62,598 nt of DNA from Spirogloea muscicola (taxonomy: Eukaryota; Streptophyta; Zygnematophyceae; Spirogloeales; Spirogloeaceae), in assembly GCA_009602725.1 (NCBI GenBank), contig WELB01000222.1, positions 30,446 to 93,043 of the forward strand, written 5' to 3'. Positions 1 through 62,598 of the stretch are shown here, piece after piece (within the stretch, counting starts at the first letter, position 1; every line of letters begins with the position of its first letter). Below the pieces are notes generated by a model. The model worked only from the letters and a program-made list of their open reading frames with translations. It was not told the origin of the DNA and did not search any database. The position numbers and the translations under genes were made by a program.

Positions 1-430
1 GGTCTATGGCCCGCGCGCTGCACCTGCGTGCAGGCAGAGCCCTCGCTGCTGCCTCTGGCTCTGGCCAGGGGACCCGCTTCCAGGAACCCAGTCTCTCTGA
101 CCTGAGGCTGCTTAGCAGGGGTTACTGAGTGCTTCGTAGCTGCTTCGCTTCTTTTCTGTGCTTGTTGTTCTTCGTACTTCCCCTGGCCCCTTCTCGTCCT
201 TTGTACATTCTTTTCTGGGCTGGCTTTTTCCAGCCCCTATCTCAATGGGCGAGCCCTTGTCAATTCTTTCCGGGCTGGCTTCTCACAGCCCTTGGCCATT
301 CTTTTGGGCTGGCCTCTCCCAGCCACCAGTTAATCTGGCCGCGCTTGCTCTCCTTGGCCCCATTGGGAGAGCCACTTCTTCTGGCCCCCTTCTCGTAATT
401 GGTTCCTTCTTTTTGGGGCTGGCTTTTCCA
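1..430 (+). mobile_element. Family A non-LTR retroelement, 3' end (C-terminus plus hairpin tail)
   Basis: Bases 3-127 encode the last ~41 codons of a retroelement protein. They contain the 'LRAGRALAAASG' stretch and end in 'SDLRLLSRGY' and a stop; the same ending recurs near 23349, 39722 and 33970. The stop is followed by a non-coding tail with GGGCTGGC...CAGCCC stem-loops near 213-236, 272-292, 308-325 and 414-435, and CCCATTGGG-like boxes. A reverse-complement copy of nearly the same C-terminus and tail lies at 23225-23470. The left side is cut by the window edge. Assignment to a non-LTR element rests on the related family B fragment at 24-25 kb, which carries the typical post-RT zinc knuckle. 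Confidence 0.7.
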
Positions 431-880
431 GCCCCTATCCTCAATGGGCGAGCCCCCCGGCGCGGCTGTGAGAGCCAGCCGAGTGCACTCACCGGCAGCT
501 TGAGTGATCTCCTGTTCTCTACATACTCCTTTCCAGCCATAAACGGCCCATTCAGACCCTGTCCACTCCTTCAGTCGTTCGGGCTGGCCTCTCACAGCCA
601 CTGCTGTCGATTTGGCAGAGCTGTGTTGCCCAAGTTGCGTCAGGGGGATAGGTTTCCGGCAGCTAGTCTGTCGGATGTGAGGCTCCTCACTCGTAACTAC
701 TGAGTGGTCCATCCTCCCCCGTTCTGCCATGGCCCCGCAGTCGCTGCTTAGCTCGTACTTTGGCCCCTTCGAACATTGTCAATTCTTTCCGGGCTGGCTT
801 CTCACAGCCCTTGCCCCCATTGGGAGAGCCACTTCTTCAAGGAAAAGCAGGATACTAAGCGCTAAGACGTCAACAAGTGG
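431..880 (+). mobile_element. Family A retroelement, second 3' end in tandem
   Basis: A degraded coding remnant ends at 703 with 'SLSDVRLLTRNY' and a stop, the same C-terminal signature as the copy at the window edge. The tail (704-880) has the family consensus: 'TTGGCCCCTTCGAAC', then a GGGCTGGCTTCTCACAGCCC stem-loop near 789-808, then CCCCCATTGGGAGAGCC. Upstream reading frames are broken, so this is a dead 3' fragment lying head-to-tail with its neighbour. Confidence 0.6.
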
Positions 881-1110
881 GTTCTGAGTAACCTCTAGTC
901 AGTAATTGCAAGTCCAAAGGCGGGAAAATGTCGCCCTGACGGAACCCGGAGACAGCAGCCAAGGCGCAAGAAAGAACAGAGGTCCAGAGGAGCCAGAAGA
1001 CGTAGAGACCGCCAAGGATGCCAGCTCAGTGACCCCTACTTAGAGAAGGGCCAGCCTAGGGATGAATGAACAAGGTCCGAAGGGGCCGGCAAGGCGCTAA
1101 GTCACGCAAA
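881..1110 (-). mobile_element. Short reverse-oriented family A tail fragment
   Basis: The string 'gaacaaggtccgaaggggcc' near 1067-1087 followed by 'ggcgctaag' is the reverse complement of the family A tail. Similar reverse-oriented tails are seen near 30400 and 40520. No open frame of note is visible in the rest of the interval. Confidence 0.45.
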
Positions 1111-1406
1111 TTTCAATGGGGGGCGATGGCTGTGAATGGCCAGCATACATTGGTGGAAGATTGGGGTTGGACTTGAGAGTCCAGTGTTTTGCCGTACATT
1201 CACGGCAGGCCAAGCTTGGCTGCTGCCTCTGAGTCTCAGCGTAACGACTGATCTTGTTCACTCATATTTGGGCCGTCTTTCACGGCCATTGCCCCCTCTG
1301 AAAGAACACCTTCCCTTTCCGGCTGCTAGCTATTCCCATTTGTGGCTGTTGACTCGCAGTAATGTGCACCCTTGGGTAGTAGCCAGTTGCTTTACTGCGT
1401 GGTTTG
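1111..1406 (+). mobile_element. Family A 3' end, left half, split by the copia element
   Basis: A degenerate C-terminal signature ('LWLLTRS') lies near 1338-1360, and the family tail should follow it. The tail is interrupted at 1406 by the copia insertion and resumes after 7358 with further stem-loop modules. The copia element therefore landed in the 3' tail of an older family A copy. Confidence 0.5.
1402..1406 (+). repeat. Target-site duplication, left (GTTTG)
   Basis: GTTTG immediately precedes the 5' LTR and recurs exactly after the 3' LTR at 7354-7358. This is the 5-bp duplication expected from copia integrase. Confidence 0.9.
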
Positions 1407-1969
1407 TGTTGTAAGAAATCTATGAGACTCTTGCTAGCTCGTATGATCTAGGTTCTAGAACTGTGTGTGGAGCCGCGCGGTACCACCTCCATGCGCGCAT
1501 TATAAGGCCCACACAGAGTGAAGTGTCGGCGGGGTACTGAGGGGGTCAGGGTTTATCCCTGAGCTAGGGAGTCCGGTGGTCTCAGCGCTTGGTGGATCGA
1601 TTGGATCTCCACCGTTGGGGTTGGCGCCGACCCGTGAGATCCAGGCTGGCAGCGCTAGGGCGAGCCGCCGGGTTCAGGGTTTGAGGGGCTGGGGGGGGCT
1701 TGCTCCCTTGCACTCACTAGGGCGTACGCCACCGATCCCCGCCGGCTCAGCAGAGCGCACTGCAAGTGCGGCAGTACGGGGGTCGAGCAGTGAGGTTGCC
1801 AGCAGCAGCCACAGCGGCAGCAGCGGCAGCGGCGGCGGCGGCAGCAGCTTCACACGGGAGCTTCTGCAAGTCCCCGCAAGGCGTGACAGCGGCGGCTGCA
1901 GCCTGCAGCAATTCCCTGTGCGCTTCGTCATTCAACACCAGCACAGATGGCAGAACTCAAATCTGTACA
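1407..1969 (+). repeat. Copia 5' LTR
   Basis: Begins TGTTGTAAG and ends ATCTGTACA. It is matched over its whole length by the 3' LTR at 6790-7353 with about six substitutions and one single-base indel. It contains a TATA-like box at 1501 and a GC-rich CAG/CGG run near 1800-1850. Confidence 0.95.
1501..1506 (+). promoter_or_regulatory. LTR TATA box
   Basis: TATAAG lies about 95 bp inside the 5' LTR and is repeated at the same place in the 3' LTR (6884-6889). By analogy with other copia elements it would position the start of genomic RNA. This is inferred from position and sequence only. Confidence 0.5.
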
Positions 1970-1981
1970 TGGTATTAGATG
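1970..1981 (+). promoter_or_regulatory. Primer-binding site (initiator-Met tRNA type)
   Basis: TGGTATTAGATG starts directly after the 5' LTR. Nine of 12 positions agree with TGGTATCAGAGC, the usual site complementary to the 3' end of plant initiator tRNA-Met. Confidence 0.75.
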
Positions 1982-1982
1982 A

Positions 1983-2832
1983 TTGGTGGCGGGAATCGAA
2001 CGCTTTGAGGGCAAGGACTGGCGAATGTGGCGGATGAAGGTCGAGATGACTCTCCGCGCGTACCGGCTCTGGAGCGTCGTGCTAGGGGAAGGACCAGCAT
2101 CTGATGCGTCGGAGCAAGCCTCTCAGGAGTGGGAGGAGCAGAACGCAGTTGTTCTAGCTTTCTTGATGAACAGCCTGGACCAGCACCACCTTACTCAGAT
2201 TGTACCATCAGGCACTGCTGCTGAAGCTTGGGGAAAGCTGGTGGCCTATTGCGAACCAACAGGCCAGCAGAAGATGCTGGCGGTGCAGAGAGGCTTCTGA
2301 ACTTCCAGATGCAGGAGGGAGCAAAGCTGGCAGAGCACCTTACAGAGTTCAAGCGCCTCGTAGATGAGATGGAGGCAATTGGAGCAAGCATGGAAGCAAG
2401 TCTGAAGAGCTTCCAGTTGGCGATCCTCCTCAACAGCTTGAAGCACATTCCCAGGTTCAACACTGTTATCACCCTCCTCGACAGTGTGGAGGACGAGAAG
2501 CGCAGCCTGGAGTTCGTGCGGGGAAGATTGTTGCAGGAGGAGAAGAGAGCCCAAGAGGATGGAGAGGAGACTGAGGCCAAGGCATCAGCAATGCTGGGTC
2601 AAGTGGATATAGGTATGGGTCACAGGACTGGCTTTCAGGGTCAAAACGGAGGACAGGGAGATGTTCGTGCCAGCAGAGGTGCCTGCCATTTCTGCAGGAA
2701 GCAGAGTCATTGGAAGGCTCAGTGTCCAGCTCTACAAGCGAAACTGCAAAGGGGCAGGTCACACGTTGCCCAAGGGGAGCACGCCAGCACTTCCTACTCC
2801 GCAGCCACAGGTGAAACATGTTCCGAAAAGGT
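1983..2832 (+). pseudogene. Copia gag (nucleocapsid), frameshifted
   Basis: The first frame (to 2300) reads as a copia Gag N-terminus: 'FEGKDWRMWRMKVEMTLRAY', then a region ending near 'WGKLVAYCEPTG'. The frame changes near 2280, after which the second frame continues with 'LLNFQMQEGAKLAEHLTEFK' and a CX2CX4HX4C zinc knuckle (CHFCRKQSHWKAQC) near 2688-2730. No ATG is obvious at the expected start; the frame opens with TTG at 1983. The last ~100 bases (2728-2832) are repeated in inverted orientation at 3406-3506, marking one arm of the rearrangement. Confidence 0.85.
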
Positions 2833-3506
2833 CCTCGATGCTGTTTTCCCGGCACACACCCTTCACAAAAATTGAGCTGACTATCAACTCCAGATGTCAA
2901 GCCACTCACGAGCTGTTGTTTAATCATCTCCTTGAGAGCTTCACCATTCAGATGTCCCAGCCTGCGATGCCATAACTGCAGGTTGTCATTCTTGTTTGCT
3001 ACTGCCACGTTGCATTGACTTCCCAACATCAAGGCCTCACCCACAAGCCAGCAGAGTCCACCACTCCTTTCCCCCACGGCAGCCACCTCTCCATCTCTAC
3101 TGAGGATCGTGCAGCCCTGTGGATTGAACACAAGTCGAAGCTTCTGGCTGTTGAGGCTGTTCTCAGACAAGAGATTTCTAGCCAGATAAGGAACATGGAG
3201 GACATCCTGCAAAGTGATCTTCAAGGTCTTGCCGGCAACTTGAGCAACTATGTCCACCGAGCCCTTCCCCACAGCAACTGCGGCAGTATTGTTCCCAAAC
3301 AAAACACGGCAGTTCTTGACCTCCTTATACTCCTGCAGCCACTCCCTTCTGCAAGTCATGTGTGCACTTGCTCCTGAATCAACCAACCACGAGTGGTATT
3401 CACGAGTTTCGGAACATGTTTCACCTGTGGCTGCGGAGTAGGAAGTGCTGGCGTGCTCCTTGGGCAACGTGTGACCTGTCCCTTTGCAGCTTCGCTCGTA
3501 GAGCTG
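2825..3506 (-). pseudogene. Inverted copia segment: protease block in reverse orientation
   Basis: This interval reads as copia polyprotein on the opposite strand. From 3506 downwards it encodes the gag end, then the aspartic protease with its catalytic motif ('WLVDSGASAHMT'), then the pre-integrase region ('LWHRRLGHLNGEALKEM'). Calling gag end A, protease C and pre-integrase B, the expected order A-C-B is found as A-B'-C'-A'-B (primes inverted): A 2728-2832, B' about 2825-3118, C' about 3118-3405, A' about 3406-3506, B about 3503-3793. Protease exists only inverted. A and A' differ by substitutions and a 2-base length change, so they came from different template copies or diverged later. Confidence 0.85.
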
Positions 3507-5040
3507 CACGATCCTCAGTAGAGATGGAGAGGTGGCTGCCATGGGGGAAAGGAGTGGTGGACTCTGCTGGCTTGTGGGTGAGGCCTTGATGTTGGGAAGT
3601 CAATGCAACGTGGCAGTAGCAAACAAGAATGACAACCTGCAGTTATGGCATCGCAGGCTGGGACATCTGAATGGTGAAGCTCTCAAGGAGATGATTAAAC
3701 AACAGCTCGTGAGTGGCTTGACATCTGGAGTTGATAGTCAGCTCAATTTTTGTGAAGGGTGTGTGCTGGGAAAACAGCATTGAGGACCTTTTCCTGCAGG
3801 GGGAGGCAAGAGGGCAACCAATCTTTTGGAGTTGGTGCACACAGATGTGTGGGGTCCAACGCCAGTTTCATCACCGGGAGGTGGGAAGTACTTTGTAACC
3901 TTTATTGACGACTTGTCACGAAAATGTTGGTGCTATATTCTCAAGGAGAGGTCGAGTGTCTTTCAAATCTTCCAGAGATGGCGCGCTGCAGCAGAAAAGC
4001 AAGTGGGAAGACCTTTGAAGGTGCTTCGCTCTGATAATGGTGGAGAGTACGTGTCCAACGAGTTCGAGAACTTCCTGGCCCGGGAAGGCATTCAACATCA
4101 GCAGACATTACCATATACTCCTCAGCAAAATGGCGTTGCTGAGCGCATGAACAGGACCTTGCTGGAAGCTGCAAGGTGTATGCTTCAGGAGAGTAGACGA
4201 CCTGATAGCTATTGGGGTGAAGCTGTGTGTACGGCGGCCTATCTGCGGGCCAGATGCCCAACAAGGGCAGTGCAAGGGGCAACGCCAGAAGAACTGTGGA
4301 CGTGGAGGAAGCCAGATATCTCACACCTGAGAGTCTTCGGGTGCAACGCATATGTGCACAGGCCCACAGAATTGCGCAACAAACTGGATCCGAAGAGCAC
4401 AAAGGCCATCTTTGTGGGGTACGATGCAGACACGAAGGGATACAGATTGTTGGATCCTGCGAGCAAGCGCATTGTGCTCAGCAGAGATGTCATCTTTGAT
4501 GAAAGTTGGCGTAGAAGTGAGAATGTTGCAGCAGACGAGAGAATCACGTTGCAGTGGGAGCAAATGCCTGCTATGCTTGACTCTGAAGAGCCTGTCTTGT
4601 GTGGAGATGAAGATGAAGACTCAGAGGATGTTGATGGGCAAGAGCAGCCACTGATGCCGTCGCAGGACTTCGAGGAGGAGGAGGAGGAGGCGCAGCAACA
4701 GCAGGCTGGAGAGGAAGAACAGCGAGAAGAAGAGCAGCCGCAACTGCAGCCACAGCAGCAGCTTAGAAGGAGCACAAGAACGCGACAGGTCAGGGAGGTT
4801 CCTGCATACTTCATTGGTTTTGCAGCTACCGTAGACGAACCCCTGACCATGGCGCAGGCAAGGCAGAGGGTGGATGCTGCGCAGTGGGAGTTAGCCGCGG
4901 CTGAAGAGATGCGTTCCATTGAAGAAAACAAGACGTGGACACTTGTTGACTTGCCACAGGGGCGGAAGGCAATTGGCTGCAAATGGGTGTTCCGGCGGAA
5001 GAGAGGTGCAGATGGGGGGATGTTGTCAGATACAAGGCAA
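3507..5040 (+). pseudogene. Copia pre-integrase and integrase
   Basis: 3532-3783 carries the GAG-pre-integrase domain (WHRRLGHLN with a CEGC zinc pair) and is closed by a TGA at 3781. Integrase follows at 3826-5040. The catalytic triad is visible as D in 'HTDVWGP', D in 'RSDNGGEY' and E in 'NGVAERMNRT'. Next come the GKGR-less 'VFGCNAYVHRP' and 'GYDADTKGYRLLDP' stretch and an acidic, Gln-rich linker (about 4560-4760). The frame is lost near 5030, at the start of reverse transcriptase. Confidence 0.9.
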
Positions 5041-5600
5041 GACTGGTGGCAAAGGGATTTTCACAGGTCGAAGGAATTGACTACGATGAAACATTTGCAC
5101 CAGTTGTGAAATATACCTCCATCCGGGTGTTGCTGAGTCTAGCTGCAGCCAGGGACTTCGAAGTTCACCAAATGGATGTGAAGACAGCGTTCCTCAATGG
5201 AGATCTGGAGGAAGAAATTTTCATGATGCAGCCTGAGGGTTTCGCTGACTCAGAGCAGCCAAGCAAAGTCTGTCTCCTGAAGAAGTCTTTGTACGGGCTA
5301 AAGCAAGCGCCCAGAATGTGGAACTACAAGATCGATGACGTGTTGAAGAAGGCAGGATTTGTGCAATGCACTAGCGACACCAGCGTCTATGTGCTGCGAG
5401 AGTCAGCACAACCAGTGGTGCTGTTGGCTCTGTACGTGGATGATCTGCTCATACTCAGCCCTAGTCTGGAGAGTGTCGACAGGGTGAAGGGTTTGCTGTG
5501 CAGCAAATTCAAGATGTCGGATCTTGGGGAGGTGTCCTACCTGCTGGGTATGCAGGTGCTTAGGGATAGAGGCGAAGGAGCATCAAGTTGGGACAGGTCA
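4983..5600 (+). pseudogene. Copia reverse transcriptase
   Basis: RVT_2-type domain in a frame different from integrase. 'YKARLVAKGFSQVEGIDYDE', 'HQMDVKTAFLNGDLEEEIFM', 'SLYGLKQAPRMWN' and the polymerase active site 'LYVDDLLIL' (near 5430-5455) are all present. The frame shifts again near 5580, before the connection region. Confidence 0.92.
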
Positions 5601-6766
5601 AATTTGCTGAGCAGGTGCTGCAACGCTTTGGGATGGAGACATGCAAGCCAGTTTTAACTCCAATGGAGTTCAAGCAGGCTTTATCAAAGGCGCAAGAACC
5701 ACAAACAGTGAAGGAAGAGGAGGAGATGGCAGGGGTTCCATACCAGCAAGCAGTGGGGAGTCTTATGTATCTCATGACAGGAACCAGGCCAGATCTTGCA
5801 GCAGCAGTGGGAGCAGTGAACCAGTTCATGCAGCGGCCTGGGGTGGCTCATTGGCAAGCAGTGAAACGGATCTTCAGGTACTTGGCTGGGACAACCAATA
5901 CATGGCTCGCGTTCGGCGAAGAGAGTGATCTGCTGCAACACTCTCCAGCGACCAAAAGAACGCGGGCCCTGAACTCCCTCCCAAAGGATAGGGGCCCTCC
6001 CAGGTCGTCTCGTTCCGTGCCACCTGCTCTGACTGCCTCATCTGCTTCTGCATCTGCTTCGAATGAAAACTGGGCCCCGACTCTCTCACAGGATAGGGGC
6101 CCTCCCAGGTCGTCTCGTTCTATGCCATCTGCTCTGGCTGCTCCATCTGCTTCTTCATCTGCTTCGAATGGAAACTGGGCCCCGACTCTATCACAGGATA
6201 GGGGCCCTCCCAGGTCGTCTCGTCTCGACTTGCTCGCTCTGAATGCATCTGTAAATAATGAGGGGCCTGCAGAAGGAAGTGTCGAGCTGCTTTGAACCCT
6301 CTTGGGGTACGTTGACGCAGACTGGGGTGGAGACGTGGTGACTCGAAGATCAACCTCAGGCTACGTCTTCATGCTAGGAGGAGCAGCGGTTTCGTGGAGC
6401 AGCAAGCGACAGAGATCGGTTGCACTGTCTACCATGGAGGCAGAATACATGGCTGCAACACAGGCAAGTAAGGAGGCAGTCTGGTTGAATAGGCTGCTTG
6501 GGGAGTTGGGGTTCCCACAACACGCTCCGACTCTTATCTACAGCGACAACCAAGGAAGTCTGGCACTAATGAAGAACCCTGTCCATCATAGTCGGAGCAA
6601 GCACATCGACATCCAGTGGCACTTTGTGCGTGAGCTCTTGGAAGATGGCACGGTATACTTCAAATACTGCTCTAGCGATGACATGGCTGCCGACAGTTTG
6701 ACCAAAGGAGTAGCTAGGTTAAAGCATCAGAAATGTGTCAAGCAGTTTGGCTTGTTATCTTGTTAG
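5588..6766 (+). pseudogene. Copia RT connection and RNase H, split by a tandem-repeat insert
   Basis: 5588-5940 encodes the end of RT/connection ('SLMYLMTGTRPDLAAAVGAV', 'RYLAGT'). RNase H resumes at 6302 with catalytic '[10 protein letters not shown]', 'STMEAEYMA' and 'DNQGSLAL', and ends with '[15 protein letters not shown]' at 6766. Copia proteins normally run directly from the 'LAF' region into 'YVDADW', so the ~350 bp between (5941-6300) is extra. The upstream half stays open through the insert and stops at 6293-6295. Confidence 0.9.
5945..6295 (+). repeat. 105-bp tandem repeat inserted inside copia pol
   Basis: Three copies of 'ggataggggccctcccaggt' start at 5986, 6091 and 6196, giving a 105-bp (35-codon) period. 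The encoded unit is Ser/Pro/Arg-rich ('DRGPPRSSRS', 'SASASNENWAPTLSQ'). Copies differ by several substitutions but keep the reading frame. It resembles nothing in copia polyproteins and is probably captured or newly amplified sequence. Its source is unknown. Confidence 0.85.
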
Positions 6767-6779
6767 GATCATACTTGCT

Positions 6780-6789
6780 AGAGTGGGAG
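6780..6789 (+). promoter_or_regulatory. Polypurine tract
   Basis: AGAGTGGGAG immediately precedes the TGTTG start of the 3' LTR, the position expected for plus-strand priming. Confidence 0.8.
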
Positions 6790-7353
6790 TGTTGTAAGAA
6801 ATCTATGAGACTCTTGCTAGCTCGTATGATCTAGGTTCTAGAACTGTGTGTGGAGCCGCGCGGTACCACCTCCATGCGCGCATTATAAGGCCCACACACA
6901 GTGAAGTGTCGGCGGGGTACTGAGGGGGTCAGGGTTTATCCCTGAGCTAGGGAGTCCGGTGGTCTCAGCGCTTGGTGGATCGATTGGATCTCCACCGTTG
7001 GGGTTGGCGCCGACCCGTGAGATCCAGGCTGGCAGCGCCAGGGCGAGCCGCCGGGTTCAGGGTTTGAGGGGCTGGGGGGGGCTTGCTCCCTTGCACTCAC
7101 TAGGGCGTACGCCACCGATCCCCGCCGGCTCAGCAGAGCGCACTGACAAGTGCGGCAGTACGGGGGTCGAGTAGTGAGGTTGCCAGCAGCAGCCACAGCG
7201 GCAGCAGCGGCAGCGGCGGCGGCGGCAGCAGCTTCACACGGGAGCTTCTGCAAATCCCCGCAAGGCGTGACAGCGGCGGCTGCAGCCTGCAGCAAATCCC
7301 TGTGCGCTTCGTCATTCAACACCAGCACAGATGGCAGAACTCACATCTGTACA
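6790..7353 (+). repeat. Copia 3' LTR
   Basis: 564 bp, starting TGTTGTAAG and ending ATCTGTACA. It is one base longer than the 5' LTR (an extra A in 'gcactgacaagtg'). Confidence 0.95.
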
Positions 7354-7358
7354 GTTTG
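7354..7358 (+). repeat. Target-site duplication, right (GTTTG)
   Basis: Exact copy of the 5 bases at 1402-1406, abutting the 3' LTR. Confidence 0.9.
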
Positions 7359-8200
7359 CACTTTTACCCTCCTGAGTCTCGTCATTCCTGATTTGGCCCT
7401 TCACAGCGATCGCCACCTTGTTTTGCAATGCATTTGCGAGCGGGCCATGCCTTGGCTACCGCCTCAGGATGTCGGGGGCACTGGATCTGGCCTAAGTCAG
7501 AGTCTTTTTTGGATGGCCTTCCACAGGCATCGCCCCCTCATCGAAGAGCTTCTCTTTCCTGGCTTTTATGCTGGCCATTCACAGAGTCTGCAAATTTGAT
7601 ATTAACCTTCTTCTACCCCTGGCTTTTGGTGCTTCCCCCTTGTCCTTCTCCAACCTCTTTGGGACAGGCGTTTAGAAGTCACGGCCTCAAGATTTGAGAG
7701 CTCCTTTCTCGACCCTGCTGCTAGTCAATCCGCCTTGTGGCCACCATTGAACGGCCAAGTGTGGTAGCCACTGCTTCTGACAGTGCTTGCATTTTCACGA
7801 GGGGGCTTTGCCTTTGAGATTGTCCATCTTCCTGGCTGGCCTTCCACGGCCACCGCTTCCTTCTAAAGCGTTGTCCCTGCTTCTTTTGACTTCAGACTTG
7901 TGACAAGTGGCGAGCTAGTGGCCATCCCTAGCAGCTACTTCTTCTGCTGAGTGGTTGGCCGTTCCACTCTCTTTCGTCTTCTTGGGTTGGCCTTTCAGAG
8001 AACCACCTCCTCCAGAAGAGCTTACCTTAGTGTTTCTAGATGCCAATGTCTCACGTCACTTGTTGGAAGACGCGTGCCATGCCTCGGAGTGTTGGTCCAG
8101 TTGTCGGAGTTGCCTCTGGCTTGCGCTCCATATCACTCCTACTCTCCCTTGAGCTCATCCGACTTGCCATCGTCAAGCGCATGATTCTGACTTGTTGATA
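7359..8200 (+). mobile_element. Family A 3' tail, right half (degenerate hairpin modules)
   Basis: Repeated degenerate modules of the type GGCCTTCCAC(A/G)GGC(C/A)...CGCC occur near 7512, 7575, 7842 and 7985, matching the tail stem-loops of family A. This continues the copy interrupted by the copia element. No credible open frame is visible. Confidence 0.45.
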
Positions 8201-8209
8201 GTATTGCTG

Positions 8210-8234
8210 GAGGACTTACTCGGTGTAAGTCCTC
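8210..8234. repeat. Perfect 10-bp hairpin
   Basis: GAGGACTTAC, a 5-base loop TCGGT, then GTAAGTCCTC. It lies between retroelement tail sequence and the 3' end of SKI2. Confidence 0.8.
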
Positions 8235-8582
8235 TAGTAAGCATGCCCGTTGAAGCTGCCCTTCACAGCCACTTGAGCCACTTCCAGCCACATTCAATCG
8301 AGGTAGCAACATATACTTTTTGCAGGGCTTGTGCTCCGTGCATTGGCCCCCATCTCCTGACCGCGCGCGTCTGCATCAGTGCAGTGCTACTACACGTGGC
8401 GCTGCATCCACGATCGGGCTTTCGCTTCCGGGTTACCCAGACACTAAGAAGGTCAAGTTGACACTGAGTGGCACCCATCAGCAATGCCGTATGCCATCAT
8501 CAGCCCGTATGCCATCATCAGCTCGAGTGCCCGGCGTGGGCAAATTCGACCTGCCCAGGATGCAAAGCTTTGTACATCACAT
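8235..8582. other. Intergenic, no gene seen
   Basis: Region downstream of SKI2. The only structure noted is a direct repeat of the 18-base unit CCGTATGCCATCATCAGC, twice, near 8487-8522. Part of this interval is probably the SKI2 3' UTR. Confidence 0.5.
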
Positions 8583-11500
8583 TCAGGTTGGCGTAGACCT
8601 AGTAACATACAGGCTTGCTGCATAAACAATATCTCGCTTGATGGCTTGTGACGCCGCCTCCATCTTTTGGACCAGCGCAGCATTGCCCAATATCCGGGCC
8701 ACGTTTCGCACCTCCCTGCACGTCTCGTCCAGTCTCAAGATTGCTCTCACTATGGTCCCCTCTGGCACATTTGTAAGCTCACAGATGTCCGCAAATGGCG
8801 TGCCCTGGTCCACATACAGCCAGAAAGCAGTCAGACAGACCAAGCTTCTTCACCTGCACACCAGTATTGCTGACATCTAGATAGAGCAGCATGATGACAT
8901 GAGCGCCATGCAGCATCACCTTGGCCCACTCGTATACGACCTCCACTAGGCCGAATCTAAGGGCACCAGCAGCATACTCCTCCGGCGCAACAGGCAGACC
9001 ATAATGCCGCTGCAACTCTCCCAAACTCAACGCGATTTTGTACACCCTGAAAGTTGAGGGGTCTGCTTGTCATGTTTGCGCTTCACAAAGCTTGTCACAT
9101 TATCCTATTACAACTTCTACTAGATGCTACGGGCCTAGTCCATGATCATCACAATCGATGCAGCACCTGTGGAACAATCAGGTGCAGCGATGCCAACACC
9201 AATGAACATTTAATGGGGCTCAAACACCTCCATGCCATCTAGGACTTGCACAGGCTTGCTCATACAGACCTGTTGCAGGCAGCAGCCAGAGTTGGAGTAA
9301 GAGTGGGATCGGAAGCGTCTTTCTGCTGAAACACCAAAGCCGAGAGGACTGCCACGGCCTCCTCCAAAGTCAGGGTCTCCAGCTCATTTGCCAGTATGAG
9401 CTCACTTGTTACCAGCTCGTCACCACTTCACATATGGCCAGTGGAATGTGTGTCAGGTAAACGGTGTCTAGTCAAGGAGCGCAGATAACACAAGGTGCAC
9501 AATCAGCAGTCCTGCTTCATGCTTCGAGATAAACAGGGTCAACACCTGTTTATCTCGCAGGCAATTCTCCCTTTTAGCTGTACCACACGCTCATCATCCA
9601 CGTAGTTCAGGTGCTGCAGCACATCCACCTGTATTTGCAACATGAGAAGCTCTTTCACCTTAGGCAAGAAGCCGTACTTTGTGTGGTCCAGTAATTTAGA
9701 AGACCTCACTTACTGCTGTGGTGTCTGGGTCAAAGACACGGTAGTTCGCAGATAATGAGGTCGTAGTATGGGTTGACACAATTCATCAAGTGGAGGAGCA
9801 ATATGAGGATGAGGCATACACGGCACTGAAAGTCAGTCATCTGTAGGAGGGCAGCATCAGACAACTGGAACCTCAACTCCTGCACTCTTGTCTGCAAAGC
9901 GTCATGGTCCTTCAGGACCTTATAGTGCTCTTCCAGCTTCGGGCACCTGTGGCATTTGTTGCCTGCAAGCTGACGCACAATGTTTGCGTGCTTCTGGTAG
10001 GCTTCAACTGCATCTACATCGTTCAGCTTCAGCTCTGCAAGCACCAGTCGATTGAAACAAGTCAGTCTTTGTCAACATGGACAGCAAGAACATGCACACA
10101 TACTGGATGACCAACGTCTACACCATGTAAGCCATGTCTGGCTCAGAGTAATAACAACGTCACTGACTCAGCTGAGCAGACCTTTGATGGGATCAAGAGA
10201 TGGAGGATCTTGGGATGGATACTGAAGCTCCAGCCGCTGCAGCTCCTGCACGGCTGCTGACACTGCTGCAATATTGGCTTGCTCGAGAATGCCCTTTGCA
10301 TCAATTTTCACCTTCTCTCTGCAGCAAGTTGTGGATGTAGCCAGTCAGACAAACTCCTTATGGTCTATATCCTGCTTTGAGGACCCAAGCTCGTGATCAG
10401 GGAGGCCTGCTGCTCACCTGCAAATGCTGACAATGCTGCCAGCTTCGATCTTGAAGACCACGTATCCTGAGCCGGACACCTCCCCATAAAGAGGCAATCT
10501 GATGTTGACATCCGTTGATCCTTTGGATGAAGGCCTCTTGGCCAGACTGTAGTCATCGATGATGTCTCGGTCCTTCTTTGAAACTACCTGCCCACTCTGC
10601 GAGGAGAAAGCTTGTGCAGGTCGGTCTTCAGCCAGGCTGAGGCTGGCCACGCCTGGCAAAGTATCGTTGGGAATAGGACCCCTGTGCAGAGCAAGTACAA
10701 TCTGGCCTCGTCCACCTGCGGCTTCTTCGGTCCCGCCTCCGCGTAGGACCAGACCCAGTGCTGGGATAGCCACCTGCATCCAGCTTGCCAGCACACCGCA
10801 GCGTAAGTGACAGCCCGCCCTTTGCTCATGCAGTCTGTCTCTGTTTAAGCCCATGCTGACAGATCAACAAAATGCACTAATGTATGTCATCCTCTGTCTG
10901 AAGAGCTGACTAAATATTGGTGAGGCAATGAGTATCACAATAATACCTCTGGAGTTCGCACAACAACCGCCCTTCCTGGAGCAAGTGCCTGAGCTGCCGT
11001 CCTTAGGCTTAGCACAGCACTTTGGACAACAGTTTCCAGCTCTCTCGCTTCCTTGGCCAGGCTGTAGTACTCGGTTATGGTCGGGTCACCGAGAATGCAC
11101 CTGTAGAGCCAAGAGTGTCACACCACAAAACTATCACACCTCCTTGTCGCTTGGAAACAGCCATTGTAGATGAGATGCCAGCCTTCCCATGACTTTAAAC
11201 CAACTGGCAGGGGACGTGCAGGGGACGCAAGAAGAAGACACCAGCAGTAGATGACGAGTAGCTGGGCTGGGAGTAGCTGGCTGGGTAGCTAGCATTTAAG
11301 GGCCAGTTGAGGTATTAACTCAACGTCAGTGTTGAGCTTCTTGAGTGCACCCTCTGCTTTCAGCAGCAGAATCTGCTGCTCTGGAAGTGCCCTCTGTGCA
11401 TTTATCTCTGCGAAGCTTCTCTTCAACAGATCCTCCACCTGTACTTATCAAAGTGTTACAATATCAGATGGAGCCCACTGAAGCAAGACATATCCTTGTT

Positions 11501-14500
11501 CAAATTACAGCCAGAGCGGCCAATAGTCCAAGCTACACAGTACACTACCTCCCACCTTGAGGTCCTCAACTCTCAAAAGGTTGAGTATCATATTGTATGT
11601 CAGGCGGAAACGTGACTCAAGGAGCTCTGGCTTCCCAGTGAGCAATTTTCGAAGATCCGACTCATCCGGGATGTCATCCCAGCACATCAGAATGACAGTG
11701 CCAACCTGCACACGAGATACTTGTTGGGTGAAGAAGGGAAAGGAGGGTCAATCTATCCTTGAGGTAGTCACCATTGAGAAGCCATTGAGCAACTATTAGG
11801 CCATTGATTACCTTGTCAATGCCCCTGCGACCAGCTCGACCGGCCATCTGTGTGTACTCCCCAGAATGTAGCTGGCGGAAGGATTGCCCATCATGCTTTC
11901 TCAACCCATGAAAAGCAGCCTGAAACCGAGAGGCAAGTCCTCAATTGCTCTCCAAATACTCTGACACAACTTGCCCTTGTTCAGAACAGGCAGCCTGGCA
12001 CTCGAACCTTGACCACAGAAATCAAACCTGCACTGATCACTCACCGATCGTGCAGGTGCATTCACTCCCATGGCAAACGTCTCCGTAGAGAACAGGACCT
12101 TCGTGTCATCAAAACAGTACAGCTTTGCCATCATTGAAAGTCACAACGATTACTACACATAAGCGCTACTGAATCCAGCTGCCATAGCTGACAGACTGTC
12201 CTTGGAGCACGAAGTGCTTGTGTCATGCGAAATCCCCTGGCTCTTTTGAACTGTGCAAGATCAGAAGTTGAGCCGCTGGGATGAATGCCACTGAATAGAC
12301 TCACTTTGATGACGCCCTTACAGAAGAGCATCTCAACTACCTCCTTCACAATAGGCAGGAGGCCAGCATGGTGGCACCCTATCCCTCTCCTCAACAACTC
12401 ACTGACACGAAGCACCTGCAGTGTCATTTCTCGAATACGCTGCGGTTCAGCTACTAAGTGGTTTGCATCGAGCTGATGCATGGGTGCAATAGCAAGAGAA
12501 CGCCATTGGCATTGTTGCAAAGGCCTACTGAATGATGGAGAGACTGACTCAGCAGGACCGCCTGCGCCAAAGTTTGGGGAGAGGGGATGGTTTGGCCAGT
12601 GATTACCTGAGGAAGGCGTCTGTCAGACCCCTTGAGTCGCTCAAAGGCCTTGGAGGTGAATCGCACAATCGCACTCTTCTCCAGCCCAGAAGTGAGATCG
12701 AGGCCGCCAAGGCTGTCTGCAGAGGAGTCCACTTTGCTCTTGCTGAAGCAGAAGATGACCACCTGCACAGCATGTCCAGCACCTCAGCTAACCTGCCCTG
12801 CAACTCCCAGCATCTTTGAGGTTGCCACAGTGCAGAGCGAGTGCCCACAGAAGAGGCCAGCTGGCTTACCGGAAGGAGCCCAGTCTTTGACAGCAAGTTG
12901 ATGAAGGCATACCACTGGGGGATCTCGGACCTCCAGCCCCCTCCTCCAGCAGAAGCTCCAGTAATCCCTCTTCCTGGCGCTCCTGCCTTTGCTCCCCCTT
13001 CTCTTCCACCGGGCCGTCCACCGCCTCGGCCTCTTGCAGCCCCTCTTGCCCCACCCTGAGCATGGCCTGGCGCCGCTGGCTTGACAGCAGTCTTTGACTT
13101 GTGAAGTGCTTTGGCCTGCTTGACACCCTGCTGGAGGAATACGCCGTCTGCGTAGATCTTAAGCAGCTCGCCTCCATAGTAAAGGTAGTGCTCTAGAGGG
13201 ACTGGCCGTTTGAGTGTACTGAAACGGAGTAAAGCAGCAGTAAGACTTGGTACTAAACAGCCCAAGCATTGCAACGTCAACCTGCAGCACCGTACTACTG
13301 TACTACTCACCCTACTACTCACCCCGTGACATAAATCCGACGCCGTTTGGTGCGCCCGATCCAATCTGCAAACTCATAGGCATTGGGAACCTACACATCC
13401 ACAATCATATGCCTGGTCAAACAGCCAAGTCGGCTGATGCTGGAGGTCAAAGACTGCCACGCTCACAGCGACAAGTTTTGGGACGAAAACTCTCAAAAAA
13501 TGCAGCACTGCAGGGCGCACACAGGGAGCCTCACCGTGGCAGACAGAAGGACCATCCCCACGTGGCTGGGAAGCATGATAATCACTTCTTCCCACACCAC
13601 TCCCCTTTCCACATCGTTGACATAGTGCACCTCGTCGAATATGACCTACACCACTTACCACATGCTTGACAACCCCTCAACTTATGGACAACTGTGCTAC
13701 ACAGAGTAGAGGGACGTCAGGCGGCGCTCTTAGCACAGAGGAATCACGCAAGCCTAAGAATAAATGCAGCAATCATGCAAGCAGACCTAGTCACATACCC
13801 ATTCTATGTCGCGAATGATGTCTGCACCTCTGTAGAGCATGGACCTCAGAATTTCTGTAGTCATGATCAGGCATAATGCGTCTGGCTTGATGCTCACATC
13901 GCCCGTTAGCAGGCCCACATCGAAACCCCTGTCCGAGAAGTCTCTGAATTTCTGATTGCTGATTGTCTTGATGGGGGACGTATAGATTGCACGTGTGCAG
14001 TGCTGCAAAAGAAAAGCCGTAGACCTCTGTCAAGCTCAATGCCTTCAGCTTGCTCACAAAGGCACTTCATCTCGAAATGCAGCTAGATGGGCTCTTCACC
14101 TTGCCTGCAAGAGCGAATGCGTACTCAGCCACAGCTGTCTTCCCTGCAGAAGTATGTGCAGCTACAAAGACAGAGTTACCCTGCTCCAGATGATAAACTG
14201 CCTGCACGATTTATTGAATGGACTGGTCAAGATGAGGTTCTTTTATCAGGTTGTTCCTCTAAGTCCATAACAATGTGCACGCCTGAAATTGCACTTTATC
14301 TCAAAGCACAGCAGCAAGAACCTGACGTGCATCTAAGCACGCAATGTTACTCTGCCAATCTTGCACCTATAGGATGACATATAGGCAGGAGCAAGCTGTA
14401 CATCAGCTTGCATGCCTTAAAATTAGCCGGCAGTACCTCCTGTTGGAATTTGTCAAGGGCAAACGGGAAGGACATGACCATCTCTGGCACAAGCTCGTCG

Positions 14501-16714
14501 AATCGCTCAGGTATGCCTTCCACGCCCTCCATGACAGCCCAGCTCTGCAATAAGCCGCACAGGACCGTATAGGTCGTTACTCAATTGGCACAATTTCATG
14601 AACACCACTAGCCAAGTGATTACATCACCTCCAGAAGAAGAGGAAGTGGCTATTGTACTTGCTGGGCCTGTGCAGCAGGCAATGCCCTTGGCTTTCTTTC
14701 AGTGCCGCCCTTCTTGCTGCTGAGCCACCAAGCTTCCTGCTGTGTCGGTGCCAGCAGCTCCTCCAGCAGTGCAGCCTGCTCGTCCTTCTCCGACAATTGA
14801 GAAGTTCCTGTTCCTGCTCGGCAATGTAAAGTTGCACTCAGGCACAGATGACGTGTACTTAAAGTGGAGGTCACCACAGTAACTACATGCGGATGGCATT
14901 GCTCTCTTAGCAGGTCTCCTTAGGCAGGACCCAGAGGCTTGAAATATTTGACATATAGGAGCACACCTGATGCAGGGGCTTCTGTGTGGTGGCCAGGCTG
15001 ATTTTCTGCTGGCAGTTCCAATGCTTGTGCTTGTCCGGCAGTGTCTTCATGCTCAACCGACGACTTTGAGTCAGCTGATGGCATTCCGTCCACTTGTCCA
15101 CCACCGACCTCCTCACTGTCGTAATCATATGCCTCGCAGCTCCACTCCTTTTGAAGGAGATCATTGAAACGCAAAGTGCCTCCCTGCCAAACCTTAATTT
15201 GATTGTTAGTACGGTCTGGCAATGCAATGCCGACTTCGAATTTGCAAGGGCCAAAGCAGAGGGTAAGTGTCTTGAGAGTGTTGGTAGGAGGCTACCTGAG
15301 CAGCAGTGCCAGCCCTGCCATTCACACCTCCACTAATATCACCAGCTGTCTGTGCCAGAGACCAGCATGAAGTCAATAAGAATGGGTTTCAGCACAGCTG
15401 CGAAGTGTGATTTGCCTCCGGGCTCGTAGGAAGGAGCGGAGAACGTGGACCTTGTTATGAGCTGCTTACCTCGCCAGCTGCAGCCGAGAAGTCAACACCT
15501 TCTTGGAAACCTGGCGGAACTGTGCAGAGCGCATCGCCACGGAGGACCTCGAGCAACCAGGCACCACTGCGCGCCTCCTCTGGAGCCTTTTTCGCAGCAA
15601 AGGAGGTGATGCCGCCTGGCAAAAAGGGCCTCCCGCCGGTGGCCCCTCGCACAAACTCGCCTGCTAAAGCTGGCCGACGGGACAGAGAGGAGGAATGGTT
15701 ACTTCTCTCTCCAGGCGCTGCCAATGCCACCTGCACGCGAGGGCCACGCGCAGGCCCTCGACTGTCAGACCAAGCCAACATTTAGCATGTTGGCACTCAT
15801 GCATCCTGCTTTTCTGTCACTTGATGTGAGCATCACCTCATGGGAGGTAGGCGTCCAGGGTTCGTAGCTGCCATCACTATCCTTGCGGATGCGCTGCCAA
15901 GGAGGTACCCACTGAGGCTCCAGTGACGCCCACGGGAGCATGGGCTCGGCGACCTCCAGTCCACCCTACAGTGCAGAGTGGACTCGCCGTGAGCTTGCAG
16001 CTGAAGCAGGCTGCCGTCAGGACGTGAGGGTTTCGTTGTCAATAGTGGGGGCCAAGTGCAGCCCATCCTGAGCATAGTGCTCGTGTTGCAAGCAAGGAGT
16101 TGGGGGCTGGACGAGTACAAACAGCCAGTCATCCTCGACCCAGGCACTGGCGAAGCCATCGTCGTCATCCAGGGGCCCTGCATCGAGGGCCGGCGTAAGG
16201 TGCTCTTTCTCGAGGCGCCGGAGCAGCTCCTCGCGCGTCTCAGCCGGCAGGGGTGGCGGCTGCAGCACAGCCACACAGCGGACCGGCTCAGGCGCCGCCG
16301 ACACACTGAGCTGCTTGCAAGGCCGGGGGTGTCGACCTCCAGCGGCTCCAGTGCCGAGGCCTGCTTGGTTGGCGACGAAGCGACGGCGTGCTTGCCGACC
16401 GAGTGCGTCCAGTAGGAGAATTGGAGTAGCACATCTGGATGACCATACACGCCGCAGCTGCAAGACGGACGCTCGGCGAGACCGACGCTCGCTGCTGCGA
16501 CCTCTTGACGGGCGCAATCGCTCGGCAGGGGTCGTCTCTGTCTCGGCCCGGTAGGCTGCAGTCGGCGGGCATGGGCACCAACCAGGAGGAGGGGCGGGAG
16601 GCGGGAGAGCGGCGTGTCGCGGGTGACAGCGGGCAGCGGCTCGACGCGCAGGCCGCCGCCGGCGCCGCCGAGCGCCAGCCGAAANCCGCCGCCGCCGCCG
16701 GCGGTGACCGCCAT
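8583..16714 (-). CDS. SKI2: SKI2-type DExH RNA helicase (exosome cofactor)
   Basis: Many-exon gene read from 16714 down to a TGA at 8583. SKI2 is the 3'-5' RNA helicase of the cytoplasmic Ski complex (SKI2/SKI3/SKI8), which feeds mRNA into the exosome. Exons in order: an N-terminal Pro/Gly-rich start; '[20 protein letters not shown]' (16119-16310); helicase motif I 'AHTSAGKT' (near 14150); Ia '[16 protein letters not shown]' and 'TGDVSIKPD' (13800-13990); DEVH box and 'LLSATV' (13540-13640); '[17 protein letters not shown]' (13322-13390); an Arg/Gly-rich insertion arch (12950-13080); '[15 protein letters not shown]' (12330-12400); '[13 protein letters not shown]' (12045-12110); '[12 protein letters not shown]' (11815-11850); C-terminal DSHCT domain with '[13 protein letters not shown]' and '[11 protein letters not shown]' (8600-8800). 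Start choice: ATG at 16714, with one N at 16685 in exon 1 leaving its frame uncertain. The gene is head-to-head with the MED32-like gene. MTR4 is excluded by the SKI2-like N-terminus and C-terminal wording. Confidence 0.93.
9525..9557. repeat. Perfect 13-bp hairpin spanning a SKI2 splice donor
   Basis: CGAGATAAACAGG, a 7-base loop, then CCTGTTTATCTCG. On the coding (minus) strand the exon ends ...GAGATAAACAG and the intron begins GTGTTGAC, so the donor lies inside the stem-loop and the intron opens with an inverted copy of the exon's last 13 bases. Confidence 0.85.
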
Positions 16715-16963
16715 GCCCGCCCGGCAGCCGAGCTTGCTTGCTTCTAGGGTTTGGATTAGGTGTTAGCGCGAGGGGTTTTGCCGCTGGCTGGCTGCTGGCT
16801 GACGACCCTGGCGTACTAGAAGCCCTCCGAGCCCCATCAATCCAAACCCCTCCTCCTGCCCCGGGGCGCTGCACCTGGCAGCCGGCCGCCCCGCCCCCGG
16901 CGCTGCCGCAGCGCCGGCGCCGACGGCGAAGGCGACGGCGGCGGCGGCCGGGGGCCACGCGCC
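16715..16963. promoter_or_regulatory. Short bidirectional promoter between SKI2 and MED32-like
   Basis: The two start codons face away from each other and are only ~250 bp apart. The interval is GC-rich with CCG/GGC runs and no TATA box that I can see. Bidirectional promoter function is inferred from geometry alone. Confidence 0.5.
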
Positions 16964-17912
16964 ATGGACGCGCTCGTGGACGCGATGCACAAGGCCTTCG
17001 AGGCGAGCCGCCGCCCTGCTTCGCTGGCACCCTTGCTTGCAAAGCGAGCCTCCCCGACTGACAGCCACCGGCGCTGACGAAGACGCTGCCGCCACTCGGC
17101 GCCCCCATGGGCAGGGCTTCGTTGACGCCGTGAGCGCGGTGCTGGAGGCCGGGGCGGGGCCCGACGCTGCCCGCCCGCAGTGAGTGCCGGCCCCGCTCAG
17201 AAGCTCCTACAGTCCATCCAGCACGACCCTGCTTCTGCTGCGACAACGTCGCGAGCGGCCAGATACTGGAGCTAACACCCGACCTCGAGCCCCGCGCGCG
17301 ACTGAATCCCTTGCAATGCATGCGCGCTGCGCAGAGCGGCGCGGAAGGCTGCGCTGGCCCTGGCGGCCGTGCATGTGCAGCTGCAGGTTTTCCATGCAGC
17401 CTGCGACCGTGCTCAGGACCACCTGGTTTGGCTCCGGAGCCCCAGCGCTAGGGTCACTTGACTCTTGAGCACCTGCCAAGCTTGCCATAGAATTGCCATG
17501 AAACGAATTTGCTGCTCAACAGCCTCGCCATTCTTGATGCTTTTGTCCTGGTGCCTGCTCTCATGTTGCTCACTTTGGTCAAAGGGCGCCAGGTCTGCCT
17601 CCTTGCAGCTTCTGTGTGACCCTAGGTGTGCTCCTTGCAGGACCATCCGCTCTTGCAGATGATAAGCGTCCTGCCTTTTCTCTGCAGGAACGAGCAAAGC
17701 AGCGCACGCTGTCACGTGCACTGGAGGATGATTCTTCTGATGCTCTGCTTAGAAGCGCAGCGGGAGCAAGTGTGCCTGCTGACGTGTCAGAGGCGACCAA
17801 GATTAGCGCGGCACAGCTGGAGGAACTTAGCAACATTGTGAGAGGCCTAGCTCAGGATTTGCAGCGGCAGCACCCGGGGTTCCAGAGCAAGCTGGCCGTG
17901 GAGGTCCCCTGA
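16964..17912 (+). CDS. MED32-like Mediator tail subunit
   Basis: Short multi-exon gene. The first exon is 'MDALVDAMHKAFEASR' (16964 on). A second reads 'GFVDAVSAVLEAGAGPD' (about 17110-17179, donor GCA|GTGAGT). A third reads 'VHVQLQVFHAACDRAQDHL' (about 17320-17425). The last (about 17640-17912) carries 'KISAAQLEELSNIVRGL' and ends at a TGA. Order and wording match plant MED32: an N-terminal 'MDxxVDAM', an alanine-rich helix, a 'F(R)VACDQAEE' helix, and a C-terminal 'ISAxxLEQxSKAVRxL' helix. MED32 is a small helical subunit of the nuclear Mediator complex, which links activators to RNA polymerase II. Similarity was judged from memory and the protein is short, so confidence is moderate. Exon joins in the middle are approximate. 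Confidence 0.6.
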
Positions 17913-18527
17913 AGGGAAGGCTTTGCAGTCAGCCCCCGGCCACCCTTGCACCAAACGTCCTCCCAACCCCCCTGCTCCTCCCCACCGTGCACGCTTCTTT
18001 CGCTGCCGCCCACTTCCCAAGTCCTCCAGATGACTATCCAGATCCGTCGTCACACCATGACCAAGCCACTCAGGTGAGTCTTAGCCCCACGCTTCCCGTT
18101 GCAGCTGCAGTGAGTGGCTGGCATGTCTGCAACTCGACAGACGTCGTACTGCATGCCTGGCATTGTGCGGCTTGGTAGAATCTGCACGTCGCTGTCTGTG
18201 ATGCTGGCCGTGCAAGTCTCGTCAAGGCTCAGATTGGCCGATGGTCTACATGGCAGGAGGCTCGCTGCGCCGAAGCCTAGGCGCCCTTCTCTCACCTGAT
18301 CACCTCCTGGACATTGCTAAAAGCTTGCAAGCCCGGAGCACTATACAGTCACGGTGGCCTGCCTTGCTGGCAGCTGGCAGGCACCGCCAGCAATGTGCTG
18401 CAATGGCAAATTGCACAAGTCCAGCATGGAGCAGGGCAATCAATTATCTAAGCAATAGCTGGCATCAGACCAAGCGCGGCAGGCTGGCAGGGAAGGGAGA
18501 ATGGCAAGGCATGTAGCTCAAAATGCT
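17913..18527. other. Convergent intergenic space, nothing recognised
   Basis: Lies between two converging genes (MED32-like, + and NiCoT-like, -), so it should hold both 3' UTRs. Only short open frames without family resemblance are present. Confidence 0.5.
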
Positions 18528-19520
18528 TCATCTAAAGAGTCGATGTGTGTGACTGTGCATGGCTGCAAGGCCACCGTCAGGATCAACCGTGGCAGCGTCG
18601 CCATGGTTGTGGTGGTGGAAGACGTGTGTGAGGATGCCGACGGCACAGAGGACAGAGCCAACGAGCAGCTTGTCGTGGCGCTCCACCCACTGGAACTTGA
18701 CTTGGCCCGCACCGTAGAAGGAGAGCGACACCAGTGACACCATCACCGTCAGCGTGCAGATGAGCAGCACAAGAATCGCGACCAGCATCGAGCCCTGCGG
18801 TGCATGCCCAGGCTGACACGGGCTATCAGAATGCAGCACGATGAAGATGGCCCGCCCTGAGACAGCACTGCCATGTGCCGAGGGCCAGGTGTCAACAGTC
18901 TCATGGACCAGCCTCCCTCATCAACGACTTGCAGGAGCTTGGCCAGCTACAATGTAGAGTGCGCACGTGGGAGCTGTTGCCGACGGCGAGGAAGACGGGC
19001 AGCGTGGTGGCGCAGGGCGAGAGCGCGGGCACGAGGATGAGGCCGGCGACGGCCGCCTTCTCCATGCTGTGGTTGTGCGCGTGGCCGTGGCCGCCGCGCT
19101 GGCCCATGAGGTAGAGCCCTATGTAGCCCGCGCCCAGGAAGACCAGCAGCAGCGACGCAATGTGGTGAACCGCCTCCTCGCCGGCCAGCGTGTGAGCCAT
19201 GGTCACGGCCGTCAGGCCCAGCAACGACGTCGACAGGACGTGGCACACCGCGCCGACTGACGCTGCGCGGGGTGGCAGGCGCACCGGCTGTGAGGAGGGG
19301 CGCGCGGGCGCGGGCGCGGAAGTGGCAGTGGCCAGAACGGCGGTGGGGCCCGCTGCCGCAGGCGCAGGGACTTACTGACGAGCAGTGTCTGGGAGATGGA
19401 CCACTTCTGGGCGCGGCCGACGACCGAGTAGGGCAGCCAGTGCGTGGGGATGAAGGAGTGCAGCAGCGAGACGGTGGCGATGCCGCCGATGGTGGACAGC
19501 TCCTCGGCGTCCACGCCCAT
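18528..19520 (-). CDS. NiCoT/UreH-like metal-transport family membrane protein
   Basis: Three exons. Exon 1 runs from the ATG at 19520 ('MGVDAEELSTIGGIATVSLL', then 'HSFIPTHWLPYSVVGRAQKW') to a donor near 19376. Exon 2 (about 19260-18972) has 'STSLLGLTAVTMAHTLAGEE', a hydrophobic span, a His-rich loop 'GHGHAHNHS' and 'LVPALSPCATTLPVFLAVGN'. Exon 3 (about 18796-18528) has two further hydrophobic spans and 'SFYGAGQVKFQWVERHDKLL', and ends in a short His-rich tail. The arrangement matches plant proteins annotated as high-affinity nickel-transport/UreH-like, which are predicted organelle membrane proteins. The His-rich loop suggests divalent-metal handling; the substrate is not shown by sequence. 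The plant relatives have plastid-targeting N-termini; none is obvious here, and an upstream exon may lie in the gap. Confidence 0.8.
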
Positions 19521-19610
19521 GGTGGCGCGCCGGGCGGCCGGATGGGCGCTGCCTTGCCGAGGGGCAGGATGCGAGGCGGAGGGGGACGGGCTCGCGGCGG
19601 GGGGGGGAAG

Positions 19611-20401
19611 NNNNNNNNNNNNNNNNNNNNNNNNNNNNNNNNNNNNNNNNNNNNNNNNNNNNNNNNNNNNNNNNNNNNNNNNNNNNNNNNNNNNNNNNNN
19701 NNNNNNNNNNNNNNNNNNNNNNNNNNNNNNNNNNNNNNNNNNNNNNNNNNNNNNNNNNNNNNNNNNNNNNNNNNNNNNNNNNNNNNNNNNNNNNNNNNNN
19801 NNNNNNNNNNNNNNNNNNNNNNNNNNNNNNNNNNNNNNNNNNNNNNNNNNNNNNNNNNNNNNNNNNNNNNNNNNNNNNNNNNNNNNNNNNNNNNNNNNNN
19901 NNNNNNNNNNNNNNNNNNNNNNNNNNNNNNNNNNNNNNNNNNNNNNNNNNNNNNNNNNNNNNNNNNNNNNNNNNNNNNNNNNNNNNNNNNNNNNNNNNNN
20001 NNNNNNNNNNNNNNNNNNNNNNNNNNNNNNNNNNNNNNNNNNNNNNNNNNNNNNNNNNNNNNNNNNNNNNNNNNNNNNNNNNNNNNNNNNNNNNNNNNNN
20101 NNNNNNNNNNNNNNNNNNNNNNNNNNNNNNNNNNNNNNNNNNNNNNNNNNNNNNNNNNNNNNNNNNNNNNNNNNNNNNNNNNNNNNNNNNNNNNNNNNNN
20201 NNNNNNNNNNNNNNNNNNNNNNNNNNNNNNNNNNNNNNNNNNNNNNNNNNNNNNNNNNNNNNNNNNNNNNNNNNNNNNNNNNNNNNNNNNNNNNNNNNNN
20301 NNNNNNNNNNNNNNNNNNNNNNNNNNNNNNNNNNNNNNNNNNNNNNNNNNNNNNNNNNNNNNNNNNNNNNNNNNNNNNNNNNNNNNNNNNNNNNNNNNNN
20401 N
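19611..20401. other. Assembly gap (791 N)
   Basis: Run of N, preceded by a G-rich stretch (19596-19610). It hides the upstream region of the NiCoT-like gene and the 5' part of RRP1, which are transcribed away from the gap's centre in opposite directions. Confidence 0.99.
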
Positions 20402-21513
20402 TCCACCTCTCCGACATCTTCCTCGCTGAGGTGGCGGCCGCGCCGGGCGCCGCCGCGGCGCTCCCGGCGCTGCTCGCGCCCTTCCTCGACGCCCTTGCCG
20501 CCTCGCCGCACGCCGTGCTGCTCACCCGGGTGCGCGAGGCGGTCCTGGAGCCGCTGCTCCTCGCTGGGGGCGCCTTCTACGCCGGCGGCGACGACGCACG
20601 GCGGGCCGTGCACCTCGGCGCCATGGCCAGCAGGCTCTTTGAGCTCGCCTCCGCTCCGTGCACGCCCCTCCGGAACCGCAAGGAGCTCTACCCTCTCCAC
20701 CAGAGGTTCGCCGAGGCTGCTGCCAGGGCCCAAGCGGCAGCACAGGAGACGGTCTCCAATGGCGTGCATCCGCCTCCGAAGAAGAGCAAGAAGGAGGCGA
20801 AGTCGGAGACCGTTGCACGGGGCGAGGTTGTGGAGCGCGATGCTGGGAACACGGGTGCCGGTGCCTCTCCACTGACGACGGGCTCGGCCCCCGGAAGCGA
20901 GGCAAACACGACACCAGATAGTGGAGGGCAGCCTACGCAGGTGGACATCGGCCAGGAGCAGGAGGCTCAGGTGGAGCAGAGGCCCTTGAAGAAGAAGAAG
21001 AAGAAGAGGAGGCGAGAGACGGAGCTGGAGCCGGAAGAAGCCAGTGCGGAAGTCGAAGACACTGGCTGCAGATCAGGGGAAGCCCTGGGCGGGAAACCAA
21101 TGCCAGTGCCTCTGGTTGCAGAGCTTACTGAGGGATTGGCTGAAGATGCACCAGCAGCTGACAGCCAGCCGCCACAGCAGCAGCAGCAGCATCAAGAGCG
21201 GCGGCGGCGAAGAGTTCGCTTTGCCCTCAAACGGAACATGGCTTATGACAAGGGCGGCCCTGTGCCGCCTCCATCGTTGCGGACGCCACCCTCTGTTGCA
21301 CCGCGGGGGAGTGCTCTGAAGAAGGGGGTGGCGCCCGGCCCTATTGACCAGAAGAAGCTGCGGGCCAGCAAGGCGGTCCTGTCGAAGCTAGGCCTGACCC
21401 ATCCCTCTCCCCCGGCCTCCGCCAGGTTGAAGCGCAAGTCAGCCCTGCTGCCCCTGCACAGGGCGCCGGCTCAGGGTGCTGTTTTCAGCCCACAGGGGCT
21501 GAGGTCAAGGTAG
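20402..21513 (+). CDS. RRP1: RRP1/Nop52 ribosomal RNA processing protein, 3' part
   Basis: A single open frame leaves the gap and ends at a TAG (21511-21513). It starts inside the conserved helical domain: 'LHLSDIFLAEV', then 'LLTRVREAVLEPLL'. A disordered tail follows, with two lysine/arginine blocks ('KKSKKE', 'LKKKKKKRRRETE') typical of nucleolar proteins, and the C-terminal 'RRVRFALKRNMAYDKGG' plus 'PRGSALKKG' box that recurs in RRP1 proteins of plants and animals. RRP1 acts in the nucleolus in late 27S/32S pre-rRNA processing of the large subunit. The first half, including the start, is missing in the assembly gap. The divergent neighbour across the gap is the NiCoT-like gene. Confidence 0.85.
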
Positions 21514-22600
21514 AACTGATTTAGCACGTGAGTGCTAAGTTAACATGGTAGCACTAAACTAGCACAATAGCAACCATTGTTTACTGGTGTCAGGGGCTGA
21601 GCCCTCGCCTGAATAGCAAAGCCTTCCAAAGGCAATTCTTCTGGATCTCGCTGCCTTAGTTGTTTACCCACAACTTGACTATATATTGAGCCAGACACTG
21701 AGCAGCCAACAGGGGGTTCTTTTGGAAAGGCAAGTCTGAGCTCAAAGCATACCCTTCTGACCGGGTACCTGCCTGGAGCAGCTGGGAAGGATCGAGTGGA
21801 CCTCCACACTGTAGGTAGATTACAATTGTCAAATCTTAGTGCATGAATGCCGAGGTGTTGCTTGGGAAGGAGATACTCCTAGGGAATATGTCATTGCTGC
21901 GGCAAGTCACACCCAAGACACTAAGAGAATTTTCCAGGCGGAATTGTCAATCTGAGCTGTTGAATCAGATCAACGTAGTCCTCCATTGATAATCGTGTCT
22001 GGTCGGCCGGCTGTTTGTGCACGGTGCTGTTGGCGGACCCTTGTGTTTGTCTGGCTATGGACGCCTGCTTGATCTTGGTCTTCCTTCCTTAGGAGGCCAC
22101 CCGAGCAGAGCTTGGCCTTTCTGCAGACACCTGCTTGTAATCGACCGCTTTGCTTTATTGTTCTCTTCGAGCAGCTTGTCAATACAGCGTTGCCCATGTT
22201 TGTTGTCTTGCAAGAGCAGCCAGTACGGGGAGTTGCCAGCAAAAACTAAAATTTCAAAATAACATGCATGGAGGAGGGGCTTGCCAAAGGGTCCGGGGTT
22301 GTAGACTCGGCTGTCTGGTTAGGACGGCGGCAGCGCGCCAGCAGAGGCAGACGGAGCTGTGCAAGCAAGAGCTGCCAGGGAAGCATGACGCGGAAAAACA
22401 ATGAAGAGAGTGTCAAGGGAAGACAGAAGGAGTGGCTGCAAAAGCAAGCCAGAGTGCTGGGAGATGGTGTGCTCTTCACTTTCCAAAGAAAGCGACACCA
22501 GCAACCGGCACAGCGAGGACTTGCCTAATTGACGGGGCAGGCGGGCAGTGGCCAGTCGCAGCCCGTGTGAGAAGGTGCTGGTGCTCTTTTGGACGTCGGA
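21514..22600. other. Intergenic, nothing recognised
   Basis: No coding region or repeat family is recognised over about 1.1 kb. Open frames are short, and none shows a motif or splice-supported extension. Confidence 0.45.
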
Positions 22601-23191
22601 CTTTGTTCATTCTTTCCTCTGGGCTGGCCAATAACGGCCATCGCCCTCTACTGGAAGAGACTTTCTCTTTTTGAGAGAATGCGGGTTCTGATATTAAAAG
22701 AGCGGCTGTATAAGCCAGCCAAGTGGATATGGAGGGTGTTCATGACTATATTAGTGGACCCACCGGCTAGGCAGACAGGGTGCTCTTACTACCCCCGTGT
22801 CCGTGTCAGCAGTAGGAAGTCAGATGAGCTGAGGGGAGGAAGAGCAACCCCGCTGCGCAAGCCAGAGGTTGCTGCAAGGGCGCGACCGGCTCGGCGATGC
22901 AAAGCAAGCGCTTGGGACCGTGGTAGGGACATAGATAGACGCATGCGGTAGCAGGACACTACACTCAAAGGCACCGAGCATTTCTTGCAAAAAGCCTGCA
23001 AGAAATGCTGCACCCTGTTCGCGGCGCCGCTGGTCAGCTTGAGAAGCCAGCAGCAAAAGTACAGTACGAGGACCACCGACCCCCCGTAACACCCGTGGCC
23101 GGGGGGTAAAAGGTATCGGCAGCCGGGTGGTCCTTGTACTTATCAAACTGTACTTATCAAATTTCTTCTTGTTCGGCCACCTTGACAGCAT
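22601..23191 (-). mobile_element. Family A retroelement 3' end (reverse)
   Basis: The minus strand encodes 'MRLSMSLPRSQALALHRRAG' and 'ALPPLSSSDFLLLTR', close to the copy ending at 39722. The frame ends near 22789, followed (towards 22600) by the hairpin tail, seen here as 'gcggctgtataagccagcc' and 'gggctggccaataacggcc'. Upstream the frame is broken. It contains a new perfect hairpin at 22977-23009 and a 13-bp direct repeat (tgtacttatcaaa, twice) near 23137-23162. Confidence 0.65.
22977..23009. repeat. Perfect 13-bp hairpin inside a family A copy
   Basis: AGCATTTCTTGCA, loop AAAAGCC, then TGCAAGAAATGCT. The sister copy at 39895-39935 has unrelated sequence at this spot between the same flanks ('ggcaccgagc' and 'gcaccctgttc'), so the palindrome appears to be a local replacement. 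Confidence 0.85.
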
Positions 23192-23224
23192 AGCCGGTCT
23201 CTGAACATATGGGGAAGAAGGGCT

Positions 23225-23880
23225 CGCCCATTGAGGATAGGGGCTGGAAAAAGCCAGCCCAAAAAAGAATGAACAAAGGACGAGAAGGGGCCGGGGGAAG
23301 TACGAAGAACAACAAGCACTAAAAAGAGACGAAGCAGCTACGAAGCACTCAGTAACCCCTGCTAAGCAGCCTCAGGTCAGAGAGACTAGGTTCCTGGAAG
23401 CGGGTCCCCTGGCCAGAGCCAGAGGCAGCAGCGAGGGCTCTGCCTGCACGCAGGTGCAGCGCGCAGGCCATACACCTCTGCAGCGAGACGGCCAAGCGCA
23501 TGCGGTGCACCTGCGCGAGCGACCCTGCTGCATGGAAGTCCACCGGCTCCCCATGGAAGCGGCGGACAATGGCGTGACGTGAGAGCTGGTTGAGCAGCTC
23601 GAGCCACCGAGCGCCCAGCGCCCCGTGCATATCGATGGCGAGCGGGAAGAACTCGTCTTCCCGAGGGTGATCTGCACATTTTAGCTCCTTGGCCCAAGCG
23701 GCGCAGGCTACCGCATACCCAGCCTTGGTGGCACACTGGCTTGGGTGTTAGCGGTCATAGGAGTCAGTGGTCACCACGTCCAGGAGAAGACGTGGCCCGC
23801 CTGCTGGTGGAGTGACTTATGGAGCCCTTCTTCCGGAAGCTGTCGGTGAGGACGACGTCCATGAGGAGCGGCTGACCACC
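23225..23880 (-). mobile_element. Family A retroelement, C-terminal nuclease-like domain and tail
   Basis: From 23880 down, the minus strand encodes 'GGGQPLLMDVVLTDSFRKK', a short frame-broken stretch, then 'CATKAGYAVACAAWAKELKC', 'DEFFPLAIDMHGALGARWL' and 'QRCMACALHLRAGRALAAAS', ending 'SDLRLLSRGY' at 23349. The tail to 23225 carries the GGGCTGG...CCAGCCC stem-loop and is nearly the reverse complement of the copy at the left window edge. The 'D-V-x(2-3)-T/D' and downstream 'F..L.ID..G' wording fits the nuclease-like domain that follows RT in some algal and plant non-LTR elements. No RT is left in this copy. Confidence 0.65.
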
Positions 23881-23884
23881 TCCC

Positions 23885-25085
23885 AGGAAATTTCGTGTAT
23901 TTGAAACAACCGAAGGCCAAATGGCCAAGTACAACGGCAAGCACATCTTAAGACCTACAGAACCTACAGTAGATTGACCCGCTCAGTAACCACGGGTCAA
24001 AACATAAAGGTCGCTGACCGATGCCTGAATACTAGATGGCAGATACGAAGCCCTTCTGCACCAACTAGAGCTCGCCCAGCTTTCTGGTGCAAAGCGTTAG
24101 CCTGAGCACGCTGCAAACAGGCCAGAACTCGTCGCCGCATGAACGACAAATATGCAGCTGGCAAGCCCATCTCAGCCGGGAACACATCTGCATGTCGTGT
24201 GTAGCCTAGATTGGCTATGTTTTGAAACAGAGTAAGAAAACGAGGACCTAAGCAGCCAAAGATTCCGATTGCCGCTGGCCGGAGCTGATCACATTGGGGG
24301 TAATCGGAGTAGTGCTGCAACTTTCTTTGTTCAGCACTGCCCACTGCGTGGCCAGCGATGTGTGTCGATGCTGGACCTTTACAGGCCCCCGTAAGCACAA
24401 CATCTACCAAGGCCCGTGGTCCTCCACCAGGTTGCACGCCCACAATGTCAAGTGTGCGGCGATGATGACGTCCCTAGGCCTCCGCGGTGATAGGCATGAT
24501 GTTCTTCACTTCCACGACCGCACGGTACCCGGCGTCGCGCATCAAACCCGCCAGGGCATCACGGAGGAGGTTGTGGATGCCCACCACTTCTGGTCCAGTG
24601 GGGCATCGCAGCATGTGAGTGGCGAGCTCAGCACCCTCTGCACGGAAGCCGCACTCACACTGGCGCAACCCAATCAGGCTGTTAGGTGGGAGGCCGAGGA
24701 AGAGTTGAAGCAACATCCGAAAGGCCTCGGAGCTGATGCTGAAGGCGCTGGCCACGGCGTGTGAGGTGATCCAGTCGGTGGCTCCAGGTGTGGCGAGGGA
24801 AGCAAGTCTTGCCGGGCTCCTTGGATTGTTGGTAATCTCTGGCAGCCTCCTCAAGCTTCTGCGGCGCTCATCTTCCACTGCCGTACCGCCCGTCCCTCCC
24901 GGGGGGACGCCAGCTAGGTCGGCACGCCTCGTCCGAGGAGAAGCCACTACGTCCGAGGGACACCGTGGCGGAGTCGGAATGGGCGTCACCGCGGTGCTCT
25001 CGAGCGCCACTTGCTGTTCCCGCCGGCGGAGGAGAGACTCGTGTACGTGACGTACGTGCGCACTCGAGGGACATGAGTGCCCCAC
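23885..25085 (-). mobile_element. Family B non-LTR retroelement, post-RT region (most complete copy)
   Basis: 24474-25085 encodes a basic N-terminal part, then 'SLATPGATDWITSHAVASAF', 'LLQLFLGLPPNSLIGLRQCE' and a CxC...HxxxC knuckle (CECGF... 'ATHMLRC'), then 'GIHNLLRDALAGLMRDAGYR'. This order is typical of the segment after reverse transcriptase in non-LTR elements. After a frame break, 23997-24443 continues with 'GVQPGGGPRALVDVVLTGAC', 'HIAGHAVGSAEQRKLQHYSD', 'HADVFPAEMGLPAAYLSFMR' and 'LQRAQANALHQKAGRALVGA'. The 3' tail contains a GGCCAAATGGCC hairpin (near 23920) and ends near 'ACACGAAAT' at ~23885, directly against a family A fragment. It is truncated at the 5' end and dead. Confidence 0.75.
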
Positions 25086-25198
25086 GTAGCCACCTCCAAG
25101 GCCACTTAGCCCGTCACCAGGACGTCTGTGAGGCTAGAGCTGGACCTCCGTTGCAGTGTCCTGCGCACCGCGCGCGCCCTGTCTCAGTGGGGCGGAGG

Positions 25199-27555
25199 AT
25201 GGGGGGCGCGCGGCGGGCACGCGCCCGGCGCGTGGCCCGNCGCCCACGTCCGCCGGCGACGACGACGAGCGGCGGCTCAACGAGCTGGGGTACGAGCAGC
25301 AGTACCGGCGGCACATGAGCCCCTTCCAGCAGTGGGCCTACACCTTCTCCTACACCGCCCCCCTGGGCTTCGTCATCGGCTACTACGGCTTCATGTACAG
25401 CTACGGTGGGCCCGTCACCATCTTCTTCGGCTTCCTCGCAACCTCCATGGGCACTCTCTGCATGGCCTGGGCCATGTCCGAGGTCATGTCCGCATACCCC
25501 ACCCTCGGCAGCGTCTACTACTGGGTCGCCCAGCTCGTCCCCAAGAAGCACGCCCCCTGGATCTCCTGGTTCACTGGCTGGGTGTACCTCGTCGGCAGCT
25601 TCTGCGGAACAGCGCTCAACGAGTACCTCCTTGCTCAGGTGCTCACGTCAGCAACACTGGTCCAAGCCGTGCAGGCTACATTCCACCTTTCATCCCCCGC
25701 GTGCAGCTTGCCAGCTTCTTGTGATCTCTGCATTGTTGCCAGCTCGAGTGGGCACGAAGAGGTCAAAAATGCACACGCTGTGCTCTCAGCAAGCTTCTGC
25801 ATTGGCAGTCGAGCAGCACAGACCGTCCACTTGTTTCATGCATACTGCCAAGCACAATCTGCAGCTGCCTTGCAGCAGCACTTTATCGAAGAGTACGTGC
25901 TGAAGTCTTGCATCTCGCCATGGGAAACGCAGCTCGTGACATGCGTCACTGACTTGGGAGACAATAGGTCCCAGGTCACTGGCCACTGAACGTCTGACAT
26001 TGTTCGTGATCTGCTTGCAGTTCATTGCGGCGATGATCCTCCTCGGCACTGGTGGTGCTCAGGGTGGAGGCTATCAGCTCTCCACTGCGCAAGTGTTTGG
26101 TGTGACAGCGGGTGTTTTCGTCCTCCACTATTTCGTCTCCATTGTCTCAACCAGGTGGCTCGGCCGCCTGAGCAGCATTGGGGCTGCCTACCAGATCATC
26201 TCGCTGTTTGGAGTATGCATTACCCTTTTGGCGGTCTCGCCCAAGTACCAGAAGGCCGACTTTGTCTTCACCCACTTTGTCCACGCCCCTGGCAACGGCA
26301 TCTCCAGCGCAGTGATGGTGGTGCTGCTTGGCCTGCCTTACTTCCAGTCAATCTTGACCGGTTTCGAAGTTGGCTCGCACGTCGTGGAGGAGGTCACGAC
26401 CGCCGCCATTGCTGGTCCCCGAGCAATGGTCCGGAGCGTGTACGTCACGGCAACTGTTGAAATCGTTCTGCTACTAGTCCTTGGTTTTTGCATTCAGGTT
26501 CCGGACAATGTTCTCGGCTCAAATACAGCAACAGGTGCATCCCACAAGGAGTCTTGCTCCCTTGCTTTTACCTTCCCTACAGATGTTTGAGAGAGTGATA
26601 CGAAGTATGCTGAAAGAGCACCTAGAGACCTTCATGCTTGCTGGATTCAGTGAAACAAGCTTAACTTCCACCACGGAATTTGTCTGCAGGTGGCGGTGAC
26701 TCATCTGCTGCTATACAGATATTTTATGATGCATTTCATGCAAGATATGGGACTGGAACAGCCGGTGCCATGGTCGTTGCTGGCCTTGCTGCTGGGTCAC
26801 TCTTCTTTGGGAATATAACCAATGTTACACTCACAGCGAGAATGGTGAGGGTTTGCATGCAGCCCAGCCTTTCTGTGCCGCAAGCTTGTCAGCCAAAGCC
26901 TGGGCCACTCAGACTTGAGTGCCTGACTTTCGCTTGTGGCCAATGCTGCTGTTGTGCAAGAACGAGCATGGTTGTCAAGCTTTGCCCATCCTTCCACTGA
27001 CTTGCACTACCTTCGCTTGAATCTATATGACAGGCATACGCGATGGCCAGAGATGTGGCATTGCCGGGCCACCAGTGGCTCGTGAGCCTCACCGCCAAGG
27101 AGCGCATTCCAATCAACGCAACAATTCTCACAGTCATAGTGTCGCTGGCCTGCACTCTTCCAACCATCTGGAGCTCCGTGGCCTTCACAGCCATCACAGC
27201 CATGTCAACCATCACAGCCTACATGCCCTACACAGTCGTCATCCTTTGCAGGCATCTCTTTGACAACGGCTTCGTGCCAGGGCCCTTCAAGCTTGGCCGT
27301 AAGGGTCTGTACATTGGCATCTGGGGCTCCTTCTGGGGGACCCTCATGTCTGTGCTCTTCTGCCTTCCTCCTTCCTACCCTGTCACTGGATCAACGTTCA
27401 ACTATGCCCCAGTCAGTATGGCTGGGTGTCTTGGCGGTGGAGCCATCTACTGGTTCACGATTGCCAAATATAACTACTTCGGGCCAAAGAGGACCATTGA
27501 CCTGGTGCTTCAGGAAGAGTGTTCTCCTGATAATAAGCCAGCAGCATTCGTTTAG
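25199..27555 (+). CDS. Amino acid/GABA permease of the APC superfamily (BAT1-like)
   Basis: Four or more exons. The first (to about 25639) has 'DDERRLNELGYEQQYRRHMS', the hallmark N-terminus of the fungal/plant amino acid-choline transporter group, then 'YTFSYTAPLGFVIGYYGF' and 'GSVYYWVAQLVPKKHAPWIS'. The second (about 26022-26535) has 'YFVSIVSTRWLGRLSSIGAA' and 'GFEVGSHVVEEVTTAAIAGP'. The third (about 26690-26845) has 'GTAGAMVVAGLAAGSLFFGN'. The last (27034-27555) has 'GHQWLVSLTAKERIPINATI' and 'RKGLYIGIWGSFWGTLMSVL'. About ten to twelve hydrophobic spans are visible. The family exchanges amino acids or GABA across plasma or mitochondrial membranes; the substrate is unproven. Start: the ATG at 25199 is not in frame with the rest because of the ambiguous base at 25240, so the N-terminus is unsettled. 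A dead family B element lies ~110 bp upstream. Confidence 0.88.
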
Positions 27556-27739
27556 GCCAAAATTGAGCAGAAGTTGTTTAGCTTCGATCATAGCAACCAT
27601 TATGAAACTACTTATCTGACGCAGAGTGCATCTGCAAAATGATGGATCACGAAGTAGGTTCAATCCAGAAGATGGTAGATGCAAGTGAACACAGCTGTTG
27701 CTCACCTCCTATGATACTCCCCTGACTTCAAACGTTTGC

Positions 27740-27830
27740 AACAGTCGATTATTCTTTTCGGGCTGGCTTTTCACAGCCCTTGCCCCCATTGGGAAAGCCA
27801 CTTCTTCTTTGCAACAGTGGCCTGCTCAGA
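27740..27830 (+). mobile_element. Isolated family A tail module
   Basis: 'tattcttttcgggctggctt' followed by TTCACAGCCC, then CCCCCATTGGGA(A)AGCCACTTCTTC, identical in layout to the tail modules at 780-840 and 40290-40350. No coding part is attached. Confidence 0.65.
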
Positions 27831-27959
27831 CGCACCACGAGCACAGTAACATTGACATGCGCCACTAAGACGGCGCTAGTACTCCAAGGTTAGAGGTCCT
27901 AAACAAAGCTTGTCCATGTACAAGTGATGTGACAAGTAACTTGCTGCTGGTGGAGGAGG

Positions 27960-28505
27960 ACCACAGTGGGGGACCACAGGGCCTTGGTTGATGTTGTCAC
28001 AGGGGCTCTCATGAAGGTCCAGCATCAACGCACATCGCTGGCCACGCAGTGGGTAGTGCAGAACACAGAAAGCAGCAGCATTACTTCGACTACCCCCAAC
28101 GCGATTAGCTCCTGCCAGCTGCAGTCGATCTCTTTTGCTATTCAGGTCCTCATTTCCACACTCTCCTTCAAACTATTGCCAATCTAGGCTATGCACAACG
28201 CGCAGATGTGTTTCCGGCTGAGATGGGCTTGCCAGCTGCATATCTGTCGTTCTTGTGATGACAAGTTTCGGCCTGATTGCAGCTTGCTCAGGCCTATGCT
28301 TTGTACAAGAAAGCTGGGCGAGCTGTAGTTGGTGGCAGAAGAGCTCGGAATCCGCCATTTAGTATTCAGGCATCGATTAGCGACCAACATGTATTGACCC
28401 GTGCTTACTGAGCAGGTCAATCTGCTGTGGATGATTTACACATTAATTTGTGCTTGCCTTTGTGCTTGGCCATTTTGGCCTTCGTTTGTTTCAAATGACA
28501 CGACA
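27960..28505 (+). mobile_element. Family B retroelement, C-terminal end (dead)
   Basis: The plus strand reads, with frame breaks, 'GDHRALVDVVTGALMKVQ', 'SLATQWVVQNTES', 'QRADVFPAEMGLPAAYLS' and 'SISDQHVLTRAY'. The tail follows with GTGCTTGGCCATTTTGGCC and ends near 'CAAATGACACGAC' (~28505). Several stops interrupt it. It is the opposite-strand sister of the copy at 23885-25085. Confidence 0.65.
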
Positions 28506-28689
28506 CTTCCCTTGCTGCCATATTATGCCCAAGTATGCACTGCACTTACTGTTGCCAAAAGCAGGTTCGTGGTTGTAGGAGGTGCCATTTCAGCAGCAAG
28601 CTGCTCCCTACTCCATCCGTGCCAGCTCAATAGACCTAGTGTACAAGATGCGCAACATGTGCTACTTGTGGAGTCTTGTGATGTAAGCT

Positions 28690-28790
28690 TTAGCGCTTTC
28701 GCTTGGCCCCTTCGAACTTCGTACATTCTTTTTCCTGGGCTGGCCTCTCCCAGCCACCGCCCTCTCCTGGAAGCGTCTATCTCCCTGTGA
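28690..28790 (+). mobile_element. Isolated family A tail module
   Basis: 'cttggccccttcgaacttcg' then 'gggctggcctctcccagcc' then CCGCC, matching the family A tail consensus. Confidence 0.6.
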
Positions 28791-28947
28791 TGCAGGCAAC
28801 AGATCCGGCGAAGCTGATCAGCCAGAATCTGCTATCATCGGAGGTCAAGAGGTACTGGGCGTGGCATGTACTGCCAAGTGTAGATACTATGTTATTAGCA
28901 GGTCAAGGCCTGGCATGTGCTGGCCGAGTGTCGAGAACATGATACTA

Positions 28948-29435
28948 TCAAAGCACTTCGTCGTCAAAGCCCTCGCTCTCGCTCGCCATGTCCTCCTGGC
29001 CGTGGTCGATGTCCTCGTCGCCCTCTTCGGCGCCGGCATCGTTGTCCACCGCGTCCTCCTGCGCGGCGAGCTTCCCGATCGGCACAAGGTCCTGGCCGGC
29101 CTCCCGCACTTGAGTGAGCTGCGGCCACGCACCGCCGCGCTAGGGTCATGCTGGAGCTCCAAGGCCCCGCGGGGTTGGGGAGCTCGGCAGGGCCGCAGCT
29201 ACCTCGTCCGCCAGGCGCTCCTCAGCCTCCGCCACGAGCTGCTCTTCGTCGCCGGCCGGGGCTGCCCACCACGGCGCCGTGGCCTCTACCGTAGCCGGCG
29301 CCACGCTCGGCCGCTGCAGCATCGCAGGCTCACGGGGCTGCGGCGCAGGCGGCGGCCGGGGCAGCGCAGCGCCAGCGGTAGCGGAGGGGCCAGGCGCTTG
29401 CCCCGGCTCGCCTGGCTCGCTTCCGATTGGGAGGG
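28948..29435 (-). CDS. Unrecognised acidic protein, C-terminal exons
   Basis: Two exons on the minus strand read well together. 29203-29435 gives a Pro/Ala-rich stretch and 'DEEQLVAEAEERLADE' up to a GAG|GTAGCT donor. 28948-29118 (after an acceptor gccgcag) gives 'LTQVREAGQDLVPIGKLAAQ', then a strongly acidic tail ending 'SESEGFDDEVL' and a stop. The high-GC coding style matches the neighbouring host genes rather than the retroelements. I do not recognise the family. The upstream exons and start are not resolved; candidates lie at 29600-29950. Confidence 0.45.
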
Positions 29436-30170
29436 GAAAGGCGTGTGTTTAGTGACAAAGCTCACGGTAGCTCATGGTGGCTTACGACGGACCAACTGCA
29501 GCGGGAGGCGGGATGCCTTCAGTAGCCGTGCATGTGCTGCCGGCTTGCGTGTGTGTCTCCACACGTATACTTCAGCTCAAAACTAATCACCATCACTTGA
29601 CGACAATCTCTATCCCTGACGCGTCCTGACCTCGTCCATCTTGGCCACCCGCTGACCCTCCGCCCTTTTCCAAATTAAACATAGGAGCAAGCCTAGTATG
29701 TACACCAAGGAACAGCTGCGACACTGCACAATCAGGGGCAAAGGCTCAGGTGCTTCAACACCCGGGTTGGAAGATGAGCACATCCGACCACGCAGAGCTC
29801 GCAACAGCCTGGCTGATGACACAACCTCCAGCAGGGCCCACTTCACATCAGGCTGTGCTGTGGATGGACCAGCAGGACACAGGGCAAGAAGGCGCCTGCA
29901 CGGGGTGGAGGACGTCTGCCATGCAGACTGCTCAAGTGAATGGCCGCACACCCACCTTCATGGTGCTGCCTGCTTCAAAAAGACTTTTCTCGACCTCGCT
30001 GCTCCTGCTCCTGCCCTGTCTATTGTGATCAACGTTCTCAACTTCTTCCCCTCGTCACTCAACGTCCTACATTGGGCGTTTGACCTTCTCCGGAGGTCCA
30101 ACAGACCACCCTCGTCTCAGCGGGACAGACGCAGATCCGGTCATGATTATACAGAGTTAGTTTGATGGCA
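29436..30170. other. Unresolved region with possible exon
   Basis: On the minus strand a stretch near 29700-29860, after an acceptor 'cacag', reads 'PDVKWALLEVVSSARLLRAL' and later 'PLPLIVQCRSCSLV', with a CxxC pair. It could be an upstream exon of the acidic protein or an unrelated remnant. A plus-strand frame of 155 codons (29698-30165) overlaps it, without recognisable motifs. Confidence 0.25.
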
Positions 30171-30339
30171 CACAGAGTCCAGAGTAGCACAGAGCTCTGC
30201 GTGGCCGCACACAGAGGCCGGACAACAGGGTCCGCCTGGCCGAACACTGAGCCGCACCCTTGGTGAGAGGGAGTCATAGCTCGGGCGCACCAAAGCAGCG
30301 CGGTCGCCAGAGGATTAAGCATGATGTGCGGGCCACCCC

Positions 30340-30470
30340 TTCTGCAGGCAGAAACGAAGGGGCTCTTCCCAAGGGGCGAGGACTCCGAAAAGCCAAACCA
30401 GAAGATATGAACGAGGTCCGAAGGGCCAAAAGCGCTAAGACTTCAGAAGAAGGCTGAGTCAGATGGTCAC
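30340..30470 (-). mobile_element. Reverse family A tail fragment
   Basis: 'aacgaggtccgaagggccaa' followed by 'aagcgctaag' is the reverse complement of the family A tail start. No coding remnant is attached. Confidence 0.45.
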
Positions 30471-30806
30471 CTAGCACAATCCGCCGGTTCACCACGCTTT
30501 TACTACATTCAACAATTTTCACATGTTGGATGTCTTGCAGTGTAGCGATTTTATACTCAAGCACCACATGCTCCTGCTCGATCTGCAGGTGAGCAAGCTC
30601 AGGTGCTATTGTATCTACTCGGTCAAAATTGTGGCTCACGATGCCAGAGCCATTGGCATGTCGAGCTGGGGCGAGTGAGGCCCTAATAGTGCGTCTAGGC
30701 TGTTAATCAGCATCTATATACATGACCGCCGCGCTCAAATTTTTAATTCTATGTGAGGAAAGTGTAGAGCATGTACATGGATTGGAAAACGCTTGAGGCT
30801 ACAAGG

Positions 30807-33536
30807 TCACTCTGTAATCGAGAGGGCTTTTACAACGGTGCTCTCATGGCGCTTCTGCAAGACATCCGAAGCTAATTCGTACATGGACTTGTGAAATGCC
30901 GCCACTTCCTGCAGCTCTTGTTTCTTGAGAAGTTCTAGATGGGCACGTGCAGCTCTCCGCTGCGCCGTTTCTTCCTCAATTTGCTGCTTGAAAAGTGTCG
31001 AATTACGCACGGTAGCTCCCATCTGATGTAACCGCTTCACCTGCATGGTGGTCAGGGCAGTGCTCACCTGCAGCATGCATAGAGGTATCAGGTCATCAAC
31101 CAGACAGCCATCACAAGCTTCACAAGGACACCATAGATGCTCTGTCAGACTGCTACTCTGATACAATCAGTCAGCACAACAGCATGCTTGAGGACAGCAA
31201 TAAAGCAAAGCTTCTGCAGCATTCGGAAGTGTGCCAATCTGTAAATTACCTCTAAGAACTCCGCTCCAAGATTAAGATCCTTTTGCGAGCTGCTGCGGGC
31301 CATCTTGAGGGCGTAGAGTGCTGCGCTGCTGTCATGTACAGTCTTGTTTTTCCGGAGCTGGACTTGCTCATTATACAGGTCTTTCGCAATGGCGAAGCTC
31401 CGCACAATATGCTGCCTCTGCTCTTCCATCTCCTTGTTCAGCACCATCATTGCTCCCTCCTTTACCAAATCTTTCAGTGGCCGATCCTGCTGCAGGACGA
31501 CTGGACTTTTGACAGGACTGCGGGGCATATTAGCTTCAACCAGTAGCCTTTTCTGGTAGGCAAGGACTGCCCTGGCAAATTCCTGCACAAGAACGGAAGC
31601 AGTAATCACCACCTTGCCAGCAATGCTTCACAACATCTGGATGGCTTGTCTTCGTCGTGCTTTACTTATGTGCTGATTGGTCCATACTGCTTGTATAAGC
31701 CAGCCAGACAGACAGGTGGAAGGCTAAGTACCTGGTAAGCACGAGGGCACTCTGGGTAATCAAATACGCTCTCAAGTGCCTCAGGCATTGATGTGATGTG
31801 AGCATCTTGCTCATGGCGCATGCGCTCTGGATGGAACTGCAAGACGCCATTTGAGCGATGAGCTCGGACGTGGCATGGCATTCTTTAGCATCGTCCACCT
31901 GCAAGCATATTATTTGCAAATTCTGCTGTTTGCAACAGACGAAGCTGTTCGTACGGCTCCCAGCAGCATACTTAATCTGATAAGCGCTTGCAACACTGAA
32001 TCATGTAACATGAGAATTACTGTGAGTCAGTCACAAGGTATTGTACATCCATCACAAGACAAGAATCATCTCAAGCCGTGATAGCATTGCGACTGCATCC
32101 AAATGCTTAGCAGCATTACCTGCAACCCTACAATGTATCTGCCTTCTGCAGGATTGTAGCCAGGGTCGTAGAAAGCTTCCACAAGGCCATCTGGAGCATG
32201 AGCCATTGCCTGGAAGCGACCTGCCAAGCGACGCACACCCTGGCGCACCGCAAAGCCGTCATTGAGAATGGGTTAGAGGAGCGAGCAGCTTTTTCAACAG
32301 CTGTGTGTAATTGCAAGTATGTCTTGCACTGCAGGACACTTGTCTCCAGGACATTCTATTTCGGCATGTACTTCAGCGTGGCGTAAGGCGAGGAGGCTTT
32401 GCCTGGTGGTGATAACTGTTAACAATGAGCTCCTCGCCGTGGCCGCGCTCCTTCAAGGACTCGTGGAACCACTCTGCCAGCGGGGTTCTGGCGGTGACTG
32501 TTATGGGATGGCGATGCCCATCATAGTCACCGTAATTGATATGCTGCACTTTTGCAACATCGCCACGCTGGAGCTCCCTCTCCACATCCTGGCAGCACAG
32601 ATCAGTTACGACCTAATGAGTGGGTCACAGTTCCAGCAAATCCTGCAAAAAGCACCATCACAAGAGACTCCTGTTGGGTACCCTCAGTGCCCTGATTCAC
32701 ATTACCAACTTGCAAGACCTATACAAGCCAACTTGCAAGACCTCTTCACGCGGTCTTCTGGGACGGCTCAAGCCTCTTCAGCAGCTTCGTTCGTTTTGAA
32801 GGTCACAGTATGATGTGCCCAGCTTGCTTGCTGGACCTCGGGACTGGTGTCAGGCACTCTACGTGTGACAAAAAAGCCATCTTACTGTGTAGAGGCTGCC
32901 GCCGCAGGCGACATTGAGGACTTGAGAGCCGCGGCAGATGCCCAGGTAGGGAATATTCCTCTCGAGGCAGCGCTTGGCCAGCTGCAATTCGATGGAGTCC
33001 TTCTCGCGATCGATCGTGACGTCGCTGCTGTGCGCGAGCCGGACCTCCTCCATCTCCTGCGGGCTGAGGGTGGAGAGGTCACTCTCGTACAGGCTGGGGT
33101 CGATGTCCTCGCCCTCGCACAGGAGCACGCCATGGATCGGCTCGAAGCTGTCCAGCAGGGAGTGCAGGCCCTTGACGCGCGGCACGATGACCGGCACGGC
33201 GCCATAGCGTACGACCAAGTCCAGGTGGTACTCGCCTGGTTGACCGTAGGCCCGACGGGCAGAAAGCTCGTCAGGCTAGGCACGGTAGGGTCACACTTGA
33301 GGGCCTTGCAGGCACAGGCGCGACGAAGGGAAGGCCCCTCCGCAAAGCACGCGCCGCTGAGGAGCACGGCGGTGTGGCGCGCAGAAGGGAGGGTGCGGGC
33401 GCCCACCGACGAAGTCCACAAACTTGGACTTGCGGACGGTGCGGCGGGAGACGATGAGGACGCGGGGCAGGACGTGGGCGAGCTCCTGCACCGCGGCGCT
33501 GGCGCCGGCGTGCGGCGCCCGCGCGCGGCCCGTCAT
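30807..33536 (-). CDS. Class I glutamine-amidotransferase-like hydrolase (peptidase C26, plant GAT1_2.1 type)
   Basis: Multi-exon gene from the ATG at 33536 to a TGA at 30807. Exon 1 ends '[20 protein letters not shown]'. Exon 2 (about 32890-33235) has '[20 protein letters not shown]', '[16 protein letters not shown]' and the nucleophile elbow '[17 protein letters not shown]' with its Cys. Exon 3 (about 32410-32585) ends '[10 protein letters not shown]' with the catalytic His region. Exon 4 (about 32130-32245) has '[20 protein letters not shown]'. Later exons give '[11 protein letters not shown]' (about 31735) and a long helical C-terminal extension with '[20 protein letters not shown]'. Plant homologues have the same fold plus this extension. 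The family hydrolyses gamma-glutamyl bonds; the plant substrate is not established. The intron after 'NSYHHQ' appears to start GC rather than GT. Confidence 0.9.
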
Positions 33537-33599
33537 GGCGCGCCCAGGGCCTGGCGGTCGTTGGGGGGCGGCTGCTGCTACTGAAAGAGCGACTCGGGA

Positions 33600-34010
33600 G
33601 CGACTCTGGAAGCTCAGGGACGCCAGTACAGTCGCTTTCTAGACATTGTGGGTGAGGCCCACGAGCCTTGGTGGATGTGGTTGTGACGGAGGCGTACAGC
33701 ATCGACCCACCTTGCTGGCCACGCACAAGGAAAGGTTCAGGGTTTGAGGGCTTAGGGTTTCGCTACAGCTGCAGTGTTCCTCTGAATACCCCCGTAAGCA
33801 ATTACCTCCTACCAGCCGACATTTTCACCTTTGCCCTCATGAAAAGCACAAGGTCTGAAAGGGCCGGAAGGCGCAAGGGAAGGAAAATTCTTCCGCATGA
33901 TTGGAACAAACAAAGGCCAATGGCCAAGTGCACCGGCAAGCACATCTGAGGGCGAACAGGCTAGCTATTCAGATTTGCATCTACTGACGAGAGGTTACTG
34001 AGAGTTCGTA
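33600..34010. mobile_element. Mosaic of retroelement fragments, both families and both strands
   Basis: 33640-33740 (+) reads like the family B 'ALVDVVVTEAY...' segment. 33855-33885 resembles a reverse family A tail. 33900-33950 is a reverse family B tail with 'aaaggccaatggccaagtg'. 33969-34003 (+) ends a family A protein exactly with 'SDLHLLTRGY' and a stop. Such layering within 400 bp implies repeated insertion at the same place, between two host promoters. Confidence 0.55.
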
Positions 34011-34463
34011 CTGGAAGGGGAACTTGGCGGGGACTCCCCGGAGTGGCCCGCACGACGCAACGGGGCAGCGCAGGGGGCGTTGGGCCGTTGCGTCCTCGTC
34101 CGGCGGTCGGCCGCTCAAAACCCCGTACGCCCCAACCCCCCATCGCGCTCACGTCCCTCGCGCCGTCGACGCCCTTGCCGGGGCGCCGCCGAGGCCGACG
34201 TCCAGAAGGCCGCCGCGGTGGCGGCACGCGCGCCGGCGAGTCATCCTCTGCCGGAAGCTTAGAGCCAGGCCGAAGCTGCTGTGCGACTGCCCGGCCGTGA
34301 GCGACGAGCCTCCTGAGCTGAGCCACAGCGTCCTCTTGACCAAGCATCCCCTCGGTCGCCGTTCTCGCGAGCGCCGGCGGGCGGGACCGCTCCAGTTACG
34401 GCCAAGTGAGAGAGGATATTGCCTGGTCGGACGAGAAAGGGCAGGCGCGATCTCTGCGCCGCC

Positions 34464-37400
34464 ATGAGCGCCATGGAAGAGGACTCGGAGGCCAGGCCCA
34501 CAGTGCCTGCTGCCGATGCCAAGGCAGAGGCTCCTGGGGAGAACCGTGCGATCGACCAGGACAACCTGGACAAAGACATCGAGGCGCAGAGGGTGCTGGC
34601 GCGGCAGGTGGCTATACTGACCTAGCACTGCCTGGGTGCCCTCTCCTTACAGAAGCTCGCAAGCGCATATCCTGGTGACCAGCTTTGTGCACATGCATGG
34701 CGCCCCCGATACTTGGCTCCCAAGCTCACCTTTCGACTCTGGCGGTGGAGCGGAGCAGGACGGAAGGCTGAACAAGGCCTTGGAGAACCTCCTGACTCTG
34801 GAGAAGCAGATGCGATTGGTACAGCTCTCAGCGTTGCTGCATCTCCGTGCTCGAGGCTCGCTTTCAGTAGCTGTGTACCAGTGGTGGCCGCCGGCACGCC
34901 TTCTACTGCAGAGTGATTTGATGACTGCCGTTGAAGAGGAGGCGATGCACTAGAAGTGTTCTTCTCTGTTGTATGTTTAAGTGGCAGAGGCTTGTCTTTG
35001 GGCGCTTGTTTGGGACTGGAGGTCTCTCATGGCAATGCTCAACACTCTTTGTCAATCACTTGTAGTAGGCTGTAGTCAATATGAATCGTGCGTATAGAGC
35101 AGCTGGCTTGACACCTCTATCTTTGTGCTTGGACAGGCAGCAGATGTGGTCTCTACTAGGAAAGTGGTCCTGGCTATCGTCCAAATCTGCTATGAGGCAA
35201 AGGCATGGAAGGTCCTCAATGAGCACATCATGCTTCTTGCAAAGCGGCGAGCTCAGCTCAAGCAGGTAACAGCTGAGATACAGTAGAAGCTGTTGGAAGA
35301 CAACTGTATTCCAGCTATTTCCTGAGTCAGCTCGAGACAAGGGCGTCAAGGCCGTGCATGCATGCGGTGACAATTGCAAATTATTACAGGCTTCCTTTGG
35401 GCAAGCTTGTAGCTCATATCTCTACATCTTCGATTTCAGCATAGCCAAGACATTTTGAGAACAGTATAGATGCTTAGACCGTCAATTAGCTTCGCCTCTT
35501 AGTATGCCTGTAGATGTGGTTAATAAACTCCAGTTGCTCAGATATAGATGATCTTGTCTTCTCTGCTGAATCCTGAACTTCGTTACATTGTCCATGATCT
35601 AGGCAATAACAGCAATGGTACAGGAGGCCATGACCTATGTTGATGCAACACCTGACTTGGAGACCCGCATGGAGCTCATCAAGACCTTGAACAATGTTAC
35701 TGCGGGCAAGGTAAATTTGTTTGTCAGAATATGATATGCAGGTAGCATGCGCAAAGACCGAACAAAGTCTCCCTCACCTGGACGTCAACTGGAAGTTGTG
35801 CCCCCAGTTTGCTCATCTTTCCGCATCAAGAGTTTTGCTTGGGCCAGGCACCTTCGGTGCCACAACGTGAAAGACTGCTATGGGCAGTTTAAAGCGAGAA
35901 AGAGTTGTTCAAGTCTCGCTTTTGGACAAGAGGATCAGGGGTCTTATAGTTTGGCAGAGGGTTGAGGATCCACTGAAGGATTTTGCTGCTGTCTGCTGAT
36001 GCATATGTGCCCATCTTTTTTGTTTCAACATTATACTGTGCAGATTTATGTAGAGATTGAGAGAGCTCGATTGACAAAGAAGCTGGCAAAGATCAAAGAG
36101 GATCAAGGAGAAGTACAGGAAGCTGCAGAGATTATGCAGGAAGTGGCAGTAAGTGAATTGTTGTACATTCGCCCTGATGACAGCAAATAATCTGTCTGAT
36201 CATTTATCCAATCCTGATGCACAAAGCAAGGCACACAGGAATCGTTTGCAGTGACTATGCAGGTTGTGATTCATTCTCAATCGATGGTATGCTGATGCAG
36301 TCAGCTGTTGGCTGCAGGTAGAAACCTTTGGAGCTATGGCCAAGACAGAGAAGATAGCATTCATATTGGAGCAGGTATTTTCGTGCTCAGATATTTCAAG
36401 TTACTCATTTTAGCATAAGCAGGTAGTAGAAAAAATGAAGCCAGGAGTCTCCTTACTTCTGAGCTCACCTATGTCTGTTTTCCACAGGAGCAGGCTTTTC
36501 ACATGCTTTTAGCTGTGCAGAGCAGCAACATAGGCACCAGAGTTTAAGGACGTAGGTGTAGGCACTCATTGCCTCAGATTGTTGTCAGGTTCGACTCTGC
36601 TTGGACCATAAAGACTACATGAGGGCGCAAATACTGGCGAAGAAGATCAACCCTCGTGTTTTCACCGAGGAACCAAAAAAGGAGAAGAAGAAGGGTCGGG
36701 AAATGGATGCCACTGTTGTGGAGGCTGCTGCTCCTGATATACCCACGCTTCCAGAACTTAAGCAGATATATTACGAACTGATGATCAGGTATGTCACACT
36801 GTTTGAAGGCATCATCTGCTGTCGTATAGGCCGTGCTTCTAGCCAGGGAAAAGTCTGCCTCCGTCTATGTTTGCCAAGGACGATGGTCTCTATCAAGAAA
36901 TAACATCTGCATCAAGGTGCGCATCGAGCGACAAGTCCTCACTCTTTACAGAAATTTCCCAGATATAATTCCAACAACAGTGACTACTTGGAGATTTGTC
37001 GGTGCTATCAATCAATATATGATAGTCCGTCAATTCAGGACGACCCTATCAAATGGCAATCTGTACGTGCCTTTCCACCTTTCTTGACCGTCAATGCATA
37101 GCTCATGTTTGATGTGCTTCATTGCTTGCGCATTGTTCTTGCAACCCTTCATGCCCGTTGTTATTTGGTAAATAACCAATGCAGTCACCCTTTTGATGTA
37201 GGCTGGCATTCAAATGTGAAACAGGTCTTGAAGAGAATATGCTGGTACCTTACACTTGCGCCTCATGACAGCATGCAATCAAGCCTGCTGCATAGCACGT
37301 ATGAGGATAAGAAACTCCGAGAGCTTCCCAAGTTCAGGTTAGCGTCCTGCAATTGCTGCTACTCTATCAACCACAGTGAGCAAGGATTGGAGCATTTACT

Positions 37401-38327
37401 GTGGATAGGCAGTCATTTCCATGAGATGGGGTTTCTGACTTGGTACCTAGCATGAATGTCTGATTGTATGTCAGGTCTCTGCTGAAGCTTTTCATCACCA
37501 TGGAAGTTGTCAATTGGCCACATCTTGCCACCGAATATCGCTATGAGCTTGAGGAGCAGAACGAACTCTTTGGAGGCGAGGCCGGTGGGAAAGCCCTGGA
37601 AACTCTTCGTCAAAGAGTCATAGAGCATGTAAGCTCTAGTTAGCCAGTCACCCCACCACAATATGTCGATTATGGATGCAGCACATGCCTGTGAGGCAGG
37701 AGACCATAATTAACCTATATAAATATCTGATATATTTTTCAATCCTGACATTTCTAATGTGGTCTTCAGAACATTCTGGTGATTTCTAAGTACTATACCA
37801 GGATTCACTTGAAGCGACTCTCGGAGCTTTTGGATCTTCCCATGGCTGTAAGATTGACTGCAACTATTGATGGGGCATGTACTTGTTCCCATGTTGTAAA
37901 TAGCCGTACCACCAGGCTGAGCACCAGGCTGATGATTGATACCTCAACTGTGTGTACATGTGTCCTCTGTCGAGCAGGACACTGAAAAGCATCTCTCTGA
38001 AATGGTCGTCTCTAGAGCATTGTATGCGAAGGTTGATCGACCTGCTAGTGTTGTTTCTTTCCAGGTAAGTTCCATGTTTGATAGAGGTAAGTAGCTATAC
38101 TCAGGAGATCATAATGAGACTGCATGATTTCTGTCCTATTTTGCTTGTCCTCCTCCTGTGTCATATTACTCAGTCAATTTCTCATGGAGCAGGGCCGCAA
38201 GGACGGCAATGAGGTCCTGAATACCTGGTCTATAAGTATAGAGAAGCTTCTGGACTTGGTGGAGAAGAGCTGCCATCAGATCCACAAGGAGACGATGGTG
38301 CACAAGGTCAACTTGAAGGTGAACTGA
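34464..38327 (+). CDS. RPN5: 26S proteasome lid subunit RPN5 (PSMD12)
   Basis: About twelve exons with clean cag|...|GT junctions. ATG at 34464, '[20 protein letters not shown]'. Next come '[19 protein letters not shown]' (34765-34818), '[20 protein letters not shown]' (35138-35269), '[20 protein letters not shown]' (35603-35710), '[20 protein letters not shown]' (36043-36149), '[18 protein letters not shown]' (36319-36375), '[18 protein letters not shown]' (36589-36788), '[17 protein letters not shown]' (about 36963-37062), '[20 protein letters not shown]' (37226-37337), the PCI region '[20 protein letters not shown]' (37771-37853), and the last exon '[20 protein letters not shown]' (38193-38327). 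RPN5 is a PCI-domain scaffold of the lid, needed for assembly and for the RPN11 deubiquitinase. Length and wording match plant RPN5 from end to end. The 5' flank is a retroelement mosaic. Confidence 0.97.
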
Positions 38328-39080
38328 GCATGCTTTCCAGTTGGCAGTGGTGCCAGCCGGGCACCTCTATGTGTCGGTGCAAGCAAAGGCTCATCAGTTG
38401 AGGAGCTCATTGCAACCAGCCTCTCTTGGCTGCTGATTCATTTCACTGGTACAGAATGTCAAGGAGCAGGATCATATTGCATGATTTGCAGTGTGTTTGG
38501 CACAGGCAGGGGATATAGAGGCAGCTGTGCATGTAATGGGATGCACATGACACAGGAGTTAGTGGGTGACAAGTATGATTGCCAGAAGCTGCAAGGGGTG
38601 CAGATGTGGTGGTTCACGGTTGCTGGCATTGTGAGGGTGCTTGAAGCTGGGGGATACCAGGGGATACCACCGGGGCCAGCTTCGTGGCCTCCTGCCCACC
38701 CGCCCGGTAGGGCCTGTCATTTTAGAGGCACCCAAAGAGGACAGCGGCTATGTAGGGGCAAGGTGGGCTTGCATGCAAGCAAAGCGTACATACTGGGTGC
38801 TATTTGGGTCAGTGGCTGTGGGCCTGGAGGACGAGAGGAAGTCAGGCAGCTGGCAACTGGCTCTTTGAGCTGCTCGTTCTCCTAAGAAAAGGGAGTATCA
38901 GTCGATGGTGCTTTGGAGTGGATGCAGGAGCTGGTAGAAAGCTCATTGGGGGGGGTTGCGCTCTAATGAAGCACAGGCTTTGGATCGGGAAGTTGCGGTA
39001 GTGGGGTGCCCAAGCAGTGGCTGTGCAGAAGGCGCGCGGTGCGCATGAACTTGAAAGGAGGCCAATACTAATCTTACAAG
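38328..39080. other. Downstream of RPN5, nothing recognised
   Basis: Contains the RPN5 3' UTR and a G-rich stretch. A 134-codon plus-strand frame (38481-38885) has no recognisable motif and its two overlapping alternatives are equally open, so I do not call it a gene. A short string 'ggcgcgcggtgcgcatg' near 39030 recurs near 54935. Confidence 0.4.
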
Positions 39081-39084
39081 TGTT

Positions 39085-39330
39085 ATGTTACGGGGTTAAT
39101 GAGCTAGCTAAGGGGGACACTAAATATCCCTGAGTGAGCACATGCATATCTGACAAGCTAAGCTGAGGAGCCGAACCACCAGCACGGAAGCCATTAGCCT
39201 GGGCTAATGCACGCCCAGCACGCTGGTGTATCGCAAGTGCCTGGGAGCGCTGTAGACTCAATGATAGCCGCATTCTATAGCATGCAACGATGGCTTAAGG
39301 TGGAAGGAGAATGCGGCCAGATGTCATTAG
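39085..39330 (-). mobile_element. Family A 3' end, copy 1 of a reverse cluster
   Basis: The minus strand encodes 'MRLSLSLQRSQALAIHQRAG' and ends 'LSLSDMHVLTQGY' near 39130, followed by 'LVSPLASSLTP'-type read-through. It lies in the same orientation as the next two copies. Confidence 0.6.
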
Positions 39331-39640
39331 AGCGGCTGTAAAGGCCAGCCAGGTGCATACAGAGGGTATTCATGACTGCTTGCGGAGCCACAGGTTAGGC
39401 AAACAGGGCGCCGCTCTAGGTATCCCCGTGTCAGCAATTGGTAACTCAGAGGAGCTGAGGGGAGGAAGGGCAACCCCGCTGCAAATGGAGCGTTTGCTGT
39501 GACAGGAAAGGGCTCGCCCGTTGAGGATAGGGGCTGGAAAAGCCAGCCCAAAAAAGAATGCACAAAGTACGAGAAGGGGGCCAGGGAAGCGCTAAGCAAA
39601 ACAAGCACAACAAGAAACAAGGCAGCTACGTATGACTGAT
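39331..39640 (-). mobile_element. Family A 3' end, copy 2 of a reverse cluster
   Basis: A truncated C-terminus 'LPSAPLSYQLLTRGYL' lies near 39420-39480. It is flanked by tail sequence with 'gcggctgtaaaggccagcc' (near 39333) on its 3' side and a GGGCTGG(AAAAG)CCAGCCC stem-loop (39530-39550) upstream. Confidence 0.55.
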
Positions 39641-40171
39641 ATTGAAAGAGCGGCTGTGAAAGCCAGCCAGATGCATACAGGTTTTCATGACGGAGCCACA
39701 GGCTAGGTAGCCAGGGCGCTCTTAGTAACCCCGTGTCAGCAGTAGGAAGTCAGATAAGCTGAGGGGAGGAAGAGCAACCCCGCTGCGCAAGCCAGAGGCT
39801 GCTGCAAGGGCGCGACCAGCGCGGCGATGCAAAGCAAGCGCTTGGGAACTCTGTGGCGACATAGACAAACGGATGCGGCAGCAGGACACAAGACCCAAAG
39901 GCACCGAGCCATCGGGAAGGGCAGCACCCTGTTCCCGGCGCCGCTGGTCAAATTGAGATGCCAGCAGCGAATGTAACGAGGACCACCATGACTCAGTATG
40001 ACTCAGTAACCCCTGTGACAGGCCAGCCCGGGACGACCATAGCAGGCAAGGCCAGCCCGAGGAACAGCGGGCCTCCGTGTTCAAATTCTCGTCTGGGCTT
40101 GGGCTGGCCAAGCAAGGCCATCGCCCGCTACTGGACCTGTCCATTCCTTTGGGCTGGCCTCTCCCAGCCAC
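39641..40171 (-). mobile_element. Family A 3' end, copy 3 of a reverse cluster
   Basis: The clearest copy. The minus strand ends 'LPPLSLSDFLLLTRGY' and a stop at 39722, preceded by 'MSPQSSQALALHRRAGRALA'. Its tail, towards 39641, has 'gcggctgtgaaagccagcc'. The N-terminal side is open back to 40171 but no longer resembles the family. Confidence 0.65.
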
Positions 40172-40221
40172 CAGTTAATCTGGCCGCGCTTGCTCTCTTT
40201 GGGCTGGCCTCTCCTCCCCCG

Positions 40222-40587
40222 TTCTGCCATAGCCTCTTCAGGCCCCGTAGTCGCTGCTTAGCTCGTAGTTTGGCCCCTTCGAACCTTGTCAATTCTTTTC
40301 GGGCTGGCTTCTAACGGCTCTTGCCCCCATTGGGAGAGCCACTCCTTCTCCCAGCCACCGGTTGATCTGGCCGCGCTTGCTTTGTTACTGGAAGAGAAAG
40401 GCGCCTCCAGGAGAGGGCGGTGGCTGGGAGTGGCCAGCCCAGGAAAAAGGATTGAACACTGGAAAGAAGAAGTGGCTCTCCCAATGGGGGCAAGGGCTGT
40501 GAGAAGCCAGCCCGAAAAGAGTTGACAAGGTTCGAAGGGGCCAAACTACGAGCTGAGCAGCGACTGCTGGGCCTGAAGAGGCTATGG
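40222..40587. repeat. Long imperfect inverted repeat made of two family A tails
   Basis: The left arm (about 40222-40345, +) and the right arm (about 40460-40587, -) carry the same ~125-bp tail. Shared marks are 'tctgccatagcctcttcagg', the 'TTGGCCCCTTCGAACCTTGTC' block, the GGGCTGGC stem-loop and CCCCCATTGGGAGAGCC. The spacer of ~115 bp carries another tail box ('ttgatctggccgcgcttgct'). The right arm ends ~75 bp before the predicted start of the PDZ gene. Confidence 0.75.
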
Positions 40588-40663
40588 CAGACTGGAAAGA
40601 GCCCATCTCCCCGGGCGGGCGTCCCCGGGCCGGCGCCGCCTGCCTGGCCGGGCCGGGCGCCCC

Positions 40664-41932
40664 ATGGCNCCTCCCCCGCCCCTTGCCTTCGCTCCCGGGC
40701 TGCCCCCGCCTCTGGTGGCATTGTCCGCCTTGCGGCGGGCTCGGGAGGCCCGACCATCGTGCTGCGCAGCTGCCCCTTGCGCCCTCCAGGCGTGACGTTG
40801 CTGCCCGAGCTGGGCAGGGCCTCAGGGCTGCAGGAGGAGCTGCTGTCACCAGAACCCTGCTTCTCTGCACGAGAGAAGCAGGAGCTACCGCCACCGCCGC
40901 GCAGTAACACACTGCTGATGACCGTCGACGCCGTTCCATGCTGCAGCCTCTTTGCCGGAGCTCCGCGTCTCCAAGAAGGCTGCGCCTCTCGGGCATGGAA
41001 AGTGCGCAAAGAGCCCATCAAAGCGCTTCATCGCTGCAGCTCAGCTCGGGCCTGCTGAGCTATCAGGCGACACCAAGCACAGAGATGCTCCTCCACCAGG
41101 GTGCAGCCGCATCAAAGTCGAGCTCGGCAAGCCACTAGGTGTGCATCAGCTGGCTTCTCCTACGGGTTGTTTGCAGTTGCTGACAAAGAACAAGAGCTGA
41201 CATCGAACAAGAGCCAGCCCGAGGTGGGCTTGACCACACGTAGAGAGGCTGCATGCATGAGTTTGTTGCCGACGTCTTCTGATGCTATCTGCAGGCTTGG
41301 TGCTGGAGGAGGACAGGTCTGGTGGGATCTTTGTGGCAGAGGTGGTGCCCGAAGGCAATGCCGACAAGTCTGGACACGTGGACGTCGGTGATGAGCTCAT
41401 TGCTACCAGCGCTATAGTCTACAGTGGGGAGGAGTCATATGGTGGCGTAAGAGTTCGAAAGGGCATGCAAATTGTGCGCCTTAATGTGAAGGGCGAGCGC
41501 TTTGACACGGTTAGTCCATCTTGTACTGAAACAGTGGTCATCTCAGGCTGCACCTCCATCTAGTTGTGCATATGTCAGCTTAAGCGGCTTTCAATGCTGC
41601 TCTATTTAAACAGCACTTACTCTATGCAGGTCATGGCGGCGATCGGCACACATCCAGCTCATATAAAGGTCAGCTGCAGATCATACTCCAGGCTAATCTT
41701 CAGAACTTTTCACGATGATGTAGTGCGTGTCTTGATAGCCACCATGCCTTGAGCACACATTGTTCTTATTGGCTTACACTGTCGAGGCTCAGCACAGATG
41801 CCACCAATATATACGCGCGTATCACCTTGCGAGAGCATTTGCTAACAGGAAGTCATATGTTGCCAGGTGACAATCGAGGTGCAGAAGTGCAAACCTATGG
41901 GCGAGAATGGAAGTGCTAGATATCAAGCATAG
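40664..41932 (+). CDS. Single-PDZ protein, probably plastid-targeted
   Basis: Predicted start ATG at 40664: 'MAPPPPLAFAPGLPPPLVAL' followed by an Arg/Ala/Ser/Cys-rich stretch that looks like a transit peptide, though an N at 40669 makes the second residues uncertain. After an intron, 'PELRVSKKAAPLGHGKCAKS' (about 40944 on) leads to 'CSRIKVELGKPL'. After a further intron, 41296-41507 gives the PDZ core 'GIFVAEVVPEGNADKSGHVD' and 'VGDELIATSAIVYSGEESYG'. Small exons follow: 'VMAAIGTHPAHIK' (41630-41669) and 'VTIEVQKCKPMGENGSAR' to the TAG at 41932. PDZ domains bind C-terminal peptides. The wording is closest to the plastid PDZ group that includes Arabidopsis MET1/ZKT, but the K-box and TPR parts are absent. 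Target unknown. Confidence 0.72.
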
Positions 41933-42682
41933 CTAGGAATTTACATAGTCTATCCTGATGTTTTGATAGTCATTTGTCTCAAGTGGTCGCGCCCTATTTA
42001 CTGATCGTTTAGTCAATAATTCACCAATTTCAACTAATTGGTGCCGGTACAAAGCGAGGTGCAGACATCGACAACTCTTGTAGATTGAGCCTTTTCTGGC
42101 ATCTTATCTCCTTCCGATAGATGTGGTAGCTCGTCCCCAGAGGCAGTGGCTGTGCACGTGTCGAAAGGATTGTGGAAGTTGTTGGTAAGAGCATGACCAC
42201 AGAAAGGCGATTGGGGGAAAAAGTGTTCGATGCAAAGCCAGCACCTCTTATTTTGCTCCTTGAAATTGTGATACCTCGTGTTGCCAAAGTTCAACAGGAC
42301 TCTGAAGGCTGTGGAAGGGTGAGTGGTTCTTCTTCACCCAGAAGCTTCTAGCTGCAACCGTACCTCCAGCAGGCCTATGCCTGCGCCTGTGCAATGCAGA
42401 GGCCTTAGTGTGGAAGAAAAGCGACCTAGTGTGGAACACTGACACTAACACCAACACTGACAGACATATGCAGTACACAAAGGAGCAGCATTGGAAATAT
42501 GAAGACCTGGATTCTCACCATCAAATGTGCTCTGCTAGATGTCAGTCTACAGATTGGTGAAGAGATGTAAGCAGGTTCATGTGTGACGTTTAAGCTGAGC
42601 AGTGGACTTCAGATTTCAGATCTAGTCCTCTCTAAGTGCCTCCTTGGTTGTTGCTAGCCTCTCACTTGATGGCCTTGAGAAA
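41933..42682. other. Convergent intergenic space, nothing recognised
   Basis: Lies between the 3' ends of the PDZ and carboxypeptidase genes. Two short minus-strand frames (42030-42480) have no motif or splice support. It is probably both 3' UTRs. Confidence 0.45.
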
Positions 42683-45600
42683 CTATACATTTGCTAGTGA
42701 AGTTCGACTGTACGAGGCCCTGATAAGGTGTCTCCTCCTCATGACCCACAGCCGTGCTGTGCAACGCAAATAATGGAGAAGAAGAAGGCCTGCGCACATA
42801 CCCAGTATGACCGCAAAGCACAATCCGAGAGTCTGCACCTGCACTTCCTGATATGAGTCCGGTGGCGAGGACGTACGTAGTAACCAAACATCACTAGGTG
42901 GAGCTCTGGACCAGGCATACTGGTGCTTCAGGCGCTGGGGTATAGCCTCAAGTGTCAGCGGCAGGCTGTTGAGGAGTGAGACGAAAAGGGCTGTCCACTT
43001 CTTCAGCACTCTCTGCACCCTCATGCTTTGACAATAATCAGGTCTGTATCCACTAGTCAGACGACCAAGAGCTCTTGTAACATCATCAGACGACCAAGAG
43101 CTCTAGTATCATCATCTCCAAGTAAGACAAGCAGCAATACTAACAACCTTTTAATATTCAAACTTGCCAAAGCAGGAAAAATAGTGGAGGTAATATTAAG
43201 CCGACGCGGGAGATGTACTCGTCATAGCTCACCGAAAAGTCTGTGGTGTTGACAGGGTTGAATGCTCGAAAACAATCATCGACATTGGCACTCTCATCTC
43301 CGTATATCTGCCACATGCAATGACAAAATTCTGGCACAGTGAACACATTATTCAATAAACACAGCACCGTGACGTTTGTCTACGCAGATACAAAGGCCAT
43401 GTTATGGTCCTCTAGCGTAAGTGTACCTCCAATGTCACAGCGATTGGGACACCTAAAATCTCAAAGAGATGATCAACTGCCGTGCCGTGTGCCAGGTACC
43501 TGCACACTGGCAACATGATGAGCCTCTGGCAAACAACCCATGGCTGTTTGACACTGGGCCTTGCCAAATAATGAAGTAGCAGAGTACTGCGACGCGCCTC
43601 CACCTAATCACACATGTATTGCATGTAGGTGAAACAGCAACCAAAGGAGAGGCGCTCACCCTACATATGCTCCTCCAGAGCCAACAGCACAGCCGTTTGA
43701 GCAGTGCCACGCATTTAACTTACTTAGCAGCTCCACAACTGGCTCTGCTGATCCATCCTGAGGCACGCTGCTTCGGTGGTCATATGGAATGAACAGAGCC
43801 TGTGCAGGATTGGCATGGGAAATTTGTCACTGTATCCTGTCTACAGGATCAGCACTCTGAGCAAGGGGCGTCGCGAAACTTTGTGCTTCAAAGCAGCAGC
43901 TGAATCTATGATACTTTGACGAGTTGATTCTGGTACCTCACCTCCGAACCAGAATGAACATTAACCCACAAATGGGGCCTGAAGTCAACAGCAAGCTGCC
44001 GAAGGAGCTGCGACTCTGGCTCGCTGAAGGGCCCTGTGCCAGGAAACTCTTCCTTAGGGTCATAGTCCTGTCATGATCAACATTCAGCCCAGCTACTGCG
44101 ATGAATGCTTCATTTCAGCCCAAGCGGGCGAGCCTATCCTTGCTGACAGCAAGCCTAATCATAACTCGCCATCATGCATACCCACACACAAAATGTCGGC
44201 AGCGAGGGCAGACCTTTTCCTTTTTGCCCCAATCAAGACCCCAGTTCCGGTTGAGGTCAACCCCACGCCCTGCAACCAGGCATAGTGCTTAAAGAGCAGC
44301 TCGTACGGCCTCGCTCAGCCAAATAAATGTTTGCCCCTCGTATGTACAAATTTTCGAGGTACTGACTTGCATGACTTCGAACGAAGACAGGTGGCATCTG
44401 TAGTCACCTACCATTTTTCCTCTCACAAAATGCCCCGGCTTCGAAGAGCTTACGTCCATTCACATTTTCCAAAGGGATAATCTGCATACCATGGCAGCAG
44501 TCATCAAGAGGTGGCAGGTGCAGACCCGCTGCTGCAAAATAGATGGATGCCTGGCCCTGACAAGGGCTGCAGACTAATCTGCATATTGCAATCGAAGGAT
44601 GAACTGTACGGACCACCGCCCCAATTGTGATAGACATTGCTGTCTTCACGCTGAGCTCCGTACCTTAATGAGAAGGTTGGAAAGGAGGCGTTGGAGAGCT
44701 TTCTGTGACAATCCTGGTACAAGGTACTCTCCTACTAGCACTGCTATCAGGCTCAGCGCCAACTCCGAAGTGATTGGCTCCCTGGCATGCTGCCCACACT
44801 CCTGACTTGGCGGAATACAGAGAAGGTCATGTGAAAGTTGTAAGGTTGTGCTAAGTTCACCTTCTTGGAGGCAACAAAAAACAAGCGGAGCATGCTGGAA
44901 AGCAACACAGTATAAGGAATCCCTGGAGGCCTGGAATGCTTGCATGAGCCACCAGGGCTGCGGAAAACATAGGCAACACACATCTACTCAACAACTAATA
45001 AAATGAAGTGCAGTGTATTACAAGCAAGATGCGGATGCGGTGTTCGGCAGTCTGCTCCTGTTGGCCAACGGTAACAATTGTCAAGCTTGTGCTGTAGTTG
45101 CCTGCATGCTGGCTCCGCTTCTCTACCTGCAACAAGCCAGAGAAGGTTTGCGATTCAAAGTGGCACTTTTTCAAGATGCGGAGCAACAGGCTCCTACCCT
45201 TGTCTTAGCAAGTACATTTGGGAAGGCACGATAACAGTTGACGAGCGAGTGCAGAGAGGTTGCCGTCGCTGTTAAATGGTATACACACTTGAACAAGGCC
45301 TGCATGACGGGCTGCAAAGGCATCGACCTCAGCAAACAAGGCATCACTGCAAGCAAGCAGAGGTGAATAGAGGCGAGACAGGAGGCAGAGCCGCGAGTAT
45401 GAGAACGATGAGCACCACGTGCCCGTGCAAAGGGACAAATGACCCAGTCCTATTGCGTATGTAGCATACTGCAGCACCCTTGGCAGACATTGCTGCTCAT
45501 TGGCGCTCCAGGGAGTACAGTGCAAGTGGCAAGATGCAGCATGGTGGACAGCTTCGCGCAGGAAGGGTCGACTGACCTGTGGTGGTACAGCTCGAAGTCG

Positions 45601-45904
45601 GGCTGAGCCAGGGGGAGGGGCCTGCGCTCCTGTCCATGCCCGCCAAGCGGTTGTGAGCTACTCGAGCGGCCACAGCGTGAGCCATCAAAGGCTTCGGCGC
45701 GAGGAGGACTCGGACGGGCAAGCGGCACGGTGCCACTTCCTCGTGGCGCTCGGGCGGCGGAGCGTACTGAGGGGGGATTGGGGCATCGATCACCTTGTCA
45801 GCTGTCAGGCGCGATGCCGGCGGAGCTGCGGCGCCGAACGGGAGCGCAGCGGTGGTGCAGAGGGCCACGAGCGCGGCGCTGAGGGCGCAGAGGCGGCGAT
45901 GCAT
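42683..45904 (-). CDS. M14 zinc metallocarboxypeptidase, membrane-anchored (At5g42320-like)
   Basis: About ten exons from the ATG at 45904 to a TAG at 42683. The N-terminus 'MHRRLCALSAALVALCTTAA' is a signal peptide. Zinc motif 1 is HxxE in 'CGQHAREPITSELALSLIAV' (about 44740-44810). Substrate-site wording 'PLENVNGRKLFEAGAFCERK' (44408-44475) and 'RGVDLNRNWGLDWGKKEK' (44225-44280) follows. The second zinc His is in 'FRPHLWVNVHSGSE' (about 43953). The pocket segment is 'GCAVGSGGAYVG', then 'YLAHGTAVDHLFEILGVPIA', with the catalytic Glu in 'VTLEIYGDE'. The last exon ends in a hydrophobic span ('LGLCFAVILGMCAGLLLLHY'), so the enzyme is predicted to be anchored with its catalytic domain in the lumen or outside. 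Exon order agrees throughout with the plant protein. The family trims C-terminal residues of peptides; the substrate is unknown. Starts ~200 bp from the divergent serine hydrolase. Confidence 0.9.
43058..43115. repeat. 29-bp direct repeat in a carboxypeptidase intron
   Basis: 'cagacgaccaagagctct' followed by 'tgtaacatcat' or 'agtatcatcat', twice in a row. Lies in the intron upstream of the last carboxypeptidase exon. Confidence 0.7.
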
Positions 45905-46102
45905 CGGGCGCGGCGGCTGCGGGCGCCCCGGGGGGGCCCCGGCGTGAGGCCGACGCCTCGTCTAACGGCAGGTGTAGGTCAGTGGCTTGAGAGCCGGGAG
46001 CAGTTCAGCGGCCGTTCATAACCTTGCGAACGGACAGCGGACGGGGGGGCTCTGCCGCGGGAGGGCGTGCCAGCTCCCCTCGGCGGCGGCGCGGCCGCGG
46101 CC
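45905..46102. promoter_or_regulatory. Short bidirectional promoter, carboxypeptidase / serine hydrolase
   Basis: 198 bp separate two divergent ATGs. GC-rich, without a visible TATA box. Function inferred from geometry. Confidence 0.5.
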
Positions 46103-49100
46103 ATGGCGGCGCCGCGCGACTCCGCCTTCCTGCGCGCCGTGCTGGCGGCGCACCCGCGGCAGTTCGGCGCCGCCATGGAGCGCGCGCCCGAGCTGCGCTT
46201 CCAGGCACGCGCCGCGCCGCCTGCCCGGCCCGCTGGCCAAGGGCGCTGCCGCTCGCTGACCGCCGACCAGCCCCCCAGCCGCGCCGCTCAGGTGCTGGTG
46301 TCGGAGGTGCGCGAGGGCGGGCGCGGCGGCGAGCCCGAGCTGCTGCGCCACGGCTTCCGGGCCGACGAGGAGTACTTCTACCCCGCCAGGTCCCGCCCGC
46401 GCCCTCGCCTCTGCCTCGGCCTCCAGCAGCCACATGAACGCCCCGGCGTCGCTGACGCCCCCGCACCCTGTGCCGCCTGCAAGCCTCGCCGCCCTTGCCA
46501 AGGTGCTCCAGCGGCACCTCACGCTGGCGTTGTCATCTCCGTGGCTCTGCTTGGGCTGGCTCCAGCTCCATCAAGATCTGTGCTGCCATTGCGGCCCTCC
46601 AGGAGCTGTCGCGTCTGCAAACCAGCCTGGGTACGCTCTTGCTGGTCAGACCAGCAGCCTGCAGGAGGACAGCTGCTGCTTGCATGGGCAGGCATAGTGC
46701 AACGCCCCTAACCCCCTGCCCCTCCCTCTCCTTCCATCTCCTATATAGCACCACCTGACTCTGAGCATGCTCACCAGGTGTTGAGCTGAGCCCGATCACG
46801 CCCCTCACGGTGCTGCCGCTGTTCAGCAGCTACCCGGACGCTCAAGACAAGGATTCGTCCAATCTGAATGGAGGAAGAATCACAGTGGCCCATGAGATCC
46901 GGAAGCTGTTCTTGGCAAGGCACCTGCCGATGAGTCCAGCCTGGTCCACCTTTCTGGGCAAAGGCGCCTGTCGTACAGAGCAAGGTCCAGCATTGGCGTC
47001 TTGGAGAGTCTGATCAGAATTGTTGGCTGAGGTGTCCGCTCCCTGTTCGTGAGTGTCAGGCTTGTTGCTCTTTGAGCTGCGTGTGAAAGCAGGGCATTTA
47101 GCGCAATTGCAGCTGTTTAGCTTGTATATCCTGAAAGTGTCACCGACGTAAGGGAAATGGAGGCCACCAGCTGAGCTGGACTCTCTGTGCAGGTGTCTGA
47201 CAATCAGGCTTACAACCGGCTCTACGCCTTGGTCGGTCAAAAGCGACTCAACCAAGCAATGTACGCCCTTCTGTCCCTGTGCGTGCATGACGTCTGGCTC
47301 TCTCACTGTCTTGTGATGAAGGAGGCCTTTCGAGGTCATTCGTACTGCTAGCACTCCTAAGTCAGGAAGGATACTTTCTGTGGTGGTGCGCAGGTGGGAT
47401 GCTGGCTTGAGCAGTGTGAGGCTGCGTCACAGGCTATCTCTGCCACTGACTGCAGAGGAGAACCATTTCTGTGAGCCGCTGGAGATTGGTGTGGAGCAGC
47501 AGCCCTTCAGCATCCCGCCCAAGCACAACTTGGCTAAACTCCCCCTGGACAGGCACCATGTGGGCGCTCTGGTTGGGAAGGCGTATGTCAAAGATGGAAG
47601 CCAGCTGGTACTGTCTTCATTTAAGTTCCCCAGTGTCCCAGTTTCTCAGAAGCTCATCTTCCATTTTCATAGAGTTCATAGAGTTTCATAGATGATAGAC
47701 TTTCTCTGGCCAGGGAGGATGAGGTTGTCCTGCATGTGCCAGCAGCGCATGCAATACACTAATCCTCAGGCCTCAAGTCGCTGCGTCCACCATGTTCAGG
47801 TGAAGAAGCCCATGGACTTCTCAGTGAAGAATGTAGCTTCACTGGTGGACCTCCAGGACCTACTGGTGAAGCTCATGAGAAGCGACATCCATGTGGGTGC
47901 TCCTACTCCAAGATGCTCCGTTGGCTGGTCAGCCACGTCCCTCAGCTCCCCTGGACTGTGGGTGTAATATGTCCATTTCAAGTGCACGACCTGACTTGAG
48001 CCCTAACAGCAACTAGTGAACGGCATCTATTTGGCTGCTAAGTCAATACCCTTTGGATTGACTTTTTTTCGTAACAGCCTGGAAGCCCTGGTTTGCTGTT
48101 GAGCAGTGGCCAAAGACAACTCCTTCAAGAGGCAATGCTGCAGTACCCCTCTCAGTCACATAGTCCTCGTTATTCAGCCAGAGAATTCCCCGATGACTAC
48201 TGCAAGGTGAGTGCTCTTGCAACTCTGTCCACTAAGTCATCTGACATGGCTAAATGCACTAGTATAAGTGGAAAGCATTCTGGACAGGGCACAGGAAACG
48301 GACCATGATTCAGTTGTTTTGTGCTGATCATGGGGCAGTTCTTCCTACCGGGCCTTTGCAAAGTACGGCCTAAGGCGGCGATTAGGGTCTACAACAAGGT
48401 CGGGCAGGCCTATGGCTTCACTGTGGACAACTCGTGAGAATCCACATTCCCGTCAGGGCCACTCGAAGTACGCTCGCATTACTGGTGCCACAGATTAAAA
48501 CAAAAGCTCTGTCACATCTTCCTAACGGGTCTCCTTATGCTGTTCAGCTGGCCACTCTGTTGCCGGTGTTGTTGGCAGGTACGTCTTTGATGTTGAGACG
48601 GGAAGGTCCTTCTTCATGTCTATGTCAATTTACACTAATGCCAATGGCGTGCTCGATGACGATAAGTACGAGTATGACACAGCCCTCCGCCTGGCAGCCG
48701 ATCTGGGAGAGGTCATAGCTCGAGCTATCTGGCAGGTATTTCCAGCTCGCACACCAGGTCTTCACTTAGCTATGTTATACTGTGATCCTCGCCTGTGCTT
48801 CAGTCGTCCTCATACTTGCTTGGTTCCAGCGGCCTCATACTTGCTCAAGTACAAGGACGCTTGTAGCATCTGGCAATGCAACAGCAAGTGCTGCAAGTGA
48901 GCAGCTCCCCTTATGCTGTTCACGCTCACCAGGTCCCACACAGGTATACCGTCAACAAGCCACTGACATCCAACAGGGAGATTCAGCCCTGCTCAGAGCT
49001 TGTCGAAGAAAGGCAACAAACGCCAGACCTGATGGAATGCCCCGCTGAAAGCTCGTTGCAAGGCGTCGCCAAGCGCAGATCATCATCGGTGAGCTGTGGC

Positions 49101-49757
49101 ATGGCTGGCCTGACATCGAGCAGAACAAAGAGAGATATCCAGCATAAATGTCACGAGACAGGGACATTGCGGGCTGGGGCTTTTGACTGCACAAAGTCTC
49201 AGGCAAAGGCAGCTTGGGTGGCAGATGAGCTTGTCGACTATTCGTCCCAGACCAATCTGGCCCCTCAGCAAGGAGCACGTCCTGACCAAGAGGCTCGTGC
49301 AGATGAGCAAGCTTGTCCCTTGGGAGAGGGAAGCGAAGCAACACTGCTGTTGGCAGCTGCCAGCAGCTGCAGTCATCCGATGGGCATGATTGATGCTGAG
49401 CTTGCTTCTGCAAGCAACCTAGCAGACGCACTTACCAGCACTTTGACAATGTGCACTGCAGAGCAGACAGAAGATCTGCTGCATCACTCTTTGGGTGCCG
49501 CAGTCAGAGATAGAGAATACGATTGGCTTGCTCGTTCCCTGACAGAAAGAGAAAATGAAGTCCCTGGCTCTATTTGCAATGTGAAGTCTAGTGTAGACCT
49601 TGATGCTTGTGAGTGTGCATTGCCAGCTGTGAGGGGCAAACCTTCTCAAATCAGCAAGGTACACATTTGCTTGGCGCGTGCTGAAGTTGTTGCCCCAACT
49701 AGGATTGGGCTGCAGTCCTTTGTGAAGCAACTGTACAAATATTATCTGGACCAATAA
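46103..49757 (+). CDS. Class-A beta-lactamase-fold serine hydrolase with C-terminal extension
   Basis: About eleven exons. ATG at 46103: 'MAAPRDSAFLRAVLAAHPRQ', then 'VLVSEVREGGRGGEPELLRH' (46291-46389). The nucleophile SxxK is in 'YFYPA|SSIKICAAIAALQEL' (acceptor near 46565). 'ITVAHEIRKLFL|VSDNQAYNRLYALVG' supplies the SDN triad (near 47196). Later exons give 'DAGLSSVRLRHRLSLPL' (47396 on), 'KKPMDFSVKNVASLVDLQDL' (47802 on) and 'REFPDDYCK' (to 48206). The third conserved element, K-V-G, is in 'AIRVYNKVGQAYGFTVDNS' (48388-48435). 'YVFDVETGRSFFMSMSIYTN' closes the fold (48580-48735). Bacterial proteins of this type, annotated as serine hydrolase and common in Bacteroidetes, share the wording and end about here. 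A phase-compatible 275-codon exon (48933-49757) without recognisable domain may extend the protein; otherwise it ends at 48900. Two introns appear to use GC donors. Substrate unknown; nothing shows antibiotic activity. Confidence 0.82.
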
Positions 49758-50289
49758 CTACATCGCTGACTGTTTGGTTGATGATCATGAGGCACTTTGC
49801 TTAGCATGCAGATGCAGCCACTCGGCTTATATAATTACTATTATAAAGGCACTCCACGCTCCTGTACACATCACTCATCTGGACTTGTTGATAAATTTGG
49901 CAGCCCCATTTAATACACTTGCCTGCAATGCTCTGCTTGATCATTTGCCCAGCAATCGTGACGATTGAATAGGTCAATAACTGCAACTTAGCGCCACCAA
50001 GCTCATTCCGCAGCCAACGGAGATTAGGCTTTCCTGGTTGCTTGGTCTCAGACCTGTGCAACGTTGTGTGTTACCGTAAAAGCTGATAGCCTGGACAGAT
50101 GATGCATGTCAAGAAGGACCATCCGCCCATGGATCGGCGTCAATTCACAGAAGCTTGTGAACAAGCAACCTACCTTATATGCTACATTGTACATTGTACA
50201 GTGCCCACCTGAAAGATGGGTCCATCTACTTTACAGCGCCCTTGGTTGATCCAGCAGTGATGAGGTGCGCCAAGTCCTTACAAAATCAG
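49758..50289. other. Intergenic, nothing recognised
   Basis: Lies between converging genes. A minus-strand frame at 49801-50061 has no motif and is not supported by splice sites I trust. Small AT-rich runs only. Confidence 0.4.
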
Positions 50290-52963
50290 CAGGATGCATT
50301 GCAGGCAACTAAACCTGGACCTTTGAGTGGTCCTTGACACTGGTTCCACAGATCCTGCGGTAAAAGCACAGATTCTTGTTATTAGATTCCAAGATCTAGA
50401 AATTGAATTTTGTTTGCCTGATACATAGCCACAGAGTATGCATAGCATGCATGTGTCCAACACATTTGGCACAAATTGAGGCTCATACTGCAGATTTGAG
50501 AGGTTAAGTTAGCAACCCACACTGAGGTCGGAAAAGCTGCCCGGAGCCTCTGGCTCCCTGCTTCAAACTTCTCCAACGTCCTATGAACTTCCTGTATGAC
50601 CTGCTTGAAAACTTACAGCCGATTGGATCAGCCGACATTACGTAAATGCACATCTGAAGCTGCAGTTCCATGTCACTACGTGTGCTGCACACGATCGTTT
50701 CTTTCTTTACTACGAACTACTTAAGTGTGCCCTGGCAGCACACTTGGCAGAGCGGAGGTCTTGAAGCTAGGAGCAAAGTCGTAAAAAAACCTGCTGCTGT
50801 TTGGCATTGCTCAAGGAGATACAGGGAGTTGTCAACGCGGAACTTGCAGTAGCAACCAATCCATCTGATTGCTCACTCCAGGTCTTCCGGGTCTGAACCA
50901 GCTCCATTATGCAGTCATATATCTGTACCACCAAACACTTGCAGATATGACTGTTGCCTCTAACAAGTTCCGCACAATATTGGTGCATATACTGTCCAAC
51001 TTAAAATTCTCATGTACATCTCTGTGCATGCAGTCGTGCACTTGTGCAGCTGTTCCGTTCCATGTAGTGCCCATTTTCTTGATAGCAATGTGGGCAGGTC
51101 TGTACAGATAAACTGAGGGAGTCTGCTAGTAGATATCTTGAGGTGGTGTGAATAGCCGACCTGCGCAAGTCGGTATCGAGGCCTCTCCAAGCCACCAGCA
51201 ACTGGCAGGACACCAGTGCCCTGGCACTCGGGGCATATTGGCCCATCCAGAGGTTGCAGGTCGGCCAACACTGCACCACTTGTCAATGATCGACCGTCCA
51301 GTTGTCGTGAATGGAAACTGTTGGTGGACACTTCGGTAAGAGCACCAGGTCCATCTCCTAAAACAACCTCATCTGATATCGACAGCACAGGCGGTTCACC
51401 AGAGTTCTCTGCTCCTGCTGGATGTTGCACGCGAGCTGCACTCTCTGATGGAGGCCTGACATCAGGATAGAGGGCTGAGAAGGCCTTGGCTTGGCAAAGA
51501 GCCACCCAGTCAGCAAGGCATTGGCTGTGAAAGACATGGAAGACCTGCGAATCCAAAGAACAATGGTCTACTAAGTACTTGGCAAGCCATTCTTGTGAGA
51601 TGTATGAGAGACAGGGAGATGCGCTGGTCAAGTCAGATGTTGGCTGTGAGACGAGGGTCTGCAAGAGGTGTGTCCCATACTGTCTGAGTGCCCCAGTCCA
51701 CTTTCTGCAGAACAATTTGAGAACTTTCTGTTCACATGACTCACATGCTGGCATGTATAGAAAGGCAAAGGCCCACCGTGTCTTTCTCTAGGGCTTGAAA
51801 TTCTGTATTGGGCAATGGAGGGCTCAAGCGCTCACGCCAGTGTGATTGCGGGTGCTGCAAGCAATGCAGCCAGTGCGTGTGTTCAAAAGGGCGGCCACTT
51901 CGGCTCCCTTCACCAGCAGTTGTCGGCAGATGAAGCAACTTCGTTCTGCCGGCATGGCCTTCGACCTCCCAGCACTGCGGGCCACCATTTTTGCCGCCCG
52001 CTTCTCTGAGAAAAGCTCAATCGCAAGCTCCTGCGTGCCAGTTTTGCCAGTCGTATCACAACCACCTGCCTCTGCTGGCTGTTTTGGCAGGACATCTCCT
52101 GGTTCATGAGCAGTCAACTGGTCAGGCGCCAAGGCTGCGTCCCCTTCGCCAACACTGGGCTGTGCTGACTGGACCAGTCTGGCAGACAAACCTTCCTGCA
52201 TGCCAGTATCTGCATCTTCTCCATTTGCAGTCGGAGGCTCAGCATCCGGTGTACACGGGAGTGTTCTTGCGCCTTCCAGCTCTGTCACGCGCTCTAGAGG
52301 TGGTGACAGGACAGCGGTGTCCGTGGTACCATCCTCAAAGAAATTTGGGACATTCTTGGACTGCCAATCACCCCCTCTGCCGACAGTGTCGTCAAAGTCG
52401 AAGGTGATGAGAGCAAACATGAGCTTCGCCCCTGAGTCCATGCAAGCCTGTCCAGTGGTCGAGCTCCTCATTGCTCCTGTCTGGTCAATCTGTAGGTCAG
52501 GAAGAGCTTCGTGTGGAACGTTCTCCGGCTGCCTGTGTGATGTAAGGCTGAGTCTGTTGTGGTCACTTGGTTCCGGAGACCCCCCCCCGTCAACAGCCCC
52601 ATGTTTCATCTTGGATACATTGCCGTTCGCCGCAGGTCTGAGGGCTTTGACCAGCTCCGCTTTAAGCAAAGGTGCTTCCGCTTTTGGTTTCCTCTTGGCC
52701 TTAGGGGACTGAGAGGGCGCACCAGGAGCCGCTCTGGTGCTGCTCAACCTCCCCCGCTTCTTGTTGGCTGCCTTCGCAGGCATGACCTCTGCCTCCCTGC
52801 CTTCTTGCAAATCTGCTCTGCCCTCGTGGGAAGCACCATTCTTCGCAGACATCTCTGCACCTCTGTCAAGACTTGTGTTGATGGGAACAATGGCTGCTCT
52901 CTTCGGTGGTGTGCTCCTTGATCTGAGGCTGCCTCTGTTGGCTTCTCCATTGCCTGCAGCCAT
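50290..52963 (-). CDS. Unrecognised nuclear-type protein with Cys-rich zinc-binding motifs
   Basis: The large exon 52963-51824 starts 'MAAGNGEANRGSLRSRSTPP' and holds a basic, Pro/Ala-rich disordered region ('KKRGRLSSTRAAPGAPSQSP', 'SPKAKRKPKAE'). It ends with a CxxC...CxxC module: 'ERSCFICRQLLVKGAEVAAL' and 'GCIACSTRNH'. The next part (51754-50960) has 'MPACESCEQKVLKLFCRKW' and, after an acceptor near 51545, 'VFHVFHSQCLADWVALC', with a His-x5-Cys arrangement like a RING or PHD second half, then 'GPICPECQGTGVLPVAGG'. Short helical exons may follow ('VIQEVHRTLEKFEAGSQRLR' near 50580). Splice joins after 51824 are uncertain. I do not recognise the family. It may share a transcript with the zinc-finger exons just upstream. 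Confidence 0.5.
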
Positions 52964-53009
52964 GTTGTACAGAGACTGAGCAGCTTGCGTTTGTGTTTGG
53001 ACTATAACA

Positions 53010-54046
53010 GTTCTGGCTGCAAGTCATCTGTGGGTATGCTTTGCGATGAGCATCCAGACCCTGCAGCAGCTGCAGCTTCGGCTCCCCAGCAGAAGGGATG
53101 TGCTTGTTGAGAAGCTGCATGACCTACAAGCACAGACTCACTACGAAAGACTGATAGCACTTGTGCTGGTGCGTGCATTTCCTGACAACAAATGACCTGA
53201 TTGCCTTCCATCGTCTGGCAATGCAGCCTCGACGGACCCTTGCAGCTGCGCTGCCTTGGCAACGATCTGCCGCGCATGCCTCTTGCCGTTGATGTGGTCG
53301 GTGAGAGTGTGATCGCTGGAAGGGGGAGCAGACACGTGGGGTCAATTGAGTGCCCCTGAGGATCGCTCTCCGGACGTCATGCGCAGAGTCTGCGTACAGG
53401 AAGCATAAATGTCACGACAGTACGGCGGCGACGTGTGGTGACTGCTGCGCGCACCTGTACATGACTGCGTTGCAGAGGCCACAGCTGTACAGGACGGCCT
53501 TGCCATTCTCCTGGATCTTGATCCCCTGCAACACGGCGAATATAAGGTCGTAACTGCACGGCTGCACACATGCCCTGGCAAAGAGGCGGGCCATGAGGCA
53601 GCCTCGCCCAAGGAGCGAGCGCTGGCACTCCCTGACAGCGGTGGCCCTTTGCTGGGCCTTGCGGCTTGCGAGAATTGCCGCCGTGCAGGGGCATCATCTC
53701 AGGCCGCTGCCGCTGTCCCGAGACGGCGGCGGCGAAGCACGGGAGGTCGCCTGCCACCGTGACGGCCTGCCGCCAGAGAGTGGTGGCAGCGCACCTGCTC
53801 TTGGTAGTTCTTGAGGTTGGCGAGCAGCGAGGCGAAGGCGGCCCGCCAGCGACCCGAAGGCGCGGCGCCGGTCTTGGCACTGCCGCTGCCGCCGCCGTTG
53901 CTGCCGCCTCGGCGAGCCAGGCTCGCCGCGGCGGCCGGCCGGTCGCCNGCAGCGCCCGTGCGCGGCGCAGCGCCAGGCGCAGGCAGCTGGCGGCTGTACG
54001 CGGCCAGCGGCGAGTCCAGCGGCGCAGCCTGTGAGTGCCTTTCCAT
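53010..54046 (-). CDS. Unrecognised protein with a matrin/U1-type C2H2 zinc finger
   Basis: The minus-strand start at 54046 reads 'MERHSQAAPLDSPLAAYSRQ', a low-complexity Gly/Ser stretch (with an N at 53948), and 'GRWRAAFASLLANLKNYQEQ'. Next, near 53480-53600, comes 'IFAVLQGIKIQENGKAVLYS' leading into 'CGLCNAVMY'. After an intron, 'SDHTLTDHINGKRHARQIVA' (about 53265-53325) completes a CxxC...HX5H finger of the matrin/U1 kind used for RNA or double-stranded RNA binding. A last exon near 53120 reads 'VMQLLNKHIPSAGEPKLQLL'. No end is clear: the frame runs on towards the next Cys-rich protein, so these exons may be the N-terminus of one longer gene. Confidence 0.5.
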
Positions 54047-54349
54047 GCCTTGCCGGCGAGGCGCGGGCCACCACCTGGTGCACGGCGGCGGGAGGCGCCG
54101 CTAGCACTGGCCGCTGGGAGGCCAGCGCACGCGGCGGCGGCGGCGGTGATGGCGGCGGCGGCGAGAATCGGGCGCCATGGCGCGCGCGGGGGGGGGGGCG
54201 GGGTGGGGGCTGCGGCTGGCCGGGCCTCCGCCTGCAGGCGCTTCGCAGGAGACCAAGGCGCGCGGCGCGCTTGATTTGAACGCGAGGACCAAGCGCGAGC
54301 CATCAACGCTGGCTCGTGCGACAAGCAAACATGGATGGAGTTTGTAACG

Positions 54350-54910
54350 AGTGATGGAGGGCCTGAGTGGCCAAGTACAGAGGCAAGCACATTGACAGAT
54401 GTACATCACTGCTGCTGAGCTGACCCGCACAGTACTAACAAGTCAGCACGTAGAGGTCGCTAACTGATGCCCGATGCCCGGATGACAATCGACAAGCCCT
54501 TGTGCCACCAGCTAAGAATTGACCAGCTTTCTGGTGCAAAGCATGAGCCTGAGCTCGCTGCAAACAGGCTGACACACGACGACGCAGGGTCGACAAATAG
54601 ACTGCTGGCATGCCCATCTCGGCTGCCCATCTCGGCATATCCTCACATCGTGCATATCGTATACTTGTGATGTTCTCAAGTAGCTGTGGAGCCCACGCAG
54701 CCAAAGGTGTCAATTGCAGCTGGTAGGAGCTGATCGCTACGGGGTTAGTCAGAGTAGTGCTGCAGCTTTCTGTGCACTGCACTTCCCACTGCGTGGCCAG
54801 CAATGTGGGTCGATGCTGGACTCTTGTACGCCTCCGTCACAACCAGATTGACAAAGGCTCGTGGACCTCCGCCAGGTTGTACACCCGAAATGTCTAGGGA
54901 AGGAGGTGCC
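54350..54910 (-). mobile_element. Family B retroelement, C-terminal end
   Basis: From 54910 down, the minus strand gives 'DISGVQPGGGPRAFVNLVVT', 'THIAGHAVGSAVHRKLQHYS', 'AEMGMPAVYLSTLRRRVSAC' and 'QRAQAHALHQKAGQFLAGG', ending 'VSDLYVLTC' near 54435. The tail contains the variant hairpin 'gggcctgagtggccaagtac' near 54358. Two frame breaks make it dead. Confidence 0.65.
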
Positions 54911-55024
54911 AAAAATGGTACTACCCACAGAGAGACGGCGCGCGGTGCGCATGGAATGCAGGAGAGGCCAAATCAAGCCAACACACTGTTCAGGCACACA
55001 GGCTGAAGCACCCAGTGGCCATTG

Positions 55025-55320
55025 AGTCGCCGTGTGCTGCAGCGCTTTCCTGGCCCCTTCAGACTTTGTTCAGTCTTTTCGTGGACTGGCCAATCACAGC
55101 CATCGCTCGGTATTGCAAGAGTCGCTCTCTCCGGAAGCTAAAGCGCAAGCCTTAGGCCGCTGGCGAGGGATGGAAAAAGAGAAAGACGCTTCCATTAGAG
55201 GGCGGTGGCTGGGAGAGGGCTGTGAAGTTTGCGCCGCCGGGGTATCGATTTGGAAAAAGGAGGCCGCCGCTCCGCCTGCCACAGCGGGTGGTTCTTGTCA
55301 TTACTGAAGTCGCCCTATCA
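55025..55320 (+). mobile_element. Family A tail, degenerate
   Basis: 'ctggccccttcagactttgt' followed by 'gtggactggccaatcacagcc' and 'atcgctcggtattgc' matches the family A tail. An inverted-looking 'agggcggtggctgggagagg' follows near 55198. Confidence 0.5.
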
Positions 55321-55357
55321 GCTGCTCTGGCCCTGTTTGCCTAGTCTTTACTTCCTT

Positions 55358-56385
55358 TCAGCCCCTCTTAGCTAGAGCTTCGCGTTGTGTAGCCCCATCC
55401 TCTGCACTAGGTCGCAACGATGTACTGGCTCGGCTTGGCCTCCCTTCCATTTCGTGTGCAATGCGCCTTCTATGCAGCGCCCCAGCACCTCCTCGCTCCT
55501 TCTGTGGCCACAAACAGATGATGAGGTCATTCTGGCTGCCCACATGCTTAGATGTGTTGAGAGCGCTGAGCCGATTGCGATCCATACCCTACCAACAGAT
55601 GGCAATGTACACGAAACACGAGCAGTCTGGCAATGGAGGTGTCCTGCATCATGCCTGTCACCTCCAAATTGGCAAGCCTCCGTGCGGCGCCTGAACGTGG
55701 TCGCCCACCCACGGAGCGGCGGGCCCCGCCTCTTCCTCAATCCTCAATGCACACTTGTTGACGCTTTCCTAGTAGGAGCACCCATGCCGACTGTGCCTGG
55801 CTGGGCAACAACTACGTGGAGCACAAGGAGAGGCACAACGACCGCCCTCAAGGTGACCAGTTCTATCCTTGTGCTGTGGATGTCTACGACGGCTACAGTA
55901 AGAAATTCTTACACCTCTTCCAGCATCTGATCCAGATGCTGGTCGACGCGCGTGGTTGTTATTGGTGGGGTAGCTAGGGGCATAAACAGCATTGTGCAGG
56001 CATTAGTTGCATCTTATAGAATGCGCCTTTCGCTATGTTTGCAGCGCTCCCAAGCTTCGCTATCCACCAACGTGCTGGGCTTGCAAAAAGCAAGGCCACT
56101 GGCTTCCATGGCTGTGCTCCCAAAGTTAGCTTGTCGGATTTGCATGTGCTCACTTCTGGGTACTGTTGGCCCCCTTTTGCCGGCTTGTGCACAGTCTTCT
56201 ATGCCCCCATTGGCAAAGGGCTTCGCTTTGTGTAGCCCCATTTTGTTACACTGGCGTTTGCCCGAACAGTCTGTTGTCTGATTGGAGTGATTTGCCTCCC
56301 TTTCGTCCCAAGCCCACCGCGTGCCTTTTCTCCCCTTCACTCGTCAGTCCCTTTTGGACTGGCTTCTACAGCCATCGCCCGCTGT
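55358..56385 (+). mobile_element. Family A retroelement, post-RT region to tail
   Basis: 'AAHMLRCVESAEPIAIHTL' (about 55530-55590) corresponds to the 'ATHMLRC...GIHNLL' knuckle of the family B copy at 24.6 kb. With frame changes it continues 'NYVEHKERHNDRPQGDQFYP', 'LFQHLIQMLVDARG' (the same place as 'WLELLNQLSRHAIV' in the 23.5-kb copy) and 'FAIHQRAGLAKSKATGF', and ends 'VSLSDLHVLTSGY' near 56160. The tail follows, with 'ttggactggcttctacagcc' (near 56348). It is the longest family A copy in the window. RT itself is absent. Confidence 0.65.
55920..55942. repeat. Perfect 10-bp hairpin in family A coding remnant
   Basis: CCAGCATCTG, loop ATC, then CAGATGCTGG. Lies in the 'LFQHLIQML' codons of the remnant. 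Confidence 0.75.
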
Positions 56386-56389
56386 GAAA

Positions 56390-56715
56390 TATTTCGTGTA
56401 TCTGAAACAAATGAAGGCCAACTGGTCAAGTACAAAGGCAAGCACATCTAAAGACCTACATAACCTACGGCAGATTGACCTGTTCAGTTACCACGGGTCA
56501 AACCATGAAGGTCACTAATCGATGCCTGGATACTGGATGTCAGATACGAAGCCCTTCTGCCACCAACTGGAGCTCGCCCAGCTTTCTGGTGCAAAGCATT
56601 AGCCTGAGCACGCTGCAAGCAGGCCGAAACTCGTCGTCGCAAGAACGACTGATATGCAGCTGGCAAGCCCATCTCAGCCGGAAACATCTGCACGTCGTGT
56701 GTAGCCTAGATTGGC
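56390..56715 (-). mobile_element. Family B retroelement 3' end, abutting a family A tail
   Basis: The minus strand reads 'MQMFPAEMGLPAAYQSFLRR', 'LQRAQANALHQKAGRAPVGG' and 'ISDLHGLTRGN', closely matching the 24-kb copy. The tail has 'aaggccaactggtcaagtac' and ends at 'ACACGAAAT' near 56390, directly against the end of the family A tail at 56385. Confidence 0.7.
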
Positions 56716-56930
56716 CGTAAAGGAGCTGCTTCTTTGCTGGTTGGCTCCTTCACAGCCACAGCTACCTTTGGAAGACCTTGAACATTCCTTTGGGCTGGCC
56801 TCTCACGGCCATTGGCGTAAAATCGGAGAAGGTATTTCTCTTAGAAGAGATGCACTCGCTCTCCTTGTGGGCTGGCCTTTCACAGCCCTCGCCCCCTTGA
56901 TTGAACGTGAGCACAGCCGTAGGCCCAACC
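56716..56930 (+). mobile_element. Family A tail modules
   Basis: Three stem-loop modules in a row: 'ggttggctccttcacagcc' (56739), 'gggctggcctctcacggcc' (56793) and 'gggctggcctttcacagccc' (56868), followed by CGCCCCCTTG. No coding part is attached, although the sequence opens right where the reverse family B copy ends. Confidence 0.55.
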
Positions 56931-57251
56931 TCGCAGGAGCGGGAGCGGGAGCGGGGGTTGGAGAAGGAGCGAGAAAATAGAGAGGAAGAGGAAAGAGAAA
57001 CTGCTTTTCCAATGTCACGCTCGCATGACCAAAAGGAAGGCGAAGGCAAAAGCCAGTACACGGTTTGTGAAGAACACGGATGCTGAGAGCGGCGAAGGCA
57101 ACGAAGCGGAAAAAGAGTCTGGTAACCCACGAGCGAGCTCATCGTACACAGGTGCGCCAAGCCAAGAGCTCCCGGGGCGCGCCTCAGAGACCACGGCGCC
57201 GCGCTCTGCGGCGGCTGCGGCGGCGCCCGCCACCGCGCTCGCCCGCCCGCC

Positions 57252-57825
57252 ATGATCGCCAACAGGCGCGACTTCCGCGGCGCGCCCCCAACCTCCGCGC
57301 CGCTGCTGCTCAACGCTGGCAGGCTTGTCCACGCCTGACCGGCAGCCACCGCCGCCCGCGCGCAGGTGGAGCCTGGTCACGGGCCCGGCCGCCATCCTCC
57401 TGGCCGTCGCCGCGTACGGCGTCGGCACGACATTCCTGCTGGAGGTGAGGTCTCGCCTCAGCGGCAGCAGACTGACACCCTAATCTCAAACCCTAGCCCC
57501 AAGGAGCAGCTTGCCCTGCTTTTTCGGCACCCGAGCGCGCGGTGCACCCGTCACTACATCAGCGGATGCATCGCCTCTGTCAAGCGCTGCCGGCATGACC
57601 ACCTTGCGAAGGCGCGGTGCATTCCCTGCTGGCATTTGTCGCCTTTCCTGTAGGCCACACTTAGCTTGCGCTTTGCATGCGAAGCTTTGCTTGCTGCAGC
57701 TGCAGACGATGTAGACAACCTGGAGCAGCGGCACCTGACGGCCATGTTGCCGGGCTTGTGTCTCAGAGGCCAGCCGCGAAATCTACAACGACCGCCTCGA
57801 AGTAGCACCCGCTCGCCTTGAATGA
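57252..57825 (+). CDS. Doubtful small membrane protein
   Basis: An ATG at 57252 opens 'MIANRRDFRGAPPTSAPLLL'. After a possible intron, an exon (57366-57444, donor GAG|GTGAGG) encodes one hydrophobic span, 'WSLVTGPAAILLAVAAYGVG'. A later segment reads either 'DDVDNLEQRHLTAMLPG' or 'SEASREIYNDRLEVAPARLE' to a TGA at 57825. GC content and splice signals look like a host gene, but the joins are ambiguous and I recognise no family. A small mitochondrial or ER membrane protein is one possibility. Confidence 0.3.
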
Positions 57826-58714
57826 GCAGCAGGTTCTCCATGTCTCAAGCAACACCACACCCTCCCTGCCGGCATGGATGACAAGCTTCTACCAAGCAAC
57901 AGGCGACCCGCTCAGATGCAACTGAACATGATGGTCTCTAACACCACTGGCTTTGCCATATCCTTGATCTCCTAAGAAGCTCCACCGAAGAGCTTCACAA
58001 ACCCATGTTTGGGTCCTCTCAAGCAATGAGTAGGAAGGACCAGAGCGCTTCAGGCAGGACACCAGCTTGCATAATCTAGTACTTTGGGACATTAATAACA
58101 TATCCACCAGCAGCCACATATACCATTGCCCCCAAATGGTGGCTACAATCTAAGCGTGTACGACATATCCAGGCTTGATATTGTACACAAGCTTTCAGAC
58201 TGACAGTCAGCTACACAATCAAGCCTGTCTGCATGACAAACAGCTGTGTTCTGCTTTAAGGAAGTGGCTGCCTAGTATGGGCTACCGAGCAGGAGTGGAT
58301 AGCCGACCCCACCGAGCAGGAGTCGATAGCCGACCCCACATTGGCAGGTGCTGCTGCTAATAATCAGCTCAGTCCAGGTTCACAACACTCCTGACGAGAA
58401 ACAATGCAAGAACTAGGACTTGTCAGACTGACTTTCCACGGTCGTACTCAAGCTTGTCTTCACAAGAGCTGATTGATGCCATAGCCGACAGTCATATCTG
58501 TACAACATGCTGGACAAATGAGATGCCGGTCCATCTTGAGAACTGGCATCTGCCGGGGTTGGCGATGGATTGCCAGAATGATCTGCGACCTGACACAGGC
58601 CAACAGCATACCAGAAAAGCGGACGAAAATTAAGGCCATATGAACCAGCCGACACCAATATAGTCAATGATTGATACATGCAACCACTAAGGTCCGAGGA
58701 ATGTCCAACCTACC
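57826..58714. other. Convergent intergenic space
   Basis: No gene seen. It probably includes the 3' UTR of the sorting receptor. A 27-bp unit (accgagcaggagt(g/c)gatagccgacccc) is repeated twice at 58284-58337. Confidence 0.45.
58284..58337. repeat. 27-bp direct repeat, two copies
   Basis: Adjacent copies differ at one position (gtggat versus gtcgat). Confidence 0.85.
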
Positions 58715-61700
58715 TTACGCCTCTTCATTCAAGGGCTGCCTGGCTGCAGTGGCTGTCTCATTCTGACTGTCAAGAGGCATGTACTGTGCCATGATCGCCC
58801 GAATCTCAGAATCCATGTATGTCTGTCATGTCAGGCAATATGACAAATGAGGATCTTGCAAGAGGTATATTCCTAACATCTCTCGCATACTCGTCAGACG
58901 ACTCCACCTGCTGGCCAAGAACAGAATATGGAGAGGTATGACAAGGCAATCCCCATTCCTCGACCTAAGGGGTTGAGGACTTAGCAGGCACCCACCCGTA
59001 ACCGGTACTTGTAGAGTACGTAACCACCCACAGCGACTACTGCCAAGCAAGCCACCAAAATGATAGACCAGAACCACCCAAATGTGCTGCTTCCACCAGC
59101 CTTGTCACCTGCATTTTCACAACCCGGTTGGTCAAACCAAGGCAGTATCTGGAGCATGTTAGAACTGACTTTGATTCTTGGCACTCACAAGCCCCCAACG
59201 AAGTGATGAATCCGGCAAGAACCAGTCCATATTACCACTACATCATGATTCCATCTCAGCCGCATCAGAGGAAGCCGAAGATGAGAGAGTGCCTAGAGAG
59301 AGAGAGCTTGTAAACGGACGTACTTATGCACTTGTCATGCTGCTCAAGATAGACACCTCCTGAGGCGCAGGTGCACTTGTAGGATCCATAAGTATTCTTG
59401 CAGCGGCAATCTGAGCACTTGCACACTCCAGTGTTTGGCTTGCACTCATCAATGTCTTCGCAGTCCTTGCCATTCCCCGTAAACCCCTTGGGACACTTAC
59501 AACCAGTACCACCATTTACTTCCTGCACACCAATAGTAAGTCCAAGTAAGCAGAGTAGTTTAGTTGTATCTTTGCTTCCACGTGCAGCTAGCTAGCAAGT
59601 ATCTAAATGACTGCATCTTTGACACATCAGACTTGCTCAACAGGTTTTCTAATGATTTTCTCTCAACGTTGGGTCCTCATGAGCAATGTAAGTCCAAGGA
59701 TTCCTGTTTTTGATGTGACTGCCACACACATGGGCAGCTGTGTGCCTAGAGCTGGCAATGATTTGCACATTGTGTCAACAAGCATGCCAGAAGAGAGAGG
59801 CTCTGTCTTACATCGCAGGCTGTGAAATAGTTTCCATCGTGAGTATCATTCCAGCAGCCGCCATTGTCAATCTTGCAGCGCCCAGGACCGGCAGCTGTCC
59901 ACATCAGCAACACAGTCTTAGTCTTTGACTGCAATGTAGAGGCAACAAGAAGCTCCAAGTAGACATCGCCAGACATCCCTAATGGTGAAGCAGTACTACC
60001 ATTGACGGGTCACGTATAAGATGACATACGTTCACAACTAGTGTACCCATCACCAATGAAGACTGTGCCAGTTTCCTTGTCTGTGGGGCACACGCAGACC
60101 TTTCCACGAAAAGTGTCCTGCAGGGCATCCAAGAAGGAACAGAATTCAGGCACTGCACTCAAAACTCTTTTAGGGCCCTCAATGTCACAATGCTCAGTAT
60201 TATCAACCGCATGCCGCACATGCATGCACAGCCAACGACAGGAGATGATGAGACGAAATGCACCCGTGTCCATCTGCCTATCATTCGAACAGTCACCGTC
60301 ACCTACCTTACAGGCAGTCTTGCCAAAACCAGACCAGCATCCTCCATTATTCTCCTTACACTCATTGGTCTGAATATCTGCACCAGGCAATCAACAGACA
60401 CAGAGTCCAGACGTGAGGAGCACTTAGGAAGCACAATATACCAAAGCAAGAAATTCTTCCAGACAACTCAGACAAATACTTGAGGTGACTTAGAATCTTA
60501 CCAGCTCCAAGACAGACTGGTGGATCGGTGGTCTCCTCAAAACCAGAGCAAATAGCCTTCTGTACAGTAGTCTTGTCCAGCTTGCCTATACCAATAGAGT
60601 ACAGCAACATATCGGTAAAAGTGAGCTGACAATTTGCTGCAATAAGCAACCCCCATGCTCAGCAACTCTTGTATGTCAAGATGCAGCTGTTGTGTGTGAT
60701 GCTCAAGTCAGTGGGTTGGCGACAATCAATCACCAGAGCCGACAATCAATCACCAGGGCAACTTCGGCTCCGCATAGACAAGAATACCTCGATACTGCTT
60801 CCTGTTGATGACAATCGTAGGAAGGATGGTGACATCGCCCCTCTCACCATCACCAACCTGTCAAAAGCTGAACTCTGTATGAAAATGCTGGGGGCTGCAT
60901 ATCCAGCAAAGCCACAAGATCTGTACATGACAATACTGTGATAGAGCGACTGTGTTGCAGCATCACAACTCACTCTTTGTGGCTAAAGTAGCTTCGAAAA
61001 TGGTGCAGGCCAACATACCGCACATGGACAAAAGTTTGATCATTTTCAAGTCCATCCCGTTGCTAGAAGGTTAACTAATGACGTGGAGCTCACCTGGTTA
61101 TCCTGCTCTGCTTTGAGAATCTTGTTATCCTCATCCTTGGTGACATCACCCATGCAAGTTCGTACGCTGTCGATATCAATTCCTGGACATATTGTAGCAG
61201 AATCTTGAGGGCTTGCAACTACCATCACCAGCTATGGGCGTACCAGCTCAACCCGTAACACCACACAAGCACAGGTGAAGCAAGCTGTTCCTTCGTGACT
61301 ATTTGTACAAGGAGACCATGTGCTCATGTAGACATGATCTCAAACTCCCCAAGTTATTACTGCAATGTACCCAATATGCAGCTGCAACACAAAATCAAGG
61401 TTCACCCAATGTATGAGAACATATATACAGCTACTATGCTTGAGAGAATCATACCTAGAGCCTTGATGACAGTCTCAGCACACTCCTGATTGTACAACTT
61501 CTTACTCATCGGGCACCGCATCTGAAAATCGGTGACATAGTCCCACCACAACCACGGCCTGAAACATCCAATACTGGGTGGAAATTGTCAATTCAATGAT
61601 CAGGACAGTAAGTAGTAGGACAGGAAGTACGTGTTCATTCCATAAAGTAAATGCAATAACAGATGCATTATCAGCTACTGACATGAGCAGCACTCTAGGA

Positions 61701-62598
61701 AGTGATAGTTACTTATATCACAAGCGAGAATATTGCAGAATGCAGAGGCTGATACTACGCAGTAAGTGCGATGCTGACCGATTGATCTCTTGGGCAGCTT
61801 TGAAGAAGCAAAGCTGACGGAGGTTCTCAATAACAACATCCTTCCCATCGTAACCTTTCTCGAAATCCTGTGAAGGAAGGTTGACAAAGCACGTCATTCA
61901 GCAGGCAGCTCTGCCTGTGCTCCCAAGCACCTACTGGTGATCTGAGATCATACATCGCCTTCAAAGAGCACAGTGTGAATGGAACTCGGACAAGCGCCTG
62001 TGACCACGCTGAACTTAAAAGTGAGCTCACCACTACGGAGCTGCTTTTTACTGCAGAACAAGCTTTGCAGGATGACGTCGTTGAATGAGGTTTGCTGCAT
62101 GGCTGCTAAGCCTTGCTTCACCAGCTTGTCCACGTGCAACAGACTTGCATAGAGAGTAGTGGCAGGACTGACCTGCTCCGGATCAGGGGCGCAGTATCTG
62201 CCTTTGTTGATGCACTGCGACTGGCACTGCTTGCTGTCCGTGTACGTCTGGGGGCAATACCATGTGATGTAGTGGGGAGTGAAGAGGGTGTAGTTCCCCT
62301 CCTCCAGCACCTGCGCCACTCCCTTGAAGTCCCGGACAAACTGGATCTGCATGTCGCACTTCTGCCCACACTCGTCGTTGCTATTGGTCCACAGCTCGTA
62401 CTCCACGCGGTTGTCGGGGTGTGGCAGAGCCTCGGTCCAGTCCAGGCTCACGTGCACCACATCCTTCCTGAGGGCGGTCTTGATGGCATCGGTCGTGTTC
62501 TTGGCAAGGAGGGCAGACGGGATCGTGATGTTGTTCACGTACTGAGTCTGGCTCTCAGTGCTGTCCGGATCCTCGTCGGGGGCATCCATGGTGATCAG
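58715..62598 (-). CDS. Vacuolar sorting receptor (VSR/BP80 family), 5' end outside window
   Basis: VSRs are type I membrane proteins that carry soluble cargo to the vacuole. The gene enters from the right edge. 62163-62598 gives '[20 protein letters not shown]', '[20 protein letters not shown]' and '[14 protein letters not shown]'. Then '[20 protein letters not shown]' (61800-61868), '[20 protein letters not shown]' (61455-61560), '[20 protein letters not shown]' (61095-61190), '[18 protein letters not shown]' (60797-60850) and '[20 protein letters not shown]' (about 60515-60585). EGF-like repeats follow: '[20 protein letters not shown]' (60310-60375), '[15 protein letters not shown]' (59810-59895) and the Ca-binding '[12 protein letters not shown]' (59340-59527). 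The membrane span '[20 protein letters not shown]' (near 59060) leads to a cytosolic tail with the sorting signal 'YMPL' and a stop at 58715. The N-terminal PA domain lies beyond the window. Confidence 0.96.
60721..60760. repeat. 20-bp direct repeat near a VSR exon
   Basis: 'gacaatcaatcaccag' followed by (a/g)g(c)c, twice in a row. Lies in the intron ~40 bp inside the donor of the 'NRKQYRG' exon. Confidence 0.8.

Follow-up and report, generated by a model that had tools for sequence, protein, structure and literature searches.

An intron-rich algal gene for a bacterial-type, penicillin-recognizing serine hydrolase, probably an old acquisition with a conserved catalytic core

The gene that starts at position 46103 of the window (the whole stretch of 62,598 nucleotides of Spirogloea muscicola DNA analyzed here) is divided by many introns, and encodes a protein with the active-site motifs of a bacterial enzyme. 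Serine hydrolases with motifs of the SSIK, SDN and KxG type are familiar from the Bacteroidetes (Bacteroidota), and among living organisms the streptophyte algae stand closest to land plants. How did such a gene come to reside in what is probably the genome of a triplicated streptophyte alga, and what might its product do? The best joint explanation of the data is that the gene encodes a penicillin-recognizing serine hydrolase of the PF13354 family that was derived from a bacterium, with a conserved catalytic domain and a largely unconstrained tail. We hold this to be probable. The gene structure, the motifs, the kinship with bacterial proteins and the selection can be read from the sequences; transfer, catalysis, substrate and an intracellular location are inferred.

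The gene lies on the + strand, with an ATG at 46103 and a stop codon ending at 49757. The gene model, constructed from the sequence, comprises 11 exons encoding 660 amino acids. Introns 1 and 4 are GC-AG and the remaining eight are GT-AG. The SxxK motif is SSIK (residues 67–70), and the codon for Ser67 is interrupted by intron 2 between AG and C. It is followed by SDN at residues 136–138 and KVG at residues 322–324, the latter preceding QAYGF in exon 9. The PF13354 domain lies within residues 1–386. The sequence-only reading of an intron-rich eukaryotic gene with about ten introns and with SSIK, SDN and K-V-G in order is therefore borne out. The features of the locus are listed below; all the exon boundaries shown are kept in a second copy of the gene on another contig (C206).

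~42740..45904, − strand: M14 zinc carboxypeptidase gene, divergent from the hydrolase (approximate extent, by eye)
46103..46204, + strand: exon 1, start codon and residues 1–34, donor GC
46292..46389, + strand: exon 2, ends within the codon of the catalytic Ser67
46566..46630, + strand: exon 3, remainder of Ser67 and Lys70 of SxxK (46573–46575)
46778..46914, + strand: exon 4, donor GC
47193..47260, + strand: exon 5, SDN at 47196–47204
47394..47607, + strand: exon 6, HRLS region, the expected place of the class A omega-loop Glu
47800..47892, + strand: exon 7
48078..48206, + strand: exon 8
48339..48433, + strand: exon 9, K-V-G at 48396–48404, then QAYGF
48579..48735, + strand: exon 10, DDDKYEY region, where the conserved domain ends
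48933..49757, + strand: exon 11, C-terminal tail of 274 residues and stop, open in both copies with dN/dS about 1

The algal protein passes the gathering score of PF13354, the Beta-lactamase2 family of class A beta-lactamase-like enzymes (50.6 bits versus 22, E = 2.1e-13), with residues 59–349 matching positions 17–212 of the 214 in the profile, and all five proteins of our first alignment (A1) match the same family. The nearest relatives found are intronless proteins of Verrucomicrobia and Acidobacteria, the closest being 41–48% identical and many having N-termini of the export type. The BLAST match to a bacterial protein spans algal residues 12–383. Two relatives encoded by metagenome-assembled genomes, L009 (Verrucomicrobia, 48% identity) and L010 (Thermoanaerobaculia, 41%), align over nearly the full length of the domain, and share with the alga the order of SxxK, SDN and KxG together with the QAYGF and YEY motifs. 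The alga differs from this bacterial SSIK-SDN-K[TVI]G-QAYGF subfamily in having ten introns and the 274-residue tail, and in lacking an export signal and the acid after HRL-S. The proposal of a bacterial-type serine hydrolase is thus upheld. Profile searches gave matches in 12 of the 293 genomes of one order and, for one class, in 12 out of 148; some of the matches are partial, and the counts include the genomes on which the searches were centered. Nearer bacterial relatives may exist in the Bacteroidota, which lay beyond this sampling. PF13354 was matched in 8 of 14 control genomes; Synechococcus was among the positives and Bacteroides ihuae was not, which is weakly against an origin in the Bacteroidota. 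There was no relative in viral contigs searched with the algal protein and alignment A1, no match in plasmids searched with the algal protein and a further family sequence (L012), and no match to the PADLOC defense systems. The literature matches listed (titles and abstracts, with few subscription papers) contain nothing on this hydrolase gene, which is weak evidence that it is absent from print.

SxxK, SDN and K-x-G are invariant in all 21 full-length bacterial rows. The order SxxK, SxN, K-[TS]-G is found in the algal protein only if the third motif is widened to K-[TVI]-G, yet that is the form taken by every bacterial row, with a central I in 15, T in three and V in three. The KVG had been read as standing in place of KTG. 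It is indeed present, but it is the norm of the subfamily rather than a deviation.

Could the enzyme be a beta-lactamase, guarding the alga or its plastid against the antibiotics of soil microbes? Membership of PF13354 is consistent with this, as are weak matches to class A proteins; four of the five A1 proteins match the NCBIfam class A model, with E values up to 0.01 and a best of 3.8e-6. Against this, the algal protein scores 19.1 bits with that model (NF033103), where the curated cut-off is 200. In addition R-x-E, which we take to be the class A omega-loop motif containing Glu166, was not seen in the alga, which has HRLSLP or HRLSVP where it would be expected, the loop being aligned without a structure so that its placement is not proven. 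On these two grounds the beta-lactamase was set aside as the main reading, and the protective role is very unlikely. In 18 of the 21 bacterial rows the E stands at R-x-x-E, L035 (HRLEE) among them having R-x-E as well. The acid following HRL-S is E in 18 and D in one of the 21, and is replaced by L or V in the alga. The chemistry may therefore differ from that of most bacterial members.

Comparison with solved structures places the protein at the level of the superfamily. No PDB sequence was matched by the single algal sequence. The profile A3 reaches 28, which by name are beta-lactamases and class A-like proteins, LRA-5, the beta-lactamase regulatory protein BlaB and DD-carboxypeptidases. These matches are weak, with a best E of 3.2e-4 for A3 and 1.2e-4 in another profile search, and the best stretches end before the K-x-G region. 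SxxK and SDN align with solved chains of class A beta-lactamases of the TEM, CTX-M and Toho type, and SDN is aligned with SDN in the three A3 alignments shown. The algal core is however around 100 residues longer than those enzymes. The match to D-alanyl-D-alanine carboxypeptidases (PDB 4p0m) is weak (E = 0.015) and covers profile positions 83–175 only. An AlphaFold2 model of L009, calculated from the two-sequence alignment of L009 and L010, is of low confidence (mean pLDDT 36.6, pTM 0.34).

From the motifs, Ser67 would be the residue that attacks an acyl group, with Lys70 and the Ser136/Lys322 pair activating it. The candidate substrate is a peptide of the D-Ala-D-Ala type, or an amide or ester resembling it. 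An acyl-enzyme would form and then release the acyl group. Since no counterpart of the class A Glu166 is seen, turnover of beta-lactams would probably be poor, and an acyl-enzyme resembling a DD-peptidase or an esterase is more likely than a beta-lactamase, which is improbable.

The copy on C206 retains all 11 exons, every boundary and the stop codon. Comparison of the two copies gives dN/dS = 0.145 for the core (bootstrap range 0.07–0.25), with 14, 6 and 37 substitutions at the first, second and third codon positions. The catalytic core is under strong purifying selection, and its domain is probably functional as well as conserved. The segment around the C206 copy is itself duplicated from that around the window gene. 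The gene was probably duplicated together with its surroundings during duplication or triplication of the genome. Contamination is ruled out by the ten introns, the intron-bearing M14 neighbor and the presence of the second copy on another contig.

The ten introns and the purifying selection indicate long residence in a eukaryotic genome. Such residence would also be expected of an old gene inherited vertically by eukaryotes, or derived from the plastid, that looks bacterial through patchy loss elsewhere and did not come from bacteria resembling Verrucomicrobia or Acidobacteria. Our tree, sampled from the alga, Verrucomicrobia and Acidobacteria, places the alga on a long branch outside both sampled bacterial groups, at a fork without firm branching order (support for alga plus Verrucomicrobia 75/58; p-AU for alga plus Acidobacteria 0.074). 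That position is consistent with vertical descent. The relatives found are bacterial, which points the other way but carries little weight, as eukaryotic collections lay outside the search. We regard vertical descent as unlikely. The best reading is a domesticated bacterial acquisition, with a donor left unnamed by the tree. The old, domesticated acquisition proposed at the outset is thus supported in part, by the introns, the selection and the bacterial relatives, but the tree does not nest the alga within a bacterial group. An ancestor of the streptophyte alga would have taken the gene from a bacterium, and ten introns would then have been gained and the export signal lost.

The C-terminal tail behaves quite differently from the core. 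Its dN/dS is 0.99 (0.62–1.70), with substitutions spread evenly over the codon positions (38/25/30, compared with 14/6/37), and its GC3 is 0.49 compared with 0.73. It might be supposed from this that the modeled frame of exon 11 goes untranslated, the protein ending shortly after exon 10. Long open frames are moreover not rare in the window: with both strands counted, 19 of its 3907 stop-to-stop frames are at least 250 codons long. Yet both copies keep the frame open, over 275 and 277 codons respectively, the sole difference in length being an in-frame 6 nt. When the local sequence was simulated 2000 times with a first-order model, no run attained 275 open codons; when 93 neutral changes were simulated, 288 of 5000 runs remained free of stops. 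The preceding splice sites are conserved, and the last 25 residues differ at just two positions between the copies. An untranslated tail is a minority possibility, on balance unlikely. The 274 residues matched no family in Pfam. The suggestion of an extra C-terminal exon of about 275 residues without known domain agrees with this, but a new domain is improbable, given the lack of overall amino acid constraint. The tail is probably a tolerated addition, largely unconstrained and probably disordered, with a short conserved end.

The hydrolase and the divergent M14 gene are separated by 198 bp between start codons. It had been suggested that they share a short promoter and form a functional pair, trimming C-termini successively. 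The short interval is confirmed, and DNA matching that upstream of the window gene also precedes the C206 copy, the start of M14 being lost there in a gap (N) (by eye). However, that copy derives from duplication of the same segment, so the conserved order counts as one event and is no independent test. No M14 neighbor was recognized by eye beside L009 or L010. By eye the M14 protein has a signal-like hydrophobic leader at the N-terminus and a C-terminal hydrophobic stretch, and the hydrolase has neither. Of four pieces of the M14 protein checked with Pfam, a single piece scored above the cut-off and another gave a match below it; the remaining two gave none. Given the different apparent compartments, M14 as part of the same system was set aside, and the pairing is very unlikely.

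The remaining question is where the hydrolase might act. By eye, its N-terminus has no signal peptide. The genome has a PBP1A-type gene on contig C107 with transglycosylase and transpeptidase exons; its PF00905 match looked weak, at 30.5 bits with two stops in the span, and was checked by reading the locus itself. Its product belongs, like the hydrolase, to the penicillin-recognizing superfamily, but to the family PF00912/PF00905. The hydrolase might have been recruited to the plastid, trimming or remodeling, alongside the PBP1A-type protein, peptidoglycan that the lineage may still make. Against this, the alignment with bacterial proteins begins no more than about 11 residues from the N-terminus, leaving no ordinary transit peptide, and a passage in PMC10784329 states that the peptidoglycan layer of the plastid was lost in many Streptophyta. 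The search of the genome for families gave no match to D-Ala-D-Ala ligase. This has little weight and is not read as loss, since a search of the same kind with PF13354 gave no signal at the window gene or its C206 copy, so that such searches of this genome overlook genes split by introns. The genome also has a second, distinct PF13354 gene. Recruitment to the plastid is unlikely. We would place at the same low level the fuller picture of a captured bacterial enzyme lacking an export signal, with a fast-evolving tail and a conserved end, one of two PF13354 genes, acting inside the cell and possibly on plastid peptidoglycan beside PBP1A.

With a PBP1A-type gene in the genome, the hydrolase is nonetheless a concrete candidate for trimming plastid peptidoglycan. 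Transfer from soil bacteria is the origin attributed to the GRAS and PYR/PYL genes of Zygnematophyceae in a passage of PMC9667741 (citing Cheng et al. 2019), which also names a beta-lactamase, without details, among genes that plants gained by transfer. A conserved, apparently intracellular penicillin-recognizing enzyme of bacterial type would be a further candidate beside them.

Conceptual splicing of the window gave a gene of 11 exons, with an ATG at 46103, a stop ending at 49757 and a product of 660 residues, in the place where the sequence-only reading had put it. About ten introns had been claimed and ten were found, eight GT-AG and two GC-AG, ranging from 87 to 278 bases; intron 2 interrupts the codon of the catalytic serine. 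The GC donors belong to the introns at 46205–46291 and 46915–47192, and GC-AG introns may be common in the S. muscicola genome. A Pfam scan of the protein matched PF13354 over residues 59–349 (E 2.1e-13, over the gathering score), and the three motifs previously described could all be located. The last 274 residues (the tail) have no Pfam match. The features are:

41261–41563, plus strand: open frame resembling a PDZ-domain segment (by eye)
42740–45904, minus strand: M14 zinc carboxypeptidase gene, approximate extent
46103–49757, plus strand: serine hydrolase gene
Hydrolase residues 67–70: SSIK
Hydrolase residues 136–138: SDN
Hydrolase residues 322–324: KVG

Contig C206 carries a second copy of the gene. 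Read from its locus (L008), it has all 11 exons with identical boundaries and keeps both GC donors and the stop. Identity between the copies is 89–99% in exons and 79–91% in introns. Over the 386 codons of the catalytic core dN = 0.022 and dS = 0.151, a ratio of 0.145 (bootstrap interval 0.07–0.25). For the tail dN = 0.122 and dS = 0.124, a ratio of 0.99 (interval 0.62–1.70); the corresponding YN00 ratios are 0.16 and 1.28. Changes at codon positions 1, 2 and 3 number 14, 6 and 37 in the core, and 38, 25 and 30 in the tail. From these ratios and the codon-position pattern, purifying selection is clear on the core and absent on the tail as a whole.

The C-terminal extension of about 275 residues is present as an open frame in both copies, but with dN/dS of about 1 it is less remarkable than had been proposed. 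It is possible that the tail is untranslated. Long frames do occur here, with at least 250 codons in 19 of the 3907 stop-to-stop frames on both strands of the window, and GC3 falls from 0.73 to 0.49 on passing into the tail. Against this, the frames of 275 codons (window) and 277 codons (C206) differ in length only by 6 bases, in frame. None of 2000 first-order simulated sequences of local composition reached 275 codons, and the tail stayed stop-free after 93 neutral changes in only 288 of 5000 simulations. By thirds, its dN/dS is 1.21, 1.89 and 0.52, and just two positions differ among the final 25 residues (manual count). We read the tail as translated and largely disordered with a short conserved end, and not as a new domain.

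An exact-peptide scan, which reaches close relatives only, compared six peptides of the hydrolase with 84,980 bacterial and archaeal species. It gave 16 stretches, two of them encoding relatives: L009, from a MAG of Verrucomicrobia, and L010, from one of Thermoanaerobaculia. When single proteins were used as queries, relatives turned up in 2 of the 387 genomes searched in the first phylum and in 2 of the 297 in the second, with the search-centre genome counted each time. A five-protein profile matched 12 genomes out of 293 in the first order and 12 out of 148 in the second class (centres counted, some matches partial), so the subfamily is patchy even in these groups. Among 26 profile-hit loci, the 21 spanning >330 residues were used and five partial ones (L025, L026, L027, L037 and L039) left out; L031 and L034, with a stop within the matched span, entered the alignment as their open part. 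These 21 rows are 29.5–46.1% identical to the algal hydrolase in that alignment, and all keep S-x-x-K, SDN and K-[TVI]-G. K-V-G is therefore ordinary for the subfamily and not the departure from KTG it had seemed; its middle position is occupied by I in 15 rows, T in three and V in three (manual count). Several bacterial members begin with export-type signals, with a clear LAGC lipobox in L014 and L018 (by eye). The algal protein has no such signal and at most ~11 residues ahead of the part alignable to bacteria, so the cytosol would be its default location.

In the penicillin-recognising superfamily a serine nucleophile, a lysine base, a proton relay and an acyl-enzyme are established. By analogy Ser67 would be the nucleophile and Lys70 the base, with a proton relay via Ser136 and Lys322, and attack by Ser67 would produce an acyl-enzyme. 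Fast deacylation by class A beta-lactamases needs Glu166 in an R-x-E omega loop. The stretch aligned to this region in the algal copies is HRLS[LV]P. Most bacterial relatives carry an acid at the next position (E in 18 of 21, D in one), whereas the alga has none after HRL-S; L035 has E at both places. L012 (G365) and L038 (G1006), with I and V there, lack the acid like the alga; they are the most divergent of the 21 rows and could belong to a different branch of the family. The hydrolase scores 19.1 bits against the NCBIfam class A model, with a cut-off of 200. Four of the five profile proteins match this model (E up to 0.01), as expected within one superfamily. We rejected a beta-lactamase as the main reading on the omega-loop stretch and the low score; a DD-peptidase- or esterase-like enzyme is more plausible. 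The best PDB profile matches were weak, covering the half that contains SDN and not the K-x-G region, and the structure prediction was of low confidence (pLDDT 36.6).

The start codons of the hydrolase and the divergent M14 gene are 198 bases apart. Of four M14 pieces one scores 22.5 bits in Pfam (cut-off 21.6), one scores 12.7, below it, and two are unmatched. By eye, the M14 protein starts with a hydrophobic leader and also carries a hydrophobic segment at its C-terminal end, and the two proteins are probably in different compartments. On C206 the hydrolase copy belongs to a duplication of this segment, in which a gap falls at the M14 start; finding the same gene order there therefore adds no separate support for a functional pair. 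The carboxypeptidase neighbour stands, but its pairing with the hydrolase is unsupported.

Plastid peptidoglycan is a conceivable substrate, although the hydrolase's lack of a transit peptide argues against it. At C107:92500–100300 of the host assembly (L044, L046) lies a gene of PBP1A type, with exons for both a transglycosylase and a transpeptidase. Its transglycosylase pieces score 58.5, 40.1 and 53.3 bits (cut-off 27); a transpeptidase piece joined from two exons scores 41.1 (cut-off 22.1), another 16.5, below the cut-off, and a third does not match. This suggests that S. muscicola has retained at least some of the machinery for plastid peptidoglycan. A family search of the host genome gave no match to D-Ala-D-Ala ligase, which does not show absence because the like PF13354 search missed the hydrolase and its copy. 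Ampicillin, D-cycloserine and fosfomycin are described as blocking chloroplast division in the desmid Closterium (PMC3398972), and a review describes the plastid peptidoglycan layer as lost in many Streptophyta (PMC10784329).

The window's contig (C222) belongs to a 153-Mb assembly, in which chlorophyll a/b-binding genes gave 68 exon matches and GRAS genes 92. One LHC exon best matched a 620-residue two-stretch LHCI chain in the PDB and then Lhcb chains, presumably of moss and seed plants, above those presumably of Chlamydomonas. Within the green plants, GRAS genes are characteristic of Zygnematophyceae and land plants. GRAS exons with the same model segment often lie on three contigs (e.g. 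C53/C160/C91 and C28/C27/C180), and LHC exons likewise on C130/C37/C98 (both by eye), triples of the kind that a genome triplication would leave. The host is most likely a triplicated zygnematophyte. PMC9667741 cites GRAS gain in Zygnematophyceae from soil bacteria, and PMC12866927 lists S. muscicola among species with many duplications, ascribed to genome duplication, triplication or polyploidy. Only two hydrolase copies were found in the host; a third may have been lost, unassembled or missed. A second, clearly different PF13354 gene has three similar copies (C15:1220458, C85:26018 and C128:84135; L001–L003, L045) and adjoins an apparent SET-domain gene (by eye). Among joined exon pieces of the C15 copy, the one containing FPLASVVK scores 56.6 bits and the one containing SDNTAADL 31.2 to PF13354, the former also matching PF00144 (31.9 bits); a third scores 13.5, below the PF13354 cut-off, and the GSILGVCNDAGII piece had no PF13354 match in the Pfam scan. 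This gene may have been acquired separately and sit in three subgenomes.

Trees were computed for the two algal copies together with the 21 bacterial rows, with neither Bacteroidota nor other eukaryotes in the set. Bacteroidota are carriers of this motif wording. The Verrucomicrobia (ten rows) grouped with support of 100/100 and the Acidobacteria (eight rows) with 92/89, and the alga joined neither with support. In a second tree, leaving out the very long L012 row, the alga joined Verrucomicrobia at 75/58. On the same rows p-AU was 0.074 for the alga with Acidobacteria, 0.146 with L014 and 0.441 with L038, and 0.382 for Verrucomicrobia plus Acidobacteria excluding the alga. No placement is established by these trees; relatives were found in bacteria, as the sequence-only reading had anticipated. 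Among the publications listed by a literature search with poor coverage of subscription journals, none on this gene was recognised. The simplest reading of its origin is transfer from bacteria. The algal hydrolase gene is eukaryotic, intact and under selection; it is of bacterial type and adds a further member to a known kind of enzyme, in an unusual host.
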